Below are positions 1 to 64,000 of a stretch of DNA of 64,000 bases, in pieces. Position numbers and translations under genes: made by a program. The stretch lies in the IMG/VR virus record IMGVR_UViG_3300011115_000838, positions 1-64,000 of that record. One strand, given 5' to 3'. Each line of letters opens with the position of its first letter. Position 1 is the stretch's first letter. The notes beneath the pieces are model-generated. The model had not been told where the DNA came from. It saw nothing but the letters and a program-made list of their open reading frames with translations, and ran no database searches. The DNA is from a virus.

Positions 1-329
1 GCATCAGGCATCAGGCATCAGGACCAATAGCCTATTAGTCTAGTAGGGTAGTAGGCTTATACGAGATGGCTGGCAGGTAGGGGGCGGGTATCCCCTCTCC
101 ACATTTATCGGAATAATTGAAGTGCCACATTTATCGGAATAAAAAAGTTCCCCATATTATGGTATTGAACTTTCCATAGAAGTTCTTCAAATTATTGAAG
201 TTCCATACACTTATAAATAGTAAACACTTATAATTTACAAGGGGGTGGGTATAAAAATAAAAAAAGCCCCATTATAGAATCATATTCTGAACAATGTCTA
301 CAATAGAGCTTTAAATTATATATTAAACA
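1..329. other. Non-coding left end with short direct repeats
   Basis: No convincing gene is seen in these 329 bases. They begin with three tandem copies of a 7-bp unit (atcaggc register, positions 1-22), followed by a GC-richer patch. An 18-bp direct repeat (ccacatttatcggaataa) lies at 99-116 and 125-142, and a related attgaagt(t/g)cca motif at 115-126 and 195-206. The repeats could be replication or packaging sites or a contig-end artefact; nothing here decides between these. Confidence 0.5.
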
Positions 330-530
330 TTAATCGTTTTCCAACACAAGCTTTCGATTATAATCTACGAAGTAGGTAAAGTCGATAAAAAACCCACTAG
401 CTCCATTATTTAAAGATATGTATGGGTATCCATTACCAGTTAAATTTCCAATTATAAAAATACTTCCAGTGGCAGTACTTTCCATTAGTTTAGGAAAAGA
501 TGTTTCTTCAATTTGTTTAGTTACTTTCAT
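330..530 (-). CDS. Hypothetical protein, 66 aa
   Basis: Not recognised. A small protein with alternating hydrophobic residues in a probable beta-rich core, no signal peptide and no clear membrane helix. It is the last gene of the leftmost minus-strand series and its start overlaps the end of the upstream membrane-protein gene, which supports translational coupling. Function unknown. Confidence 0.5.
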   Translation of the reverse strand: MKVTKQIEETSFPKLMESTATGSIFIIGNLTGNGYPYISLNNGASGFFIDFTYFVDYNRKLVLEND

Positions 531-762
531 TCCTATATATGTTTATTTTTTGTTTAATATCTGCTTCGGCAATAAACCCTATTTTGTCTAGGTTATTAAA
601 GATTTCGTCACAAGTCTTCTTAGCTTCTCCATCGAGAAAATGAGACAGGCTATATAATTGAGCAAGGAGATTTTCTTCTGTTGATTTACCTCCGTGTTGT
701 AATCCAACTGCGTAAGATATGATGAAGAATGTTATAAATGCTATAATAATTAAAAGTGTCAT
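517..762 (-). CDS. Small membrane-anchored protein, 81 aa
   Basis: The ATG at 762 is preferred over an upstream TTG at 795 because the protein then begins directly with a hydrophobic helix (about residues 2-22) followed by a soluble helical tail of about 55 residues. This is a single-pass inner-membrane topology. It lies between two small minus-strand genes. Role unknown; an accessory or superinfection-exclusion type role is conceivable but unsupported. Confidence 0.5.
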   Translation of the reverse strand: MTLLIIIAFITFFIISYAVGLQHGGKSTEENLLAQLYSLSHFLDGEAKKTCDEIFNNLDKIGFIAEADIKQKINIYRNESN

Positions 763-784
763 AATAAAATTTAGTTTAAATGTA

Positions 785-1054
785 TTATAAGTCAAATTTA
801 AGTTTTAGTTCTTGATACTTATTCCAATCTTCTGAATACTGTTCTTGAAGGAGTCTTCTTTTATAGTCTTCATCTGTTTCCTCTATTTGCACATACTTAT
901 AAATAGTAACTTCCCATGCGTCTGATTCTGCTGTAAGAACATCTGTTGGCTCTGCTAACTTAGACAATTCTTCTATTGTAAATCCTCCATCCCTTGAATA
1001 GAGAATTAGTTCTTTTCGTTCAACTATTTTCTTCATATATAAATTTAACTCCAT
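785..1054 (-). CDS. Hypothetical protein, 89 aa
   Basis: Soluble, charged, no recognised domain. Its ATG lies inside the end of the upstream HTH gene, so the two probably belong to one translationally coupled transcript. An internal Met at codon 7 (MKKIVERK) is an equally plausible start. Function unknown. Confidence 0.5.
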   Translation of the reverse strand: MELNLYMKKIVERKELILYSRDGGFTIEELSKLAEPTDVLTAESDAWEVTIYKYVQIEETDEDYKRRLLQEQYSEDWNKYQELKLKFDL

Positions 1055-1172
1055 CTATTTCAATGGTTTTTAAACGACCCATTGCTGCTTGCATATATAT
1101 CCATTGGCGAGAGCAACCTAATTTCTTTGAGTAACTTTTGTAAGTAATTAACTTTGTTATATCTATCATCAT
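1020..1172 (-). CDS. Small helix-turn-helix protein, 50 aa
   Basis: A 50-codon frame starting with a double ATG. The stretch LITYKSYSKKLGCSRQWIY followed by a short basic wing resembles the excisionase/MerR-like helix-turn-helix proteins that are common in Bacteroidota mobile elements. It probably binds DNA as a small regulator or accessory factor. It overlaps the following gene by about 35 nt in another frame. Confidence 0.55.
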   Translation of the reverse strand: MMIDITKLITYKSYSKKLGCSRQWIYMQAAMGRLKTIEIDGVKFIYEENS

Positions 1173-1184
1173 GCAATTATTATT

Positions 1185-1334
1185 TTATTTGAAATTCTCT
1201 AAATTGTTTTGTAAGTACCTTATTAACTCTTCTACTTCTTCTTTATCTAAAAGACTTATACGACTTTGACTTTCAATCTTTAAAAAGGTTCTATCTACGC
1301 TAAAGATAGATTCATCTAATTGTAACTTTTCCAT
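1185..1334 (-). CDS. Hypothetical protein, 49 aa
   Basis: A 49-codon frame in the gap between larger genes on the same strand, read from the ATG at 1334. It is acidic and helical, with an EEVEELIRYL-type amphipathic segment. No family recognised. Its support is placement in an otherwise empty gap and unbiased, protein-like composition. Confidence 0.4.
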   Translation of the reverse strand: MEKLQLDESIFSVDRTFLKIESQSRISLLDKEEVEELIRYLQNNLENFK

Positions 1335-1354
1335 TTTTACTATTTAATCTTGAC

Positions 1355-1843
1355 TTAGTCAATTAAGTTTAAAATATCTTGTTTGCTCCAGTTCTTTTCT
1401 TTCATTGCTAGTATTAAGTAACCTATTGTGTCTGCGACATCATTAAGTCTTAATTCATCTGCGTTTTTAATCCGAGATAGTTTCTTATCAATGTCTCTTC
1501 CTGATGCACACTTACCTTCAAATATTCCTAATGGTGTTTCGATGAAAGAACCGTATCTTTTATCTTTTTCTGTAAGTAGTTCACAAATACCTTCGGTGAC
1601 TTCTTGGAAGTAAGACTTAGGAGGCTTTAGGTAATATTGAATATTGTCATAAACATTTCTCCATTTTTCAATATATACCAAATCTCCATAACTTAAAGCC
1701 ATCCTTACATTTAATGGTTCAACAAGCCGTTGAGAATTATATTTCCAAAGCTCCTTTGCTTCGGTGCAATATGGCTCGATAAGTTGGTCATAAAAACCAA
1801 AATAAATCTCTTTTAATTCTTGTTCTGGACGATGTTCTTTCAT
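1355..1843 (-). CDS. Nucleotide-modification/MazG-like domain protein, 162 aa
   Basis: The C-terminal half contains a KDKRYGSF segment, then KKLSRIKN and NDVADTIGYLILAM. This is the order (tYG, then K..RI, then D..GY.ilA) found in phage proteins with the DUF1599/DUF6378 nucleotide-modification-associated, all-alpha NTP-pyrophosphatase-like fold. Such proteins are thought to act on nucleotide pools. The N-terminal 75 residues are not recognised. The family match is by eye and moderate. Confidence 0.45.
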   Translation of the reverse strand: MKEHRPEQELKEIYFGFYDQLIEPYCTEAKELWKYNSQRLVEPLNVRMALSYGDLVYIEKWRNVYDNIQYYLKPPKSYFQEVTEGICELLTEKDKRYGSFIETPLGIFEGKCASGRDIDKKLSRIKNADELRLNDVADTIGYLILAMKEKNWSKQDILNLID

Positions 1844-1848
1844 TTTAA

Positions 1849-2175
1849 CTAATTGTCTATGTTATCATAAATATCACTCCAATAAATTGCTCCTTGTGAA
1901 GAACTCTTCCAAGAAAAAGCATAAATTAAAGCGTCTTCTGCATTATTCACCAAATTAATGTCAATATCTTTTGTAAACTCTGCATCATAATTCTCAATGG
2001 CTTGTTGAGCATAAGGATATTTTAACTTTGATAAGTAAAAGACAAAATGATTACGAATCTTATCATAAGAGCTTTCCTTTTCCCATTCATTGAATATTGC
2101 TTCTTGTGATTTGTCAGAAGCAATATTTGAAATGCAATAGTTTGCAAATTCGATTAATTGTTCTTTTGTGTACAT
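1849..2175 (-). CDS. Hypothetical protein with AFxWxxSxQGxxYW motif, 108 aa
   Basis: Soluble helical protein. Its C-terminus (LIYAFSWKSSSQGAIYWSDI) carries the same motif as two shorter proteins in this window, at 3865-4059 and 58976-59182, so it is the longest member of a small paralogous family. Tryptophan-rich motifs of this kind recur in small proteins of Bacteroidota phages. Function unknown. Confidence 0.55.
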   Translation of the reverse strand: MYTKEQLIEFANYCISNIASDKSQEAIFNEWEKESSYDKIRNHFVFYLSKLKYPYAQQAIENYDAEFTKDIDINLVNNAEDALIYAFSWKSSSQGAIYWSDIYDNIDN

Positions 2176-2297
2176 CTTATCTTTTTTTCTGTAAAGTTAC
2201 AAAGGAAAATTACTAATGTCAAGCATTTAAGTATTTATTTATAAAATTATTTAGTAATTTATAGATATTTAACTATTATTGAATTATTTATAGATAT

Positions 2298-2507
2298 TTA
2301 TTCAATAATGACTTTATATTTTTCTTTTAATTCAAATAACGCTTCCATTACTTCATAAAGAGGTGGGTCTTTTTCCTCATCCTTCCATTGACGCGAAAAA
2401 TTGTTGAATAATTCAAACAAGAAACAATCCCTCTCTATTGCATTAGTGTAAGGAAGTAGTTCATTTTGTTCTGTGGAATCCACAGTTACTTTAAATTGGA
2501 TTTGCAT
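2298..2507 (-). CDS. Hypothetical protein, 69 aa
   Basis: Acidic soluble protein. Its ATG overlaps the stop codon of the upstream helicase in a TAATG arrangement, indicating translational coupling with it. An accessory role to the helicase is possible only by position. The AT-rich gap downstream (2176-2297) repeats tttatagatattta and holds no gene. Confidence 0.5.
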   Translation of the reverse strand: MQIQFKVTVDSTEQNELLPYTNAIERDCFLFELFNNFSRQWKDEEKDPPLYEVMEALFELKEKYKVIIE

Positions 2508-3868
2508 TATATTAAATTCAATTGTTTTAAAATTATTTCACTTGCTCTCTTATCAAGAATTGCATTATCTGTTGATGGTTGGAAATCATCTGACGACAGC
2601 CACATTAAATATCTCTTATCTAACCTTACTATTTCGGAAAGTTTATGACCTTTATACTTTCCAAAAGAAAGAGAATAGTATCTAATTGAATCTTCTAATT
2701 GGCTTAGTTGTTCGCTACTTACTTTAGACACATATCCTCTATGAGTAAGTTTTCTATCTTTAACCCATAAATCCCATTTTCCTTTATCTTGCTCAAATCG
2801 CATATCTTCTATTCTTCCAAACTTATTAACGTTCCCTACTAAATCTAAGAACCAAAACTTATCCTTTCCTTTAAATTGGCGAACACCTCTTCCGATATGC
2901 TGATAGAAAGTAACGAAAGAACCAGTAGGTCTGCCGTGAATAACTGACGGTAAAGCTGGGTAGTCAAATCCAGTTCCTAATACATCTACATTGACTACGT
3001 ATTTAATTTCACCACTTTTAAATCCTTCAACTATTCTCAATCTTTCTTTATCTGGAACTAACTTCTTATCTCCACACATCAACTCTGCACCTTTAATTTG
3101 TTTAGCCAAAGACTGTGCCTCTTCAACTGTTGGAACGAAAATTAGAGACTGATTAACTCCTTGTGTTTTCAACCATTCTACTGACTTTAGAATCTTGAAC
3201 TCAATAGAGTTTGAATCATAAAATCTCTTTAAACTCTCAAGAGTATAATCATTACCAGTTGAGTTTAATTTGAGCATAGATGAGTTAGCTTGTATCTTAG
3301 AAAACTTATATTCTATCGGAGTCCAAAAAGGAAGAATCTCTTGGATTTGAGTTATGTGTATGATGTTATCGAATATACATTCTCTATAAGAATCCATCAT
3401 TCTCAAGTAACTCTCCTCCTTTGTATTCTGAGCCATAATTGGAGTAGCTGTAAAACCTAACACCTTTTCAACCTTTAGGTAAGATACTAATTCACTTAAC
3501 AGATTATCTTTCTTAGAGCCTCTGTGAACTTCATCTACTATTATAGTATCAACTCCTTTGAATCTATCTTTCTCTCCCATTACAGAACCTATAGTAGCGA
3601 AGGTTACATCTCCAACTTGTCTTGATTTTAAAGAAGCAGAATAGATAGAAGCAGGAAATCCGTAATAAGAATATTTCTCATAGTTCTGTTTTAAAAGCTC
3701 TGAGCTTGGTTGCAAGACAAGAACATTCTTTCTCATCTTAGCTGACTCAGCAATTAGAATTGATTTTCCTGTTCCTACTGGACTAACATATATTCCTGTC
3801 TTTAGAGAGGAGTTGAAAAATTCTCTAATAGAGACTAATCCATCTTCTTGATATTTTCTTAGTTTCAT
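2507..3868 (-). CDS. SF2 DEAD/DEAH-box helicase with C-terminal FGKYKG domain
   Basis: A 453-residue superfamily 2 helicase. Visible motifs: Walker A PVGTGKS at residues 30-36, DEVH at 112-115, motif III GFTATP at 138-143, and motif VI QHIGRGVR at 323-330. This matches the UvsW/ResIII-like phage helicases that remodel branched DNA or R-loops during replication and recombination. After the helicase core, residues 401-424 (FGKYKGHKLSEI, then YLMWL) match the DUF3820-type motif usually seen in small phage proteins or attached to exonucleases, so this looks like a fusion. It overlaps the stop of the upstream coupled gene. Confidence 0.85.
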   Translation of the reverse strand: MKLRKYQEDGLVSIREFFNSSLKTGIYVSPVGTGKSILIAESAKMRKNVLVLQPSSELLKQNYEKYSYYGFPASIYSASLKSRQVGDVTFATIGSVMGEKDRFKGVDTIIVDEVHRGSKKDNLLSELVSYLKVEKVLGFTATPIMAQNTKEESYLRMMDSYRECIFDNIIHITQIQEILPFWTPIEYKFSKIQANSSMLKLNSTGNDYTLESLKRFYDSNSIEFKILKSVEWLKTQGVNQSLIFVPTVEEAQSLAKQIKGAELMCGDKKLVPDKERLRIVEGFKSGEIKYVVNVDVLGTGFDYPALPSVIHGRPTGSFVTFYQHIGRGVRQFKGKDKFWFLDLVGNVNKFGRIEDMRFEQDKGKWDLWVKDRKLTHRGYVSKVSSEQLSQLEDSIRYYSLSFGKYKGHKLSEIVRLDKRYLMWLSSDDFQPSTDNAILDKRASEIILKQLNLI

Positions 3869-4059
3869 TTACTGTATTGTGTAAAAACATTAAACCAATA
3901 CTGGTGACCTTGATAGCTATCAGCCCAATAGAATGCACTTGATAAGGCTTCACTCATTGATTCTGCAATAATTTTTAGAGATTTTTCTCCAGTATTCTCT
4001 AATGCCTGTGTTTTATAAGGCTCTTCTAAATCATTAAACCACTCTCTAATTGTTTTCAT
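3865..4059 (-). CDS. Small AFYWxxSxQGHQYW family protein, 64 aa
   Basis: The ATG at 4059 (MKTIREWFNDL) is chosen over one 12 nt upstream because it aligns with the paralogue at 58976-59182 (MRTKEWLNKLPESYRSKAL). The shared pattern is W.N.L...YK..AL.N, then AF.W..S.QG..YW. The stop overlaps the helicase start by 4 nt. Function unknown; short proteins of this type are frequent in Bacteroidota phages. Confidence 0.6.
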   Translation of the reverse strand: MKTIREWFNDLEEPYKTQALENTGEKSLKIIAESMSEALSSAFYWADSYQGHQYWFNVFTQYSK

Positions 4060-4192
4060 AAATATTTCCATTTTTCTTTCCTAAAAAGATTAAAACTCCA
4101 TCACTATTTTTAATGTACAATCTTGTAACCTTGCTTACCTTATTGTAGGCTAAGATAAAGCATCCATCTTGAGTTATTGTTAGATTACTCAT
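4046..4192 (-). CDS. Hypothetical protein, 48 aa
   Basis: A 48-codon frame bridging two genes. Its ATG overlaps the upstream stop (TAATG) and its stop lies just inside the next gene. It contains a beta-hairpin-like pattern (CFILAYNKVSKVTRLYIKN). The overlapping arrangement at both ends supports it as a real coupled gene. Function unknown. Confidence 0.45.
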   Translation of the reverse strand: MSNLTITQDGCFILAYNKVSKVTRLYIKNSDGVLIFLGKKNGNIYENN

Positions 4193-4461
4193 TATAACCA
4201 AAATACTTTTACCATAGAAACATTCTTCTCATACTGCTCAACCTCTCTTATAAACTCTTCCTTTTCATACCACCACCCTGCAACTTCTTCCAGTTGAACC
4301 TCTAACAATTCATAAGCCATTTCTGCCTCGCTATCTGTTTTAAACACAAAAACTTGTTCAAAATACATTTGTGTAACAGCAATTGGATTGAATCCATGAT
4401 GCCTTATGATGTCGATTGATGATTGAAAATAAGACAGCTCTTTATTGTGATTAAATTTCAT
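4192..4461 (-). CDS. Hypothetical protein, 89 aa
   Basis: The ATG at 4461 (MKFNHNKELSYF) is preferred because further upstream codons lie inside the preceding gene. The protein is acidic with aromatic clusters (GWWYEKEEF). It overlaps the upstream gene by 11 nt. No family recognised. Confidence 0.5.
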   Translation of the reverse strand: MKFNHNKELSYFQSSIDIIRHHGFNPIAVTQMYFEQVFVFKTDSEAEMAYELLEVQLEEVAGWWYEKEEFIREVEQYEKNVSMVKVFWL

Positions 4462-5041
4462 TATATTTCTTGTTAAAGTTTTCAAACCATTCACTAAATG
4501 ACAAATCACCATTCACTCCCTCATAAAAAGCAACTTCAAGGTCTATTTGATTATACATTTTTTCTTGTTTAGGTTCTTCTGGAATTATTATTTTGTAATA
4601 ACTACCATACTCAATGCAAGAATCACCTAACCCCATATCAACCTCAAATTCTACTAATTTTGTTTTAACTTCCTCATAATTTTGATTCTTAACAAACCAT
4701 TCTAAAAACTCATCATCAATCTTTTGAATACCATCTTTGATTAAGTCTTGGTCTGTTGTTAGGATGACTTTTAAAACTTCTGCTTTTTTCTGACCACCTA
4801 AATCTTCCATTGCTTGTCTTTGCTCTGAATCCATTTTAAAGACTACTTGATGTGATTCAAAACCTTCTCTAACTAAATTAAGACAAATACCATATTCTCC
4901 ATCTTTAATTTCTTCTGAATTAGTGATAAATATGTTTTGATTTCTAAAAGTTGATGTTTGGTTATTATTTAATATTAGCTTACCGCCAAATTCATATAAC
5001 CTACTCCTTTTATGTGTTGATAAAATGTGTATGTTTTTCAT
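4451..5041 (-). CDS. Conserved phage hypothetical protein, 196 aa
   Basis: Soluble protein of a type I associate with Flavobacteria-type phages: a central VILTTDQDLIKDGIQ and DEFLEWFVKN segment followed by YKIIIPEEPKQE. Its last 45 residues (EEPKQEKMY ... WFENFNKKY) resemble the entire 47-residue protein at 63424-63567, suggesting a shared C-terminal module. Function unknown. Confidence 0.55.
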   Translation of the reverse strand: MKNIHILSTHKRSRLYEFGGKLILNNNQTSTFRNQNIFITNSEEIKDGEYGICLNLVREGFESHQVVFKMDSEQRQAMEDLGGQKKAEVLKVILTTDQDLIKDGIQKIDDEFLEWFVKNQNYEEVKTKLVEFEVDMGLGDSCIEYGSYYKIIIPEEPKQEKMYNQIDLEVAFYEGVNGDLSFSEWFENFNKKYNEI

Positions 5042-5102
5042 ATTATTATTTATATTTTAAAACATCTTCCATACATTTTGAATATGATGGTTGATATTTT
5101 AA

Positions 5103-5426
5103 TTACTTATTACGCCACATAAATGGCTTTTCAATTTTATAAAACCTATCATAATGCCCTTTTTGCTTTCTTTCAAAAGGACTACAGTTGCAAGGTTGAC
5201 TAAATAAATGGTCTCCATGATATGTATTATTTTTCTTACAATACATTAATGAATTATAATTATATACTCCACCTGTTTTACATTGAAAATCAGATAAATG
5301 AGCTGACATAAACCAATGTTCAAATTCTATTCCATTTTGTTCTTTGATTATAATCCAATCAGCGTGATTTGGTGGTGTATCAAAACTTTGATACTCTTTC
5401 GATATTTTTAATTCGCTAATATTCAT
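5103..5426 (-). CDS. Cysteine/histidine-containing hypothetical protein, 107 aa
   Basis: Contains four Cys and several His in the middle third (FQCKTGG, MYCKKNNTYHGDH, QPCNCSPF), a composition that could bind a metal ion. No named family is recognised. It stands alone between short AT-rich gaps on the minus strand. Confidence 0.45.
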   Translation of the reverse strand: MNISELKISKEYQSFDTPPNHADWIIIKEQNGIEFEHWFMSAHLSDFQCKTGGVYNYNSLMYCKKNNTYHGDHLFSQPCNCSPFERKQKGHYDRFYKIEKPFMWRNK

Positions 5427-5481
5427 GTTTTTATTTACTTATTGGTTTTAAATTAAATATTTTGATATGATATAAATACAA

Positions 5482-5736
5482 TTAAGAAATAACCTTTAAT
5501 ACTAATTGGTCTTTTTCAAAATAGTCAAATTCTAATTTTGGAACTTCACTAACAAATACTATATCAATTTCACCTTCTGTTGTATCAATAAATAAATGAT
5601 TTTTGACTTGTTTAAATGATTTATATGTATATCTGTTATTAAAATTAATAACTATAAAATTAGTTATATCATCCCATTTGTTTGAAAATTCATGTGTAAA
5701 TAAAAATTCTCCACCATTTTTTATCTTAGCTTTCAT
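5482..5736 (-). CDS. Hypothetical protein, 84 aa
   Basis: Beta-rich soluble protein rich in aromatic residues. A good host-type promoter (5756-5786) lies directly upstream, so this gene may open a transcript running to the left. Function unknown. Confidence 0.5.
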   Translation of the reverse strand: MKAKIKNGGEFLFTHEFSNKWDDITNFIVINFNNRYTYKSFKQVKNHLFIDTTEGEIDIVFVSEVPKLEFDYFEKDQLVLKVIS

Positions 5737-5747
5737 ACTTTATTTAT

Positions 5748-5963
5748 TTATGATACAAATTTACAAAAGAAAAAGACAAATGTCAAGCTACAGCCTAAAT
5801 TTTTCTTGATTTTTTTGTGTAAGTTATCTATAGTATTAGATAATATTGTAATATCACTATGCCATTCTTCAATAATCCTTTTTACTTCTATCTCTTCTAA
5901 TAGATATTGATTGTCATTGCATATTCTTGATGCTTTTTCTTTTATTTCTTGTAATTTAGTCAT
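5748..5963 (-). CDS. Hypothetical coiled-coil protein, 71 aa
   Basis: The first 55 residues form charged helices suited to a coiled coil. The last 15 residues (LTFVFFFCKFVS) are translated across the promoter of the next gene, so the tail may not be under selection. Low to moderate support as a gene. Confidence 0.4.
   Translation of the reverse strand: MTKLQEIKEKASRICNDNQYLLEEIEVKRIIEEWHSDITILSNTIDNLHKKIKKNLGCSLTFVFFFCKFVS
5756..5786 (-). promoter_or_regulatory. Bacteroidota-type promoter
   Basis: On the minus strand TTG is followed after 20 nt by TAAATTTG, matching the -33 TTG / -7 TAnnTTTG consensus of Bacteroidota. It sits about 20 nt upstream of the start codon at 5736. Confidence 0.6.
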
Positions 5964-6073
5964 AGTATTGACATTAAGATAATCGTAAAGTATTGATTAT
6001 CAGATAATTAACTTATTTTAACCTTTTGACCTATATAATCTACTTGATTATTGTTTTTATTTCCTAAACCTTA

Positions 6074-6111
6074 AACAATTAGATTATAATTTAACAATTA
6101 GACTATAAATT
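6074..6111. repeat. Tandem 19-bp AT-rich repeat
   Basis: Two adjacent near-identical 19-mers (aacaattagattataattt and aacaattagactataaatt) lie just past the 3' end of the winged-helix protein gene. The surrounding 5964-6125 is very AT-rich and gene-free. An iteron or binding-site role for the neighbouring DNA-binding protein is possible. Confidence 0.4.
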
Positions 6112-6125
6112 AGATTTTTCACAAT

Positions 6126-6863
6126 TTAGAACCTGCTTGTGTGCATTCTTAAATTAGAATTTCTTTCAGACACACAAGAAAAGAATAGTTTATCATTATG
6201 TTCGATGAACTTTCCTTTCTTTCTTTTGGAAAGGTATTTCATAAAGTCTAATTTCTTTTCATTACTTCCGTTGGCATTTATAAATATCTTTTCAGACTTA
6301 TAAACTGATACTTTTTGTAATGAGCGATAACGCTGTTCTGTTCTAATAGAAATGTTTGAAAGGCTGGCTGATAAACTAAGTGCTGCAAGCTCTTTAAATT
6401 CAAGTAGTTTTAAGTCTTGTACTTTTGTTTTATAACCGTGTTTGTCTCTTACTTTAAATCCTCTTATAATAGAGTTCTTCATTGTCTCGTAATTTTCTTT
6501 TACGATTTCACTAAGCAATGCTCTAAATTCGGCAATGTTCTTCCAAGAAAAACCGTTGATAGTCTCAGAAGAAATTAGAATGTACTTTAAGGATTTTTTG
6601 TTTGAGAGATTCTTTGCTGATTTAACTTCAATAGATAGTCCTTTTTCTAAGATATATCCATTTATAGATAAATATTTTATGTGCCTTTGAGCGGTAGAAT
6701 TTGATACTCCTAATATTTTTGGGATTTGGCTAACTTTGATTTGACCATAAGAGCCAAAAGTAGAAGTATATATTCTTAGCTTGAAGTAAGACAATATGTA
6801 TGTAGAGAACTGCTGTGTTATAGCATCCTTTGATAAATCTACATATAGTCTTGTATTTAACAT
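6126..6863 (-). CDS. Winged-helix replication/regulatory protein, 245 aa
   Basis: The N-terminal 80 residues read as a winged helix: KVSQIPKILGVSNSTAQRHIKYLSINGYI is a recognisable helix-turn-helix with recognition helix and wing. The basic C-terminal half (KYLSRKRKGKF) is not recognised. Length and layout resemble phage replication-initiator or RepA-like proteins, but a transcriptional regulator is equally possible. The ATG at 6863 is preferred to a GTG at 6896 that would lie inside the upstream hairpin. The start codon directly follows a terminator-like structure (6864-6937), pointing to attenuation control. Tandem AT-rich repeats lie past its 3' end. Confidence 0.6.
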   Translation of the reverse strand: MLNTRLYVDLSKDAITQQFSTYILSYFKLRIYTSTFGSYGQIKVSQIPKILGVSNSTAQRHIKYLSINGYILEKGLSIEVKSAKNLSNKKSLKYILISSETINGFSWKNIAEFRALLSEIVKENYETMKNSIIRGFKVRDKHGYKTKVQDLKLLEFKELAALSLSASLSNISIRTEQRYRSLQKVSVYKSEKIFINANGSNEKKLDFMKYLSKRKKGKFIEHNDKLFFSCVSERNSNLRMHTSRF

Positions 6864-6937
6864 AAAAAAAAAATACAGCAACGTTCCCGAAAACACCTAA
6901 ATTTTTGCGAAAACAAGGTGGGAAGATTGCTGTATTT
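6864..6937 (-). promoter_or_regulatory. Terminator-like leader hairpin abutting a start codon
   Basis: Two perfectly complementary 11-nt arms (6927-6937 and 6871-6881) enclose inner complementary segments (CACCT/AGGTG and TTCC/GGAA). On the minus strand the 3' arm runs directly into a U tract and then the ATG of the winged-helix gene. It has the form of an intrinsic terminator or attenuator and may also block ribosome loading. Confidence 0.6.
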
Positions 6938-7034
6938 CTTTTTAAGGCTTTAAACTTGTTTTCGCACATCTAAGATACGAAAAGACTTTTAATTATGCAA
7001 GCAAAAGTTGTAAAAATATTAAAAAAATATTTTG

Positions 7035-7105
7035 AGGTCTTAATCGGACTCGAACCGATGTAGGAGCTTTTGCAGAGCTATGCCTAACCACTTGGCTATA
7101 AGACC
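7035..7105 (-). tRNA. tRNA-Cys (anticodon GCA)
   Basis: The minus strand folds into a cloverleaf: 7-bp acceptor GGTCTTA/TAAGACC, D arm GCC/GGC with a GTGGTTA-type loop, anticodon loop CTGCAAA (anticodon GCA after U33) on a stem with one T-C mismatch at its base, and T arm ATCGG-TTCGAGT-CCGAT. The discriminator base is U, as expected for tRNA-Cys. CCA is not encoded. Many virion-region proteins here are cysteine-rich, so a phage tRNA-Cys may help their translation (inference). Confidence 0.85.
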
Positions 7106-7194
7106 TTTTAAAAAATACTCAGCAGAATCAAGATGTACTGCTGAGTATATAATAAATTTATCAACTTTAAACAAACAACTATGAAACTATTTGC

Positions 7195-7258
7195 GGAACA
7201 TGATGAGACTCGAACTCATAACCTGCTAAAAACTGCTCTACCATTGAGCTACATTTCC
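7195..7258 (-). pseudogene. tRNA-like element lacking a normal anticodon arm
   Basis: On the minus strand there is a near-complete acceptor (GGAAATG/CATGTTC, one mismatch and one G-U), a perfect D arm (GCTC-AATGGTA-GAGC) and a perfect T arm (ATGAG-TTCGAGT-CTCAT). Only about 15 nt lie between the D and T arms, too few for an anticodon arm plus variable loop. It is either a decayed tRNA or a tRNA mimic. It is 89 nt upstream of tRNA-Cys. Confidence 0.55.
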
Positions 7259-7391
7259 ACCATCCACTTTTCTGCGAACACATTTAGGTATGGATGTTGA
7301 GGTTCACACTAATGATAAACCAACCTGCGATTCGTGAGCAACAGAACTCCAATCACATTGCACCTGTTATCTGCTTATCGTGCAAATCTGC

Positions 7392-7458
7392 TGAGATTAA
7401 AGGACTCGAACCTATATATCCTCTCCATGAGGGATGCTTCCAATTGCATCAAATCTCT
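7392..7458 (-). pseudogene. Second tRNA-like element with short anticodon arm
   Basis: The minus strand shows an acceptor AGAGATT/AATCTCA (one mismatch), a D arm ATGC-AATTGGAA-GCAT, and a T loop TTCGAGT on a stem with one mismatch. The central arm is about 14 nt (CCTC-ATGGA-GAGG), shorter than a canonical anticodon arm. It overlaps the last bases of the upstream HTH gene. Probably degenerate. Confidence 0.4.
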
Positions 7459-7637
7459 AGACTTATGTGTTTGCTCTTTAAAAAAGACAATATAATGGTT
7501 TTATTTCTGTTGAATCCTTTGCAAGCACAACCTCTAACGCAATTACTAATTGTATATTGCTTTAATCCACATTGCCGTTCAAGCTCAGAAAGATTAATTA
7601 AGTATCTGCTTTCCCGAAGGTATTCTATCAAATCCAT
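7449..7637 (-). CDS. Small HTH protein, 62 aa
   Basis: Starts at the ATG at 7637 (MDLIEYLRES), which follows the promoter at 7656-7687. LINLSELERQCGLKQYTISN followed by CVRG matches the helix-turn-helix of short phage DNA-binding proteins in which a leading helix precedes the recognition helix. It opens the minus-strand transcript that contains the tRNA elements and probably continues to the winged-helix gene. It may regulate this transcript or the divergent virion operon (inference). Confidence 0.55.
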   Translation of the reverse strand: MDLIEYLRESRYLINLSELERQCGLKQYTISNCVRGCACKGFNRNKTIILSFLKSKHISLEI

Positions 7638-7655
7638 TTGTAATCGTCTTCTATG

Positions 7656-7687
7656 CAAATATACAATATTTTGCACACACTTGTCAA
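7656..7687 (-). promoter_or_regulatory. Bacteroidota-type promoter for HTH/tRNA transcript
   Basis: TTGAC, then 19 further nt (21 nt after TTG), then TATATTTG on the minus strand, about 18 nt before the HTH start codon. It is divergent from the virion operon beginning at 7737. Confidence 0.6.
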
Positions 7688-7736
7688 GCAATAAGCCATT
7701 TATTTTAGCTATTTTTATAAAAAAATGTCATTATAG

Positions 7737-9143
7737 ATGTCTGTACTAAGTTTTTCATTAAAAAATGCAATAGGTAGAACAAATCCTTCACCAGATGGTC
7801 TATTTTCTTATGGAAAATATACTGCATCTAACGCATTTACTTTATTTAATGCGTATAGGTACATAGAGGATGATGCTGTTTTGGTGTTGCCAACTTTTGA
7901 TGATGAAAAGGTTCTTGCACATAAAACATTAACTGTAGCTTATCCACACTTAGGATTTGAAAATATTCAGGGTAACTTAAACATTACTCCACAACCATTC
8001 CCAGACTTTGGCATTTATCTTCATCCATTTTATTCTTCTCAAAGAGATGATGTAGGTGTTAGATTTAATTGTCCAGTTACCGCTAATTTATCTATTGTAA
8101 GTAAAGTACAAAAAGCAGATGGTAATTGCGGAGATGCTATTGGATATAGAATACTTAGAAATGGGATAGAAGTTCAAACAAGAACTTTAGTAGCTCAATC
8201 AAGTAATCCTTATCAAATAACTACTAGTGTATCAGTAACTCAAGGAGATATTTTAGATTTTATAGTAGATGTAGGAGATAATGCTAATTCTTTTTGTGAT
8301 GATGTTGCCTTAGAAGTAACTCTTGATGTAGTATATTCAAAACTACCTACTCCCACTATTGTTTCGACTGGATTAAATTGTGAAAGCACAACGATTGAAG
8401 GTAAAGGATTATTTGTTCCAAATGATGTTACAGCAATTATTTGTAATGGGGATGAAGCAATAGCATATACTCCAGTATCAATAGTAGGAGGAACATATAA
8501 CTCATCTTTTAAATTCACTAATTTAAACTTAACTAATTTTAGTGGAAAACAATTAAAGGTTAGATTACAAAGCCCATTAGATACCCCATCTGATTTTGTT
8601 TATATAAATGTTGGAACAGATGGCAATTGTGTAACTTTTTTAAAGCCTGTTATAACAAAGAAAGAAACTTGTTTAGTTACTTCTAAGAGTATAAATTATT
8701 TCACTTGTACTTCAAATAGAAGATGTGCAATTGCAGTTATAGATACTAAAACAAAAGAAATCGTAGCAACATCTATTCCTGAGTTACAGGTTGGCTTACT
8801 TACATTTATTGCAAAGGTTTATGACGCTAACTTAGATTTTAGTTCTAAGTTCAAGACCATATCAGTAGGATTAGGTGTAATTCTAGATGCACCTAAAGCT
8901 CAAAATCCTTTTCCAATTACTACAACAAATTTTCAATGTGAAAAAATGCTTGAAACATTTGGATATATTGAAGGCTATGTTAGTTCAGTTGATAAAGGCA
9001 TATTATTAATGTATAATTCAAATTTTATAGAAACAACTATGCCAACACTATCAGCACCGATAAATAATGGAAAATTTTCTATTAAAATTCCACAGTATAT
9101 GAATGGAGATTATGTGTTTTACGCTTTAAAATTAGAATATTAA
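7737..9143 (+). CDS. Putative virion surface/tail protein, 468 aa
   Basis: First gene of the plus-strand virion operon. It is a beta-rich protein with regular cysteines and sequence that looks like repeated beta-sandwich modules (for example residues about 195-300 and 300-395), as in adhesins and baseplate decorations. No named family recognised. It overlaps the next gene by 1 nt (TAATGG), and both share the Cys-rich, short-repeat character, so they probably act in one structure. Virion surface role is inferred from position. Confidence 0.6.
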   Translation: MSVLSFSLKNAIGRTNPSPDGLFSYGKYTASNAFTLFNAYRYIEDDAVLVLPTFDDEKVLAHKTLTVAYPHLGFENIQGNLNITPQPFPDFGIYLHPFYSSQRDDVGVRFNCPVTANLSIVSKVQKADGNCGDAIGYRILRNGIEVQTRTLVAQSSNPYQITTSVSVTQGDILDFIVDVGDNANSFCDDVALEVTLDVVYSKLPTPTIVSTGLNCESTTIEGKGLFVPNDVTAIICNGDEAIAYTPVSIVGGTYNSSFKFTNLNLTNFSGKQLKVRLQSPLDTPSDFVYINVGTDGNCVTFLKPVITKKETCLVTSKSINYFTCTSNRRCAIAVIDTKTKEIVATSIPELQVGLLTFIAKVYDANLDFSSKFKTISVGLGVILDAPKAQNPFPITTTNFQCEKMLETFGYIEGYVSSVDKGILLMYNSNFIETTMPTLSAPINNGKFSIKIPQYMNGDYVFYALKLEY

Positions 9144-10018
9144 TGGCATTAGTAAATAAACTCGTTATACTGTGTGGGTCAAACCCAGCAGTTACTTACA
9201 ATATAAATTTAGAAAATACAAATAATGTTGGTATACAAGCAATACTTAATACTATACCAATTGAATTAGGAGATTATAATTATACCATAGAGTTAGCCTC
9301 TAGTGGTCTTTTTACATCTAAACTTCAAATTATTGATGCAGGTGCAACTTGTATTCCTTATTTCTATGTTGATGGTGTTCCTTATACTGCTTCACTTTAT
9401 AATGGAGATGTCACTCTTACAATTGGAGAGGGAACAGTTCCTTTTTTTAACGTAGATAAAAGTTTAGAAAGTGAAGAATTTTCTATTGAAGTTTGCTGTC
9501 AAGATTGTAACAAGCCAACGTTTGTAACAGAACTTTATGAAGCGGATACATATATACCTTATTATCTTGATATGGTAGATGGTGTTGTTGTTATATTAGA
9601 CGGAACAATAAATCAATCATTCACTTATCAACAAAAAGGTTTAATTGAATTATCAACGCCTTTAGTAAAGGGCCAAGTTGTTAGATTATTTGTAAACGGT
9701 TGTGATACATATTCTGAAACTTTAATAGTTAAATCAAGACCAGAAGATTGTGATTTTATTCAACAGATACCATGTTACATTAAAGTTCTTGACATTAAAG
9801 TAGAAACTGTTGATTTATTGTTTGCAAAAATAAAATCATTAAATGTTTCTTCTTATGGAGACTTAAAATACAGAATAAATAATGGGGATTGGTACGACTC
9901 TTGGACTCAACTCGATAAATTCCCTTTAAGTACTGGAGTTAATCTTCAAATAAAGAGCAAAGCAAATCCAAGTTGCAAGATAGAGTTCCCAATGCTTGTA
10001 ATTCAAAAACTATCATAA
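9143..10018 (+). CDS. Putative virion surface/tail protein, 291 aa
   Basis: Beta-rich, with cysteine pairs spread along the chain (VCCQDC, VNGCDTY, PEDCDF). Not recognised. Its start overlaps the stop of the preceding gene and a strong hairpin terminator (10029-10058) follows, so the two form a short operon upstream of the head genes. Likely a virion or baseplate component by context. Confidence 0.55.
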   Translation: MALVNKLVILCGSNPAVTYNINLENTNNVGIQAILNTIPIELGDYNYTIELASSGLFTSKLQIIDAGATCIPYFYVDGVPYTASLYNGDVTLTIGEGTVPFFNVDKSLESEEFSIEVCCQDCNKPTFVTELYEADTYIPYYLDMVDGVVVILDGTINQSFTYQQKGLIELSTPLVKGQVVRLFVNGCDTYSETLIVKSRPEDCDFIQQIPCYIKVLDIKVETVDLLFAKIKSLNVSSYGDLKYRINNGDWYDSWTQLDKFPLSTGVNLQIKSKANPSCKIEFPMLVIQKLS

Positions 10019-10028
10019 CATTATAATT

Positions 10029-10058
10029 CCATAAACTACAATCTTTTGTAGTTTATGG
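10029..10058 (+). terminator. Hairpin terminator
   Basis: A perfect 13-bp stem (ccataaactacaa/ttgtagtttatgg) with a 4-nt loop follows the stop codon at 10018 by 10 nt. The downstream sequence is only moderately T-rich (ttattagttt), so termination may be partial. Confidence 0.6.
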
Positions 10059-10124
10059 TTATTAGTTTAAAATGAAGTATATTAGTATAAAATTGTAACA
10101 TCCATATAACTTATATATAAAAAA

Positions 10125-11129
10125 ATGGCATTAGACAACTTAGCAACAGTTTGCTGTGGAGAAGAAGGCTCAAAGTATTTCAAGCAGTTTTGCGGTGAAA
10201 ACCTACAAGTCGACGACCAAATCGCAGCAGTAGCTATCATTGAGAACGCATCACTTCCAAAAGTTGGTGATTCAATACTTCTTTGTGGAGGTGGAAGTCC
10301 TACGTTATTGACACGAGGAAATTACGCTGTAACTATCTTACACTACATCCGTGATAAGCAATTTGAATGTGAAGGTGGTGGGGAATATTTTCACTTTTTG
10401 CATACTGGCTTATTAAAGGCAAGTAAAAGAGCTAAACCAAGTACAACTAATTCAGATGTAATGTCTCGTTACATTGCCCCTGTAAAGTTGGGTCAATCAA
10501 CTACTGCTGAATTAATGTTAGCAGAGCATTATTTGCCAAATATTGACGTAATTCAAGGTATTCAAAAACGTGCTTCAAGCATTTCGGTAATCTATTTCTT
10601 CAAACAAGGTTGTTTGGTAAAAGATGCTGATGGAGACTCAACAGTTTATATCTCTGATGCAGGTTTTGAAGTAACTGGTGGAGAGTCTGGTTATATCAAA
10701 GGAACTATCACATTGAGCGAGCAATCAGAATATGATGATTTTTACTTTGTTGCTAACCCAAGCGATTTCATTAAAGAATTGAAGAGAAAAACACAATTTA
10801 CTTTTGGAACACCAACGGTAACTGGTGCAACTCCAAAGGCTTGTGGAAGCAAAGGTGGTTGTTTAGCTTATACTGGAACAGAAGGCACTCTATTCACAAT
10901 TGCACCTGATGTTAATGAATTAACTTCTTGTCCAACTTGGAATGTTTATTTGAATTGTTCTGATGAATTAGGAATGTTGAGTGGTTCTATTTCAATCAAT
11001 TCAGAGACTGGAGTAATTACTGGAGCATCAACTTTAGCTGATGGAACATATAAATTGACAGTTGAAGTTACAAACGATTGTGGAATCACAGGTACACAGT
11101 GTTATTTGATTGAAGTACAACCAGATTAA
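10125..11129 (+). CDS. Putative major tail (tube) protein with C-terminal Ig-like domain
   Basis: A 334-residue protein beginning MALDNLATVCCGEEG. The first ~240 residues are of the length and style of phage tail-tube proteins. The last ~90 residues (FTIAPDVNELT ... GSISINSETGVITGAS ... TYKLTVEVTN) have the putative-Ig/cadherin-like repeat pattern common at the ends of tail-tube and capsid-decoration proteins. The location directly before portal is unusual for a tube protein, so a head decoration role is the main alternative. Codon choice is more GC-tolerant than its neighbours, as in highly expressed virion genes. Confidence 0.5.
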   Translation: MALDNLATVCCGEEGSKYFKQFCGENLQVDDQIAAVAIIENASLPKVGDSILLCGGGSPTLLTRGNYAVTILHYIRDKQFECEGGGEYFHFLHTGLLKASKRAKPSTTNSDVMSRYIAPVKLGQSTTAELMLAEHYLPNIDVIQGIQKRASSISVIYFFKQGCLVKDADGDSTVYISDAGFEVTGGESGYIKGTITLSEQSEYDDFYFVANPSDFIKELKRKTQFTFGTPTVTGATPKACGSKGGCLAYTGTEGTLFTIAPDVNELTSCPTWNVYLNCSDELGMLSGSISINSETGVITGASTLADGTYKLTVEVTNDCGITGTQCYLIEVQPD

Positions 11130-11130
11130 T

Positions 11131-12945
11131 ATGAAGATTACAGACGATTTAGTTAGAAAGTTCTTATATGATGAAATAAAACTCGAAGACCCATACCAAG
11201 AAGAATCGGAAGAAATAGACGAGCAATTTCTTGAGGTATTTGGTTCTGAGTATCCAGAATATATGGATTTTCAAAGACCTAATGAGTCTGAAAGTCAAAA
11301 AGCATATAGAAAAGCGTATTTTGAGAGTATCGGAAATCCAGTATCAGGCTTTCTAGGACTAATAGAAAAGCAGATAGATAAAGTTTTTACATCTGATGAT
11401 TTCAAAATACGCTTTAATCACAAATCGAAATTACCTCGTGAGCAAGATACTGCTCAGTGGTATTTCACAAAGGGATACTATAATGGAGCAGACTTATTAA
11501 AGGCTTTTTCTGAATCAATCAAGAAAGATACTTTATTAAAGCCTAACAGCTTAATGGTCTTAGTGCCGAATGAAGATGGAAATGGTTATCCTAAACCATA
11601 CTATCTTATTGTAGATTCCGAGAACGTTCTTTATTTTAAAGCGAATGAGTTTGCTCTTGTAAAATCTGAGATGAAATCTGATGTAAAAAATTACGATGGA
11701 AGAATCTTAGAAGGTTATGGAGACATTTTTTACTTTTTTGACTCAGAAAAATATTGTATTGCTACCCACGTTGCATTCAACGACTCTGGTCAGAAAGTGT
11801 TTGAAACAAATCAAGCATCCAACGGTGAATTTTTAAGTCATGGTTGCGATTTCTTGCCAGCAAAAAAGATTGGTAGAAGAGTTGTAAAGCAAACACAAGA
11901 TGGTCACGAACTAAGAACCTCAGACCTAACTGATTCTTTAGTATTCCTTAGAGAAGCACAAATGAATCACGGAGACTTAACCGTTGAGCATAATTTCCAT
12001 GTTGCATCGCAAGAATGGGTATTAGGCACAGTAGAATGCTCAACTTGTAAAGGTATGGGTAAAGTAAGAGGAAAGGGTGTTTCAGAACCATGTCCTACTT
12101 GTAGTGGCTCTAAAACTACTCCTGTATATACTGGAAGTGGATTGAACAAGATGGTAATCCCAATGGATTTAAACTCTTTAGGTCGTTCTGAAAAAATGCC
12201 AACCGAGTTTGGAGGATTCATTACAAGACCCGAAACAGGTGTAAGAGTTTTTTCTGAGGCTTATGAGAAAAATATAAAATTAGCCTTGAGACCATTTGGA
12301 CTTGAAAATGCTATCTTAACTCCATATAATCAAAGTGGAGATGCAAAATCTTATGATATGCAAGAGGGATATGCGTTTATCACATCAATGGCAAGTCATG
12401 TAGAAGACTTAATTAATTTCTTGATAAATGGAATCGTATCTATAAGATATAAATCATTACCAAGTGAGAAAAGAGCGTTAGAATACCCTAGTATAACAGT
12501 CCCTAAGCGTTTTAATTTAAGTTCAGCTGAATCACTATACAACAAGCTAAAGGACGCTTCAAATCAAGGTTTACCTGATTTTATGAAGCTAAAGTACATG
12601 AAGCAACTTGTAGAAAAGGAGAATGGATTAAACTCGGAAGAATACCTTTTTGTAAAAGCAAAAGAAGACTTTGACCCATTTCCAACATATACATTACAAC
12701 AAAAGATTTCAGTTCGTGATGCCGTAAGTGATTTGAAGTATATTCTTGCAATAAACATCGACTCAATATTAAAAGAATTGATTCAAGAAGATAAAGAATT
12801 TTTAATAAGAGAATATAAAGTTCAAAAAGAATTAGTTTACAAGAAGGCTGAGGAATATTTAATGGAAGCCGAATCAAATTTGAACCAAAAAGATTTGTCA
12901 CAAAAATATCCTAATATTGTGACAGATAATCAAAATAATTTATAA
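11131..12945 (+). CDS. Portal protein with DnaJ-type zinc knuckle, 604 aa
   Basis: Placed before scaffold and major capsid and of typical portal length. It has the portal-like core (QWYFTKGYYNGADLL, then NSLMVLVPN and YYLIVDSENVLYFKAN) and a C-terminal helical crown. Residues about 303-327 carry CxxCxGxG ... CPTCSGS, a DnaJ-like four-cysteine zinc-binding pair that is atypical for portals in general. The ATG at 11131 follows the upstream stop immediately; an in-frame TTG at 11110 is rejected because it lies inside the preceding gene. Forms the dodecameric DNA channel at the capsid vertex (family knowledge). Confidence 0.8.
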   Translation: MKITDDLVRKFLYDEIKLEDPYQEESEEIDEQFLEVFGSEYPEYMDFQRPNESESQKAYRKAYFESIGNPVSGFLGLIEKQIDKVFTSDDFKIRFNHKSKLPREQDTAQWYFTKGYYNGADLLKAFSESIKKDTLLKPNSLMVLVPNEDGNGYPKPYYLIVDSENVLYFKANEFALVKSEMKSDVKNYDGRILEGYGDIFYFFDSEKYCIATHVAFNDSGQKVFETNQASNGEFLSHGCDFLPAKKIGRRVVKQTQDGHELRTSDLTDSLVFLREAQMNHGDLTVEHNFHVASQEWVLGTVECSTCKGMGKVRGKGVSEPCPTCSGSKTTPVYTGSGLNKMVIPMDLNSLGRSEKMPTEFGGFITRPETGVRVFSEAYEKNIKLALRPFGLENAILTPYNQSGDAKSYDMQEGYAFITSMASHVEDLINFLINGIVSIRYKSLPSEKRALEYPSITVPKRFNLSSAESLYNKLKDASNQGLPDFMKLKYMKQLVEKENGLNSEEYLFVKAKEDFDPFPTYTLQQKISVRDAVSDLKYILAINIDSILKELIQEDKEFLIREYKVQKELVYKKAEEYLMEAESNLNQKDLSQKYPNIVTDNQNNL

Positions 12946-12946
12946 A

Positions 12947-13300
12947 ATGGCAAAGAAAAAAGAAGTAAAAGATATTGAAGTATTGGCAGATATTCACGTA
13001 CTTAATGAAATTAAAGAAGCAATTGAAGAGGCATCAGTAGAATCTCAAGTAGCAGAAGCTAAAGAAGAAACAGAAGCATCAGTAGAATCTCAAGTAGCAG
13101 AAGCTAAAGAAGAAACAGAAGCATCAGTAGAAACTTTAGAAGTTGTAGAAGATGTTGTAGAGCAATCAGTTGAAGAAGTATTCGGAGACAAAGATTTGGT
13201 TACTTTCATTAACAACAACGGTCAATTAAGAACAGGTCAATATGGATATATTTCTAAGAGAGGCTATAAGGCAATCGAAAAATATAAATCCAAAAAATGA
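12947..13300 (+). CDS. Glu-rich repeat protein, 117 aa
   Basis: Acidic, helical protein with two identical tandem 15-residue units (SVESQVAEAKEETEA) between residues about 29 and 58, encoded by an exact 45-bp DNA repeat. The C-terminal 45 residues (FINNNGQLRTGQYGYISKRGYKAIEKY) form a separate small domain. It sits between portal and scaffold and overlaps the scaffold start by 4 nt. A head-assembly accessory role is likely by position only. Confidence 0.55.
   Translation: MAKKKEVKDIEVLADIHVLNEIKEAIEEASVESQVAEAKEETEASVESQVAEAKEETEASVETLEVVEDVVEQSVEEVFGDKDLVTFINNNGQLRTGQYGYISKRGYKAIEKYKSKK
13031..13120 (+). repeat. Exact 45-bp tandem repeat inside a coding region
   Basis: Two identical consecutive 45-bp copies (13031-13075 and 13076-13120), plus the first 12 bp of a third, lie within the Glu-rich gene. 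Being a multiple of 3, copy number can change without shifting the frame. Confidence 0.85.
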
Positions 13301-14205
13301 GTAATTTCAAAACAATCTTGGAGTCTAAAATAGGCTCAGACATCACAAAACTTGGTGAGGACACACTCACAAAACTTTCAGAACTGGCACTAAGTGACGA
13401 GCAATTTACAGAGATTTCTTCAAAACTACTCGGAATCACGGAAGCAGAAAACAATCCAACTATTATAGGCAAAAACAAGGATGCTTGGCACAAAGCAGAA
13501 TTTAAAAGCGTTTTAGACTCTTTTGATTCAAGTCTGCAAGGTCACGAAGGTATCATAGAAGTAATGCCAACAAATACAAAGGATAAGGTAAAAGAAGTAT
13601 TGAAGTCGTATAAAACAAAATACGAATCATTACAGCGAGAAAATGCTGATTTAACGCAAAAAGCAAAAGATGGAATATCTGATGCAGAATTAAAAGCTCT
13701 TTTAAAATCTAAAGAAGATGAAGTTAGCACATTAAAGACTACACACATCCCTAAAGAATCTGTAAAAGAGTATGAAAATCAAGTTGCAGATTACAAGAGA
13801 GAGATTGAAGCGTTTAAAAAAGCAAAAGTAAAAGATACAATTATTTTAGCTGCAAAGAATACAGGCATTTTAACTGATATTCCAGCAGAGTTTGCTGACG
13901 ACATAGTATATGCAGCAACCAAAAAGTATCTTGAGAATGAAGAATTTAACGTTGGAGGACAGGCAGTAAAGGCTAAGATTATTATAGACAGTAAGACGAA
14001 GCAAGTAGTAATTAGAAATGCTTCTGATGAAAGTTTAGCAGTAACATCAAATGGTCAAATTTTGACAATTGATAAGTTAGTTGAAGATGTAATTGTTAAG
14101 TCAAATCTTAATAAGAAATCACAACAACAACAGCCAACAATCGTTACACCACCACCACCAACACAAAATAATAAAGTACACACTTTTGATTCTAAGTATT
14201 TTTAA
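13297..14205 (+). CDS. Putative capsid scaffold protein, 302 aa
   Basis: Position between portal and major capsid, plus a long charged helical middle (residues about 70-190: ESLQRENADLTQKAKDG ... YENQVADYKREIEAFKKAKV) predicted to be coiled coil, fit phage scaffolding proteins of the GP20-like type. The C-terminus has a short Q/P-rich linker and ends KVHTFDSKYF. The start overlaps the previous gene by 4 nt. No protease domain is seen. Confidence 0.7.
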   Translation: MSNFKTILESKIGSDITKLGEDTLTKLSELALSDEQFTEISSKLLGITEAENNPTIIGKNKDAWHKAEFKSVLDSFDSSLQGHEGIIEVMPTNTKDKVKEVLKSYKTKYESLQRENADLTQKAKDGISDAELKALLKSKEDEVSTLKTTHIPKESVKEYENQVADYKREIEAFKKAKVKDTIILAAKNTGILTDIPAEFADDIVYAATKKYLENEEFNVGGQAVKAKIIIDSKTKQVVIRNASDESLAVTSNGQILTIDKLVEDVIVKSNLNKKSQQQQPTIVTPPPPTQNNKVHTFDSKYF

Positions 14206-14234
14206 AACTAACATAACTTAATAAAAAATTCCAC

Positions 14235-15605
14235 ATGGCTATTAGAAACGTTCCAGAAATTTGTCCAGAAGCGTTGACAGTAAATTTACAACTTGCTACT
14301 GCGATGGGTTCATTGCAAGGAGATGCAAGTTCTTATGGTGCATTAAACGCAACTCTTTCGCAGAGACAAGACAATGTTGTAGCTGCACTTGACCCTCGTG
14401 ATTGTACAAATAAGATTTGGAAAACTGCTGGTAACAAATTCGGTGTTACACTTGAGTATTTTTTGCCTGATTGTGAAGAGATTGACACAACTTTTGCTGA
14501 ATTTACTTGTGCTGCTGGCGAAGATGCTGTTCAAACATCTGACACAGTAGAATTTGAAATCAATCACGGTGCTGCATTTAAAGTAACTGCCACCAAGAAA
14601 GATTGGTCTGATACTTGTTGTGATGTAGAGCCTTACTACGAAGCTGTATTAGCTGCTCGTGCTACTGGTGGTTCACAAGCTGCTGCTGTTGTAATGCAAC
14701 GTTCAATTGACCAATTGATGTCAAATGTTGGTTCTTTTGACAGAATGTATAACTTAAAGTTGCTTTCTGAAAGAATCTACAACACAGTAAATGCACCAAC
14801 TACTGGTATCCTTTACAAATCAAATGACCATGCTCTTACTAAGTTAAAAGCAGGTGCAGGTTACAACTGGGCATTAGACCCTATCACTGGAGACCCTATC
14901 GGTTCTGCTACTTGGGAATTGCCTGTATTGACTTCAAGTATTTCAGCAGCAGACCCTACTCAAATCCCTTACGGATTAAAGCGTATTGATGCGAATATGT
15001 TCCGTTTATTTATGGAAGACTTTATTCGCAGACACCCTCGTTGTGGTCAAGGTATGACAATGGTTGGTGGTTCTATATTTAGAAAATTAGTAGCAGAAGT
15101 TGGTATCCAAGCTGGTTTTGACTTAAATGGAACAAATACAGCAGCAGTATTGCAACGTGCATTAGGTTTCTTAGGTGATTATGTTCAAGATGACCAAATT
15201 GATGCAAAATATGGTGATGGTTCATTCTTCTTGTTAGAAGATAACGTTGCTACAATGTTTTGGATGACTTTATACGGTGACCAACGTTATAACAACGATA
15301 GTGAATACTATTGGGGTGCTACTGGTACACAGGTAGAGAAAATCAAAGGATATAGAGATGTAGGTTTGTTGCCAATTACAGTAGGTAACTGTCGTAATGG
15401 AAACTTAACACTTCCAATGGATATGTTTATCCACACACCACATATCTCTACTTTGACTTGTGCTACAAATCCAACATTCAACATCCAAGCTAACGCTAGA
15501 TATGAAGTGTTTACTCGTCCAGCATTCGGTTGTAGCAATATGAACCCAACAACTGGTATTTACTACGGTAAGTTAGTTGATGTAATTACTGAGATTACTG
15601 CTTAA
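14235..15605 (+). CDS. Major capsid protein, 456 aa
   Basis: Follows scaffold, has HK97-fold length, and shows the codon bias of a very highly expressed gene (GCT, GGT and CGT codons far more frequent than nearby). It carries several cysteine pairs (CCDVEPYY, HPRCGQG, NCRNGN) and a central loop with TGILYKSNDHAL. It forms the icosahedral shell (inference from context). A hairpin terminator follows. Confidence 0.75.
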   Translation: MAIRNVPEICPEALTVNLQLATAMGSLQGDASSYGALNATLSQRQDNVVAALDPRDCTNKIWKTAGNKFGVTLEYFLPDCEEIDTTFAEFTCAAGEDAVQTSDTVEFEINHGAAFKVTATKKDWSDTCCDVEPYYEAVLAARATGGSQAAAVVMQRSIDQLMSNVGSFDRMYNLKLLSERIYNTVNAPTTGILYKSNDHALTKLKAGAGYNWALDPITGDPIGSATWELPVLTSSISAADPTQIPYGLKRIDANMFRLFMEDFIRRHPRCGQGMTMVGGSIFRKLVAEVGIQAGFDLNGTNTAAVLQRALGFLGDYVQDDQIDAKYGDGSFFLLEDNVATMFWMTLYGDQRYNNDSEYYWGATGTQVEKIKGYRDVGLLPITVGNCRNGNLTLPMDMFIHTPHISTLTCATNPTFNIQANARYEVFTRPAFGCSNMNPTTGIYYGKLVDVITEITA

Positions 15606-15626
15606 TTAATCCACACAACAAATAAG

Positions 15627-15655
15627 CCTCGTACTGATTAAAACTTGGTGCGAGG
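15627..15655 (+). terminator. Terminator after the major capsid gene
   Basis: A stem CCTCGTAC/GTGCGAGG (8 bp with one G-U) with a ~13-nt loop, followed by an AT-rich tail, lies 21 nt past the capsid stop codon. It probably gives partial termination and sets high capsid expression apart from downstream genes. Confidence 0.55.
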
Positions 15656-15670
15656 ATTTATATTATAACC

Positions 15671-16174
15671 ATGAAAATATTTTTATTTAGAGTAGGTAAA
15701 ATGTTTGCTGATAATTCTGATTTCCTTATAGATGGAAAACAAATAATAGCTATGACAATATTTGTAACTGCATGGTTAAAACCTATTTTAGATTTATTTC
15801 AAGAATATGGGTTAAATCCAGACTATGGTATATTTGCTATTTTTGGACAAACATTTATATATATTGCAAGATATTTATATCCAAAATTCTTTCCAACACA
15901 AGATAATATAGGAGTTATTACTTGGGTTTTGAGATTTTTAGGAAATAACATATTAGCATTTACGTTTGGAATCTTCTTCACACCACTTTTGGCTAATTAT
16001 ATGGGAGAGCAAAATATTTCTATCATAGGTGTTTCTACATTCATTGGTGCATTTTATGAATTAGGCTTAAAGCGATTAATAAAATATGCTTATACGCTAT
16101 CACAGAAAGACACAAAGGAAGTAATAGAAGATAAGGAAAATACAAAAGAGGTAATAGAAAACAAAGAAGTTTAA
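15671..16174 (+). CDS. Multi-pass membrane protein, 167 aa
   Basis: About three to four hydrophobic helices (residues about 27-45, 53-72, 84-108, 113-132), then a charged tail with a repeated KEVIEDKENTKEVIENKEV sequence. Position between capsid and fibre genes and topology make it a holin candidate; an infection-related membrane protein is the alternative. Function inferred only. Confidence 0.55.
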   Translation: MKIFLFRVGKMFADNSDFLIDGKQIIAMTIFVTAWLKPILDLFQEYGLNPDYGIFAIFGQTFIYIARYLYPKFFPTQDNIGVITWVLRFLGNNILAFTFGIFFTPLLANYMGEQNISIIGVSTFIGAFYELGLKRLIKYAYTLSQKDTKEVIEDKENTKEVIENKEV

Positions 16175-16194
16175 TTATTTTATTCACATTTTAA

Positions 16195-16458
16195 ATGGAA
16201 ATATCAATCAAATCTATATTCGGAACTTTCGAGCCTTTTTTTGCATTCATTGTTACGATGAGCATATTTAAAGGAAATTTTGTTACAATACTAACTTCGC
16301 AAGTTGTAGAAGAAAGAATAAGGATTTTGATGGCTATATTATTTTCCATTTATTATGTAATTAAAATAGTAAGATGGTTTGAAATAAAAGATGAGGTTGC
16401 AAATATAAAAACAAGGCTTGATGAGCTTGAAAAATTAGGAAAAACAAAAAATAAATAG
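16195..16458 (+). CDS. Small membrane protein with coiled-coil tail, 87 aa
   Basis: One or two hydrophobic segments (residues about 11-27 and 41-58), then a charged helix (EIKDEVANIKTRLDELEKLGK) suited to coiled-coil pairing. Size and topology resemble phage holins. It follows another membrane protein gene, so the pair may be holin and partner (inference). Confidence 0.5.
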   Translation: MEISIKSIFGTFEPFFAFIVTMSIFKGNFVTILTSQVVEERIRILMAILFSIYYVIKIVRWFEIKDEVANIKTRLDELEKLGKTKNK

Positions 16459-16478
16459 TATATTTAACAAAAAAAACA

Positions 16479-17021
16479 ATGAAATATTTAATCTTATTAT
16501 TGTCGTTTATTTCTTTTGGAGCATTTGCACAGGCATTTAATACTGACAAAGCAATGCCAACAAAAACAAACTTTTACCCACAAGGTAGTAAGTTGTATGT
16601 AAAATCTCAAAACAAGCCTATTGCAGAAGTTCAAATGAACAGAGCATCAACATTCTCTCTTTTTAGTAAAAAAGATACGTTAAATTTTGATACTTATAGC
16701 TTTGGATTTTCTAACAATGGAACAAATTTAGGTCAATCATTAGTATTGAGTTATGTAAAAGCAATTCCAAGCGATACTATAACTTATTCAACAGTTATTA
16801 AATTTAAAGATGGAAATGTAGGAGTAGGAGGCACACCAACAGCCCCTTTTCAAGTATTTGGAACTAAAGGCTCTATTCCTGCCCCACTAATGACTACTAC
16901 CCAAATTAATGCGATTACATCTCCAACGAATGGTATGTTAGTTTACAATACAACATTAAATGTATATTGTTTCTATGATACAGTATCTTGGAAAAAAGTT
17001 TCAAGTACTGCTATGAACTAA
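16479..17021 (+). CDS. Exported fibre-like protein, 180 aa
   Basis: Begins with a clear signal peptide (MKYLILLLSFISFGAFAQA). The mature part has a GNVGVGGTPTAPFQV segment typical of Bacteroidota tail-fibre and chaperone-less fibre proteins. Its last ~50 residues (TTTQINAITSPTNGMLVYNTT ... CFYDT) are shared with the end of the 696-residue fibre at 17427-19517. Probably a receptor-binding accessory. A signal peptide on such a protein is unusual. Confidence 0.6.
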   Translation: MKYLILLLSFISFGAFAQAFNTDKAMPTKTNFYPQGSKLYVKSQNKPIAEVQMNRASTFSLFSKKDTLNFDTYSFGFSNNGTNLGQSLVLSYVKAIPSDTITYSTVIKFKDGNVGVGGTPTAPFQVFGTKGSIPAPLMTTTQINAITSPTNGMLVYNTTLNVYCFYDTVSWKKVSSTAMN

Positions 17022-17034
17022 TTACCAAAAAAAA

Positions 17035-17445
17035 ATGGCTTGTAAGGTTCAAAATAGAATACCTGTATTAATAGATTGTGACGGAGTAAATCTTGATTTT
17101 ACTAGCTTTAATCTTGCGTACACAGCACTTCCTTATGGTGGGGTCGTTACCAACACAGGTGGTGACGATGCCACTATTCCACTTGTTAATAGTACTAATG
17201 CAGGACTAATGTCTCCTGCAATGTTAGCTTCAATAAAGCCAACTCTCATCATTGAAATATCTAATCTTTCTGATGGAGATGTTATCAATCACAATCTGAA
17301 TGGAAACGTATTAGTTCAATATGTTTATGATTTAGAAATACAGGGAGGTTTTAAAGGAGAAAAACTAAACAACAACAATTCAATATTTAGAACACCAGTT
17401 GATGGTGTCTTTTCGGGATATTTAATATGCACAAAATTAAGCTAA
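17035..17445 (+). CDS. Small virion-region protein, 136 aa
   Basis: No signal peptide, beta-rich, with a GGVVTNTGGDDATIPLVNSTNAGLM segment of the kind that precedes repeat regions in Bacteroidota fibre proteins. The 3' end overlaps the start of the large fibre gene by 19 nt. Probably a fibre accessory protein. Confidence 0.5.
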   Translation: MACKVQNRIPVLIDCDGVNLDFTSFNLAYTALPYGGVVTNTGGDDATIPLVNSTNAGLMSPAMLASIKPTLIIEISNLSDGDVINHNLNGNVLVQYVYDLEIQGGFKGEKLNNNNSIFRTPVDGVFSGYLICTKLS

Positions 17446-19517
17446 TATTACTTCTAATACTTCCATTATCTGTTCTTGGACAGGATTTAGGAATTATTGA
17501 CACAAGAACTACTAAGAATCCAGCTTTAAATGGAACTTATCGTATTAGTACTGATGGTAAAAACCTGTTTTTTAGGAACTTTATTGGACTTTCTAAAAAG
17601 GTAGCAAATACAGATAGTGCTACTTTTACAGGATTAATCACATTACCAGCAACTACATCAATAGGAAGCGTAAGTTCTACTGAATTGAGCTATTTGGATG
17701 GAGTTACAAGCTCTATCCAAACACAATTAGGTAATAAACAAGCTCAATTGAATGGCACAGGTTTTGTGAAAGCAAGTGGAACTACTATTTCTTATGATAA
17801 TAGCACATACTTAACTACATCAAGTGCTTCTAGTACTTATCTACCATTAGCTGGTGGCACACTAACTGGAAATTTAACATTAAATAATGGCGGTAAATTT
17901 GTAGGGCAAGTTGGTACTTATTATAATGGAAATCAAGTTATTGTTGATTTTTTTGGTACAACTTATGGTAGAATACAATCATATAATGCTGTTGGTTCAT
18001 TTGGAATGCCATTAGTATTACAAGGAAGTGGAGGAAATGTAGGAATAGGAACAGTACCAACTTTAAGAAGATTAGAAGTTAGTGATGCTATTAGAAGTAT
18101 AAGTAATTTTGCTGGATTTGAATCAATTCATGCTATATCTGGTACTTCTTATAGATGGATTTTAAATAATGATGATAAGTATTACTTACAAAGTAGTAGT
18201 GATAAATTTGTTGCAAATTCTTCTACAAGATTACTAATTGACAATAGTGGCAATGTAGGAATAGGAACGACTTCGCCAAGTGAAAAACTTAATGTATCAG
18301 GTAATATTCTTGCAACAGGAACAGTATTAGGAAGTAATCTAAGTGGAACAAATACAGGCGACGATGCAACTAATACTCAATATAGCGGATTAGCTACAAG
18401 TAAACAAGATGCGTTAAGCGGTACAGGATTTGTAAAGGCAAGTGGAACTACTATTTCTTATGATAATAGCACATATTTAACAACTTCTACTGCTGCTTCA
18501 ACTTACTTACCGATTAGTAATCCGACAACAACAGGAACATTAACAGCACCTACAATTACAAATACGTTAGGAGCTAATTTTGCAACAAGTTCGGGTAATG
18601 TTGGTATAGGAACAACATCACCTTCATCAAAATTACATATTTCTGGAAGTGGAGATAACAAATTAAAAATAGCAAGTACGGCAACAAATAACCCTTATCT
18701 TAATTTGACATTACAAAATACAGGCTCAACTCCAATTGGAGTTTTAGAGGCTGGGGATGGAGTTGCGTATAGAGCATTAGCTTTAAATCCAACTTCGGGT
18801 AACGTTATGATTGGAACTTCCAGTAATGCTGGATATAAACTTGATGTCAATGGAACATTTAATGCTAATTCTATCTATACAAAAGATAACCAAAGTGGTT
18901 ATGCAGGAAATTATGGAAGATATTCTGTTGCATATCCTTATGCTACGTTTACCACGTCAGGTGCATGGGGATACGATTGGCAAGTGAATGGAACTTCAAA
19001 AATGACAATGTCTTCAAGCGGAAATGTCGGTATAGGAGCTACTCCAGGAGCTCAATCTTTACAAGTTTATTCAAGCACAAATGATATTGCTTTTCAAGCT
19101 ATAAATGGTAAAACAACTGGAACAAATTATGCAGTTGCTGGAACTGCAAGTGGAGCTGGAGGTACTTTAAACATGGGAGGCTTCTTTTATGCAGATGGTG
19201 CAACTACTAATCATGGAATAAGGGTATTTAATGTAACAGCAGCAGCAAATAATTATGCTTTATTTATAGATTCTCCAGCAAAATCTTATTTTCAAGGAAG
19301 TGTAGGTGTAGGAACAACAACACCAGCAGCTTCATCAATCCTTGATATAACATCAACAACAAAAGGCATTTTATTTCCTCGCATGACAACAACAGAAATA
19401 AATGCAATAACATCGCCTGCCGATGGATTAACGGTGTACAATACAACATTAAAAGTAATTTGCTTTTACGATTCAAGTGCAGCAGCTTGGAGAAAAGTTT
19501 CACATTCGGCTATGTAA
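17427..19517 (+). CDS. Large exported tail-fibre-like protein, 696 aa
   Basis: Signal peptide MHKIKLILLLILPLSVLGQD, then a beta-helical stalk with recurrent GNVGIGTTSPSxKLxVSG units (residues about 205, 275, 390, 530 and 620). This pattern is typical of Bacteroidota phage fibres and secreted repeat proteins. The segment GTGFVKASGTTISYDNSTYL occurs twice, from a 38-bp exact DNA repeat (17772-17809, 18438-18475). The C-terminus is the MTTTEINAITSPADGLTVYNTT module shared with the gene at 16479. Likely the main receptor-binding fibre; the signal peptide raises the question of how it reaches the virion. Confidence 0.7.
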   Translation: MHKIKLILLLILPLSVLGQDLGIIDTRTTKNPALNGTYRISTDGKNLFFRNFIGLSKKVANTDSATFTGLITLPATTSIGSVSSTELSYLDGVTSSIQTQLGNKQAQLNGTGFVKASGTTISYDNSTYLTTSSASSTYLPLAGGTLTGNLTLNNGGKFVGQVGTYYNGNQVIVDFFGTTYGRIQSYNAVGSFGMPLVLQGSGGNVGIGTVPTLRRLEVSDAIRSISNFAGFESIHAISGTSYRWILNNDDKYYLQSSSDKFVANSSTRLLIDNSGNVGIGTTSPSEKLNVSGNILATGTVLGSNLSGTNTGDDATNTQYSGLATSKQDALSGTGFVKASGTTISYDNSTYLTTSTAASTYLPISNPTTTGTLTAPTITNTLGANFATSSGNVGIGTTSPSSKLHISGSGDNKLKIASTATNNPYLNLTLQNTGSTPIGVLEAGDGVAYRALALNPTSGNVMIGTSSNAGYKLDVNGTFNANSIYTKDNQSGYAGNYGRYSVAYPYATFTTSGAWGYDWQVNGTSKMTMSSSGNVGIGATPGAQSLQVYSSTNDIAFQAINGKTTGTNYAVAGTASGAGGTLNMGGFFYADGATTNHGIRVFNVTAAANNYALFIDSPAKSYFQGSVGVGTTTPAASSILDITSTTKGILFPRMTTTEINAITSPADGLTVYNTTLKVICFYDSSAAAWRKVSHSAM

Positions 19518-19546
19518 CATATCCTAATATAATAAATAACCACGTA

Positions 19547-19990
19547 ATGAAAAATACAATTTTAATTTTTGCAATCATTTTTATTTCATTAACAAGTAAC
19601 GCTCAGTCATTTACTTTTAAAGTAAACCCTTACACATTTCAAGATGAAACTCGTAAATCGGTAACTATTGTAGGTATTAGAGCAAGGATTATAAATAATA
19701 TTGAGTGTAATTTAAGTGATTCTACCTTTTATAGACAACTTTACATTGATTTTAAGACATCTACCGTTGAATCTTATGGAAGTTTAAACACTGACACAGG
19801 CAAAATGGCAAGTGAATTATCTACTAATATGAGTATCCCTTTGACTAATGCAAAGTCACTTATTTTAGAAATTTGCAAGAAGTTAGAATATGGAACAATT
19901 GCCGAAAAATACTCTGCAGCAGGACAATTAGCAGCAGGGTACGGATATACTTTAAAGCCTTTAGCTGAACAAGTTATTGAACAAGAATGA
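19547..19990 (+). CDS. Exported protein, 147 aa
   Basis: The ATG at 19547 gives a clean signal peptide (MKNTILIFAIIFISLTSNAQS); the open frame extends further upstream only into the preceding gene. The mature part is a soluble alpha/beta domain, not recognised. Its stop overlaps the next start by 4 nt. Periplasmic or surface role inferred. Confidence 0.6.
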   Translation: MKNTILIFAIIFISLTSNAQSFTFKVNPYTFQDETRKSVTIVGIRARIINNIECNLSDSTFYRQLYIDFKTSTVESYGSLNTDTGKMASELSTNMSIPLTNAKSLILEICKKLEYGTIAEKYSAAGQLAAGYGYTLKPLAEQVIEQE

Positions 19991-20328
19991 CAATTTATCC
20001 AGAAATAAGGATAAGTAAATCAGATAAACTTGATTGGCAAATAACAGAAGATTGCTTACTAATTAAGTATAACATCATTATAAAAAATGGTTTTAAGACC
20101 GATTTAGTAAGCTCTACACGCTTATTTTGGTTTATAATTCCACCACATGGTCTTTCTGCAAATGCTTCAATAGTACATGATTATATTTGGAGAAACAATA
20201 TATTTAGCAGAAAACATTGTGACAAGATATTCTTAGAACTATTAATTGAATCAGTACCAAAGTGGCAAGCATATATAATGTATGCAGTAGTTAGAACCTT
20301 TGGTTGGATGAAAAATAACAAATTATAA
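19987..20328 (+). CDS. DUF1353 family protein, 113 aa
   Basis: Matches the phage DUF1353 pattern: NGFKTDLVSSTRLFWFIIPP, then ASIVHDYIWR, then a late AVVRTFGW. Proteins of this family are found next to tail and lysis genes in many phages, without a settled function. It sits between exported protein genes and overlaps the upstream stop by 4 nt. Confidence 0.75.
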   Translation: MTIYPEIRISKSDKLDWQITEDCLLIKYNIIIKNGFKTDLVSSTRLFWFIIPPHGLSANASIVHDYIWRNNIFSRKHCDKIFLELLIESVPKWQAYIMYAVVRTFGWMKNNKL

Positions 20329-20335
20329 AATCTTT

Positions 20336-22234
20336 ATGAAGAAGTTTATATTATTATTATTGCCATTTTTATCTTTTGCACAAGATAAACCTTACACAGT
20401 AGATACTACAGGAAATGTTTTTATAGTATTTATGACTAATGATTCTACTGCACAAGTATATCAAGGAAAGCATACAACTTTTACATCTGATGGAATATTT
20501 GCAAAAGATTTAGCAAGTTTTAATTTAAAATTTAAAGGATTTTCAAGATTTATTATTAAGGAAGATAATAATGTACATAATAAACCTTATCATCCAATTA
20601 ATCCTATAATTCCAGTAGAGCCTATTGTTCCAATAGTTCCTATAATTCCTATAGAGCCTATTATTCCTATTGTTCCAATAGTTCCTATTATACCAATAGA
20701 ACCATCAAAAGATTTGTTTCCTAATGTAAATTATGCAAAAAATACATACTTTTTAGAGCCGTTACAATGGGATTATGTAAAAAATAATAAGCCGAATGTG
20801 TCAAACATGGCTGGATATGATTTTGCACCTATGGTAGCAAATCAAGAAAGCAAGTATAAATATAGAGAATGGAATCAGTCTTATAGTGCAAGTATTGGCA
20901 AAGATGTATGGGAAGATAAAGGAACTTACTTTTTAAAACCAAAAGGTTATTTTACAGATTTATCAAATAACTTGATGGATTTTGATTTAAGATTTCCAAA
21001 CTTCTCTTTACCTAAAAATAAGATTGTAGTTATTCAACCAACTCCTACAAGAGAAATTGGTGCATATAATTATCTAAAAAAGGGAGTTTCTTATGCTAAA
21101 AATATTCAAGGAAGCAAAGGATATGTATTTGTATCTGACGCATGGTTAATAGGTTTAGGTTGCCCTCCTGCTTATGGTGTATCACAAGAAATATTTGATA
21201 ATTGGGCTTATAATGTAGATGAAGACCAATTACTTCAATCATTTATATCAAACGTATATTATCCAAACAAAGATAATGGATATGTAATGTTAAATTGGGA
21301 ACACGTAGGACATAGATGGAATGTAAGGAAAGATAAGATAATTAGATGCTTAGAATATTGGAAAAATAACCCACATACTGCTAAGATGGCACTTTGGACT
21401 GTATCAACGGTATCAATGGGTAAGCCAATATTTCAAGGATATGGATTGGATTTCTCAGACATACTAAATTTTAATGGCTCAATTGATGAACTAAGACAAA
21501 AATATGGTTCATTTATGACAGTAGATGATTCTTACGGTAAGTATGTAGAAATAGCACAAGTAGGAGGTTATATGAACTATCCAATTGATGATGGAGTAGT
21601 TCATCATTATTTATTTGAATTACTTTTGAACAAGAAATATACTCAAAAACAAGTATTATCTACGTTTTGGTTTGACCAAGAATTAATTGACAATTTTAAT
21701 ATAGAAAGAGTTAGAGTAGATTCAAAAGATGGAACGTATTTTGCTCAAGTAAAACCAAAAGTATTTCCAAGTGTAGCTTTTAATATGGGAGTATGGAGTT
21801 TATTAGGCGATGGAATTGACTTATGGAGTGACCCTAATTATTGGACAGATAAAAAAGAATATTGGGGATGGGGTGCAATAGATTCAAACGGTAATGAATT
21901 GCCAAATAAGCATGATGAATTTGGTTCTAAATATCCAAGTCAACCAATAAAAAATGTGGATTGGTTAATGGCTGGAGTTTGGGCAATGAGTCAAAATAAA
22001 GACATTATTGAGTACAATTCTGAATGGAAATTTCAAAATCTTCCAACAAAATCTTATCACACAAGAACACCATTAATTGCATATAAAGTATTTAATAATG
22101 AAGCCTTAGTATTAGCTTACGATGGTTTTTGTGAAGCAGATGCAAAGCAAGAATTAAGTGTACAGATAAATGGAAAATCTTATCCAATAAAAACATACGG
22201 AAGATATACCTCTGTAATTAGAATTAAATTATGA
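20336..22234 (+). CDS. Exported glycosidase-like protein with Pro-Ile repeat stalk, 632 aa
   Basis: Signal peptide MKKFILLLLPFLSFAQDK, an N-terminal ~80-residue domain, then a low-complexity stalk of PIIPIEPI/VPIVPI repeats (residues about 85-120). The ~500-residue C-terminal region has the look of a TIM-barrel sugar-cleaving enzyme: YVMLNWEHVGHRW near residue 325 and WTVSTVSMGKP after a helix, with many Trp and Asp. It could be a capsule depolymerase or a receptor-destroying enzyme. The enzymatic assignment is by overall pattern, not by a verified catalytic motif. Confidence 0.5.
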   Translation: MKKFILLLLPFLSFAQDKPYTVDTTGNVFIVFMTNDSTAQVYQGKHTTFTSDGIFAKDLASFNLKFKGFSRFIIKEDNNVHNKPYHPINPIIPVEPIVPIVPIIPIEPIIPIVPIVPIIPIEPSKDLFPNVNYAKNTYFLEPLQWDYVKNNKPNVSNMAGYDFAPMVANQESKYKYREWNQSYSASIGKDVWEDKGTYFLKPKGYFTDLSNNLMDFDLRFPNFSLPKNKIVVIQPTPTREIGAYNYLKKGVSYAKNIQGSKGYVFVSDAWLIGLGCPPAYGVSQEIFDNWAYNVDEDQLLQSFISNVYYPNKDNGYVMLNWEHVGHRWNVRKDKIIRCLEYWKNNPHTAKMALWTVSTVSMGKPIFQGYGLDFSDILNFNGSIDELRQKYGSFMTVDDSYGKYVEIAQVGGYMNYPIDDGVVHHYLFELLLNKKYTQKQVLSTFWFDQELIDNFNIERVRVDSKDGTYFAQVKPKVFPSVAFNMGVWSLLGDGIDLWSDPNYWTDKKEYWGWGAIDSNGNELPNKHDEFGSKYPSQPIKNVDWLMAGVWAMSQNKDIIEYNSEWKFQNLPTKSYHTRTPLIAYKVFNNEALVLAYDGFCEADAKQELSVQINGKSYPIKTYGRYTSVIRIKL

Positions 22235-22794
22235 AACAGTTTTTTGATGAAATAAAGCCTTTATTTGGCAGTTTTAGTCAAGCTCAAGTAGATGGGATAA
22301 ATATTCTATTAGAAACTTGTAAAGAGTTTAAACTAAATACATCAGAGACTGCTTATGTATTAGCAACTGCATTCCATGAAACATGGAAAACTATGCAACC
22401 AATAGAAGAAATTGGTAAAGGAAAGAAATATGATTATGGAATAAGACTAAAGATGAATCGTAAGCCATATTTTGACTCAACTCAAATATTTTATGGAAGG
22501 GGTTTCGTTCAAGTTACTTGGTATGAGAATTATAAAAAACTAACTAAAGCAAATGATAAAGGCTGGGATTTCTTTGCTAATCCACACCTATTATTAGAAT
22601 TAATACCGTCTGCTTGGGCGATGGTATATGGAATGAAGACTGGATTGTTTACTGGCAAGAAATTATCCACATTTATTCAACAAAATGATTTACAAAAAAA
22701 TGATTTTATTAATGCTAGAAAAGTTGTTAATGGACTCGACAAAGCAGAACAAATTGCAGAATATGCACAAACATTTAAAAACGCACTATTATGA
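22231..22794 (+). CDS. Endolysin, GH19 chitinase/lysozyme-like, 187 aa
   Basis: Residues 45-60 (ATAFHETWKTMQPIEE) hold the GH19-type catalytic Glu in the HET motif, with a second acidic pair nearby, and residues 88-104 (FYGRGFVQVTWYENYKKL) are the family signature. It cleaves peptidoglycan at lysis. There is no signal peptide, so release would need a holin; the membrane proteins at 15671-16458 and the spanin-like gene next to it fit. Overlaps neighbours on both sides by 4 nt. Confidence 0.85.
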   Translation: MKQFFDEIKPLFGSFSQAQVDGINILLETCKEFKLNTSETAYVLATAFHETWKTMQPIEEIGKGKKYDYGIRLKMNRKPYFDSTQIFYGRGFVQVTWYENYKKLTKANDKGWDFFANPHLLLELIPSAWAMVYGMKTGLFTGKKLSTFIQQNDLQKNDFINARKVVNGLDKAEQIAEYAQTFKNALL

Positions 22795-23213
22795 TTAAGT
22801 TCTTAAACCTACAAAGCATTGTTACAATACTCGCCTGTGTTGGAGTATTTTTTATCACAAGAGGGATTGTTAAAATATCTTCTAAGAAAGAAATTAACAG
22901 GCTTGATAAAAAGATTAGTATCTTGCAAGAGAAAGCACAAAAAGACAGTTTGCAAATAGCAAATTGTAAATTAGAAGTGTTTAACTTAAATCAAACTGTT
23001 GATGCTAGTAAGAGTAATACTCAAGAGTTTCAGTCAGTAATTGCTCAAATAAAAAAAGAGCGAGATAACTATAAAACTGAATACTTTAAATCAGAGCAGT
23101 ATATAAAGTGTATGGAAGAAAGTGGCAATATGAGATATTTTGTAAAAGGATGTTTTTCATCGTGGTATGTTGAGCAAAAAGAAAAACCAAGCAAGATTAA
23201 AGAACTAAAATAA
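22791..23213 (+). CDS. Rz-like inner-membrane spanin candidate, 140 aa
   Basis: One N-terminal membrane helix (residues about 8-27), then a ~80-residue charged coiled coil, ending in a short Cys-containing tail (CFSSWYVEQKEK). This is the architecture of phage i-spanins, and the gene directly follows the endolysin. No partner o-spanin lipoprotein is identified. Function inferred from topology and position. Confidence 0.55.
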   Translation: MIKFLNLQSIVTILACVGVFFITRGIVKISSKKEINRLDKKISILQEKAQKDSLQIANCKLEVFNLNQTVDASKSNTQEFQSVIAQIKKERDNYKTEYFKSEQYIKCMEESGNMRYFVKGCFSSWYVEQKEKPSKIKELK

Positions 23214-23214
23214 C

Positions 23215-23484
23215 ATGGCTGACAAATCTAAGATGAAATGTAACGTAGTTGTTACATCAGACAGGAAAGGAAAGAAAAAGATGGTTAAGGTTTGTGAAGA
23301 TGGCAAAGAAAAACTAATACATTTCGGAGCAGACGGATACAAATCAAACTATTCAGACAAAGCTCGTGAAAGATTCAGAGCAAGACATGATTGTGATAAT
23401 GCAAAAGATAAAACGACTGCAAGATATTGGGCGTGTAAAGCCTTGTGGTCTCCTGATAGTCCTAAATATTTAAAAGGAAAATAA
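23215..23484 (+). CDS. Conserved terminase-adjacent phage protein, 89 aa
   Basis: A basic protein containing SDKARERFRARHDCDNAKDK followed by TTARYWACKALWSP, a motif I recognise from small proteins of many phages (including cyanophages and Bacteroidota phages), often beside terminase genes. Its function is not established. Its stop overlaps the TerL start by 1 nt. Confidence 0.6.
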   Translation: MADKSKMKCNVVVTSDRKGKKKMVKVCEDGKEKLIHFGADGYKSNYSDKARERFRARHDCDNAKDKTTARYWACKALWSPDSPKYLKGK

Positions 23485-24869
23485 TGTTTAACCCAAAAGA
23501 ATTAAATAGGGCATATTACGACATAGTAGAGTCTATAAAGACAAAACCATTTACGGTTTTATATGGCGGAAGAAATGCAGCGAAGTCTCACTCAGCCATG
23601 CAGTGGTTAGCAAAGACATTATGGAATGAAGCAGACTCAAATGCGGTTTGGTATCGAAAGGAACAATCTGTATTGAAGTCAAAAGCTTATGAACCAATGA
23701 AGAATATAATTGAGAAGAAAGGTTTATCAAGTTATATGAATTTCACATTCCATAACTTAGCCAAAGAAATTAAATTTCCAAAAGGGAATACTCTCAAATA
23801 TGACTTCTGTGATGATGGTGGCAAGTCTAAAGGATACTCAAATATACGATATGTAATTATTGATGAGATTGACCAGCTAACAATTAATGACTTTATGGGG
23901 ATTGTAACCTCATTTAGAGCAGATGATAGGATTAGATTCATTATAATGTTTAATCCAGTATCTGATAAGCATTGGCTTAAAAAGGTATTTTTTGAAGAGA
24001 ATGCAAAAGATATTGAGGTTTCATTTAGAGACTTATCTAATAGATTCCACTACACAATCGAGGATAATAAGTTTGCTACGGAGATGGACTACCTGATGCT
24101 TGAAGCATTGAAAGGAGTTGATATAAATCAGTATGGAGTACAAAGATTAGGTAAGTGGGGAACAGTAAATGTTGATAATCCATTCTTAGACCGTTTTGTA
24201 TTTAATATTCACGTAAAGAAAGATGTACCCTATTTCAGAGAATATCCAATTTATTTAGGACTTGACTTTGGAAAGTATGATAGTTGCGTAGTAGGACAAC
24301 ATTTTGAAGACTATGAGATTGGAAGCGATGAAGCACTATACTCTTATTTCTCACCAAATAAACCAGCTAATACACGATTAAAGGATTATCGAAGTAGAGA
24401 CCTTAGAGCCATAATTCAAGATGTTGTAAAAGAGTTTGGGAGCGATAATGACTATATAGTATATGGTGATACTTCTGGAGGCTCAGATGAGTTTTCTAAA
24501 TTTGCTGAAATAAGAAATTACCTAGAAGACTGTGGCGTAAATGGATACACGGGTGGAAGTATAAAGTTCCCTTACAGGATTAAATTAAGACATAAAGGTA
24601 ATAGAGCAATATCTAATTGGTGTTTCTATAGCTATGCCGATAACTATGTGATAGATGCAAAGTGTGAGATTCTCATCAATGACCTACAGCAAGTTAGAGT
24701 TGATGAGTTTGGAAACATTGACAAGAATGATTGTGTAAGACACAACATTGGCCATGTGATGGATGGGAGTAGATATTTAGATGTACTTACTGATGGTGGA
24801 AACTTCATAAAAAACAACGGATATTACGCAAAAGACATACTTGGAAAGGATACTTCACTAATTTCTTAA
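23484..24869 (+). CDS. terL: Terminase large subunit, 461 aa
   Basis: ATPase-nuclease that packages DNA into the prohead. Walker A GGRNAAKS at residues 28-35, Walker B VIIDEID at 124-130, RNase H-like nuclease acidic residues D261 (LGLDFGKYDS), D329 (VYGDTSGG) and D427 (HVMDGSRYLD). Length and order match the Terminase_3 family. It ends the virion operon. No recognised small subunit lies next to it; the unassigned plus-strand gene at 61615 is one candidate. Confidence 0.92.
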   Translation: MFNPKELNRAYYDIVESIKTKPFTVLYGGRNAAKSHSAMQWLAKTLWNEADSNAVWYRKEQSVLKSKAYEPMKNIIEKKGLSSYMNFTFHNLAKEIKFPKGNTLKYDFCDDGGKSKGYSNIRYVIIDEIDQLTINDFMGIVTSFRADDRIRFIIMFNPVSDKHWLKKVFFEENAKDIEVSFRDLSNRFHYTIEDNKFATEMDYLMLEALKGVDINQYGVQRLGKWGTVNVDNPFLDRFVFNIHVKKDVPYFREYPIYLGLDFGKYDSCVVGQHFEDYEIGSDEALYSYFSPNKPANTRLKDYRSRDLRAIIQDVVKEFGSDNDYIVYGDTSGGSDEFSKFAEIRNYLEDCGVNGYTGGSIKFPYRIKLRHKGNRAISNWCFYSYADNYVIDAKCEILINDLQQVRVDEFGNIDKNDCVRHNIGHVMDGSRYLDVLTDGGNFIKNNGYYAKDILGKDTSLIS

Positions 24870-24888
24870 AATAATTTAAACAGAAGAC

Positions 24889-24919
24889 TTGACATCTAAA
24901 GATACTTTGACTATATTTG
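24889..24919 (+). promoter_or_regulatory. Promoter of the HNH endonuclease gene
   Basis: TTG-N20-TATATTTG, a full Bacteroidota consensus, 24 nt before the HNH start codon. The 21 nt beginning with TATATTTG are identical to the leader of the BRO-nuclease gene on the other strand near 38853-38873. Confidence 0.75.
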
Positions 24920-24943
24920 TATTCACTTAAAAAGGTAGCAAAT

Positions 24944-25579
24944 ATGGAAGCGATTGAGTACAATGGATTTAAGTTTCACTGCACTGATAGATATTATAGG
25001 GGCAATGTTATTATTGATGGAAGAAAGACAAAGATTTTGCTTCATAGATATGTATATATGTGTGAAGTAGGAGAGATACCAGAAAAGCATCACATACATC
25101 ATAGAGATGGAAATAAGTTAAATAACGACATATCAAATTTAGAGTGTTTAACAATGACTGAACACTTTAGATTTCACGGTAGGACTAAAGAGTACAAAGA
25201 TAGGTTGAGGCTTGTACAGCCTTTAGGAATGGAAGCAGCGAAAGAATGGCACGCCTCAGAAGAAGGTTTAAAATGGCATTCAGAACACGCAAAGAAAGCA
25301 TTTGCAAATAAGCCTTTTAGGAAAATAACTTGTGGCTTTTGTAACAAAGAGTATGAAACTAATGCGATAGTATCTAAGTTCTGCTCTAACAATTGCAAGT
25401 CAGCCAATAGAAGAAAGATATCAAAAGAGACGGGTTTAGATATGGAAGACAGGAAGTGTAAGACCTGCGATAACGTATTTAACATCAATAAGTATTCAAC
25501 AAGAGCATTATGTAGAGACTGTTACAATTATGGTTGTAATACAAAATACAAAAAAGACTTGTCATTAGAAAACATTTAA
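24944..25579 (+). CDS. HNH endonuclease with C-terminal zinc ribbons, 211 aa
   Basis: Residues about 40-80 carry the HNH_3-type core: LHRYVYMCEVG, HHIHHRDGNKLNNDISNLE, then HFRFHG. The C-terminal half has cysteine pairs (CGFCNKEY ... CSNNC, CKTCDNVF ... CRDC) that would form zinc ribbons. It is probably a free-standing homing endonuclease, typical beside terminase genes in phages. Starts at the ATG at 24944 downstream of its own promoter. Confidence 0.85.
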   Translation: MEAIEYNGFKFHCTDRYYRGNVIIDGRKTKILLHRYVYMCEVGEIPEKHHIHHRDGNKLNNDISNLECLTMTEHFRFHGRTKEYKDRLRLVQPLGMEAAKEWHASEEGLKWHSEHAKKAFANKPFRKITCGFCNKEYETNAIVSKFCSNNCKSANRRKISKETGLDMEDRKCKTCDNVFNINKYSTRALCRDCYNYGCNTKYKKDLSLENI

Positions 25580-25627
25580 ACTACATTTGTAATTAAAACT
25601 TTGCTTTTTTCACATCGAAAGTAAAAT

Positions 25628-25837
25628 ATGTTTAATAAGTTTATAGAATATATTACTATTTTATTTTTTGGTTTACCTCCATGTAAGCCAAGATATACCT
25701 GTTTGCCTGATAAATATTGGGATTTAAAGTATCAATGTTGGTATTCAAAGTTTTTCTTGATAAGGAAGGTTCTTTTAATAGTAATTTCACTTCTGACAAT
25801 TCTTTTTTTTGCTATTTTTCATCTATTAAAATATTAA
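25628..25837 (+). CDS. Small membrane protein, 69 aa
   Basis: One strong C-terminal membrane helix (residues about 44-66) and a Cys/Tyr-rich N-terminal part. It follows the HNH gene and precedes a convergent terminator. A second tiny frame (from the ATG at 25846) also encodes a hydrophobic peptide. Weakly supported. Confidence 0.4.
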   Translation: MFNKFIEYITILFFGLPPCKPRYTCLPDKYWDLKYQCWYSKFFLIRKVLLIVISLLTILFFAIFHLLKY

Positions 25838-26054
25838 TACACTATATGTTTAAGGCATTATTTCTGAGACTTTCAATGAATCTTCCTGACGCTTGGTATG
25901 GATTTGCATTTTTGCTTGGATTCTCGATAAACTATCTATACTCTGCTTTGTTAGATTATATTTTTCGGTAATTCTATCAGATGAAATTTCCCATAATGAC
26001 CATCTTAGGTGTTTTTTTTGTTTAATTAACCATTTCATTTTATTTGTAAAATTA

Positions 26055-26089
26055 AAGCCTACCATCATTGAGATAGTAGGCTTTTTTAT
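26055..26089. terminator. Convergent intrinsic terminator
   Basis: Stem AAGCCTAC/GTAGGCTT with flanking A and T tracts on both sides, between the plus-strand virion block and the minus-strand antirepressor cassette. The symmetry allows termination in both directions. Confidence 0.7.
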
Positions 26090-26313
26090 TAATTATTGAA
26101 TAATTTAACCAAGAACTCTCTTCCAATTTGAGTCCATTTCCTGTGGTAAACTACTTTTCCACTATCAAGAACTTCCTGCTTAATATCTACATAAGCCAAA
26201 TCACTATATTTAGAGTATAGAACCCAAGTTTCATTTTGCTTGTATTGGATACCTAAATCATGTAGCGTTTTGTTTAATTCACTGGCTGATTTTATATCTC
26301 CATATATACCCAT
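26089..26313 (-). pseudogene. C-terminal half of a split antirepressor, 74 aa
   Basis: The sequence (KSASELNKTLHDLGIQYKQ, then WVLYSKYSDLAYVDIKQEVL, then GKVVYHRKWTQIGREFLVKLF) is the well-known C-terminal DNA/protein-binding part of AntA/KilAC-type phage antirepressors. It lacks the N-terminal domain, which is encoded 0.7 kb upstream on the same strand beyond the GIY-YIG gene. The frame could start at the ATG at 26313, which overlaps the end of the GIY-YIG gene in another frame, so the fragment may be translated as a separate subunit. Confidence 0.75.
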
Positions 26314-26986
26314 ACGATTTTTTTATTTCTCCTTTACAGCATTTTATTAAATTACTGTGATTGTAGCCAAAAGTTTTTTTTAAATCACTGAACTTATCCC
26401 ATTCTTTAATAAAATTCATATTAACATCATACTGAATAACTGGAGTTGTATTAATTGGGGTTAACCCAAGTCTTCTTTTATTACCAATTAAACTTTTTGA
26501 TATTTTATCTTTAAAATCTTGGCTTCTTTTAATTCCTTTGGTATAAGAATTTCCTGTATGTTGTTTGGATATTTCTTTGCTACGTTTTTTTTGAGAAATA
26601 CTCATTTTTTCTCTTACAATTAATGACTTTTTTACTCCTTTCATTGATTGTGATATTTTTATTTTTGTTTCTTCTGAGATTGTTTTATTGAAATTACCAC
26701 CTTGCTCTAAATTGAATCCAAATTCTCTGTTGTATGATTTAAAATGCTTTATATAAAACATTTCTTTTTCGTTTAATTCATCTTTTGTGCATTCTTCAAT
26801 AATTTCAAATAAAAAATTATCTATTCCATATTTATTAAAACTATGTTGCAAGTGCGTGTTCCAATGACAATTATTGGACAATTCTCTTAAATGTCTTTTA
26901 CCTCTTATTTCTATATTTAGAGACTGTCCAATGTATTTTTTTTGATTAATAACACATTCTATTTTGTATATTCCAATTTTTGACAT
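26279..26986 (-). CDS. GIY-YIG homing endonuclease inserted in the antirepressor gene
   Basis: GIY at residues 5-7 and YIG at 18-20 with the downstream R and E of the catalytic fold (GKRH, FEIIEE), then NUMOD3-type repeats (EETKIKISQSMKG, REKMSISQKKRS, DKISKSLIGNKR) and a C-terminal IENR1-like DNA-binding unit (VIQYDVN ... FGYNHSNLIKCCKG). This is the layout of intron-encoded or free-standing phage homing endonucleases. It has its own promoter (27008-27037) and its last ~35 nt overlap the antirepressor C-terminal frame. Non-coding flanks are too short for a group I intron. Confidence 0.9.
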   Translation of the reverse strand: MSKIGIYKIECVINQKKYIGQSLNIEIRGKRHLRELSNNCHWNTHLQHSFNKYGIDNFLFEIIEECTKDELNEKEMFYIKHFKSYNREFGFNLEQGGNFNKTISEETKIKISQSMKGVKKSLIVREKMSISQKKRSKEISKQHTGNSYTKGIKRSQDFKDKISKSLIGNKRRLGLTPINTTPVIQYDVNMNFIKEWDKFSDLKKTFGYNHSNLIKCCKGEIKKSYGYIWRYKISQ

Positions 26987-27007
26987 ACTTCATGTATTTA
27001 GTGTACG

Positions 27008-27037
27008 CAAATATACGAATTATATATTGATAAGCAA
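27008..27037 (-). promoter_or_regulatory. Promoter of the GIY-YIG gene
   Basis: TTG-N19-TATATTTG on the minus strand about 20 nt upstream of the start codon, lying at the insertion boundary within the antirepressor reading frame. Confidence 0.7.
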
Positions 27038-27043
27038 AACAAA

Positions 27044-27500
27044 CTTTACTAATTTCAGTAGATGTGTAGGTCTTATTCACATGAGTCAAAATAGCTACCG
27101 TTTTTTCTGCCAACAATTTTGCTTCTCTTTCAGCCAGTTTTTCTTCTTCTGATTTGACTAATGCTCTAAGTGATGAAAGATAATCTTTTGGCAAATTGTT
27201 AGCTAATTGTTTCTCACATTCAATAAAATACAATCTCGCATCCCTGCCTTTATCAGAACGCTGTACCATAGAGATTTCTTTTGCACAATCTAAAGTTAAA
27301 GCATATTCCTTACTTGGGCGACCTCCAATACTTTCCCCCAAAAATGAGGAAAAGTCTTTTCCTTCTTCAAATCCATAATCAAACATCCTTTTACACCAAT
27401 CGGTAAAATCTGTTTTAACTTCTAAGAACTGATGCAATTCTCTTGCACTCACTACTCTGTTGCCTTCTGCGTTAGTCGACACTTTAATTAATTCTTGCAT
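27044..27500 (-). pseudogene. N-terminal half of split AntA/AntB antirepressor
   Basis: From the ATG at 27500, residues 1-105 match AntA/AntB antirepressors (RVVSARELHQFLEVKTDFTDW, then FEEGKDFSSFL, then EYALTLDCAKEISMVQRSDKG), followed by a coiled linker and HVNKTYTSTEISK. Beyond about 27044 the frame departs into insertion sequence (ending at 26946) and the expected C-terminal domain is found at 26089-26298. Joining 27044 to 26298 restores TSTEISK-DIKSASELNK in one frame. Antirepressors inactivate phage repressors; whether the two halves still work as separate chains is unknown. Confidence 0.75.
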
Positions 27501-27582
27501 TGTATTAAATAAAAAAAGTGGTAGTTGGCTTTCATCGTTCAGACAGGTGCAAAAAGAACCTACGATTGAGCCAAATACCACT
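27501..27582 (-). promoter_or_regulatory. Terminator-like leader hairpin of the antirepressor gene
   Basis: Arms at 27569-27582 and 27517-27530 are complementary over 14 nt with one mismatch, with inner pairing (ATCG/CGAT) in the loop. On the minus strand the 3' arm leads into seven T, then 10 nt later the start codon. This is the third such leader in the window. Confidence 0.6.
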
Positions 27583-27621
27583 ATAATGTCTTTATTTGCT
27601 TTCGGTGTCTGAAACCGTCTA

Positions 27622-27651
27622 CAAATATAATAAAGTTTGAGTATAATCCAA
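27622..27651 (-). promoter_or_regulatory. Promoter of the antirepressor transcript
   Basis: TTG-N19-TATATTTG on the minus strand, upstream of the leader hairpin, giving an untranslated leader of about 115 nt. Confidence 0.7.
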
Positions 27652-27658
27652 AATATTA

Positions 27659-27862
27659 TTAATCAAAACTTGTAATTTTTGACATCTTTCTTTTGATTGG
27701 GTCATAATATCCATCTTCAATTAAATGAGATAAACATTTTATTTGACCAATTAAAACTGCTTCTTGAGTTGTAATGTCATAAATATCTGATTCTTTTTGG
27801 ATACCAGTGTGTTCTTCGATTAGCGAATCTCTATATTGCTTCGCTTGTGGCTTGTCCATCAT
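27659..27862 (-). CDS. Hypothetical protein, 67 aa
   Basis: Small soluble helical protein (QAVLIGQIKCLSHLIEDGYYDP). It follows the 180-residue protein gene by 4 nt, so they are probably co-transcribed. No family recognised. Confidence 0.5.
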   Translation of the reverse strand: MMDKPQAKQYRDSLIEEHTGIQKESDIYDITTQEAVLIGQIKCLSHLIEDGYYDPIKRKMSKITSFD

Positions 27863-27866
27863 AATA

Positions 27867-28409
27867 TTATAAAATGTTGTTTTTTAAGTAAATTAAAATA
27901 TCTATTCTATCTTTTTTTTCCAAAATCATATTAAATACATTATCCATCTTTTCTAAATAGGAAGATAAATCCACATTAAGCTCTATTGAACTTAATGTAT
28001 TTTCTTCAAATTCTAATTCAATACCAACAATTTTAGCCACAGCATCCTTTTTAAACTTATCAAATTTAATAGATATTTCTATTAAATGACTCCAATCAGA
28101 ATAAATAATAGAAATTGGCTTGCAAGTAAAAGGATTAAAAAACTCTTCTTGTAACCTATTATAAAACTCTTCGCTATCATTTCCATTCTCCAATTCATTA
28201 ACTAGGCTTATAAGTCCTTTTTCTATCCTTAAAATGTCTTTTTTTGCAAGAAAACACTCTGCAAAATCAGCAAGAAGTGCTTTTGCTGTATTAATCATTT
28301 CCTCAGATGCAAATCCAATAAATATTTCATTGGTTCTTCCCCATTGAATATTTTCTTCTATAAAAGAAGTAAGAGAATCGACTGTTTTTTCGTAGTTGCT
28401 TAAAATCAT
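27867..28409 (-). CDS. Hypothetical helical protein, 180 aa
   Basis: Mostly alpha-helical, acidic, no membrane segment and no recognised domain. It is the first gene of its transcript, with a full consensus promoter at 28444-28474, divergent from the tail gene at 28521. Lysogeny or host-takeover function is possible by its place beside the antirepressor cassette, but unsupported. Confidence 0.5.
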   Translation of the reverse strand: MILSNYEKTVDSLTSFIEENIQWGRTNEIFIGFASEEMINTAKALLADFAECFLAKKDILRIEKGLISLVNELENGNDSEEFYNRLQEEFFNPFTCKPISIIYSDWSHLIEISIKFDKFKKDAVAKIVGIELEFEENTLSSIELNVDLSSYLEKMDNVFNMILEKKDRIDILIYLKNNIL

Positions 28410-28443
28410 TTCAATATAGTTGCTTTTAAATTGATTTATTCTA

Positions 28444-28474
28444 CAAATGTATTATATTGAATTTACAAATGCAA
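28444..28474 (-). promoter_or_regulatory. Promoter of 27867-28409
   Basis: TTG-N20-TACATTTG on the minus strand. On the opposite strand TATATTTG at 28510-28517 lies 3 nt before the start codon at 28521, so that plus-strand message may be nearly leaderless. Confidence 0.6.
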
Positions 28475-28520
28475 ATTAATCTTGATTTTTATTTGTGATT
28501 TTTTTTATTTATATTTGTGT

Positions 28521-30386
28521 ATGGCGTACAGAATATACATAGCTAACTTTGAGGTTGAAGAACGTCTTATTGATGGATTTGACTCTATTAAGGTTCAAAA
28601 AGACCTAAAGGATGTATATTGGGGTTATTGGAACGAAGATGGTTTTGGATTTGGCACAGAAGGTGGAACTAAAGTAACCATTATGGATGAGTTAGCTTCT
28701 GCCTACATTCGTAAAGTATTTGAGAGAGATGGATTCTCTGCCAATATTGATGTACAGATTATTAATGAAGAAACTGGACAAAAGGTTGACTTGTTGATAG
28801 ACTTTGCTGATTATGCAGAAGTTGATTGCTGTTTTGTTCAATGCTCTTTTGCACCAAAAGGTGGAGGAAGTTTGTTGGCAAGTAGGGAAAAGGTAAACTA
28901 TGCACTTCAATTAACAGAAGATATTCAAGTTCCAATTAGAGAGTTACCTACAAGAGCTAACTTTTCAATCCCAGCAATCACCGTTAATGATTTAGCCTAT
29001 AAAAATCACTATATTCCTTTATTAGTTGGAGAAAATACTTTTGAAGGTGGAGAACGCAATAACGTATTATATACTGAAATAAAAGAGTTTGCTACGTTTA
29101 GCGAATCAAATTGTATCAATATAGAAGGCTCTATAAAGCTAACTGTTAGTGCAGCCAATAGTGGTACATTTAAGTCATACTTGAAGGTTAATTCAACAGT
29201 AGATTTGATTGACATCTACCCTATTACGACCACACCTGTTGACCAAACAATTACGATTAGTAAACAAATAAATGTAAATACTGGAGACAAGGTATATTTA
29301 TATATTGAATCTCAAATAACTACTACATCTATTGAGTTTCAATACGATTCAGCATCAATTGGAATAAGTATTGAAAAGTGTTCAACTGCTCCGATAGAAT
29401 GGAGAACAGTAAAGGCAATAAGTGTAAGAAATGCTTTTGCTACAATAATTAGAAACGCAACTAATCAAACATCATCACTTGTTGAATACATATTTGATGA
29501 TTGTGATTTTGATGGATACTTGACAAATAATGATGGATTACAAGGCATAAAAAGCACAATAAATGTAACATTATTGAAGTTATTTGAAGAGTTGAATAAC
29601 AAGTTCCCTGCTTCAATAGACATAACTGGTAATAGTGTTCGTGTTATATCAAGGTGTGATTTTTTAACTTTTCAATCACCTTATAGAATAGAACCAACTG
29701 ATATAACTAGAGAAGTAAATACACAGTTACTATATTCAGATGTAAAAGTTGGATATAACAATTGGAAGGCAGAAGGCAAGTTTGGCTCATTAGAATATAA
29801 TTCTGCAAGAGATTATCAAACAGCATTTACTATATCATCTAGCTCTCTTTCTCTATTAAATGATTGGAGTAGTTCTTCTTCAATCATATCTGAACAGATT
29901 CTAAAGAAGAAAGAAAAGGAAGAAATTCATTGGATAATAGTTAAAGATGCAGTTGCTGGAGTTAAATATGCTGAAACAGATGAATATATTGATGCAAATG
30001 TTTATCAAAATGACCGTGCTATTAATTTAAGGATTACTCCTACAAGAAACTTATACAGGTGGAGAAAGTTTATATTGTCTGATTTAAGGTTTGCTGGTGG
30101 AAGTGGGAACTATAATTTTTATTCTAGTGATATTTTAAGTTGTGGATGTATAAATGAGCCATCAGAAGTAGATGAAAATCAAGACATAAATAGTGAATCA
30201 ATACTTGGAAAGTTTGTTTATAATATAGAACTTGATACTTGTGGAATTGATATTGCAAAACTAAAAGGCTCTATAACATTTGACTATTGCGGAAAAGAAG
30301 TTAAAGCATTTGTCAAATCAGTAGAATATTCGATTTCACAAACCAAGAGCGAAATAATCACAGTCAGAGCGTTAGAACTAAATTAA
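28521..30386 (+). CDS. Tail/baseplate-associated protein, 621 aa
   Basis: The ATG at 28521 (MAYRIYIANFEVEERLIDGF) is preferred to upstream codons within the promoter. The N-terminal ~140 residues resemble tail-hub/distal-tail style domains in that they start with a short beta unit and end in a Cys pair. The central region is beta-rich (TVSAANSGTFKSYLKVN), with a final Cys-rich part (ILSCGCINEP). No named family is recognised. Tail-tip or baseplate role is inferred from size, position and partner gene 30446-31516. Confidence 0.55.
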   Translation: MAYRIYIANFEVEERLIDGFDSIKVQKDLKDVYWGYWNEDGFGFGTEGGTKVTIMDELASAYIRKVFERDGFSANIDVQIINEETGQKVDLLIDFADYAEVDCCFVQCSFAPKGGGSLLASREKVNYALQLTEDIQVPIRELPTRANFSIPAITVNDLAYKNHYIPLLVGENTFEGGERNNVLYTEIKEFATFSESNCINIEGSIKLTVSAANSGTFKSYLKVNSTVDLIDIYPITTTPVDQTITISKQINVNTGDKVYLYIESQITTTSIEFQYDSASIGISIEKCSTAPIEWRTVKAISVRNAFATIIRNATNQTSSLVEYIFDDCDFDGYLTNNDGLQGIKSTINVTLLKLFEELNNKFPASIDITGNSVRVISRCDFLTFQSPYRIEPTDITREVNTQLLYSDVKVGYNNWKAEGKFGSLEYNSARDYQTAFTISSSSLSLLNDWSSSSSIISEQILKKKEKEEIHWIIVKDAVAGVKYAETDEYIDANVYQNDRAINLRITPTRNLYRWRKFILSDLRFAGGSGNYNFYSSDILSCGCINEPSEVDENQDINSESILGKFVYNIELDTCGIDIAKLKGSITFDYCGKEVKAFVKSVEYSISQTKSEIITVRALELN

Positions 30387-30445
30387 TATGAAACTATATT
30401 ACATCAGTTGCACTTTACCTTATAATGTAACCATTTTTTATCACT

Positions 30446-31516
30446 ATGTTTGATTTCTCAGTAAAACAGATGGGATTCTCATCTGACATTAATGACCCAA
30501 AAGATTTAACGCCAATCAATATTCCTGTTGGTGAGTTATGGTCATTAAGTGTTCCTAAGACTGCATTAGGTTGTGACAAATTAAAAGTTGTGACAATAAA
30601 AAATACATCTACTGTAATAGATGAAAACTGCGAATGTGAAATAGAAGTAAACACTGTAATGAGTAAATCTTGTCTATATCATATACCTAATGATAATAAG
30701 ACTTATTTAAATATTGCAATAAACGATAAGAATAATATTCCAAGATTTGATATAATAGTAGATGAGAATGAAATATTTGAGTTTCAAGGTGGAAGTTATG
30801 ATGAGCTTTTGACCTTGATTGAATATATGGACTTGGGAATAGACGAATTAGGCTATGGCATTAGATTATATTTTGACAGGAAATATAATGGAATGACTGC
30901 CACAATAACAAGAACAGACCAAGTATATTTACTATCAGATAAATTTTGCTTAAACCTCTCTAAGTATGTAGGATTGACTTTTGGAATGTGTGAGATAGGC
31001 TGTTATAGATTAGCTTTTGTAAAAACAGATTTAACTGTTATAGCGATGTCTAATCAATTCAATGTTATAAAAAAGCCTGAAAATGGCACTCAAGTAGTTG
31101 AGTATTACAAAGACAATATTTACCATCGCCACAGGATTAAAATGGCGTTAGGCTCGCCAAAGTTTCCAACAGAAGAAGAGCAAAAGATATTATCAAATGG
31201 AGATATATCTATCTCAAATGTAATTATAAGAACTCAAAGAGATTTTGCTACATCAGCATTAACGCAGAAGCAACATTTAGAACTTATATCAGTATTTAAG
31301 AATGAATTTAAAGTCAATGGAAGTAAAGCACTTTTAGTTGGCTCTTATAGTAATGAGCAAGAAGATATGAGAGGCAATACCATTGGAAGTGGAACACTTA
31401 ACTTTAAAGATGAGTCTATTATAAACCTTGATTCTTGTACTAATGCTTGTACAACTGGAAGTAGTTTTAGATTTGAAGTTTATGAAACTGAAAGAGTTGG
31501 AAGCATAATGGGTTGA
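30446..31516 (+). CDS. Tail/baseplate-associated protein, 356 aa
   Basis: Beta-rich protein with short Cys motifs (CECEIEV, CLYHIP, CEIGCYRL) and a C-terminal domain SALTQKQHLELISVFKNEF. Not recognised. It follows the 621-residue protein by 59 nt and ends at a convergent terminator, so these two form a self-contained two-gene virion block. Confidence 0.5.
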   Translation: MFDFSVKQMGFSSDINDPKDLTPINIPVGELWSLSVPKTALGCDKLKVVTIKNTSTVIDENCECEIEVNTVMSKSCLYHIPNDNKTYLNIAINDKNNIPRFDIIVDENEIFEFQGGSYDELLTLIEYMDLGIDELGYGIRLYFDRKYNGMTATITRTDQVYLLSDKFCLNLSKYVGLTFGMCEIGCYRLAFVKTDLTVIAMSNQFNVIKKPENGTQVVEYYKDNIYHRHRIKMALGSPKFPTEEEQKILSNGDISISNVIIRTQRDFATSALTQKQHLELISVFKNEFKVNGSKALLVGSYSNEQEDMRGNTIGSGTLNFKDESIINLDSCTNACTTGSSFRFEVYETERVGSIMG

Positions 31517-31558
31517 AATAATGGCTAAGAGATTAACTTCTTAGCCATTATTTTTTTC
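31517..31558. terminator. Convergent intrinsic terminator
   Basis: A 14-bp stem (AATAATGGCTAAGA/TCTTAGCCATTATT) with an 8-nt loop and a T tract, between the plus-strand tail gene and the minus-strand cassette. The 3' part encodes the last residues of the minus-strand gene ending at 31525. Confidence 0.75.
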
Positions 31559-31728
31559 ACAAGACCTTCTCTTAGACTATTTGAACCAATGTATGCAAAT
31601 AGAATGTCAACAAATCTTTTGCCCATATCATAGGCTTCTTGTCTTAGTACTTTCTCTACTTGTGTTCTTGATAAGACAATATTCAAATCCTCTTCAATAA
31701 TATCTACTAGGTCTAATACTTTGCTCAT
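31525..31728 (-). CDS. Hypothetical protein, 67 aa
   Basis: Helical, begins MSKVLDLVDIIEEDL. Its start overlaps the upstream stop by 4 nt. It is the last gene of the 31.5-33.2 kb cassette and its 3' end lies inside the terminator. No family recognised. Confidence 0.5.
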   Translation of the reverse strand: MSKVLDLVDIIEEDLNIVLSRTQVEKVLRQEAYDMGKRFVDILFAYIGSNSLREGLVKKIMAKKLIS

Positions 31729-32156
31729 TCTTCTATGTAATAAAGTTCTTGTAAATAGTTCTCATTTATAAAATTGAATAACTTTTTTCCTTCTTCTGAG
31801 TTTGGGTCAAAGTCAGTTACTACCATCTTTTTCTTATCATCTGCCAATCTTAGCAAATCTGCATAAGTTATTTTCATTGTCTTCTCTCCTTTGTTATAGA
31901 AATCAGCAACTAACTCATACTCTAAATAAACAAAGCACTCCTTAATCAAGTATTTGCCATAATCCATAATATCCTTATTAAAGAGAAATAAGTCAAAAGT
32001 ACTTTCTTTGTCTTCTAAAGATACTTGCAGGTAAGGATTTCCATTCTTTGATATTCTTTCCTTACACTCACTGACTACAGCAAAAGTGCATCCGTATTTT
32101 TGACTAAAAACATCTCTTAGATTCTTATATCTTGGGTATGAATATCTAATTTCCAT
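31725..32156 (-). CDS. OB-fold protein resembling the DNA polymerase III alpha C-terminal domain
   Basis: 143 residues. AVVSECKERISKNGNPYLQVSLEDKESTFDLFLF followed by a YLIKECFVYLEYELV strand matches the OB-fold module of bacterial DnaE-type polymerases (tRNA_anti-like: G-V..v....kkGk.y..v.leD..g..e.ylF). It likely binds single-stranded DNA. No polymerase catalytic part is found in this window, so it is either a stand-alone OB protein or a remnant of a larger polymerase gene. Confidence 0.55.
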   Translation of the reverse strand: MEIRYSYPRYKNLRDVFSQKYGCTFAVVSECKERISKNGNPYLQVSLEDKESTFDLFLFNKDIMDYGKYLIKECFVYLEYELVADFYNKGEKTMKITYADLLRLADDKKKMVVTDFDPNSEEGKKLFNFINENYLQELYYIEE

Positions 32157-32159
32157 TGT

Positions 32160-32573
32160 TTAATATCCTTTTAAAATTTTTTTTAAGTCTGGTTTAACAT
32201 ATAAATCAGATTTCAGTACTTTACCTCGTGGTTTTTTAGGGTCATAAATACCTTTACCATTGATAATAGGCTTTCCATTCTCATCCAGCTTTGACATATT
32301 TGACCTATGCACCTCGTTGAACATTGGTATAAAAAGCTCTTCTAAGCCATGCTTTCTGATAGTTCCTAGTAGAACATACATTTGGTCGACTAGGGCATCG
32401 GCTATGCCTAATAAATTATCAAAAAGAGCGGCTTCGAGATATTCTTCGTTCTCCTCTTTCATTAGATTGTACCTTAAATTGCACTTTTCAAAGTCTAGTT
32501 CAGAAGGGAAAGGTGCTTCTTTTATTCTGAATGCCTTAGCAAACTCACCTACCATTTCAATTTGTTCTTTCAT
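32160..32573 (-). CDS. MazG-like NTP pyrophosphohydrolase, 137 aa
   Basis: The core LMKEENEEYLEAA followed by LLGIADALVDQMYVLLGTI has the EExxE/ExxD metal-binding arrangement of the all-alpha NTP-PPase (MazG/PRA-PH) family. The C-terminus (EVHRSNMSKLDENGKPIINGKGIYDPKKPRG) is a motif I know from phage members of this family. It would hydrolyse nucleoside triphosphates, shaping the nucleotide pool. Confidence 0.75.
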   Translation of the reverse strand: MKEQIEMVGEFAKAFRIKEAPFPSELDFEKCNLRYNLMKEENEEYLEAALFDNLLGIADALVDQMYVLLGTIRKHGLEELFIPMFNEVHRSNMSKLDENGKPIINGKGIYDPKKPRGKVLKSDLYVKPDLKKILKGY

Positions 32574-32578
32574 TATTT

Positions 32579-33199
32579 TTAGTTGTTTATGCTTTCTGCT
32601 ACTATTTTTAAATGCTTAATCCTTGAATCTTTACCAACACCTTTACTAATTAAGTTTGTATTTACTTTTTGAAGAAGAGTAATGTTTATTAGCTCTTTTT
32701 CACTTAACTCATTTCTACTTTTATCTATCGTATTTGACAACTCCCTAATCATATTGGCTTCTTTGATATATAGATAAGGGTCTGGCTTGCATCCTCTAAA
32801 TTCTATGTGTTTGTCTAAAATCATAGCACACATTTCTTTAAAATAATCTCCTGCATCATGTCTCGATATTATTAGACCGTCTAAAACCATATCTATAACT
32901 TTAGACTTAAACTCTACACTAATCCACATTGCGAAATCTATAAACAATTTTGGATGCATCCAAGTTATACCATCACTAAATCTTCCACCTTTAGAAAAAT
33001 AAGCATTTTCAATTCCTTCTTTCTTTAATTGCTCGATATAATCTTTTGTTTCTTTTAAAGATTTGAAATTTTGAATTAACTTCTTATTACCAAAATTTTT
33101 ACTATTCCATGCTTCTATTAATTCATTAGCATTAAAATAATTATCTTTTGTTCTCTGAATAAATCCATCCTCTCTCAACATTATTTGATTTGTTTTCAT
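32579..33199 (-). CDS. KilA-N domain protein, 206 aa
   Basis: The first ~110 residues read as KilA-N: YFNANELIEAWN, then KNFGNKKLIQNFKS, then GGRFSDGITWMHPKLFIDFAMWIS. The remainder is an uncharacterised helical domain. KilA-N proteins are DNA-binding regulators common in phages and large DNA viruses and are often mobile. It has its own consensus promoter (33232-33262), like the other mobile-type genes here. Confidence 0.8.
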   Translation of the reverse strand: MKTNQIMLREDGFIQRTKDNYFNANELIEAWNSKNFGNKKLIQNFKSLKETKDYIEQLKKEGIENAYFSKGGRFSDGITWMHPKLFIDFAMWISVEFKSKVIDMVLDGLIISRHDAGDYFKEMCAMILDKHIEFRGCKPDPYLYIKEANMIRELSNTIDKSRNELSEKELINITLLQKVNTNLISKGVGKDSRIKHLKIVAESINN

Positions 33200-33231
33200 T
33201 ATATTATAATTATTTACGTTAAATATTTATG

Positions 33232-33262
33232 CAAATATAATTATAATAAAATTAAATTACAA
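33232..33262 (-). promoter_or_regulatory. Promoter of the KilA-N gene
   Basis: TTG-N20-TATATTTG on the minus strand, about 33 nt from the start codon. Confidence 0.7.
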
Positions 33263-33372
33263 TACTTTGGTAAAAAATATTTTTAGAATGTAATTATAAT
33301 ATGATTGTATCTATTGCTTTTGAAAGTTTTTTTTCTCTCAAACTAATAATTACAATCAGACAAATTCACAAA

Positions 33373-33405
33373 ATTGACATAGTACGCATTGCGGGCTATG
33401 TCAAT
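33373..33405 (-). terminator. Terminator overlapping the phosphoesterase stop codon
   Basis: A 10-bp perfect stem (ATTGACATAG/CTATGTCAAT) with a 13-nt loop; on the minus strand it includes the stop codon of 33401-34567 and is followed by TTTTG. Confidence 0.6.
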
Positions 33406-34567
33406 TCCAATCAAACATTAAAGGATAAATATTAAAACCATCTTCTCTATAATTAAAAAACATACAACCACTTTGCCCTCTCTTAAAATTTGTTTGCACC
33501 CATTCTGACGATGGAGAGAAGGCAGGGTAATTAAAGTAATTGAACCTATCAGAACTTGAGCCATCAAATAGCCAAATATGGCTATCTCCTTTAGAAAACT
33601 CTATTTTCACATTAGGTTCATATAAGCCATTGATGTCAATATAGTTAGAAATCTTTTCCTTTTGAATGGCATCTAAAAATGGCTTAAAACCAAATCTTAA
33701 ATTCTTAGAATCTTTACCGTGAGTCAGAATAAATGTGTAATTTCCAACAGAGTAAGAATCAATAAACTTTCTAAAGTTATGAACTTCTATTCCGTAAACT
33801 TTTTCGCAATAAGTCTTTAGAGCAGAGTTTACTATATAGTCAAATGATGAAGAATGGTTCGATTCACACACATTATGAATGACAATTTTTGTATAAAAGT
33901 TTGACAACATATCTACCATTTGTCTCTTAAATTCAAATCCTACATCGAATGCCTTTTGATTGTCCATATTCTGAGGAAGGTCATGTTCTCTTCTTACAGT
34001 CTTAGCATCGAATCCATCAAAAAAGTCTCCTAAATCATCAATATAAAGAGTATCTGAACCTTGAAATCTAATCACATGAGCAACCATTTGGTTTAGTCTC
34101 ATCATTAATTGCTCTTCATTCCAAATACCTCCATATAAACTATAGCCATCCTTATTAGGAGTCATTGCTACGTGAGTATCTGTATAAACCAATCTGTCAA
34201 AAGAGCCATATTGCTCAACTGTCTTTAACGGCAAGTTTGGTGTTTCTATCTTTTGGCTAAAGTTTTCTAAAAACTTACCTAAAATATCTTCGGCATCTCT
34301 TTCTTCTGCCTTTTTATAGTATGGATTCTTAACTCTAACCGATGCACCTTTATTCTTTAACCACATAAAATCAGAATCTTTTACAGAAACGCCCATCGAA
34401 TCACAGGCATCTTTTATTCCATCTGACTTATCATCCCTTAACCCTCTAAATTCAAAAAGCCGTTCTTGTAGTTCTGTATTGAGTCGGTATCTATTCCTAT
34501 CGTTACCTATTTTCAAGCCTAAATAATCAATTTCTTCTGCTGTTAAGACAAATTTTTGATTCAACAT
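33401..34567 (-). CDS. Calcineurin-like metallophosphoesterase, 388 aa
   Basis: Ordered metallophosphoesterase motifs: YTDTHVAM (D-x-H), YIDDLGDFFDGFD (GD..D), HNVCESNHSSS (GNHD variant) and FILTHGKD (final His). The N-terminal ~110 residues form an HTH-like region (YLGLKIGNDRNRY). Phage enzymes of this class include SbcD-like nucleases and phosphodiesterases; the substrate cannot be read from sequence. Transcribed from the minus strand between two plus-strand tail blocks. Confidence 0.75.
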   Translation of the reverse strand: MLNQKFVLTAEEIDYLGLKIGNDRNRYRLNTELQERLFEFRGLRDDKSDGIKDACDSMGVSVKDSDFMWLKNKGASVRVKNPYYKKAEERDAEDILGKFLENFSQKIETPNLPLKTVEQYGSFDRLVYTDTHVAMTPNKDGYSLYGGIWNEEQLMMRLNQMVAHVIRFQGSDTLYIDDLGDFFDGFDAKTVRREHDLPQNMDNQKAFDVGFEFKRQMVDMLSNFYTKIVIHNVCESNHSSSFDYIVNSALKTYCEKVYGIEVHNFRKFIDSYSVGNYTFILTHGKDSKNLRFGFKPFLDAIQKEKISNYIDINGLYEPNVKIEFSKGDSHIWLFDGSSSDRFNYFNYPAFSPSSEWVQTNFKRGQSGCMFFNYREDGFNIYPLMFDWN

Positions 34568-34597
34568 TGCTTTTTATTTTTTTTTTGTGTATATTTA
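34567..34597 (+). promoter_or_regulatory. Promoter of the 34.6 kb virion block
   Basis: TTG-N20-TATATTTA preceded by a T run; the same TTTTTTTTG(T/C)GTATATTTAATG(T/C)AAAA arrangement occurs before the block at 39.1 kb, so the two virion blocks probably respond together. Confidence 0.6.
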
Positions 34598-34625
34598 ATG
34601 TAAAAATAAAGAGTAAAATTGACAA

Positions 34626-35300
34626 ATGCAAACAAACTGTGACATATTTTCTTGCGATAGCGAAGAATTAAACGCTAATTGGTGTTCTGATGGACTAATT
34701 GTTGACCTATCTGACTATAATGAAGAATATGTCTATGCAGAAATTATAGTAAAAGGTTACGGCAGATATAAGTACATGGTACTAGTTAAAGATAATCTTG
34801 CAATAATCAATTGGAAACCAAGCGAATACCTTATAAAAGGAACTTATCAAACACAAATTACCTTTAAGGATTCAAATAAAAATTCAATAAATATAGTATC
34901 AAATGACTGTCAGTTATATTGTGGCATTAACTTTTGGATATTGCCAAATTGTGATTATGGGTATAAATACTTAAATTCGGGCTGTGGAGTTGCTTTACCT
35001 CAACCTCCAGTAGTTCCAGATTTAGAGTGTTCTTGGTTAATAGAATATAAAGAGTGTTCGTGGATATTAAATAATAGTACAATGATAGAGTTGTTTTATG
35101 ATGGGAAGAAGATTATATTCGATAACCCAGCAAAAAAAGATGGAATAATTAATCCAGCATTTTTAACTGAAATTGATGCAGTTGAAGAAGATGCTTTTGT
35201 AGTATCATTAATTGGTGGTGACGTAGAGATAACTTACATTGGGGCAAATGATGTAAGAATATTTGTTGGTAGTGTAGAAGTTCAAAGAACTTGTTCATAA
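34626..35300 (+). CDS. Cysteine-rich virion-region protein, 224 aa
   Basis: Starts MQTNCDIFSCDSEELNANWC. Beta-rich with paired cysteines and a proline linker (LPQPPVVPDLECSW). No family recognised. Its TAA stop is in the same frame as the next gene: 12-bp repeats encoding Asn-Asn-Phe-Val run open from this stop to the next ATG. Confidence 0.5.
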   Translation: MQTNCDIFSCDSEELNANWCSDGLIVDLSDYNEEYVYAEIIVKGYGRYKYMVLVKDNLAIINWKPSEYLIKGTYQTQITFKDSNKNSINIVSNDCQLYCGINFWILPNCDYGYKYLNSGCGVALPQPPVVPDLECSWLIEYKECSWILNNSTMIELFYDGKKIIFDNPAKKDGIINPAFLTEIDAVEEDAFVVSLIGGDVEITYIGANDVRIFVGSVEVQRTCS

Positions 35301-35309
35301 AATAACATA

Positions 35310-35357
35310 AATAATTTCGTTAATAATTTCGTTAATAACTTCGTTAATAACTTCGTT
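35310..35357 (+). repeat. Four tandem 12-bp repeats ending at a start codon
   Basis: Four copies of aataa(t/c)ttcgtt occupy exactly the 48 bp before the ATG at 35358. They are in frame with both flanking genes and would encode NNFV four times if the upstream TAA were read through. Confidence 0.85.
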
Positions 35358-35705
35358 ATGATTTCTTTTAGATATATTTCTGATAAGATAATTTACATAG
35401 AAATAGATGGAAACAAGATTGCTACGATAAGTGATTCTTGTTGCTCAACTACAATTAGATTTACTAGTGATAAAAAGTATGTAGAATTGTTCTTCCAAGC
35501 AGGTGCTGGAGGCTTTTTGGCAAAGAGAAAAACAATTGATGGAGACATAGTATATACTTACAGAGAAAAAGTATTTGAAGTATTTAATTACGTTTATAAC
35601 TCTGAATCACTTAGAAAATACTTAAAAAGAGACAATCTTAAATTAACTCGACAACATATTGAAGATAATAAACATATTGAAATTTTAAAAATGTACGAGA
35701 AATGA
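35358..35705 (+). CDS. Hypothetical virion-region protein, 115 aa
   Basis: Beta strands at the N-terminus (FRYISDKIIYIEIDGNKIATI), Cys-Cys pair, helical charged C-terminus. Not recognised. Stop overlaps the next ATG by 4 nt (ATGA). Confidence 0.5.
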   Translation: MISFRYISDKIIYIEIDGNKIATISDSCCSTTIRFTSDKKYVELFFQAGAGGFLAKRKTIDGDIVYTYREKVFEVFNYVYNSESLRKYLKRDNLKLTRQHIEDNKHIEILKMYEK

Positions 35706-35827
35706 TAAAAGTAGTAGCACCACCAAAGCCACCAAGACTTGTTTTAAATAAGCCACCAAGACTTATTTTAAATAAGCCAGCAATTATTTCAAGAAAACCA
35801 TCATCATGTTCAGAATGTGGCAAATAG
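35702..35827 (+). CDS. Proline-rich repeat peptide, 41 aa
   Basis: Encodes a 41-residue basic peptide with KPPRLVLNKPPRLILNKP repeats and a C-terminal SSCSECGK. The start overlaps the preceding stop, and the next gene starts inside its end. Coupled position supports translation. Function unknown. Confidence 0.45.
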   Translation: MIKVVAPPKPPRLVLNKPPRLILNKPAIISRKPSSCSECGK

Positions 35828-36069
35828 TAGAAATATATAACGGATACAAAAACCTTCTTTTTTACAAGTTAGGACTATTCCAAGAGTCTGACTGCGTAGA
35901 ATATAAAGAAAAGAAAAAAGTATGTAATAAGGACTGTCCATTATATTCATCTGTTTTGGGAATAGGGTATTGTAACCCTGCTAAAAACCATGAAGGAGAA
36001 AATGGATGTGGCTGTATTATAGAAGCAAAACTGTGGAGCGAATCGCCATGCCCGCTTGGCAAATTTTAA
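35806..36069 (+). CDS. Small cysteine-rich protein, 87 aa
   Basis: Seven cysteines in the C-terminal half (CVEYKEKKKVCNKDCPLYSS, then GYCNPAKNHEG, then GCGCIIEAKLWSESPCPLG) suggest a metal- or disulfide-stabilised fold. Similar Cys-rich small proteins are seen near tail genes in Bacteroidota phages. Role unknown. Confidence 0.5.
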   Translation: MFRMWQIVEIYNGYKNLLFYKLGLFQESDCVEYKEKKKVCNKDCPLYSSVLGIGYCNPAKNHEGENGCGCIIEAKLWSESPCPLGKF

Positions 36070-36079
36070 TAATAAAGAA

Positions 36080-37063
36080 ATGTGTATAGAAGTAGGAATA
36101 AGATTGTGTGGTAGTTCGGGAGACTTGATGGTAGATGATATCATGGGAGTATCTGCGAACTTAGTTCAAAGCCTAAAAGATGATGAGCAACAAAAGTTTA
36201 GCGATTATTTTAATCAGCTAAGAGATTCCTCGTATAAAAACTTCTTGAAAGATTTAGAAATTGAACTCTTGAAAAGAAAGAGTTTTAAACACATTGTATC
36301 TGAATCTAAACCATATTCTGGGAAAAAACACACAGAACTATATACGGATATTGAAAGGATTGGGTATAAGATTGAATTACCATATCATCAATTTACCGAA
36401 TACCAACTAAGAGCCATAGAATTATATGCACATAAGTTTGGTGATGTAAAGATTGAAGTATTTGATATGGTTACTGCTCAATTACTTTATTCAAAAGATT
36501 TTAAGTTAAATAGAGGAAAGAATACTTTAAAGATAGATGAGACATTTTCTTCTCAACTAACTACAGAAATATTTGTAGCATTGACCAATATTGATTCTGT
36601 ATTGATGGAAGTTACTTGTGGAGAAATGTGTGGTAGCTGTTGGATGGTATCTGACTGTGAGATTAATTACGGAAAGTTAGACTTCACAGAGGTAGACCAA
36701 ATTGACTACATAAACACAGGCACAAGCGATACTGTTTATGAAAAACTATTTTGCATCAATGGGGCAATTAGATGTAATCTTGAGGCAATTCTATGCGAAT
36801 ACAAAGAGTTCTTTGGCGAGGCTGTTAAATACAAACTTGGAATTGAAATCCTAAATAGTAAACTAAACTCTGACAAGAGAAATTGGTACACATCAGCTAA
36901 CTTTCAAGAGATTCGTGAATTTACATTGCCCGAACTAAAGGAGGAATATTATAAGAGATTAAATTTAGCCATCACAAACATTTCAGACCTACTCAATGAT
37001 TCAATCTGCTGGTCTTGCGATGGCGTAAATTCACTTATTCCTCAAAGTTCAAGTTATGTTTAA
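36080..37063 (+). CDS. Virion-region protein, 327 aa
   Basis: The ATG at 36080 follows an A-rich taataataaagaa stretch; an in-frame TTG at 36056 (giving MANFNNKEM) is the alternative. Three domains are suggested: a helical N-terminal part, a middle beta-sandwich (residues about 95-180, YQLRAIELYAHKFGDVKIEVFD) and a helical C-terminal part. Probably a tail or neck structural protein by location. Its end overlaps the convergent minus-strand gene by 15 nt. Confidence 0.5.
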   Translation: MCIEVGIRLCGSSGDLMVDDIMGVSANLVQSLKDDEQQKFSDYFNQLRDSSYKNFLKDLEIELLKRKSFKHIVSESKPYSGKKHTELYTDIERIGYKIELPYHQFTEYQLRAIELYAHKFGDVKIEVFDMVTAQLLYSKDFKLNRGKNTLKIDETFSSQLTTEIFVALTNIDSVLMEVTCGEMCGSCWMVSDCEINYGKLDFTEVDQIDYINTGTSDTVYEKLFCINGAIRCNLEAILCEYKEFFGEAVKYKLGIEILNSKLNSDKRNWYTSANFQEIREFTLPELKEEYYKRLNLAITNISDLLNDSICWSCDGVNSLIPQSSSYV

Positions 37064-37360
37064 TATGCAAATATCAAAGAATTGCTTTTCATTTGAAATT
37101 TCATATTCTATGCCATTTGAGTTTACTTCTAATTTTTTATTTCCGAAATCATTTTCAAATACAAACCAAGACACCCATTGGTTTGTATCATTTAAAGCTA
37201 TTTCAATTATTCTGATATAATCGTCTATAAATATATTTCCAAACTCGCATACCCCAGTTGAAGTTGGTGAAATTACCTTTAAGACGGCATCTAACTTATC
37301 TTGTTCTTTAAAGAAATTTTTTAAAGACTCCATTGCTTCATAAAAATCTTTGTATTCCAT
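37049..37360 (-). CDS. Hypothetical protein, 103 aa
   Basis: Small alpha/beta acidic protein (ISPTSTGVCEFGNIFID, then WVSWFVFENDFGNKK). Not recognised. It follows thyX by 2 nt on the same transcript. Confidence 0.5.
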   Translation of the reverse strand: MEYKDFYEAMESLKNFFKEQDKLDAVLKVISPTSTGVCEFGNIFIDDYIRIIEIALNDTNQWVSWFVFENDFGNKKLEVNSNGIEYEISNEKQFFDICILNIT

Positions 37361-37362
37361 AA

Positions 37363-38004
37363 TTAATATCCAAACGCTTTAATTGTTTCTTTAAAAGGAT
37401 TTCCATCAATATTTTTAACTAGGTCTAACATCTCTTGAACCAGCTCACGAGTTTCTTGTTGAGCATCCTTCTTTAAACGAAGATTAAACAGATGGATAAA
37501 TGCTAATAGGCTACCAGTCCAAATAAATGTAGTATTCAAACTTAAAGGCAAAATACTACGAGCTTGTTCTTTTGAAACTCCTAAATCAAGCAAGGAATTA
37601 TAAGCTAGTTTGCAATTTTCAATAACTTCTTGCTCAATCATAGAAGCGATATCCTGCTCTTCAATCACTCCCTCACTACCTTGTTTACTCGACTTAGATT
37701 GCCTTCTCCATTCTTTAATAGTAGTGTAAGAATCAGAAAAATCAACGTATCTTCCTGAAACAGAGTTGATTGACATCCCAGTCTGATGCTTACTAAGTTG
37801 CCTTTCCACATAAATCGGGCAAGTAATTCTAAACTGTAACTGAGGATGCCTAAATACACTGGTATGCTTGTGTTCAATTAGGTACTTAATTAATTTGGCA
37901 TTCTGCTCATCAGTATAATTTGATGCTTCCTTATTGTAGGAGACGCGAGCTGACCTTACTACCATATTATCATCACCAAAAACCTCCAAAATTTCAACAT
38001 TCAT
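37363..38004 (-). CDS. thyX: Flavin-dependent thymidylate synthase ThyX
   Basis: 213 residues. It makes dTMP from dUMP using FADH2 and methylene-tetrahydrofolate. The signature region is KHQTGMSINSVSGRYVDFS at residues 72-90, the variant of the RHRxxSxNxxSxRY motif found in many phage ThyX proteins, preceded by CPIYVERQL and followed late by LPLSLNTTFIWTGSLLAFIHLFNLR. It would support phage DNA synthesis together with the MazG-like and DUF1599-like proteins. Confidence 0.9.
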   Translation of the reverse strand: MNVEILEVFGDDNMVVRSARVSYNKEASNYTDEQNAKLIKYLIEHKHTSVFRHPQLQFRITCPIYVERQLSKHQTGMSINSVSGRYVDFSDSYTTIKEWRRQSKSSKQGSEGVIEEQDIASMIEQEVIENCKLAYNSLLDLGVSKEQARSILPLSLNTTFIWTGSLLAFIHLFNLRLKKDAQQETRELVQEMLDLVKNIDGNPFKETIKAFGY

Positions 38005-38021
38005 GTTTTTATTTTTTTTAT

Positions 38022-38132
38022 TTAATTTAATTGTTTTTGAGCCAAACCTAATTCCATCAGTCTTTTAAATAATGGTTGTGCAAGTTCTAAAGAAGTTTTT
38101 GCAGCTATAGTATGTTCGATTCCATTTTCACT
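38022..38132 (-). pseudogene. C-terminal remnant of a gene interrupted by the BRO-nuclease
   Basis: An open frame with no start codon encodes SENGIEHTIAAKTSLELAQP followed by LFKRLMELGLAQKQLN and stop, just upstream of thyX. Composition is that of a normal protein C-terminus. Its first 28 nt overlap, in another frame, the end of the BRO-nuclease gene. A start-less fragment in this position is best explained by insertion of the nuclease gene into an older gene. Confidence 0.5.
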
Positions 38133-38842
38133 AATCGGTTAGTTTTATATTTTTCATAAATATTCAAAAGCTCAAATGCTTTTGTCATATCGTTTTCTTT
38201 TAATGCTTTTTTTACCCCATCACATAATGTATTTACACCTATTACAGAAAGTCTTATTACTATTTCTTGTAAAAATAAATCTTCATTCCCTTCTTTGCAT
38301 CTTAAAAATGGTTCATTTAAAATAAACTGAATTTCTTTTTCTCTAATAGCATCTTCTTCAATATTAATACCTTTAAAATGTGCTTTTTCATCATATTCAA
38401 TAAAACCTATTATTGGGACATAAATATCTACTTTATATTTTCCAACAGGATATTGTATAAAATAAGATACTCCAAATCCTTTTAAAATTGGAATTAATGA
38501 GTTTATAAAAATAGTTTCTGGTCGATTTATTTTTAAATCGGATTCTTGAATATCTAGATATTTGAAAAATAAGTTTCTATTAGAAATAGTTAATTTTCTA
38601 CATTGTAAAGATATTAAAGCAACTGCTTCTTTATTTATAAAAGTAATTTCTTGACTTCCTCCTCTAGTAGTTCTAATTCTTTTACAGATACAATCTGAAG
38701 AAATACATCTACTTTTTAAATCATTTGTCCCTTTCCACGTTAAATCTAAAACAGAAAATACATCTTTTCCACTAAACCAAATTTCACCATCAATCTCAAC
38801 AGTTCTTACTTCTTTTTCTTGAAAATCAAATAATTTTATCAT
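38105..38842 (-). CDS. BRO-N / PD-(D/E)XK nuclease fusion, 245 aa
   Basis: Residues 1-95 are a BRO-N domain (VRTVEIDGEIWFSGKDVFSVLDL ... FINKEAVALISLQCRK). Residues about 115-195 form a PD-(D/E)XK nuclease-like unit: YPVGKYKVDIYVPIIGFIEYDEKAHF, then REKEIQFILNEPFLRCKEG, with D and E-x-D/K in place. This combination suggests a site-specific mobile endonuclease. It has its own promoter with a palindromic operator and appears to interrupt another gene. Confidence 0.75.
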   Translation of the reverse strand: MIKLFDFQEKEVRTVEIDGEIWFSGKDVFSVLDLTWKGTNDLKSRCISSDCICKRIRTTRGGSQEITFINKEAVALISLQCRKLTISNRNLFFKYLDIQESDLKINRPETIFINSLIPILKGFGVSYFIQYPVGKYKVDIYVPIIGFIEYDEKAHFKGINIEEDAIREKEIQFILNEPFLRCKEGNEDLFLQEIVIRLSVIGVNTLCDGVKKALKENDMTKAFELLNIYEKYKTNRLVKMESNIL

Positions 38843-38865
38843 TTTATTTTTGTTTTAAGTGAATA

Positions 38866-38907
38866 CAAATATACAAAAGCTATTTCTAAAAAGCAATAGC
38901 TTTTGTA
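38866..38907 (-). promoter_or_regulatory. Promoter and 13-bp palindromic operator of the BRO-nuclease gene
   Basis: TTG-N20-TATATTTG on the minus strand. Perfect 13-nt inverted arms (TACAAAAGCTATT at 38872-38884, AATAGCTTTTGTA at 38895-38907) span from the -7 to beyond the -33 element, an ideal repressor site, perhaps for BRO-N itself. Confidence 0.65.
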
Positions 38908-38953
38908 TATATTTTCACAAGTAAATGTTTATATTGTTTGCATAAAACTACGC

Positions 38954-39094
38954 CTATGTAGTGTTATTATTTTTAACTTGTTTCATAAAAGTAGTTATAC
39001 CTACTGTTATAATTGCCTTGCTATCTAAATCTGTTCTATAAAAGCAAGAAAACTTGTTTTTATATTTCAGGGACTCCCACCACTTGGTATCCCT
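38954..39094 (-). other. Start-less open frame upstream of the BRO-nuclease gene
   Basis: In the 38,843-39,169 gap the minus strand is open for 46 codons and reads KWWESLKYKNKFSCFYRTDL then DSKAIITVGITTFMKQVK, which looks protein-like, but there is no ATG at its beginning. It could be the other part of the gene whose C-terminus lies at 38022-38132, or a chance frame. The rest of the gap holds only promoters. Confidence 0.3.
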
Positions 39095-39119
39095 TTAATT
39101 AATAAACTATTCAAAGATT

Positions 39120-39149
39120 TTGAAATATAATTTTTTTTGCGTATATTTA
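39120..39149 (+). promoter_or_regulatory. Promoter of the tail/tape-measure block
   Basis: TTG-N19-TATATTTA, with a T run between the elements, 21 nt upstream of the start at 39170. Nearly the same sequence precedes the 34.6 kb block. Confidence 0.6.
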
Positions 39150-39169
39150 ATGCAAAAAATGTTCTTAAA

Positions 39170-39448
39170 ATGTTTAAATTGACAGATAGTTTGGGTAGAA
39201 AAGTATTTGAATGCAATTACGAATTTACCAATGAAAATATATCAGTAAATGACGAAGAGAGATATACTTTTACTATATGTAATAATAGATGGTGCTTGGG
39301 TGACATTTCAGTAGAACTTTACTTAGATGGAAATATGTGTAAGAAAGTTGATATTGAAGAAGATAAGACTGGATACATTCCTTTTAAAACAGGAATATCG
39401 AGCGAAGTGACTGTAAGAGTATATCCAAAATATGAAATTCCAGCATAA
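39170..39448 (+). CDS. Hypothetical virion-region protein, 92 aa
   Basis: Beta-rich small protein (KVFECNYEFTNENISVNDEERYTFTI), with two cysteines. The ATG at 39170 is preferred over an upstream TTG inside the promoter. First gene of the tail block; possibly a tail-completion or neck protein, unproven. Confidence 0.5.
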   Translation: MFKLTDSLGRKVFECNYEFTNENISVNDEERYTFTICNNRWCLGDISVELYLDGNMCKKVDIEEDKTGYIPFKTGISSEVTVRVYPKYEIPA

Positions 39449-39471
39449 CCTTAATTTTTTATAACCTTTTT

Positions 39472-39969
39472 ATGTTTACATTAGACGTAAGTGGCATAGA
39501 GCGATTAATACTTCAACTTGAGAAGAGGTCGGAAGATTATCAAGTTGCTGTAGATAGTGCCGTTGAATTAGCAAGAGAAACTATCTTAAATAGGGTTAAA
39601 ATAGGTCAATTAACTGATGGTACTTATCGTGTATCTAATTCATCTCCATTAGATGGTAGATACTCTAAAAGTCATGCAAGAGCAAGAAGAAAGTACAAAG
39701 ATGGTGCAAGACCAACTGGCATTCATAATTTATTTTTATCTGGAAATCTACACAAGAATTTCATAATTAAAAAAACAAAATCTATTAATAAAAAGAATTT
39801 GACATTCGCTCGTACTATTGAATTTACAAATAATAAAGTGCAAGGAAAAGGTATAACTTATGCAGAATTAGCTGAAATCCAAGAAGCTAAAACTGGTATA
39901 GGTTTTCAGTTGAGTCCATCACAATTAGTAAGGGTAATGGCAAAATTTAAACAAGTAGCAAGACTTTAG
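39472..39969 (+). CDS. HK97 gp10-like tail completion protein, 165 aa
   Basis: Pattern of the gp10/tail-completion family: helical N-terminus (ERLILQLEKRSEDYQVAVDS), then SHARARRKYKDGARPTG, NLFLSGNLHKNFII, and a late beta hairpin. Located before the tail terminator-like gene, chaperone and tape measure, as in many siphophages. Confidence 0.6.
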   Translation: MFTLDVSGIERLILQLEKRSEDYQVAVDSAVELARETILNRVKIGQLTDGTYRVSNSSPLDGRYSKSHARARRKYKDGARPTGIHNLFLSGNLHKNFIIKKTKSINKKNLTFARTIEFTNNKVQGKGITYAELAEIQEAKTGIGFQLSPSQLVRVMAKFKQVARL

Positions 39970-39973
39970 TAGT

Positions 39974-40411
39974 ATGATAAAGATAGACGACTTAAAACAG
40001 GCAATAAACAATAAGTTTTGCGATAAGAGATTACAAATCGAAGGCTTTGTGGAAGCAACTGATAGTAGAGGTGACTCTATTATTAGAAGAGTAAATGACT
40101 TTAAAGTAAACCCAATAGTTTACTCAGATGGAACTTTAATATTCTTTTTGATAGATGGCACGGTAACTATTGACAAATCAAAGTCAATTCCATTAGCAGT
40201 AAAGATGGTTATGATTACTGATGAGTATGATAACCTTGCAAGAGTTATTGAATCATTTGACGATTACGATTGGTTGCCAATTGAACTCTCGTTTGGAAGT
40301 CAACAAATTTACGATAAATATTTTGAAAGAAACATAGATAGACCATTTCAAGGCTATGCCTTTGAATTTGACTTGAATTTAAGAATTAATTACAGCGATT
40401 TATTATTTTAA
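39974..40411 (+). CDS. Putative tail terminator / neck protein, 145 aa
   Basis: Size and position (directly after the gp10-like protein and before the tail chaperones) fit a tail terminator. Sequence has alternating strands (DSIIRRVNDFKVNPIVYSDG, then IFFLIDGTVTIDKSKSI) and ends with FEFDLNLRINYSDLLF. Assignment is by synteny. Confidence 0.5.
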   Translation: MIKIDDLKQAINNKFCDKRLQIEGFVEATDSRGDSIIRRVNDFKVNPIVYSDGTLIFFLIDGTVTIDKSKSIPLAVKMVMITDEYDNLARVIESFDDYDWLPIELSFGSQQIYDKYFERNIDRPFQGYAFEFDLNLRINYSDLLF

Positions 40412-40424
40412 CTCATAAGATTTT

Positions 40425-41213
40425 ATGACATTAATTGAAAAGTACAATACACCGTGTGCTGATTTCACGGAAGCATTAGAAAAGGGAATCATTTCAAGAG
40501 ACCCGATATTTGAAATAAACACAATCAAGTTTTTTGTGTTTGCAAAAGGATTAACATTGATGGCTGCGGAACGCTTCTTACAATACCAAGAGAATATGCG
40601 TTTTTGGCGTGAGATTGGAATGAGCAAGGAAGTATCAACAGATTATATTAATGAAGTAATTGAGAAGTTAGAAGAAACAAGAAACTCTGCAAATGACTCA
40701 AGATTAGTAAGTACAAAGCTCGATGAGGCATTAGTTACCCTGAGATTATATGAAGAGCATAAAAGGAATTTCAACTACGTAGGAGCAATGTTAGAGGCTT
40801 GTTCTTTGGCAATTATGACACAGAATGAGAATCCATACACAGTAGATTTAGAGCATAACTCTGAGAAGATTAAGATATTCCAAGCAGCTATGGATGCTCC
40901 AAATGGCGATGAATTTACGGTTTTTTTTTGGAAACTTTCATCACTGCCTTCAATGGATTGGCTTCAACGATTAATGGATTTTACTCCGTATTGGGCAAAG
41001 GAGACGATGACACCAGAAGAGATGAATCTATACAAGTCAGACCAAGACCTACTGACATTCGATATTTTAAAAACGAAAAGGCTCTTGGAAACGCTAAAGT
41101 TTGGAGAAAGTTCGTTGAGTCCTGTAAAAATATATCGAAGTATATTAAACTTAGTCAAAAAGAAATCGAACACCAAAGTATTCTCGATTATCTCAACTAT
41201 ACAGAACTCGTAA
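40425..41213 (+). CDS. Tail assembly chaperone, zero frame (gpG-like), 262 aa
   Basis: Helical protein just upstream of the tape measure, the place of lambda gpG/gpGT-type chaperones. Residues 1-165 are well supported. At 40921-40929 a run of nine T forms a slippery site (reading GTT TTT TTT TGG); a -1 slip enters the frame that ends at 41260, right before the tape-measure ATG. The zero frame stays open for another ~95 codons, which is long for a gpG tail. Either both products are made or the zero-frame extension is fortuitous. Confidence 0.65.
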   Translation: MTLIEKYNTPCADFTEALEKGIISRDPIFEINTIKFFVFAKGLTLMAAERFLQYQENMRFWREIGMSKEVSTDYINEVIEKLEETRNSANDSRLVSTKLDEALVTLRLYEEHKRNFNYVGAMLEACSLAIMTQNENPYTVDLEHNSEKIKIFQAAMDAPNGDEFTVFFWKLSSLPSMDWLQRLMDFTPYWAKETMTPEEMNLYKSDQDLLTFDILKTKRLLETLKFGESSLSPVKIYRSILNLVKKKSNTKVFSIISTIQNS

Positions 41214-41260
41214 ACGAGGAAATAGAAGCACACAACAAAGCATTAGAACCACACAAATAG
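40921..41260 (+). CDS. Tail assembly chaperone -1 frame extension (gpT-like)
   Basis: Entered by -1 slippage at the T9 run, giving FLETFITAFNGLASTINGFY and ~100 further residues ending in IEAHNKALEPHK. The stop lies one base before the tape-measure start, as in classical G-T arrangements. The fusion protein would bridge tail tube subunits and tape measure during assembly (family knowledge). A sequencing length error in the T9 run is the alternative explanation. Confidence 0.6.
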
Positions 41261-41261
41261 A

Positions 41262-44200
41262 ATGGCGAACTTATCAGATAGTATTAGATTAAATACCGAA
41301 GTAAATTTACAGGGATTTGTAGACTTGTCTAAACAACTTTCTCAAATACAGTTAAGTCTAACTTCTGTTGCTGCATCTGCAAGGAATTTGTCAACAAGTT
41401 TAGGACAAAATACTACAACTGCAAATGCTACTGCTACATCTTTAGGAAATGTTACAACACAAGCTAATCAAGCGTCTAAAGCAACTAATGGATTATTTTC
41501 ATCACTTGGCTCTTTAACAGGTTTACGTTCTCAGTTATTAGGGTTATTTGGGGCATTTTCTGTAGGCTCATTTGCTCAACAAATGGTTGAGGCACAGTCT
41601 AAGGTAGAGTCTTTTGGACTTTCAATGAAAAACCTACTGGGTAGAGAATATGGAAATAAACTTGTAGAAGACTTAAAAAAGTTTACAGTAGAAACTCCAT
41701 TAAACTTTGAAGAGGTAATTAAATCTTCAAGTCAACTAGTAGGTTCATTTAAAGCTGCTGGTGCATCAAGTGAAACCATAGGGAGAGAAATCCCAATAAT
41801 TCTTGAATCTCTTGGGAATAGTGCTGCTGCACTTGGTGGAGATGGTAGACTTGGACGGTTGATTTATGCTTTCTCTCAAGTTCAAGCTACTGGACGATTA
41901 ATGGGTACTGAGGTTCGTCAAATTACTGAGACAGGATTCCCATTACTTGCAGTAATGTCTCAACAAACTGGGAAGTCTGTTCAAGAACTTCAAAAAGACA
42001 TTTCAGACGGAAAAGTAAGTTTTGAAATGTTTCAAAAGGCAATTTTATCAGCAGGAAAAGAGGGTGGCATATTTGCTGGGTCTATGGAAATTATGGCAAA
42101 TACAGTTCAAGGTCGTATTGATAAGTTAAAAGAATCTTTATTCTTCGCATTAGCTAATATTGGAGACCAATTTAATGGTACAGCAAAAAGTGTAATTGAT
42201 TTTGGTTCAAATATACTTAAAGCATTATTTGGTACTGAATCAGCTACAAAAAAAACTATTGATATAGTTAGTAATGCAGTTATAGCTTGGACTGCCTATG
42301 AATTAATTATTAGAAAAAACTCTGCTACCTCTGTTATTTGGAATGGAATACAAAAGATTGGATTAATTATAAAAGGTGAAGCTATATTAGCTACTGAAGC
42401 ATATATAGGTATGACCATTGCGGAAACAGAAGCTCAAATTGCAGCAACAACCGCAGCAAGGAGCTTTAACGCTACATTGGCTGCTAACCCTTTTGGATTT
42501 GCTTTATTAGGTATAACAGCATTAGTTACAGCATACCAACTATATTCAGATGGAGTAGATGAAGCAAAAGAGTTTACCCTTCAAAATGTAAAAGCTAATG
42601 ATTCAGAGGTAAAGGGATTAATATCAAAACAAGCTCAATTAAATGTAACTGCTAAAAGTGTTCTCGGTTTGACTGAAGGAACTGAGGGATATAAATTACA
42701 AATTGGTCAGTTAATTAAAAAATATCCAGAATACTTTGGACACTTAGATGCAGAAAAAGCAACCCATGATGAAGTAAGAAAGGCTTTATTCTTTGCTAAT
42801 AATGAGATGGATAGAAAGATAAGATTAATGGCACAAGAAAAATTAGCAGCGAAAGTTGCTGACAAAGTTGCTGATGTTAAACTCCAAATAGCTGAAGAAC
42901 AAATTGCAAATCAACAAAGATTAGAAAATGAAAAGGCTTATCAAGCGAAACAAATAGAATTAAAGAAAAAAGGATTTCAAGATGAATATACCGAGCAACT
43001 AGGTGCTGAATTATTATCCCAAAATTCTAAAAAGCATAGTAATGACAAGTTAAATAAGTTAATTGCTCAAGATAATCAATATAATTTATTACTTCAAAAG
43101 GTTAGTAATGATTATGCAGCAACATTATTAGAAGATTATAATAAAAAAAGACAAGCAATTACAGAAAAATGGGAAAATAAAGGATTTGAAACAAGAAAAC
43201 AATTTACTGATGCAATAATTGCACTTGATAAAGAGTTTGGTTATAGGTCTAATGAGAATACTAATAAAATAGCAGAAGAAGGTGGAAAGGGTGGTAAAGA
43301 GATAGCTTTGAAATACAAAACTGATACTGATAAGCAAAAAGCTATATTAGACCAAGCAAATGCTCTTAGGGCAGAACAAAAGACTCGTGAAAATCAACAA
43401 AAAATTCTTGATTTAGAGAAAGAATACGATGAATTAAGGGTTAATAATGCAAAAGGAAGTCAAACTATTAAGGTAAAAGAATTGCAAAAAATAGAAAATA
43501 AATATAGAGAAGATTCTGCAAATTTAACAAGAGAGTATGATAAAAAAGATATTGAAAGTAGAGAAAAATGGGTTGATTTTAGTAGGGGAATTGATAAAGC
43601 ACTTAGGGATATAGAAGAAAATAAATCAAAAATAGCTGAAAAAAATGCACAAAATTTAAAGAAAATTGATGAAGATAATGCCAAAGAGACTATAAAACTT
43701 GAAGAAGATAAGTATAAGTTAATGGATAAACTTAGGATTTTGCAAGCAATATCAAAGGCTAAAAACTCTAAGGAAGTTATAGATATACAAAATAAAGAAA
43801 ATGAAAGTATATTAAGAGAAAATCAAGCATTAATAGAAAAGCAAATCTTCGCAGAAAAGATGAAACTTGCTAAGATGGCACTTCTTAAAAAAGAAAATAC
43901 AGAAGATTATAAGAATCAAGAAGCAGTAATACTAAAATTAGAAGAAGAAATAACAGCTTTAAAGATAAAATTGGCTGAATTTCTTACAGAGAAGAAAAAA
44001 GAAGAAATAGATAAACAATCAGAAAAAGAAAAAAAAGCCTATGAAATTTCAATAAAGGCAATTGATTTTTTTCTTGATGCACTAAACTCTTCTTTAGATG
44101 AATCTATGTCTAAAACAACAGATGTAGTTACTAAAGCACAAATAGAAAACAGAAAAGCATCAATAAATATTGTTAAACAAGGAATTTCAGCAATAACCTC

Positions 44201-46013
44201 TATAACTGAGTCTGTAATTAAAGGAGATTTTTTATCTGCTGGATTAACTGGTATTGCATATTTATATAATACTATAAAAACATTAGGGCAAAATACTGAG
44301 AGAGAAAATGCAGCAATGTTAGAGAAAGCTACTAATCAATTGAATGATTATTTATCAGTAGTAGAAAAAGGAGTAGATAAATTAATTTCAAGACTTGATG
44401 ATATTAGGGAAGCGTATGGCGACATAAAGGTAGGTACAGGAACAATTCGTACAACATTATCAGATGATTTAGGATTAGATATTGTAATGAAAAATTTATG
44501 GACTTTATCATCTTCAGTAAAAAGTTTATCAGAGAGTATATTAAACATTCCAGCATTTGATTTTGGTAATCTTTCTGGAATAAATACATCATTAGATTCA
44601 TGGAGATTAATAATCGAAATGAGTGGTCGTTCAGTAGATGAATTAATTCAAGCAGAAATAACTCGTGGGCAACAGATTCAAAAAACTTATGAAACGGCTG
44701 TTAGCAAAGAGAACGACTTGTATGCAAAAAGAAAAGAATCAATAGATAAAACATATCAAGATACATTAAAAAGTATTGATGATGCTTATAATGCAGAAGT
44801 AGCATCAATAAATAAAAAATATGATTATGAATCCATAAAAAGCTCTCAGAAATATAATAAAGAAACGCTAGATATTACAGCAGCAGGTTCTGCTCAATTA
44901 GAAGCATTAATAAAAAATGAGGACTCATTATCAAGTGTAAGAGCAGAGTTTGCAGCTAAAAGACTTCAGATAGAACAAGCATTTCCTTTAGCATCTAAGG
45001 CTATAACTGCTGATATGTCTGATGCAGAAATTAAAGCTATTAATGACTCAATAAAGGCTCGTGATGAGCAGTTATCAAAATTACAAGGTTGGTATAATGA
45101 TGAATTAACTTTTATTGTAAACTCTGAAGGTCAAAAAAGAAAAGAATATAGTGCTACAGAGACAATTCAAAAAACAATTAGAGATAATTTAGAATTAGCT
45201 GCTATTGCATTCGCTGGAAAAGAAATTGAAAGAGAAAAGCAAAAGAATATAGATATAGCAGCAGAGGCAGCAAAAAGAAAAGCAAAAGAAGATGAAGCAG
45301 AAGCAGTAAGGGACGCAGCAAAAATATTAGCAAAATCAGATAATGATGCTGCATTATTAGCTTTAGAAAATAAGAAAAATGATGATATTGCTACAAGTTA
45401 TAAGATATTAACAGAGTTGCTTAAAATATATTCTCAAGATATAACTAAGGCAATGGAAGATACTGGTGCAAAAGGAACTGAGGCTTATAGGAAATTAGCA
45501 CAAGAATTAGGAGCAGTAAATGATTTATTGAAACAGATACAAGGAAATGTAACTAATATTCCACTAAATATTCCTATAAATGGAATTGCTAACGGTCTTG
45601 GATTTGAAAAAGGAACTGATGATACATCAGTAGCTTTAAAAGGACAAAGAGTAGTAGATAATAAAGGGGGTTGGCAAGCAATTCTCCACCCACAGGAGGC
45701 AGTATTTTCTAAGGCAGATATGACTCAAATGGAGACTGTATTTGGCAAGAGACCAACACGACAAGAAGTAATTGAGAACTTTAAGATTGGAGTTGTAAAC
45801 CAAGTCACTCCACAAATGAATCCTTTTGTAATCCAAAAGATGCAAGCAAATGGGATTGGAAACTTTGATAAACTTAGTGGAGAGATAAGAAGTTTAGCGA
45901 AGGAAGTTTCTAAGAAGATGAGTCCAGTTGTGTATGTAGATAAAGGAGGAATCAGAACTTTCTACAAGAATCTGAATAGTCAAATAGAAGTCAAAAATCA
46001 AAGATTCAAATAA
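41262..46013 (+). CDS. Tape measure protein, 1583 aa
   Basis: The longest gene in the window. Residues about 80-310 match the tape-measure N-terminal domain (VESFGLSMKNLLG, FTVETPLNFEEVI, GRLMGTEVRQITETGFPLL, MANTVQGRIDKLKESLFFAL), followed by membrane-like segments (ANPFGFALLGITALVTAYQ), a long coiled-coil core (residues about 500-980 and 1,140-1,420) and a C-terminal domain. It sets tail length and probably guides DNA entry. At ~1.5 Angstrom per residue a tail of about 240 nm is implied. A terminator follows. Confidence 0.93.
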   Translation: MANLSDSIRLNTEVNLQGFVDLSKQLSQIQLSLTSVAASARNLSTSLGQNTTTANATATSLGNVTTQANQASKATNGLFSSLGSLTGLRSQLLGLFGAFSVGSFAQQMVEAQSKVESFGLSMKNLLGREYGNKLVEDLKKFTVETPLNFEEVIKSSSQLVGSFKAAGASSETIGREIPIILESLGNSAAALGGDGRLGRLIYAFSQVQATGRLMGTEVRQITETGFPLLAVMSQQTGKSVQELQKDISDGKVSFEMFQKAILSAGKEGGIFAGSMEIMANTVQGRIDKLKESLFFALANIGDQFNGTAKSVIDFGSNILKALFGTESATKKTIDIVSNAVIAWTAYELIIRKNSATSVIWNGIQKIGLIIKGEAILATEAYIGMTIAETEAQIAATTAARSFNATLAANPFGFALLGITALVTAYQLYSDGVDEAKEFTLQNVKANDSEVKGLISKQAQLNVTAKSVLGLTEGTEGYKLQIGQLIKKYPEYFGHLDAEKATHDEVRKALFFANNEMDRKIRLMAQEKLAAKVADKVADVKLQIAEEQIANQQRLENEKAYQAKQIELKKKGFQDEYTEQLGAELLSQNSKKHSNDKLNKLIAQDNQYNLLLQKVSNDYAATLLEDYNKKRQAITEKWENKGFETRKQFTDAIIALDKEFGYRSNENTNKIAEEGGKGGKEIALKYKTDTDKQKAILDQANALRAEQKTRENQQKILDLEKEYDELRVNNAKGSQTIKVKELQKIENKYREDSANLTREYDKKDIESREKWVDFSRGIDKALRDIEENKSKIAEKNAQNLKKIDEDNAKETIKLEEDKYKLMDKLRILQAISKAKNSKEVIDIQNKENESILRENQALIEKQIFAEKMKLAKMALLKKENTEDYKNQEAVILKLEEEITALKIKLAEFLTEKKKEEIDKQSEKEKKAYEISIKAIDFFLDALNSSLDESMSKTTDVVTKAQIENRKASINIVKQGISAITSITESVIKGDFLSAGLTGIAYLYNTIKTLGQNTERENAAMLEKATNQLNDYLSVVEKGVDKLISRLDDIREAYGDIKVGTGTIRTTLSDDLGLDIVMKNLWTLSSSVKSLSESILNIPAFDFGNLSGINTSLDSWRLIIEMSGRSVDELIQAEITRGQQIQKTYETAVSKENDLYAKRKESIDKTYQDTLKSIDDAYNAEVASINKKYDYESIKSSQKYNKETLDITAAGSAQLEALIKNEDSLSSVRAEFAAKRLQIEQAFPLASKAITADMSDAEIKAINDSIKARDEQLSKLQGWYNDELTFIVNSEGQKRKEYSATETIQKTIRDNLELAAIAFAGKEIEREKQKNIDIAAEAAKRKAKEDEAEAVRDAAKILAKSDNDAALLALENKKNDDIATSYKILTELLKIYSQDITKAMEDTGAKGTEAYRKLAQELGAVNDLLKQIQGNVTNIPLNIPINGIANGLGFEKGTDDTSVALKGQRVVDNKGGWQAILHPQEAVFSKADMTQMETVFGKRPTRQEVIENFKIGVVNQVTPQMNPFVIQKMQANGIGNFDKLSGEIRSLAKEVSKKMSPVVYVDKGGIRTFYKNLNSQIEVKNQRFK

Positions 46014-46017
46014 CAAA

Positions 46018-46048
46018 AGCCCTCTAAACATTATAGAGGGCTTTTTTT
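46018..46048. terminator. Strong bidirectional terminator after the tape measure
   Basis: Perfect 9-bp stem AGCCCTCTA/TAGAGGGCT, 7-nt loop, then seven T; A tract on the other side. It lies at the convergence of the tail block and the replication region. Confidence 0.85.
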
Positions 46049-46256
46049 AACTATAAAACTTATCAAAAAGTATCATAAATTTATTAAAAACTATCATAAA
46101 CTCATCAATAATTAATATAATTGAAGTGCCTAATCCAAAGCTAGCAATACAGGCTAACAAATAACTTTTTTTCACATAAGCATTTACAGAAACCATTGCT
46201 TGCAAAAGGAGTATAAATAGTTGTATCGTAATAATTGAAACAGGGATATTTATCAT
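46047..46256 (-). CDS. Small membrane protein, 69 aa
   Basis: Two hydrophobic helices (residues about 4-26 and 32-54) joined by a short basic loop, then MIVFNKFMILFDKFYS. Last gene of the long minus-strand replication region. A holin- or exclusion-like role is possible from topology only. Confidence 0.5.
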   Translation of the reverse strand: MINIPVSIITIQLFILLLQAMVSVNAYVKKSYLLACIASFGLGTSIILIIDEFMIVFNKFMILFDKFYS

Positions 46257-46258
46257 AA

Positions 46259-47269
46259 TTACAATTGCATTAAGACCTCCCTTGCCTTATCTTCATAGTT
46301 CAAAATCCTGTAGTCAATCTCGCTTTCAAAGTCAATCTTGTCATTGATTTCCATAAACTCTCCAGATGGTGTTACAAGACCCTCCATAACGGCTAAATTA
46401 AGCCTTGCTTCGAGTCTTTGACTGTCGGTGAAGCCAAATCTATTCTCCTTGTCTAAATGTTCTTTAAACTCGTATTTTGGCTCTTTATTCCATCCCAAAG
46501 GTGAGATGTTAAACATCTTAATATCTTGTATTCCAAGATGCTCTTCAATGATTCTCTTGCCGAATAATAATTGATACTTATGAGACTCAAAGAACTGCTT
46601 TTCTTCTTTATGGTCATAATTAGATTTCAAGTCAACAATAGCATACATTTCTATTCTCTTCTCAGTTTTTACGTCCTTGTATTTCATTTGACCTTTCTTA
46701 TCTCCTCTTACGTATTCGCCATCCTCTACCGTTTCAGTAGACTTCTCTTTATAAGACAATTTACAGAAGCAGTCTATTGCAGAGCAAATCCATGCTTTAC
46801 CGTAAGGCGTAGGATAATGAGAGCCTAAAATACCTTCTAAGAAAATTACTTCAACTTCGTAATCTTTCAAGAATTTCTTGAGAGACATCATATCTTTCTT
46901 GAACTGTTCCTTCTTGTTGAACTTCTCATCAGCAATCTCAATGATATATGACGGAATGGCTTCTTTCTTACATAGGAAACCAAAGCCAATGTGACAAAGT
47001 GTTCCATAATCAGCCATTAGGCTTAATTGTTCTTTCCAATTTGGTCGGCTGTCTTTCCATTCTCTTAGGAATTTAGACTCTCCAAATGCACGGTCGATGG
47101 CAGTAGTAATGCCACAGGCAATTATAATATCACCATCTTGTTCAGCATAGTAATAACGGTGTCCTTGATGGTTCATTCTCCTCCACAGGATGGTAGGTTT
47201 TAAGCCATTAGGATTATATTCAGCCCAATCAGTCTGTGACTGTGGTTTTAATGTGTCTTGTTTGTTCAT
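46259..47269 (-). CDS. RecB-like PD-(D/E)XK exonuclease, 336 aa
   Basis: Shows the order of RecB/Cas4-family nucleases: YGTLCHIGFGFL (motif with conserved G-x-x-x-H), VEVIFLEGIL, an acidic-strand AIDCFCKLSYK, YAIVDLKSN (D-x-K catalytic pair) and HKYQLLFGKRIIEE (Q motif). In phages such proteins pair with recombinases or process DNA ends. The neighbours (HTH protein, SSB-like protein and primase-helicase) support a replication-recombination role. Confidence 0.75.
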   Translation of the reverse strand: MNKQDTLKPQSQTDWAEYNPNGLKPTILWRRMNHQGHRYYYAEQDGDIIIACGITTAIDRAFGESKFLREWKDSRPNWKEQLSLMADYGTLCHIGFGFLCKKEAIPSYIIEIADEKFNKKEQFKKDMMSLKKFLKDYEVEVIFLEGILGSHYPTPYGKAWICSAIDCFCKLSYKEKSTETVEDGEYVRGDKKGQMKYKDVKTEKRIEMYAIVDLKSNYDHKEEKQFFESHKYQLLFGKRIIEEHLGIQDIKMFNISPLGWNKEPKYEFKEHLDKENRFGFTDSQRLEARLNLAVMEGLVTPSGEFMEINDKIDFESEIDYRILNYEDKAREVLMQL

Positions 47270-47631
47270 TATAGTTCAACATTGTTGAGTTTGTTTATAA
47301 AGTCTTTCCTTTCTGTAATCTTTCTATCTAAGATATTGAATAGCCATTCTCTTCGTGGCTTCCTTTTGCCTGAGAACCAGTATGAGATAGAAACTCTATC
47401 ATAGAGTCTCTTTTCGCTTCCACTCTCTAAATATAAGAGGTTTTGGATGTCAACTATTCTTAATCGGCAGAAGTTCTTTGCCTCACGAATTGTCATTCCT
47501 TGTATTAATCGATCTTGGTTTGAAGAATACATATCGGGAATAAATCCCAACTTTCTCCAACGATTTAAGGTAAAATAAGAAAGGTTATACTTCAATCCGA
47601 GTTCCTTTGCTGTTTCTCTATTATATTGCAT
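47269..47631 (-). CDS. HTH protein of the replication cluster, 120 aa
   Basis: The N-terminus (ETAKELGLKYNLSYFTLNRWRKLGFIPD) reads as a MerR-like helix-turn-helix with wing; the rest is basic and Arg-rich (WFSGKRKPRREWLF). Its start and stop both overlap neighbours (TAATG and 1 nt), so it is tightly coupled to the nuclease gene. DNA binding is likely; the target is unknown. Confidence 0.6.
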   Translation of the reverse strand: MQYNRETAKELGLKYNLSYFTLNRWRKLGFIPDMYSSNQDRLIQGMTIREAKNFCRLRIVDIQNLLYLESGSEKRLYDRVSISYWFSGKRKPRREWLFNILDRKITERKDFINKLNNVEL

Positions 47632-47801
47632 TATTCAAAAATGTTTGATAAGCTAACTTTTACTTCTAAGTCTATTCCTTGACTCTCAATCTTTATACTT
47701 TTTACTGTAATTCCGTTACTTTCCTCGAAAGCACGAATTAAGGATTCTATAGCCTCACCGAGACTATCTCTTTCCTTTAATATTTCATCTATTGTCTTCA
47801 T
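47631..47801 (-). CDS. Hypothetical protein, 56 aa
   Basis: A 56-codon frame with TAATG overlaps at both ends, linking the SSB-like gene to the HTH gene. Helix (IDEILKERDSLGEAIESLIR) followed by strands (ITVKSIKIESQGIDLEVKVS). The coupled layout makes it a confident small gene of unknown function. Confidence 0.6.
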   Translation of the reverse strand: MKTIDEILKERDSLGEAIESLIRAFEESNGITVKSIKIESQGIDLEVKVSLSNIFE

Positions 47802-48457
47802 TAAAAAGGAAGCCCAGAATCGTCTGTAGCAAACACCTTTGGCTTCTCAATAGGACTACTCTTAACCTCGCTCTTAGAAGCTAATTTGAACTTCTCAAAG
47901 CGAGAAATCATCTCCTCTGCCTTCTCGTAGTACCATTCTTCCTGCTCTGTGAAAGTCCACTTTCCTGCCTTAGACAACTTGCCTTTTGGACATTCGCTAT
48001 TATCTAAGCGATTTGGTGTTACGTTTTTCTCTTTACCTGCCTCGATGATTGTATCATTCGGGTAGTAGACGAAACAGTTCTGATAGACCTTGTCTTGAAC
48101 TTTCTTGTCGTAGAACTTAATCGCCAATTCTTTAGAGAAGTCTGCGTTGTAAGTAGCATCAATGAAAGCACGGTAGGCTGCGGTATCTAAGACTAAGTCA
48201 ACTGCTGAGGTTTGGGTCTCATCAGTAAGCAGGAATCTAAGTCTCTTGCCGAAGTCCCCATCATTGAAGACTAACTTAATCATCTTTCCAGTAAGACCTT
48301 GAACGTATCTGTGGTAGGTAACTTTACCAGAATCCAATTCAATCTTAACGTAGCCATCCTTTGGCTCTTTGCTTGCGTGATAGAGCTTCTTCTTAGCCCC
48401 TGATACTTGATAATTTACGATTTCACGAGATGAATACTCGTTATTTAACTCTGCCAT
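47801..48457 (-). CDS. ssDNA-binding-like protein with acidic SSB tip, 218 aa
   Basis: The N-terminal ~130 residues look like an OB-fold (GYVKIELDSGKVTYHRYVQGLTG, then LRFLLTDETQTSAVDLVLD), then an interrupted linker and a C-terminal tip KVFATDDSGLPF that mimics the DDDIPF tip of SSB used to recruit partner proteins. It sits between primase-helicase and nuclease genes. Role as phage SSB is inferred from the tip and context. Confidence 0.6.
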   Translation of the reverse strand: MAELNNEYSSREIVNYQVSGAKKKLYHASKEPKDGYVKIELDSGKVTYHRYVQGLTGKMIKLVFNDGDFGKRLRFLLTDETQTSAVDLVLDTAAYRAFIDATYNADFSKELAIKFYDKKVQDKVYQNCFVYYPNDTIIEAGKEKNVTPNRLDNSECPKGKLSKAGKWTFTEQEEWYYEKAEEMISRFEKFKLASKSEVKSSPIEKPKVFATDDSGLPF

Positions 48458-48559
48458 TTGTAAAAATAATTTAGTGTAAAAATAATAATTAAAAAGATTA
48501 TGCTGTAAAATTAATACATTCTATTTAAAAATGCAAGTATTTGTTGGATTTTAATCTAA

Positions 48560-48802
48560 TTATTTGTGAAACTCTACCCAATCAACGCCAAGTGGAGGAT
48601 AATTTTTAAAGAATTTTTTCATTTCCTTTTGGTCACTTTCGTCACCTCTCACAATCTTTCTGCCGTCTTTCATGTGAGCAGTAAATACGCTGTTGTGATT
48701 TGTTTTCAACAGTTCGATTTGAACGGTTTGCGGTAGCGAATCAAACGCTTCCATTTCTTTTTGCTTCTTTTGAAGAGCCTCTGACAGTGTCATAAAATTC
48801 AT
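48560..48802 (-). CDS. Hypothetical protein, 80 aa
   Basis: Starts MNFMTLSEALQKKQKEMEAF (MTLSEALQ is an alternative start). Small alpha/beta protein with HMKDGRKIVRGDESDQKEM. Overlaps the preceding stop by 4 nt. Function unknown. Confidence 0.5.
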   Translation of the reverse strand: MNFMTLSEALQKKQKEMEAFDSLPQTVQIELLKTNHNSVFTAHMKDGRKIVRGDESDQKEMKKFFKNYPPLGVDWVEFHK

Positions 48803-49029
48803 TGTTCTAACTTTTTTAAATATTCATACAAATTGATATGCTTTTGCTTTACCACATCTAAGAATCCTTTTGTGAAATCACAATAAGAAACTTTTGCTTC
48901 TCCGTTTATAACCAGTGGTTGTTCATCTTTATAGGTAGTGAACTTGACCTTCTTCCCAACGAGGGTAGTTTGTATCAACCACCCTCGATTCTTTAGGAAT
49001 ATTAATGCTTCTTGATAGTCTTGTTTCAT
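48799..49029 (-). CDS. Hypothetical protein, 76 aa
   Basis: Small basic protein (LKNRGWLIQTTLVGKKVKFTTYKDE). Lies 13 nt after the primase-helicase and overlaps the next gene. Possibly a replication accessory by position; not recognised. Confidence 0.5.
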   Translation of the reverse strand: MKQDYQEALIFLKNRGWLIQTTLVGKKVKFTTYKDEQPLVINGEAKVSYCDFTKGFLDVVKQKHINLYEYLKKLEQ

Positions 49030-49042
49030 TAGAAAGTTTTCA

Positions 49043-50932
49043 TTAAAATGGAATGTCGCTAAATTCTGAATGAGGTAAGGAAATGATTGTTTCTAAAGTT
49101 TTGCTTTCTGGAAGTTTGCCTTCTGAAGCCTTCACTTCATTCTCAAAATTAGAAATATTTGCTGTTTGGGAAACTTCAACTTTTGCTTCTGTAATGGCCA
49201 GTTTCCTGTGAGCCTCCATATAATCTCTGCCATCAAAAAGAAACCTTCTCTTGGCAAAGTCATATTCGAAAGAAATCATGCCTCGATTACCGTTAATTTT
49301 ATTCAATTTAACCTTGCGAGAATGGAGTTCACATTCTGAAGACTGAGGGTCTTTCCACGCTTCAGGTCGATGGTATGCCAAAATATTGTGCATCTTATTG
49401 TTCCACATTGCCCCCTGTGCCAAATCATATTCTGTCGGAGCGTCGTATCCGCCTTCTTTATTCTTCTGAGGCGTTTTTGGATGTGCAATGATGGTAAAGA
49501 AAATATCATTATCTCTTGTAAACCTATTGAAGTCTCCCAAGACTAATTCGAGATATTTATCATCTCTACCTCCAGCTAATTTGTAATCATTATACATCTG
49601 ATTGAAAGGGTCAATAACTAAACGGTCAGCCTTTTCAGTAATCATCAAGTACATGAATCTTTCCTTAATGTATTGTGGTGTTGGATTTACTTCTTCGGGA
49701 TATATAAAGAAGAAATGATTTTTGGCAAATTGCTTTGCTTCTTTAATCTCATCCTTAGAATACTTTTGATTCTTAGCTAATCCTCCACCTAAGTAAAGTT
49801 CCATTATTGAAAGGTAAAATCCCTCTGCTCCATCTTCTTCGGGTGCAAAGAATACTGTCTTCTCTCCAAATAGAATTGCTCTAAATACAAGATACCACTT
49901 ATAAAAAGTAGACTTGCCGTGATTGCCATAACCAGTAACTAAATTGGTTTGACCTCTCTTCTCTTTAAAAGCATAATCCATCAATGGCACACCGATTCCA
50001 AGTATATTCTTGTAACCGTTCTCGATTATATCATCTACATCGCTATCAGCATCATCGTAATAAATAACATCTTTAATCCTATCTCCTGCTTTAATCTCAA
50101 AGTCAGCCTTAACTCCTTTGCTGTCGACCAATTCTCCCTTCGAGAAAGATACAGTTCCAAAGTTTTTCTTCTCAGTCCTGTATGCTGATTCAATCGCTTT
50201 ATCTCCTTCTCTCTTTGAAAAGTCTGTAGAGTTTTGGTAGAACTCGTAGTAACAGAATGACTGTGTTTCTTCAATGTCAATTCCGTAACGGCAACAGGCA
50301 CAGGCTAAGGTAAAAATGAACTTATTACGCTCTCCTTGAACAAAGTGCTTTGAGTCCTTTGCAAGCCAAGATACTAACTTTTGAATGTCAGTTGACTGTG
50401 ATTGAACTACTTCATTCTCCACCAATTCAGTGAACGGAACTGGGTTAGGATTAATATAAATGTTAGGGTCGTAAGACTCATAACAAACTCTTGATTCATT
50501 AACTCCACTTTTATCTATTTTAAAGCGTTTTAAAAATGCTCCGAAGTGTTCTCTATGCTTAGATGGATTGGACACGACACAGAGGACTTTTACCCCATTA
50601 GCACGAGGGGAAACCCACGCTGCCTTTACGAAATCAAATCCACACATCTCACTCATGGTTTCCTGAACGTCAACATCATCAAAATCCAAGATGATATAAC
50701 CACTATGCTCGATTAAGTCACGGTCAAATCTTTTAGAGAAAGTGCCTGAAAAACAAACGCACGGCAATTTAGCTTTTAGTGCATCTTGTTTATCCTTATC
50801 ATTCTCTAGTCTAATCTTCTCAACAGTTTCTTTAGACTTTCCAGTCTTGATTCTTTGGAGGGCTAAATCAACTGTGATGTGATGGGGATTTTCTTTATCC
50901 CAAAGGTTCTTAAAAATTGAAATCATCGCCAT
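49043..50932 (-). CDS. Primase-helicase (BT4734/VirE-like N-terminus, RecA-like helicase), 629 aa
   Basis: Residues about 20-175 form the BT4734-like primase-type domain of Bacteroidota mobile elements (CVCFSGTFSKR, then GYIILDFDDVD with the DxD pair at 83-86, AAWVSPRANGVKVLCVV). A helical primase C-terminal part follows. The helicase core has Walker A GYGNHGKST at 334-342, a glutamate motif FFAPEEDG, Walker B RLVIDPFNQ at 437-445 and FFTIIAHPKTP. The last residues, EFSDIPF, resemble the SSB tip. It likely unwinds and primes phage DNA. Confidence 0.85.
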   Translation of the reverse strand: MAMISIFKNLWDKENPHHITVDLALQRIKTGKSKETVEKIRLENDKDKQDALKAKLPCVCFSGTFSKRFDRDLIEHSGYIILDFDDVDVQETMSEMCGFDFVKAAWVSPRANGVKVLCVVSNPSKHREHFGAFLKRFKIDKSGVNESRVCYESYDPNIYINPNPVPFTELVENEVVQSQSTDIQKLVSWLAKDSKHFVQGERNKFIFTLACACCRYGIDIEETQSFCYYEFYQNSTDFSKREGDKAIESAYRTEKKNFGTVSFSKGELVDSKGVKADFEIKAGDRIKDVIYYDDADSDVDDIIENGYKNILGIGVPLMDYAFKEKRGQTNLVTGYGNHGKSTFYKWYLVFRAILFGEKTVFFAPEEDGAEGFYLSIMELYLGGGLAKNQKYSKDEIKEAKQFAKNHFFFIYPEEVNPTPQYIKERFMYLMITEKADRLVIDPFNQMYNDYKLAGGRDDKYLELVLGDFNRFTRDNDIFFTIIAHPKTPQKNKEGGYDAPTEYDLAQGAMWNNKMHNILAYHRPEAWKDPQSSECELHSRKVKLNKINGNRGMISFEYDFAKRRFLFDGRDYMEAHRKLAITEAKVEVSQTANISNFENEVKASEGKLPESKTLETIISLPHSEFSDIPF

Positions 50933-51282
50933 ATCTTTATTTCTGCGCTAGGAAATTCTTTACAAGCATCTAAATATAGTCTTACAAACTCAACTAAGCC
51001 ATAATAATTACCCCATCCGTTTGATGGATTTAAAGTTTGTAAATACAATTCTTCTTCTCTTAATTTCTTGAGACCTATTAATAATGGTTCGATAAGTTGA
51101 CTGGCTTGGGTTATTCCAATCTCATCTGGTCTCCAAAGGTATTCATAAAGACCAACTGCTTCAGCCATCTTATTAAGATTATGAGTAATGTTGGCTTCAT
51201 AAAGCACTTCCTCTTCTTCAGTGAAAGTTACCATATCGTAGGTAACAAACTTTTTTCTTATTAAATATACGTCCAGTGACAT
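50923..51282 (-). CDS. Conserved MSLDVYL phage protein, 119 aa
   Basis: Begins MSLDVYLIRKKFV and contains YEANITHNLNKMAEAVGLYEYLWRP and LNPSNGWGNYYGLVEFVRLYLDAC, a conserved pattern found in many unrelated phages. Its function is not established. Overlaps the primase-helicase start by 10 nt. Confidence 0.7.
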   Translation of the reverse strand: MSLDVYLIRKKFVTYDMVTFTEEEEVLYEANITHNLNKMAEAVGLYEYLWRPDEIGITQASQLIEPLLIGLKKLREEELYLQTLNPSNGWGNYYGLVEFVRLYLDACKEFPSAEIKIWR

Positions 51283-51333
51283 CTTTTTAGTTGTTTAAAG
51301 TTAAATAATTAGAGACAATTAATCTTTCCTTTT

Positions 51334-51816
51334 TCATAAATATTTCTTTAAATTTTCCTCGTTAATTTGATAATTACAATGGTCATTAATAGCAGTTTTA
51401 AGTTTATCTAATACTTCTATTTCTGTATAAACTTTTTTGTCTTCTAATAACTGATTTACTATAACTAAACTGTCGATTACTTTAGAATAATCTGATGCTT
51501 TAATATATACAGCTATTAATTTAACCAATAAATCATTATTATCTTCAAAGTTTTCTACTGCTGATTCTGTATCTACCTCAACATTATACTTTAAACTGTG
51601 TTCTTTTGCTTTTTCTTCAGAACTAAGTGTTTCCTTGATTAAATCTTTTTCTTTCAAAAGTCTTACACTTTCATTGTAGAGTTCGTTGATTAATCTTTTA
51701 GTTTTATGCTTATACAGATTATTATCTGTTTTAAAATGAAGAGCAGCTGTGTTAATTAAAACGGCGGCTGCAAACATCAAATCAATACTTTTCTTTGTTT
51801 TTTCTAGCTGATTCAT
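51334..51816 (-). CDS. Hypothetical helical protein, 160 aa
   Basis: All-helical, acidic, starting MNQLEKTKKSIDLMFAAAVLINTAALHF. Possible coiled coil in the middle. No family recognised. Its start follows the upstream stop by 3 nt. Confidence 0.5.
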   Translation of the reverse strand: MNQLEKTKKSIDLMFAAAVLINTAALHFKTDNNLYKHKTKRLINELYNESVRLLKEKDLIKETLSSEEKAKEHSLKYNVEVDTESAVENFEDNNDLLVKLIAVYIKASDYSKVIDSLVIVNQLLEDKKVYTEIEVLDKLKTAINDHCNYQINEENLKKYL

Positions 51817-51819
51817 TTT

Positions 51820-52083
51820 TTAATTTTGAGCAGGAATAATTAATGCGTAATATCTAATTTCATTGTGGTTGTAAGCCCAACCAGTGCCATTCCAAGTCTC
51901 CCAGTGGATTTTACCATCCTTTCTACATATTAGGTATTTGCCGTATTCTTTAGGTCTTGATTCTAGCCTATCATGGTCGAATGCAATCCATTCCATTGAA
52001 GGTTTGCTTTCTTTCTCTTTAATATGCTCATATAATTCCTTACAATATTTTGCACTTTTAATATCTAATTTTAAGTAATCCAT
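51820..52083 (-). CDS. DUF551-like protein, 87 aa
   Basis: The ATG at 52083 is chosen (MDYLKLDIKSAKYC). The C-terminal half (MEWIAFDHDRLESRPKEYGKYLICRKDG, then WETWNGTGWAYNHNEIRYYALI) follows the phage DUF551 pattern: WI.......P...G.YLV....... W....W .... IT.W..LP. Function of that family is unknown. Confidence 0.5.
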   Translation of the reverse strand: MDYLKLDIKSAKYCKELYEHIKEKESKPSMEWIAFDHDRLESRPKEYGKYLICRKDGKIHWETWNGTGWAYNHNEIRYYALIIPAQN

Positions 52084-52088
52084 GTTTC

Positions 52089-52367
52089 TTAAAGTTTTAT
52101 TTCGTTTGACTGCCATGCTTCACGTTTACTATTATCCTTTCTTGGTGTGCCATCTTTTTTTAATTCAATGCCATAATAAACGCAACAGAATTTAGTAAGA
52201 GAATAATTTATCCTCTCAATTAAAATAGTACCGATATGGTCTGTAAACTTGTCTCCTATTTTGTAATAATTATTACTAACACAATATAATCTAATCTCTT
52301 TGTTTCTGTTTTCTTGAAACTGAATTTCTAATTGGTCTAATCTTTGATTTAATTCTTCTCTTTTCAT
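52089..52367 (-). CDS. Hypothetical protein, 92 aa
   Basis: Small beta-rich protein; YKIGDKFTDHIGTILIERINYS resembles a domain repeatedly seen in small Bacteroidota phage proteins. No function known. Confidence 0.5.
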   Translation of the reverse strand: MKREELNQRLDQLEIQFQENRNKEIRLYCVSNNYYKIGDKFTDHIGTILIERINYSLTKFCCVYYGIELKKDGTPRKDNSKREAWQSNEIKL

Positions 52368-52411
52368 TTTGTTTGTTTTGTTATAACTGAATTAATTATT
52401 TTGATTAAAAA

Positions 52412-52819
52412 TCATATCTCATGCCCACAAGGTTTTCCATCTATAAATTCAAAATCTCTAAATAATTCTTCGTATGTATAGTAACTTCCATCAATACCCA
52501 CTGTTGTATCACTTATATAATTAATTAAAATATGTGATGAATCTCTTTTATGTTTAATCCATTTCCCTTTTAATAATTCTTTATCTTCAAAAGTAAAAGG
52601 TACATATTCATCTAAAGGCACATTTACTACTTTAGCAATTTGTGTTTGAGATAGAGTAGTTGTTCCATCAAAAATCCGCCTGCCATCTACTGTAAAAGTA
52701 AGTGTATAATTTTTAAATTTTACTGTAATAGGGTAATATGCACAATTACTTATTTTAGTAATAACTCCTTGACCATACTCATAATGGTAAACTGTTTGAC
52801 CTAATTTAAAATATTTCAT
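52412..52819 (-). CDS. KOW/CarD-like small domain protein, 135 aa
   Basis: From the ATG at 52819 (MKYFKLGQTVYHYEYGQGVI) the first 50 residues have a short beta-barrel start typical of CarD/TRCF or KOW-like domains (KLGQTVYHYEYGQGVITKI). The remaining residues are not recognised (IDGSYYTYEELFRDFEFIDG). Possible nucleic-acid or RNAP contact, inference only. Confidence 0.45.
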   Translation of the reverse strand: MKYFKLGQTVYHYEYGQGVITKISNCAYYPITVKFKNYTLTFTVDGRRIFDGTTTLSQTQIAKVVNVPLDEYVPFTFEDKELLKGKWIKHKRDSSHILINYISDTTVGIDGSYYTYEELFRDFEFIDGKPCGHEI

Positions 52820-52853
52820 TTTTTTTGTTTTATTATGTGCAAAGGTAAACAAA

Positions 52854-53060
52854 TTATTTTGATTTGAAAATATCTCTAATAAATATTAAGACAAATATTG
52901 TATTAATGAGTGGGCAGAAGGATATATACAAGTGTATATATACATAATCTCCGTAGTCTTTTTCAACCATTTCATAATATTCCTCGTCATGTATTTTGAA
53001 CATAGAGAATACTAAACACAAAAGTAGAGGCAGGACGTAATAGATTCCGAATAGGTACAT
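52854..53060 (-). CDS. Small membrane protein, 68 aa
   Basis: Two hydrophobic segments (residues 2-19 and 42-62) flank an acidic loop (MFKIHDEEYYEMVEKDYGDY). Follows the replication initiator by 1 nt. Function unknown. Confidence 0.45.
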   Translation of the reverse strand: MYLFGIYYVLPLLLCLVFSMFKIHDEEYYEMVEKDYGDYVYIHLYISFCPLINTIFVLIFIRDIFKSK

Positions 53061-53061
53061 A

Positions 53062-54342
53062 TTAGTATTTGTTAAAACGTGGGTGATTTATTTGTTTAAT
53101 TTTTTCCCTTACTGCTTTTACTAATTCTCCACCTTCAAGTCCTTTTCCTTTAAAATACCATTCCCATGCTGCATATAAAGCATCCTCAGTATTGAAATCA
53201 AGTTCAAATGGCTCTAAACTATCTGGTGCAGAGAATCTTCGCATTGTCTTCCAAAAATCAATCAGGAAGCGAGGCTGTTCGTCGTTAGGGTCTTGGTATG
53301 AAGCTAAGGCATCTTGAACATTTTTTGTACTTAATAATCCGTGAGGCTGTCGATAATTACCTTTGCTCATAACATAATTAAAAATTATCTCTGCTTTCTC
53401 TAAACCAAATTTATCATATAGCCTACTAATTACCCAATTGTTACTTTCCTTTTCTCCCTTTCTTGGAGGTCTTATTTTTATATCATCTGAGGCTGTAAGA
53501 TTCCATTCTTTTGTTTTCTCATTGATGAATTTAAACCTTTCGGGGTTGGCATCGTACTTAGAAGGCTTCTTTTCCTTTACTTTTGTTTGAGTTTCTTTAG
53601 TTTTAACATCGTATATTGGCTCAGTACTATCCAATATTGGAAAAGTGCAATTCCCGTCTATATTTTGTTCATACAGTTTTACAGACACATTATCAGCATG
53701 ATTGCTATCATAATTGCTATTATTATTGTTTGAATCTTCGACAGAAGAAATATTATTATTATATTCTTTTTTTTGTTTATTACTTATTGTGTTCGTTTCT
53801 GAACAAGAGATTTGGTCTTTCTTATTCGTTTCTGAACAAGGCTTATTCGTTTCTGAACAAGAGATTTGGTCTTTCTTATTCGTTTCTGAACAAGAGGGTG
53901 ACTTCTTTTTCTTTAAAATATGGCTTTTATAACCTTCTTTTAAATCAATAAATTGTATGCTTTTCAGTTTTGAATTTAAGAAGTCAATATTCAAACAAAT
54001 CTTAGTTATTGTTTTAAAATTTGTCATGATAGTTATAAATCCTTTCTTAAATAGGCTCTCGTTTGCTTGAATAATTTTAGTCCTTCCAAACAATCCAAGA
54101 GTAGCCTCCTGTAAATACATTGGACTTAACTCTAAGAAGCAATCGTCAACTGACGGCTTAAAGTTCTTATTAGTAGCAATTTTATCCTCAACAGATGAGC
54201 GAATTATATTGTAACGATATTCATAATAGTTTAATAAGAATGCCTCACAATGGTCATAATTGCAGATGTGTAAGAAATCTTGATGGAGTTTTAAGTAGAT
54301 TGCTCCTTCTACGTGGCTAACAAAAGTGTTGCGTTTGGACAT
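53062..54342 (-). CDS. Replication initiator/organiser-like protein with internal iterons, 426 aa
   Basis: The first ~150 residues are an HTH-like unit rich in basic and aromatic residues (LGLFGRTKIIQANESLFKKGF). The middle (residues 150-230) is low-complexity, Ser/Asn/Lys-rich, with SCSETNKKDQI repeats encoded by direct DNA repeats. The C-terminal ~150 residues are a helical domain (DDIKIRPPRKGEKESNNWV, LSTKNVQDALASYQDPNDEQPRF) as in phage replication organisers. Iterons within the gene recall lambda O, where the origin lies inside the initiator. A terminator-like hairpin precedes its start. Confidence 0.6.
   Translation of the reverse strand: MSKRNTFVSHVEGAIYLKLHQDFLHICNYDHCEAFLLNYYEYRYNIIRSSVEDKIATNKNFKPSVDDCFLELSPMYLQEATLGLFGRTKIIQANESLFKKGFITIMTNFKTITKICLNIDFLNSKLKSIQFIDLKEGYKSHILKKKKSPSCSETNKKDQISCSETNKPCSETNKKDQISCSETNTISNKQKKEYNNNISSVEDSNNNNSNYDSNHADNVSVKLYEQNIDGNCTFPILDSTEPIYDVKTKETQTKVKEKKPSKYDANPERFKFINEKTKEWNLTASDDIKIRPPRKGEKESNNWVISRLYDKFGLEKAEIIFNYVMSKGNYRQPHGLLSTKNVQDALASYQDPNDEQPRFLIDFWKTMRRFSAPDSLEPFELDFNTEDALYAAWEWYFKGKGLEGGELVKAVREKIKQINHPRFNKY
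53792..53894. repeat. Iteron-like repeats inside the replication gene (candidate origin)
   Basis: Four copies of the 16-mer ttcgtttctgaacaag start at 53792, 53825, 53846 and 53879 (spacing 33, 21, 33 nt). They form a 54-bp-period direct repeat with two 49-bp units. The core holds a short inverted repeat (TTC...GAA). Such arrays are typical initiator-binding sites, and this one lies within the coding region of the presumed initiator. Confidence 0.65.
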
Positions 54343-54344
54343 TT

Positions 54345-54417
54345 TTTTATAAAAGAAAAACGCCCCGAACTTGATAGCCCCTTTCGGGTGTAGTGCTTGC
54401 TATCAGTTCGAGGCGTT
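54345..54417 (-). promoter_or_regulatory. Terminator-like leader hairpin of the replication gene
   Basis: Long imperfect stem between 54399-54417 and 54359-54378 (AACGCC and CGAACT-GATAGC paired with a C-A mismatch and a single bulge), with an inner CCC/GGG hairpin in the loop. On the minus strand the 3' arm runs into TTTTTCTTTT and then the start codon 16 nt later. Same architecture as the leaders at 6864-6937 and 27501-27582. Confidence 0.65.
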
Positions 54418-54489
54418 CCTCGATAATTTTATTATTTACAAAATTACTCAATAAGCACTACCAAATCAAGTATTTTTTACTATTTAAAA

Positions 54490-54636
54490 CTAAGATACCT
54501 TTATTAGCACAGTACCTTTAACTTTCATGATGTTTAATAGACCAGCTTTTACTAACTGATTTACTCTTGCAGGAGTTTTTCCTATGATTTTAGAGTATTC
54601 AAGTTGGGTATAAAGGTCTTCTCTAATTTCTACCAT
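54490..54636 (-). CDS. Small HTH protein, 48 aa
   Basis: A 48-codon frame encoding a compact winged-helix-like protein (DLYTQLEYSKIIGKTPARVNQLVKAGLLN, then KVKGTVLIKV). The helix-turn-helix is clear and the C-terminal strands would be the wing. It lies between the XRE-type gene and the replication gene, where small regulators are common. Confidence 0.6.
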   Translation of the reverse strand: MVEIREDLYTQLEYSKIIGKTPARVNQLVKAGLLNIMKVKGTVLIKVS

Positions 54637-54688
54637 AATATAAATTTAATAAAGTTAATCGATAAAGTCAAGTTTTATGAAAAATTAT

Positions 54689-54916
54689 TCAACTATTTTC
54701 CAAAAAATCATATAAATCTAATTCAGCCCATTTGCCTAAGATAATCAAATCCTCTGAGTTTATGCTCCTACCAATCTCTGCTCTAAAAATATTCGTGATG
54801 GATATGCCAAGATGAATTGACAGTGCTTTAATAGAGTATGGCTTATCATGCGTAGTTTTACCATCAGTTCTTTTGAGTTTAATTGCCTCACCGAACTTCT
54901 TAAAATTAAATTTCAT
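54689..54916 (-). CDS. XRE-family (Cro/CI-like) DNA-binding protein, 75 aa
   Basis: Single Cro/CI helix-turn-helix domain (YSIKALSIHLGISITNIFRAEIGRSINSEDLIILGKWAELDL). No second domain, so it is a short transcriptional regulator. Placed upstream of replication genes, it may set early gene timing, together with the leader hairpin at 54345-54417. Confidence 0.7.
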   Translation of the reverse strand: MKFNFKKFGEAIKLKRTDGKTTHDKPYSIKALSIHLGISITNIFRAEIGRSINSEDLIILGKWAELDLYDFLENS

Positions 54917-54920
54917 GTTC

Positions 54921-55676
54921 TTAAATTTTTTTTATGTTTGTCTCACAAAATATTCCACACTCCCAGCTTTTTATTCTCCCACCCTTGTCTGATGGCTTTA
55001 ATTCGTCAAGAAAAATTCTTTTACCCTTTAATTTTACAAGTTTTGCACCTATTCTTCGACTTTGCTCCGACCTGTCTTGAAATATGTCAGGAAATTTATC
55101 TCTAACAAGATTCCAATATGTTGGAGATTGAGACTTAACACACCCGATACAGTTTGCGTTTGGAAAACCTAACTTATATATTTCTGGAAGTTCTATTCCT
55201 GCATCTAATAAGATATTAAAACAATCTGACTTAGATATACCTTCTTCTATTAGTACTGGTATTAAGTTATCTCTTTCAAATTTAACAAACCTATCACTTC
55301 TTTCTTTTTCATCAACAGTAAATCCAAGAACGTGATAATCTATTTTGTTATTTGCTTCAAATTGGTAACGTGCTTGTTTTTTTAACTCTACTGTGCATGG
55401 AGCGCCTAAAACACCACTTATATATTTCCTCTTATTAAACACCTCAGTTATATCACAATTGGGGAAGTTACTGTTTGTGGCAAATATAATTTCAAGACCT
55501 AACCATTTTTCTACGTCCCTTAGGAATCTGATATTATCCTCATGTTCATTAGCTATTGGATTATTAACAACTATTACATTGTGAGTTTCCCCATACTTTT
55601 CTATTGTTTTTTTAGCTGCTACCGCAGATGCAGCGCCACAACTAAACCAAACTGCTATTACTTGTTTTTCTTCCAT
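54921..55676 (-). CDS. PP-loop (PAPS reductase-like) ATP pyrophosphatase, 251 aa
   Basis: The P-loop WFSCGAASAVA at residues 10-20 is the phage variant of SGGxDS. Conserved downstream elements (VVVNNPIANEHEDNIRF, GFTVDEKERSDRF, CIGCVKSQSPTYW, SRRIGAKL) are those of phage phosphoadenosine-phosphosulfate-reductase-like proteins. Some relatives modify DNA or nucleotides; the reaction here is unknown. Confidence 0.8.
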   Translation of the reverse strand: MEEKQVIAVWFSCGAASAVAAKKTIEKYGETHNVIVVNNPIANEHEDNIRFLRDVEKWLGLEIIFATNSNFPNCDITEVFNKRKYISGVLGAPCTVELKKQARYQFEANNKIDYHVLGFTVDEKERSDRFVKFERDNLIPVLIEEGISKSDCFNILLDAGIELPEIYKLGFPNANCIGCVKSQSPTYWNLVRDKFPDIFQDRSEQSRRIGAKLVKLKGKRIFLDELKPSDKGGRIKSWECGIFCETNIKKI

Positions 55677-55755
55677 TATTATGTTTTATTTTTAAAGGTA
55701 ACGAATCCGTTAGGTTTAACTTTTATTACTAATTTATACTTTCAATTAGTAGATT

Positions 55756-56118
55756 TTAGTCAATAGATAAATTAAACTGTGCTAATAGGTTTTCGTACTG
55801 GCATTGAAATCTGAACTTCTCATTATCAGAAAGTTTTCCAAACTTTAACGAGAGCCTCATATTTTGCTCTGCAAGTATAGAGCCTGTAATCTGTTGGTCA
55901 ACCATCTCTGATGTGGCTTGTACTTTTCTGTCAACAAAAGGAATTTATGTAGCCTTTTTTAACTCTTCTAAGGTGGTTTTAAGACTCGATTTTAACTTTC
56001 TAGTACACCACCAAGCAGGAAGAATATTTTCCTCTGCATGGTCTAATAGGAATTGAGCAGTTACCTCAAATATATATATATCGTCAATCTGTTTTGGATT
56101 TATTTTTGTTTTAGCCAT
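55756..56118 (-). pseudogene. Reading frame split by one in-frame TAA, 57 + 62 codons
   Basis: From the ATG at 56118 a 57-residue protein (MAKTKINPKQIDDIYIFEV ... LEELKKAT) ends at a TAA at 55945-55947. The same frame then continues with IPFVDRKVQATSEMVDQQIT and runs 62 codons to a second TAA at 55756. The two parts read as one ordinary helical protein; an internal ATG 13 codons after the stop could restart translation (49 aa). Explained by a nonsense mutation, read-through, or two coupled genes. No family recognised. Confidence 0.5.
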
Positions 56119-56178
56119 TTGTTTTTTAAAGTTATTATTTGTAAATTCAATTAAAAATACACACTAACATATACTGAT

Positions 56179-56325
56179 ATGCCATTAAAAAAAGGTTCTT
56201 CTCGTAAAACAATTTCAAAAAATATTTCTTACGAACTTAAAAAACATCCAAAGATGAAGCAAAAACAAGCTGTTGCTATTGCTCTAAGTTATGCTGGAAA
56301 AGCTCGTAAGAAAAGAAAGAAGTAA
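56179..56325 (+). CDS. DUF6496-like small basic protein, 48 aa
   Basis: [16 protein letters not shown], then [24 protein letters not shown] matches a short phage/bacterial protein family with the KQAVAIALS core. It is the only plus-strand gene within a 15-kb minus-strand region, so it is likely to be expressed separately, perhaps with virion genes. Function not established. Confidence 0.7.
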
Positions 56326-56439
56326 CTAAGCACCTTCCTCCATTGCTTCATCTTCCTCTCTCTGATATTTGTCAGAGAGGGATTGTTCATTTTCCTCCCA
56401 ATAGGAAGGTATTCCATCTGGTGAATAGTAATCTTCCAT
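56326..56439 (-). CDS. Small acidic protein, 37 aa
   Basis: A 37-codon frame (MEDYYSPDGIPSYWEENEQS, then a Glu-rich tail) convergent with the DUF6496-like gene and preceded by the pentapeptide genes. Very acidic. Function unknown; a DNA-mimic idea is speculative. Confidence 0.4.
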   Translation of the reverse strand: MEDYYSPDGIPSYWEENEQSLSDKYQREEDEAMEEGA

Positions 56440-56450
56440 TTTATTAATTG

Positions 56451-56837
56451 TTAAAATTTTGCACCTTCTAAATTTGCACCTTCTAAATCTGCACCATATA
56501 AATTTGCATTACGTAAATTTGCATAACGTAAACCTGCACCTTCTAAATTTGCATAACGTAAACTTGCACCAAATAAATTTGCATCACGCAAATCTGCACC
56601 TTCTAAATTTGCACCTTCTAAATCTGCATTAACTAAATTTGCACTTTCTAAATTTGCATCATATAAACTCGCACCACGTAAACTTGCACCAAATAAATCT
56701 GCACCAACTAAATTTGCACCATATAAATCTGCACATTCTTCAAGACCTTTTATTAAGGTTTTTAAAATAGTATTGTCTTCACATTCGTAGGAAAATAAAA
56801 TATTATTATTATATCTATTTCTTATTTCTATTTTCAT
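56451..56837 (-). CDS. Pentapeptide-repeat protein 1, 128 aa
   Basis: An N-terminal ~35-residue module ([20 protein letters not shown] ... LIKGLEE) is followed by tandem A(D/N)LxG pentapeptides (about 16 units), which fold into a right-handed quadrilateral beta-helix. Pentapeptide proteins can mimic DNA and protect or inhibit gyrase, but this one has no such proof. One of three adjacent paralogues with near-identical N-termini. Confidence 0.85.
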
Positions 56838-56848
56838 TTTCTTAATTG

Positions 56849-57205
56849 TTAAAATTTTGCACCTTCTAATTTTGCACCAACTAAATTTGCACCAAATAAA
56901 TTTGCATCACGTAAATCTGCACCATATAAATCTGCACCAAACAAATTTGCATCACGCAAATCTGCACCATATAAACTTGCAAAACGTAAATCTGCACCAC
57001 GTAAATTTGCAAAACGTAAATCTACACTAACTAATTTTGTATAACGTAAATCTGCACCTTCTAAATTTGCACCAACTAAATCCGCATCACTTAAATCTGC
57101 ACCTTCTTCGAGACCATTTATCAAGGTTAATAAAATAGTGTTTCCTTCACATTCATGTGAAAATAAAACATTATTATTATATCTATTTTTTATTTCTATT
57201 TTCAT
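56849..57205 (-). CDS. Pentapeptide-repeat protein 2, 118 aa
   Basis: Same N-terminal module ([20 protein letters not shown]) and about 14 ADLxx-type repeats. Spaced 11 nt from its neighbours, in the same orientation, with matching intergenic sequence, so the three genes arose by tandem duplication. Confidence 0.85.
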
Positions 57206-57216
57206 TTTATTAATTG

Positions 57217-57783
57217 TTAAAATTTTGCACCAACTAATTTTGCACCAACTAAATTTGCACCAACTAAATCTGCACCACGTAAATACGCATAACGTAAATC
57301 CGCACCTTCTAAATCTGCATCACGTAAATCCGCACCTTCTAAATCTGCATCAAATAAATTTGAACCACGTAAATCCGCACCTTCTAAATCTGCACCACGT
57401 AAACTTGCACCACGTAAACTTGCACCACGTAAATCTGCACCAAATAAATTTGCACCTTCTAAATCTGCATCACGTAAACCCGCACCTTCTAAATCTGCAC
57501 CAACTAAATTTGAACCACGTAAATCCGCACCTTCTAAATCTGCACCACGTAAACTTGCACCACGTAAATACGCATAACGTAAATCCGCACCTTCTAAATT
57601 TGCACCACGTAAACTTGCACCACGTAAATCTGCACCAAATAAATCCACACCAACTAAATATGCACCACGTAAACTTGCATCTTCTTTAATACCTTCTAAC
57701 AAGGTTTTTAAAATAGTATTGTGTTCACATTCATGGGAAAATAATACTATTTTATTATATCTATTTTTTATTTCAATTTTCAT
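57217..57783 (-). CDS. Pentapeptide-repeat protein 3, 188 aa
   Basis: The longest of the three, with about 29 pentapeptide units. Its DNA contains many near-exact internal repeats (for example aaatctgcaccacgtaaac), making copy-number change likely. Same N-terminal module ([20 protein letters not shown]). Soluble, beta-helical fold expected. Confidence 0.85.
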
Positions 57784-57784
57784 T

Positions 57785-58102
57785 TTAGTAATTGTTAAAG
57801 TTGATTAATCTATTTAATTTATGACCATAAAATTTGCCATGCTTACCTGCATCGAATACTAAAGGAAGTTTTAATTTAAAGAACTCCTTCTGCTGTTCTT
57901 TGTCTAAGTCTAACCAATACACATCATCTTCGAGATGGTAATCAAATCCTAACTTAACAGCAATTTCTTTTTGTCTTGGAACTAATAATATAGAATATCC
58001 TCTTTGATTGCATCCCATGTCATCAAGAAATCCCATCGTGAAATTGTATTGGCAGACTGAAAAATGTACTTTCTCTAATTCTAACTTTCTAAAAATTGTC
58101 AT
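57785..58102 (-). CDS. Hypothetical protein, 105 aa
   Basis: The ATG at 58102 (MTIFRKLELEKVHF) lies after a promoter (58121-58152). Alpha/beta, with GYSILLVPRQKEIAVKLGFD and a His-rich end (DAGKHGKFYGHKLNRL). Directly upstream of the pentapeptide genes, and likely co-transcribed with them. Confidence 0.5.
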   Translation of the reverse strand: MTIFRKLELEKVHFSVCQYNFTMGFLDDMGCNQRGYSILLVPRQKEIAVKLGFDYHLEDDVYWLDLDKEQQKEFFKLKLPLVFDAGKHGKFYGHKLNRLINFNNY

Positions 58103-58120
58103 ATAATTGTTTTTGTTTTT

Positions 58121-58152
58121 CAAAGGTAAACATACTATGTTATTTTTGCAAG
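58121..58152 (-). promoter_or_regulatory. Promoter of the pentapeptide-gene transcript
   Basis: TTG-N21-TACCTTTG on the minus strand, close to the start codon at 58102. Confidence 0.5.
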
Positions 58153-58159
58153 ATATTTT

Positions 58160-58492
58160 TTATAGTTCTTGTAGAATTAACTCCAAAACTTCCAGTCGTG
58201 CTATAAGATTTTCTCTTTGTTCAGTTGGTTTTTCAAAATCACATGGGCATTGAAAAAACCAAAATCCAAAAAATAGTGGCTCATACTTCGCATATTTATC
58301 AAGATTCTTTACGATAACAATCATGCCTGCCTTCTTTACATCGTCTATATAGGCACTATAACTGCTCATTGAAAGGAAATCACACAAACCTGTGTATAGG
58401 TAATTTTCATCAATAAACAAGTCTATCATCGAATCTGATTGACTGATAGCTTCTTTATACTTACCAATTGCGTATTCTATTGCTTCTTTCAT
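58160..58492 (-). CDS. Hypothetical protein, 110 aa
   Basis: Helical acidic protein with an aromatic patch (LFFGFWFFQCPCDFEKP). No family recognised. Overlaps the upstream gene by 4 nt. Confidence 0.5.
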   Translation of the reverse strand: MKEAIEYAIGKYKEAISQSDSMIDLFIDENYLYTGLCDFLSMSSYSAYIDDVKKAGMIVIVKNLDKYAKYEPLFFGFWFFQCPCDFEKPTEQRENLIARLEVLELILQEL

Positions 58493-58992
58493 TTGTAAAA
58501 ATCTTTAAATAGTTCTTTGAAATTTTCTTCTGACCAGCCGTAATCTTTAAGCAGGTCGAACATTAACTGCTTTTGATTCTTATGCAATTGTATGAAATCA
58601 TCCTCAGTCATTTTCTCAAAATTAATTGACTTTGGTATTTGTTGAGTTACATTCATTTTTTCACCACCGCCCAAGTCAAGAATCATTTTTTTATCCTCAA
58701 CGAAGCCAAGTTGCATTTCAATTGCCTTTCTAACTCGCTCTTCAAGAACACTTTTTGATTTGGTCAACTGGTTGAACTCTTGCAACGTGACGTTGAGTAG
58801 ACTCAAGATAACAACTTCAGGAGCATGGTCAACAAATATTTTAAGCACCTCAAAGTATCTCCTGTGGTTATCGACCGACCTAACATTCTTAATCACGAAA
58901 TGGATTAACTCTCCCTCCAGTTTTAAGCAAACCGAAGGGTCGTCTACCTCAATAAAGGTCTTGTTATTGTTCTTTCTAATCTTGCCGTACAT
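58489..58992 (-). CDS. DUF1367-like phage protein, 167 aa
   Basis: The N-terminus (LEGELIHFVIKNVRSVDNHRRYFEVLKIFV) resembles the NHRxxF pattern of the DUF1367 family found in phage recombination/replication regions. The C-terminal half is helical (MTEDDFIQLHKNQKQLMFDLL). Placed near ninG-like genes as in lambdoid nin regions. Family match is tentative. Confidence 0.45.
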   Translation of the reverse strand: MYGKIRKNNNKTFIEVDDPSVCLKLEGELIHFVIKNVRSVDNHRRYFEVLKIFVDHAPEVVILSLLNVTLQEFNQLTKSKSVLEERVRKAIEMQLGFVEDKKMILDLGGGEKMNVTQQIPKSINFEKMTEDDFIQLHKNQKQLMFDLLKDYGWSEENFKELFKDFYK

Positions 58993-59182
58993 CTTCTTTT
59001 TTATTTAATTCTTCCCAAATTTCATTCCAATATCTTCTACCTTGCGGTGACTTCTCCCAATCAAAAGCACAACAAAGTGCGATAGGTAGGCTAATATGAG
59101 ATGAATTGTTTCCATTCCAATTCTCCAACGCTTTAGAGCGATAAGACTCTGGAAGTTTATTTAACCATTCTTTAGTTCTCAT
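58976..59182 (-). CDS. Small AFDWxxSPQGRRYW family protein, 68 aa
   Basis: Third member of the small Trp-motif family: MRTKEWLNKLPESYRSKALE and CCAFDWEKSPQGRRYWNEIW match the gene at 3865-4059. Overlaps both neighbours. Function unknown. Confidence 0.6.
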   Translation of the reverse strand: MRTKEWLNKLPESYRSKALENWNGNNSSHISLPIALCCAFDWEKSPQGRRYWNEIWEELNKKEDVRQD

Positions 59183-59540
59183 TTTTAATTACGGTTATGA
59201 TGAAATTTTCTTTTATTACTACATTGAACTCTCTAACTGGATACGTACCATTGCCTAACTTTTCAATTGCTTCTAAGTTAAGTTCTTCTATGATTGATTT
59301 CTCAATCTGCTCGATGTCAATCCCTAATACACGCTCTATATATCGTAGCATAGCGTGTTCTGTTATTTTTATATTTCCTTTGCTCATTTCTTTAAGTTTT
59401 TCTGATAGTGATTGAATCTCCTCAATTTTTAAGGAGTACATTTGTTGCCAAAGTTTCACGTTTGACTTGAGGTCTTTAGCTTCCTCAGATGCTCGTCTAA
59501 TCTTAGACTTGACCTTCTTAATTTCTCTTACCTCTTTCAT
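59172..59540 (-). CDS. Coiled-coil protein with phage TEHAMLRYIERV domain, 122 aa
   Basis: The first ~55 residues form a basic coiled coil. The C-terminal half (ITEHAMLRYIERVLGIDIEQI, then LGNGTYPVREFNVVIKENFIITVI) matches a small domain common in phage proteins next to recombination genes. Function unknown. Confidence 0.55.
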   Translation of the reverse strand: MKEVREIKKVKSKIRRASEEAKDLKSNVKLWQQMYSLKIEEIQSLSEKLKEMSKGNIKITEHAMLRYIERVLGIDIEQIEKSIIEELNLEAIEKLGNGTYPVREFNVVIKENFIITVIKNEN

Positions 59541-59547
59541 TTTAAAT

Positions 59548-60003
59548 TCATTTGAAAGTTTCTTTGTAATACTTTTCAGCCTTCAATCTTTCTGACTTAT
59601 GATTCCATCCTGCGGTGTAAGCATCAATAATCTGCTCCTTGAATAGTTTCTGAGCGTCTTCGATATACTCTTCGTTTTGAACTAGGTCGTACCCATCAAA
59701 CAAATCTTTGACTAAGAAGTCAACTGCCGTATCCTGCTTTTGTGGTTCACTTAACTTGATGGTTAATTCAACTATACATGGAGTATAACGTGGTAAACAT
59801 CCATCATTTACTAAATAAATACTTACCGTAAATTCTTCATCATAATGAAAGTGTATGTCAAAAACACGCTCACCAACAACTTGGAATGAGTTCCATTCGT
59901 CTAACTCTTTGTAGTAGATTTCTTTTGTGAAATCAAATCCACCAATCATAGTTTTGATGATAGCTTTCTTCTTAAATGGATTAACTTCTACTTTAAATTT
60001 CAT
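59548..60003 (-). CDS. Hypothetical protein, 151 aa
   Basis: A beta-rich N-terminus and a helical C-terminus (AQKLFKEQIIDAYTAGWNHK). No family recognised. Lies between ninG and the coiled-coil gene, so it is part of the nin-like region. Confidence 0.5.
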   Translation of the reverse strand: MKFKVEVNPFKKKAIIKTMIGGFDFTKEIYYKELDEWNSFQVVGERVFDIHFHYDEEFTVSIYLVNDGCLPRYTPCIVELTIKLSEPQKQDTAVDFLVKDLFDGYDLVQNEEYIEDAQKLFKEQIIDAYTAGWNHKSERLKAEKYYKETFK

Positions 60004-60007
60004 AGTC

Positions 60008-60631
60008 TTATTGTTTATAAATTCCTATACGTTGATTTAATTTACTTCTAATTTCTAACCTTTCTATATCATCAAGAAAACCTTCTGTAGTAAGTTCTTT
60101 TTGTATCTGCTTACATATTGCCTTAGCCTGTACTAAATCATCCTTAGAAAGCCTTAAAACAGGCAAGGATTTTAGAGATTCTAAATACTCGAAGTAAGAC
60201 TCTCCAAACTTTTCTATCAATCTCTTGCGGAAGCCTTCAAAATTACCTGACTTGTATTGATTATCGTGAACCGATTGTAACCAAATGTTATGTAGGTGAA
60301 ATCTAAGAGTAGCATTAGAACCTACCGAGAAGAGATGACCTGCATCAGCCTTGCCAGTTATTGTTCGACCAGAACTTATGCACTCGTGACCCCTATCTAT
60401 AAGCCTAACGATTGTATTGATTTCTTTTTGAAGTTCCCTCTGATAGTCAGATATAGTTTTGTTTTCTTCTAGCATCTTTTTCTTTTTCACTCTCCAATCT
60501 TTGTCTTCTTTTTTAGTCTCAGATTTCTGTGCAAACTTAACTGCACAAATTATAGAGCAAACTTTCTGAATAGAATTTTTTGGAATGAAAGATTCTCCAC
60601 ACTCTTTGCACTTTTTATCTTTGCTTTTCAT
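60008..60631 (-). CDS. ninG: NinG/Rap-like recombination protein, 207 aa
   Basis: A zinc-binding N-terminus (C8, C11, C25, C29 in KKCKECGESFIPK ... KVCSIICA), a linker helix, then the NinG core: EINTIVRLIDRGHECISSGR, AGHLFSVGSNATLRFHLHNI, and NQYKSGNFEGFRKRL. Phage lambda NinG (Rap) cleaves recombination intermediates. Placement after minus-strand regulators and before small nin-like genes fits. Confidence 0.8.
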   Translation of the reverse strand: MKSKDKKCKECGESFIPKNSIQKVCSIICAVKFAQKSETKKEDKDWRVKKKKMLEENKTISDYQRELQKEINTIVRLIDRGHECISSGRTITGKADAGHLFSVGSNATLRFHLHNIWLQSVHDNQYKSGNFEGFRKRLIEKFGESYFEYLESLKSLPVLRLSKDDLVQAKAICKQIQKELTTEGFLDDIERLEIRSKLNQRIGIYKQ

Positions 60632-60689
60632 ACACTTAACTTATTGATTATAAGTCAAATATACAAAAAGCAAAGAACTTTTCCTACCA

Positions 60690-60839
60690 TTAATTTGTTA
60701 TATTATTAACGTGACGAATCCATAAAAACGACTTAAGAAGCGAGCGATTTAGTTTCACACCGTTAATTGTATGAATGTCTCTTATCTTATTGACAGGATA
60801 TATTAAATCATCACTGAACAATTCTCTTAATTTTTTCAT
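60690..60839 (-). CDS. Hypothetical protein, 49 aa
   Basis: The ATG at 60839 gives MKKLRELFSDDLIYPVNKIR followed by a short basic region. An extension upstream would overlap the previous gene. Small and unrecognised. Confidence 0.45.
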   Translation of the reverse strand: MKKLRELFSDDLIYPVNKIRDIHTINGVKLNRSLLKSFLWIRHVNNITN

Positions 60840-60840
60840 A

Positions 60841-61203
60841 TTATAATATTTGATAATGATTAAATGAAATGATAGGATTGACAACGCCAGAATAAAACTT
60901 GTCCATATCAACAAAACAATATTGACCAGTTTGTAGTTTCCTGTCAGTTTTTCTCTGATAGTTAATCTGCTCCAACGTCATTACATTGCGACGTTCTACT
61001 TGTGCTTCGCCATCCTTAGATGTGATTTTGAAGAATTGCACAACTCCAGTTATTGATGCTTTCAGCACACGATAAGCTACTTTGAAGCAGTGCTTTATTA
61101 AGTCTCTTCTATAAGCATAGTTAGCGTTAGCAGGACAGATTGCATGGTATAAATCCCATGCCTTGCGGTTCATTTCACGAACAAATTCTGATGTAAATTT
61201 CAT
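60841..61203 (-). CDS. DUF2693-like SH3-type protein, 120 aa
   Basis: The ATG at 61203 is chosen (MKFTSEFVREMNRKAWDLYHA). The C-terminal half (GVVQFFKITSKDGEAQVERRNVMT, then FVDMDKFYSGVVNPIISF) follows the pattern of Bacteroidota DUF2693-type small beta-barrels. The N-terminal helix pair is also typical. Function unknown. Confidence 0.5.
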   Translation of the reverse strand: MKFTSEFVREMNRKAWDLYHAICPANANYAYRRDLIKHCFKVAYRVLKASITGVVQFFKITSKDGEAQVERRNVMTLEQINYQRKTDRKLQTGQYCFVDMDKFYSGVVNPIISFNHYQIL

Positions 61204-61261
61204 TAGTATAAGTTTAAAGTGATAAATAATTAATAACAAAGTAAGATTAAATAAAGTAAGA

Positions 61262-61318
61262 TTAGTGACAAAGTAAGCACCATATCAAAAGGATGGCATA
61301 AAGAAGTTTCTCAATCAT
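61262..61318 (-). CDS. 18-residue hydrophobic microprotein A
   Basis: MIEKLLYAILLIWCLLCH, starting inside the stop codon of the upstream membrane-protein gene (ATGA overlap). It has a near-identical counterpart at 62721-62777 (MLEKILYCILLILCLLAH). Conservation of 12 of 18 positions, with conservative changes at most others, between two separate loci in one genome argues for translation. It would form a single short membrane helix. Confidence 0.6.
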   Translation of the reverse strand: MIEKLLYAILLIWCLLCH

Positions 61319-61485
61319 AACAGTAATGTTAAGAGTGAATAAATAATACCAGACACGACTGCAATTACTATAACCTCTGTTGCAGGGTGTAACTTGTGTA
61401 AAGTAATCATTTCTACTTGCACAAAAAATGCCATGCAAGCAAAGAAAGAAGCGAAAACTGCGAATAATAATCTAAGTAATTCCAT
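61315..61485 (-). CDS. Two-helix membrane protein, 56 aa
   Basis: Two hydrophobic segments (LLRLLFAVFASFFACMAFFV and VIVIAVVSGIIYSLLTLLL) joined by EMITLHKLHPATE. Has its own consensus promoter (61506-61536) and is coupled to microprotein A. Holin-like topology, no further evidence. Confidence 0.6.
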   Translation of the reverse strand: MELLRLLFAVFASFFACMAFFVQVEMITLHKLHPATEVIVIAVVSGIIYSLLTLLL

Positions 61486-61505
61486 TTTTTTTATTGTTTA
61501 TGATT

Positions 61506-61574
61506 GCAAATATATAAATTAGTTTTGTATTTCCAAATAGAAACTTGTTTTTTTTGATTTTTTTTTGTAACTTG
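61506..61574. promoter_or_regulatory. Divergent promoters at the 61.5 kb switch
   Basis: On the minus strand TTG-N20-TATATTTG (61506-61536) drives the two-helix membrane gene. On the plus strand TTG-N20-TAACTTG (61545-61574) precedes the gene at 61615. The two elements are separated by only 8 bp. Confidence 0.55.
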
Positions 61575-61614
61575 TGTTTACATTAATTTCAAGTAATTAC
61601 AATATACTCGTAGT

Positions 61615-62082
61615 ATGATAAATAAATACGGAACAGAAGTTAGCAAACCCAAAGGAGCAATATCTAAAACCACCGAACTAAAGAACTTGATGCGGTCTGA
61701 TGCTTTAAAATTCTTGATGCAGTTACCATTGAAAGAGTTTGCAAAGAAGAACGTAGATTTACAGGAATTTATCGAGATTAAGTTCGGCAGGCAGGCGGAC
61801 GATATGACCGTCGGCATTGCATTAGCTTATCAGAATATATCGCATAACATTATGAATCCTAATCCAAAAGATTTTTCTTATATTCAAGCAGAGATATTCG
61901 GCAAGGTCAAGGAAGAAACCACCTCTAATGTTATTGAACTGCCAATAATGCAGGACGCAACTGATATACTCGAATCAATAGATACTAAGACTCTCGAACG
62001 ATTATTGGAGCAGAGAAAGACTGCTGATAGCATTTCCGAGATTGTCGAAGCACCTATTGAGCCATTTGAACTTACTTCTTAG
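61615..62082 (+). CDS. Unassigned plus-strand protein, terminase small subunit candidate, 155 aa
   Basis: Basic N-terminus, then helical (KFGRQADDMTVGIALAYQNISHNI) and acidic C-terminus. It is the only virion-strand gene in the region and has its own promoter. TerL lacks an adjacent TerS, and this small helical protein is one possible TerS, but no motif proves it. A stand-alone regulator is equally possible. Confidence 0.4.
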   Translation: MINKYGTEVSKPKGAISKTTELKNLMRSDALKFLMQLPLKEFAKKNVDLQEFIEIKFGRQADDMTVGIALAYQNISHNIMNPNPKDFSYIQAEIFGKVKEETTSNVIELPIMQDATDILESIDTKTLERLLEQRKTADSISEIVEAPIEPFELTS

Positions 62083-62297
62083 AAAATTATAAAAGTATCT
62101 TTTCCTTCTAATATAAAGCTAAGGGTGTTTGAGTCTAAGCAAGATAAGATTCGGTATAAAATCTTTGCTGGTTGTCCATCAATCTTAATTACATAATCGT
62201 CTTCCTTGTCACGGTGAACGATTTGAAATTTTGTATTATACGTTTCATTCAAGTTTGAAAGTATGTTACTCACTATTAATATTGCATTTGGTCTCAT
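62079..62297 (-). CDS. Hypothetical protein, 72 aa
   Basis: Small alpha/beta protein (IVSNILSNLNETYNTKFQIVHR, then YVIKIDGQPAKILYRI). Converges with the plus-strand gene at 62082 by a 4-nt overlap. Not recognised. Confidence 0.5.
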   Translation of the reverse strand: MRPNAILIVSNILSNLNETYNTKFQIVHRDKEDDYVIKIDGQPAKILYRILSCLDSNTLSFILEGKDTFIIF

Positions 62298-62719
62298 TTT
62301 GTTTTTGTTTTTGGTGTTATTTGAAAACCAAAAGTATATCCATACTTATGATTGAAAACTTTTGTTCCTACGAAATCATCACGCAATTCATACTCGGTAT
62401 AAAAACCTTTCAGCAATGTCTTATATTTTTTAACCTTAAAATTTGGTACAAGATTCATAAAATTATGCACCCAAAAAACATATGGTTTATGTTTTAAATT
62501 AGACTCTAAGCCTTTCAATCTTGCTTTCCTTAGTTCTTCATACTCGAATGAAAAATCTTCAAACTTCAAGTCGATGTTTCCTTTCTTGATGAGCGACGTT
62601 AGACTAATAGGAAATTTTGCAATCCTATTGCTAATCATTTTCTTTGCTTCATCAAGGTCTTTGAAAGATTCGCTGAATAACAGCGAACCCTTATAATTAA
62701 TGTTTATTTGATGTTTCAT
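62294..62719 (-). CDS. Hypothetical protein, 141 aa
   Basis: The ATG at 62719 directly follows the stop of microprotein B. Basic, beta-strand-rich start and end (MKHQININYKGSLLF, KYGYTFGFQITPKTK). The middle is helical. Overlaps the next start by 4 nt. Function unknown. Confidence 0.5.
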   Translation of the reverse strand: MKHQININYKGSLLFSESFKDLDEAKKMISNRIAKFPISLTSLIKKGNIDLKFEDFSFEYEELRKARLKGLESNLKHKPYVFWVHNFMNLVPNFKVKKYKTLLKGFYTEYELRDDFVGTKVFNHKYGYTFGFQITPKTKTK

Positions 62720-62720
62720 A

Positions 62721-62777
62721 TTAATGTGCAAGTAAGCACAAAATTAAAAGGATACAGTATAAGATTTTCTCTAACAT
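62721..62777 (-). CDS. 18-residue hydrophobic microprotein B
   Basis: MLEKILYCILLILCLLAH, paralogue of the peptide at 61262-61318. Its stop codon is 1 nt before the ATG of the following gene (TAATATG), so it may be coupled to it. A single membrane helix ending in His. Confidence 0.6.
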   Translation of the reverse strand: MLEKILYCILLILCLLAH

Positions 62778-62797
62778 TTTTTTGTTATTTATAGTGA

Positions 62798-63106
62798 TTA
62801 ATTTTCCTTAATATAGTCTAATAAAATCTGTTCGCAATTCTTACTAAAAACGCTAAATACTTCCTGAGCCTTAGCAGTCATTTGAAAAGGACTTTCAAAT
62901 CTTTTTGATATTCCACTGTTTAAATTTAAGTGTCCAGAATAAATTATTTTTAATTTTACTGTGGCACTAGTATTTACACCAGATGGAAACTCGCAACTAA
63001 TCTGAATTTGACCTTGATTATTACCGCCAATTTTTAATTCCGCATTAAGACAAAGTTCTGTTACGTGTTCAAACGTTCCAAAATTGTTTTCTGTTGTTAC
63101 TTTCAT
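62798..63106 (-). CDS. Hypothetical protein, 102 aa
   Basis: The ATG at 63106 (MKVTTENNFGTFEHV) is chosen. It has a beta-rich centre (ELKIGGNNQGQIQISCEFP) and a helical C-terminus. Not recognised. It is separated from upstream genes by a hairpin at 63180-63207. Confidence 0.5.
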   Translation of the reverse strand: MKVTTENNFGTFEHVTELCLNAELKIGGNNQGQIQISCEFPSGVNTSATVKLKIIYSGHLNLNSGISKRFESPFQMTAKAQEVFSVFSKNCEQILLDYIKEN

Positions 63107-63179
63107 TTTTTTTGATACGGTTACATACAACCGAAAAGTTTTATTAAACTAATTGATTAATTTTTTTGTTATATTAATG

Positions 63180-63207
63180 TAGCCTAACTAAACATTAGGC
63201 TATTTTT
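63180..63207. terminator. Hairpin, possible terminator
   Basis: An 8-bp stem TAGCCTAA/TTAGGCTA, 7-nt loop, followed on the plus strand by a T5 tract. On the minus strand, where the genes lie, no T tract follows, so its direction is unclear. Confidence 0.4.
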
Positions 63208-63228
63208 GTGAACCGCTGTTGTAGTTTC

Positions 63229-63417
63229 TTACTCAAGTAAGGTTCTTTTATCATACTCTTCATATAATTTCTTTTGAAAGCTATCAAGCACATTTCCTAT
63301 AGACTTAGGAAGAAACTCTGACACATGGGCATAGTCTTCTATTCTAGTTTGAAGGTCTGACATTAACGAAAACAAGTCTTCCAAATTATTGTCTGATACA
63401 TTTTTAAGTTTATTCAT
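63229..63417 (-). CDS. Hypothetical helical protein, 62 aa
   Basis: Acidic helices (NLEDLFSLMSDLQTRIEDYAH and VLDSFQKKLYEEYDKR), short, no family recognised. Follows the small EEPKQE protein gene by 6 nt. Confidence 0.45.
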   Translation of the reverse strand: MNKLKNVSDNNLEDLFSLMSDLQTRIEDYAHVSEFLPKSIGNVLDSFQKKLYEEYDKRTLLE

Positions 63418-63423
63418 AGTTAT

Positions 63424-63567
63424 TTATTTTTTAAATTGTTCAAACCAATCTTCTTGTGGAATATCATCCCCAAAAGCTAAATACCTTCTAAACTCTTGTA
63501 AAATCACTATAACTTCTTCCTGACTATACGTTCTTTCTTGTTTAGGCTCTTCTTTAAAATTTTTCAT
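63424..63567 (-). CDS. Small EEPKQE-module protein, 47 aa
   Basis: The ATG at 63567 gives MKNFKEEPKQERTYSQEEVI ... EDWFEQFKK, which corresponds to the last 45 residues of the 196-residue protein at 4451-5041 (EEPKQEKMY ... WFENFNKK). A stand-alone copy of that C-terminal module. Its promoter is TTG-N18-TACATTTG at 63589-63617. Confidence 0.55.
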   Translation of the reverse strand: MKNFKEEPKQERTYSQEEVIVILQEFRRYLAFGDDIPQEDWFEQFKK

Positions 63568-63588
63568 AGTTTTTTTGTTTTGATTTGA

Positions 63589-63617
63589 CAAATGTATAAA
63601 TACTTTTTGATTTACAA
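63589..63617 (-). promoter_or_regulatory. Bacteroidota-type promoter
   Basis: TTG-N18-TACATTTG on the minus strand, 22 nt upstream of the start at 63567. Confidence 0.55.
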
Positions 63618-63634
63618 TAGACAATTTTACTTTT

Positions 63635-64000
63635 TTATGATTGTTTTTTATAAATATTGGTGACCTCCTGCTTTAATTTGTTATAGTCTGTCATGTTAAA
63701 AGAACCATCTAACAACTTAGCTTCATAACTCCTACGTATTACAAGCCCCTTAGAGACAATAAATTTACCTTTCCTTACCTTTACCTTATTCCAACCTTTA
63801 AAGTTCTTTACTGCCTTCTTTATGTCGTTATTTACAAGGGCTTTTGCAAACTTAGATTTCTTTATTTTCGTTAGACTTCCAGAGTTGTAATACAAGCTAA
63901 CAAGCACCGCCTTTTGTAGATAGGTAAGTTGAGGGTAATTCTTATTAACTTCTTCATATAGTGGTTCTATTATATCCCGAAATATTTCGTCGGCGTGATG
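63635..64000 (-). CDS. GH24-type lysozyme, C-terminal part (cut by window edge)
   Basis: The open frame continues beyond 64,000. The visible part reads HHADEIFRDIIEPLYEEVNK, then YLQKAVLVSLYYNSGSLTKI, KFAKALVNNDIKKAVKNF, and KGLVIRRSYEAKLLDG, the ordered conserved blocks of T4-like (GH24) lysozymes after the catalytic N-terminal Glu region. A GTG at 63907 is not a real start. It would cut peptidoglycan; it is a second lysis-type enzyme in addition to the GH19 endolysin at 22231. Confidence 0.75.
   Translation of the reverse strand, partial: HHADEIFRDIIEPLYEEVNKNYPQLTYLQKAVLVSLYYNSGSLTKIKKSKFAKALVNNDIKKAVKNFKGWNKVKVRKGKFIVSKGLVIRRSYEAKLLDGSFNMTDYNKLKQEVTNIYKKQS

Follow-up and report, generated by a model that had tools for sequence, protein, structure and literature searches.

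A free-standing GIY-YIG endonuclease gene very probably inserted without an intron into the antirepressor gene of a putative Bacteroidota-type phage

Splitting of a coding gene by a homing endonuclease gene has already been described in a few other phages. In Aeromonas phage Aeh1, the endonuclease gene mobE, which encodes an HNH enzyme, is inserted without an intron into nrdA, which related phages carry unbroken, and the split falls within a functionally critical region (PMC2988022, a review of T4-like phages). In T4, topoisomerase gene 60 contains mobA, and seg43, a seg-type gene, sits at gene 43 of Aeromonas phage 25; in each case a free-standing endonuclease gene goes together with a split coding region, although gene 43 of phage 25 may have split before the endonuclease arrived (PMC2988022). 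In these systems, function as two chains has been shown for Aeh1 NrdA and is supported for the phage 25 polymerase (PMC2988022).

Here we describe a further, well-documented case of such a split in a 64,000-base window of DNA, part of an IMG/VR virus record of 68,724 bases, where codon content, a promoter motif and the relatives point to a Bacteroidota-type phage; its terminase has distant matches only, and another structural protein gave no match. On the minus strand the window carries, in order, the AntA half of an antirepressor gene, a 235-aa GIY-YIG open reading frame and the ANT/KilAC half (Table 1), with the AntA and ANT domains of an AntA-KilAC antirepressor both present on two separate chains. 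It is very probable that a free-standing GIY-YIG/NUMOD gene has inserted without an intron into this antirepressor gene, replacing 11 bp, a degree of confidence that covers the intron-less insertion and not its functional outcome. This is the same kind of event as in Aeh1, as the original prediction had proposed, in that an endonuclease gene interrupts, with no intron, a gene that relatives have in one piece, and breaks it in a critical region (PMC2988022). The window differs from Aeh1 in that its endonuclease is of the GIY-YIG type and the interrupted gene is a predicted regulator, as opposed to an enzyme shown to work in pieces; it differs from T4 mobA and phage 25 seg43, which concern enzyme genes of T4-like phages, in that a regulator is split, the phage belongs to another group and the empty site is present in a close relative. 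The open-access literature yielded no direct report of a GIY-YIG gene in an antirepressor.

Table 1. Parts of the interrupted antirepressor locus and the positions of related leaders (window positions unless a contig is named)
Feature	Position	Strand	Basis
Promoter-like site of antirepressor, TTTG-N19-TATATTTG, Bacteroidota type	27622..27652	-	Pattern search, motif only
Leader, terminator-like hairpin and U run directly before start codon	27501..27621	-	
Corresponding leader in L003	3876..4000		
Corresponding leader in L174	4864..4985		
AntA (N-terminal) half, 152 native residues to ...TYTSTEISK	27045..27500	-	Pfam AntA, E 1.8e-26
Foreign tail of AntA half, 32 residues (VCFAYQYIIRIF...) from insert, and stop	26946..27044	-	ORF list
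Insert, 751 bp in place of 11 bp (AACTTGGTTTT) of L003	26293..27043	-	Global DNA alignment
Promoter-like site within insert, TTTG-N19-TATATTTG, 5' of endonuclease gene	27008..27038	-	Pattern search
GIY-YIG/NUMOD homing endonuclease gene, 235 aa	26279..26986	-	Pfam, PHROG 314, I-TevI alignment
ANT/KilAC (C-terminal) half, 74-aa ORF MGIYGDIKSASELNK...	26089..26313	-	Pfam ANT, E 1.1e-12
Terminator-like hairpin 3' of ANT half (AGCCTACTATC...GATGGTAGGCT), common to L003	26050..26088	-	Alignment

Both fragments of the antirepressor gene are open and have starts of their own, ATG 27500 for the AntA half and ATG 26313 for the ANT half. The AntA-half reading frame comes to 184 aa in total, with its stop at 26946, and its tail runs, in a different frame, over the first part of the endonuclease gene. 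At the other end, the final residues and stop codon (26281-26279) of the endonuclease lie within antirepressor DNA, and the ANT half has its start within the last part of that gene, in a different frame once more, its ATG being the sole in-frame one between the upstream stop and the conserved KSA. The ANT half matches positions 33-106 of Pfam ANT, and is also matched by PHROG 25289, a profile of 79 positions annotated as of unknown function.

The uninterrupted gene is found in L003, a fragment of a closely related phage recovered by scanning viral contigs with the AntA half, where it occupies the same place, with two small genes upstream and an HNH gene and terminase downstream that the window shares in the same order. 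In the DNA alignment both read ...GAAATTAGYAAAG up to the break, after which the window has the insert where L003 has AACTTGGTTTT, and both then continue with AAATCAGCC...; the 11 bp of L003 encode E-L-G-F, four codons that are missing in the window. At the level of sequence there is an intact gene in the same place in a relative, an exact insert, a loss of four codons and a break of frame, and the two genomes hold the occupied and the empty allele of one site. The claim that an endonuclease gene splits one antirepressor gene without an intron is borne out by this empty site, together with the lack of an intron match and of a restoring join described below. As to the boundaries, the split first described stands and its positions shift slightly: since the insert runs from 27043 to 26293 and replaces 11 bp, antirepressor DNA resumes at 26292 (AAATCAGCC, KSA), and not at 'DIK...', which is not the resumption point of the old gene.

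Over the 239 bp past the break the window and L003 are 95% identical, and the insertion is thus recent when set against the divergence of the antirepressor tails in the two phages. The AntA half shows just 59% identity to that of L003, and as L003 is a relative and not the ancestor, the 11-bp loss could partly be a later change. No transposon-like target-site duplication or terminal inverted repeats were found at the junctions, only a chance 5-nt repeat. Alignment across the junction places all intact homologues in one frame, the close ones reading STEIAKEL(G/N)xKSA at the break. A scan of genome contigs yielded only three intact relatives. Whether the two halves are normally separate genes could be answered in the negative, in that AntA and ANT lie 157-238 nt apart and in frame at all other AntA-ANT loci collected, with no split spacing among them, and separate ANT halves are not a usual arrangement there; the distance of about 906 nt, out of frame, in the window is unique among these loci. 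This unique interrupted spacing, along with the 95% identity of the ANT half to L003 DNA over 239 bp, argues that the split is not a chance arrangement.

The inserted gene matches Pfam GIY-YIG (E 2.9e-7), NUMOD1 slightly under the cut-off (E 7e-4, 20.2 bits versus 22.8), NUMOD3 at E 0.3 and the homing endonuclease family PHROG 314 at 3.2e-37. Its first 92 residues align, over 90 residues, with the catalytic domain of I-TevI (1mk0/1ln0, E 2e-12), a GIY-YIG endonuclease that resides in a group I intron of T4 td, while the window gene is apparently not in an intron. The 1mk0 and 1ln0 chains differ at one R/A and one E/A position, which we take to be the R27A and E75A catalytic mutants of I-TevI, and the window endonuclease has R and E at these positions, so that the catalytic domain is present with both residues conserved. 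Relatives of ~27-34% identity over the full length, also in PHROG 314, occur in Bacteroides/crAss-like and Flavobacterium phages, and none was found at this site. No further copy of the endonuclease at the antirepressor site was found in the viral contigs or five related records, and since no second copy was seen at the site or elsewhere in the relatives searched, homing is a step that we infer. In another virus contig, a GIY-YIG domain match lies downstream of an AntA gene (L159, 3789-4082, plus strand).

Both the antirepressor gene and the insert carry TTTG-N19-TATATTTG, a Bacteroidota promoter motif, and the TATATTTG box and most of the region of the antirepressor site are kept in L003. In the AT-rich window this motif occurs at 23 sites versus 6 expected, with 10 of the 23 within a repeat-rich stretch, so the copy in the insert is suggestive only. 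Three tandem genes for pentapeptide-repeat-like proteins lie at 56451-57783 (minus strand), and the motif matches opposite them are probably due to repeats.

An AlphaFold2 model of the intact L003 protein (mean pLDDT 88) has a predicted ANT-domain helix at residues 152-158 followed by another at 164-173, and gave no match at E <= 0.001 in a fold search against the PDB. The break comes after residue 157 and the lost residues, 158-161, lie between these two predicted helices, which would place the insert in the turn of a helix-turn-helix. According to the model, the AntA domain and a long helix (112-144) stay in the first chain, and the remaining ANT domain falls in the second.

Taken together, these observations point to a recent entry of the endonuclease gene, with its own Bacteroidota-type promoter motif, into the ANT helix-turn-helix. 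Where the antirepressor allele was uninterrupted, the endonuclease would have recognised this conserved stretch, spreading through cutting and repair, and replacement of the stretch would shield its own copy from cutting. The AntA half would still be produced, with its 32-residue foreign tail, and the ANT half could be made only from the endonuclease transcript, starting at ATG 26313. Any function of the single-chain antirepressor for which the ANT domain is required has most likely been lost, while the AntA half may still be partly active. The less likely alternative to loss of function is that, by analogy with Aeh1 NrdA, the AntA half (with ANT helix 1 and the foreign tail) assembles with the ANT half into a two-chain antirepressor, which we regard as rather unlikely. 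Each half forms an open reading frame; in the ANT half amino-acid changes are few and an in-frame ATG precedes the first conserved residue, and there are the precedents in other phages (PMC2988022). However, the break is predicted to remove the last part of helix 1 together with the turn that follows it in the helix-turn-helix, so that the ANT half would be without a core helix; the two halves would come from different promoters; and the insertion is so recent that absent decay tells little. That the two chains work together, with the C-terminal half produced solely upon firing of the endonuclease promoter, is more doubtful still.

It is unlikely that this is a case of simple decay, in which the gene was already dead and the endonuclease landed, or persists, in a pseudogene. 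The split gene could be dispensable, given the window's two further antirepressor-like genes (33199-32579 and 38842-38105), and no Phage_integrase match was obtained in the 68.7-kb record, as could fit a dead gene. The same two observations leave without support the earlier suggestion that the split changes the choice between lysis and lysogeny. A dead gene is at odds with the halves themselves, which are without stops or frameshifts except for the insert and whose differences from L003 are mostly silent relative to the number of sites; in the ANT half there are 5 synonymous and 4 non-synonymous differences (pS 0.13, pN 0.025, Fisher p 0.014). This lack of decay in the ANT half would fit a recent insertion or continued use alike, and much of the difference may predate the insertion.

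Many GIY-YIG endonucleases are intron-encoded, and intron-encoded reading frames can overlap the ribozyme core. The insert might accordingly be read as a group I intron, with a core that mostly overlaps the endonuclease reading frame and with splicing that gives an intact protein. A profile of 21 intact homologues served to score all 2209 in-frame joins of the two ends; the highest score was 146.6 bits, or 142.2 among joins with U in front and a terminal G (U..G), versus 155.1 for intact L003, and one U..G join gives a protein of the right length with KVCYIKSA for KELGFKSA. None of the joins restores E-L-G-F, however, and junction exon bases are lost or altered even though the adjacent sequence is 95% identical. 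No group I or group II intron was detected at E up to 10 in an Rfam search with permissive filters, folding of the insert is no better than that of shuffled sequence (z-score -1.0), and the endonuclease reading frame extends to the 3' boundary. With neither a ribozyme core nor an exact insertion that leaves the exon whole, and with 11 bp missing relative to L003, the group I reading was rejected as very improbable. A group II intron was rejected as there is no Rfam match. That the insert leaves no room for an intron had been argued before from its length; the conclusion holds on account of the lost target bases, the lack of an intron match and the lack of a restoring join, while the space argument is weak alone since intron reading frames can overlap the core. 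The intron reading of the insert is thus unlikely, and intron-less insertion of a free-standing gene is preferred.

Independent of the insertion is the leader between the antirepressor promoter-like site and the start codon, where a terminator-like hairpin is followed by a U run. In the window, the loop of this hairpin, TGTCTGAA, has its complement in TTCAGACA, a segment transcribed early. The corresponding pairs are TTGAAAC/GTTTCAA in L174 and TTCGAAC/GTTCGAA in L003, so that neighbouring positions vary on both sides with pairing retained. The same plan with other sequences is present in L002, L022, L024 and L062, where a TAnnTTTG box lies 119-135 nt upstream of the AntA gene; across loci the loop and the 5' part of the transcript are complementary over 7-8 nt, and both stem and loop pairing are kept as the sequence changes. 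Against shuffles this complementarity has a combined p = 6e-7 over seven loci, or 3e-6 without the window's two relatives, values that are optimistic since the elements were delimited by eye and the plan had been noticed in these very loci. A scan of all loci for the plan gave 18 distinct hits versus 8-11 in three non-complementary controls, and no Rfam family matched the leader at its cut-off. The leader might act as a pseudoknot attenuator, or as a small RNA, in the control of Bacteroidota phage antirepressor genes. Behind related leaders, L002 (4001-5444), L022 and L024 (both from 4001) encode AntA proteins with a different C-terminal domain (...YHIDTFRVCYPQYNYN), and in L002 an HNH-like reading frame overlaps the 3' end of the AntA gene.

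Other homing elements occur close to the antirepressor gene. In the window and in L003 alike, the terminase gene is immediately followed by an HNH endonuclease gene (24917-25579, plus strand, in the window), and the L003 terminase (5428-7203, minus strand) contains an in-frame mini-intein of ~130 aa with weak Intein_splicing and Hint matches, which the window terminase (23484-24869, plus strand) is without. The HNH gene, the intein and the GIY-YIG insert make up a stretch of ~4 kb rich in homing elements. Further along the window, there are the two additional antirepressor-like genes, both on the minus strand, one for a KilA-N-like regulator and the other for an anti-repressor Ant-like protein that has an additional region at its C-terminus.

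There are few cases in which a free-standing homing endonuclease splits a coding gene and the empty site is also available, and those reviewed are enzyme genes of T4-like phages. In the window it is a regulator of a putative Bacteroidota-type phage that is interrupted, with the break predicted to fall in a helix-turn-helix, which raises the question of whether a DNA-binding fold can withstand division into two chains. If the C-terminal half were indeed tied to the endonuclease promoter, a selfish gene would control the timing of a phage regulator.
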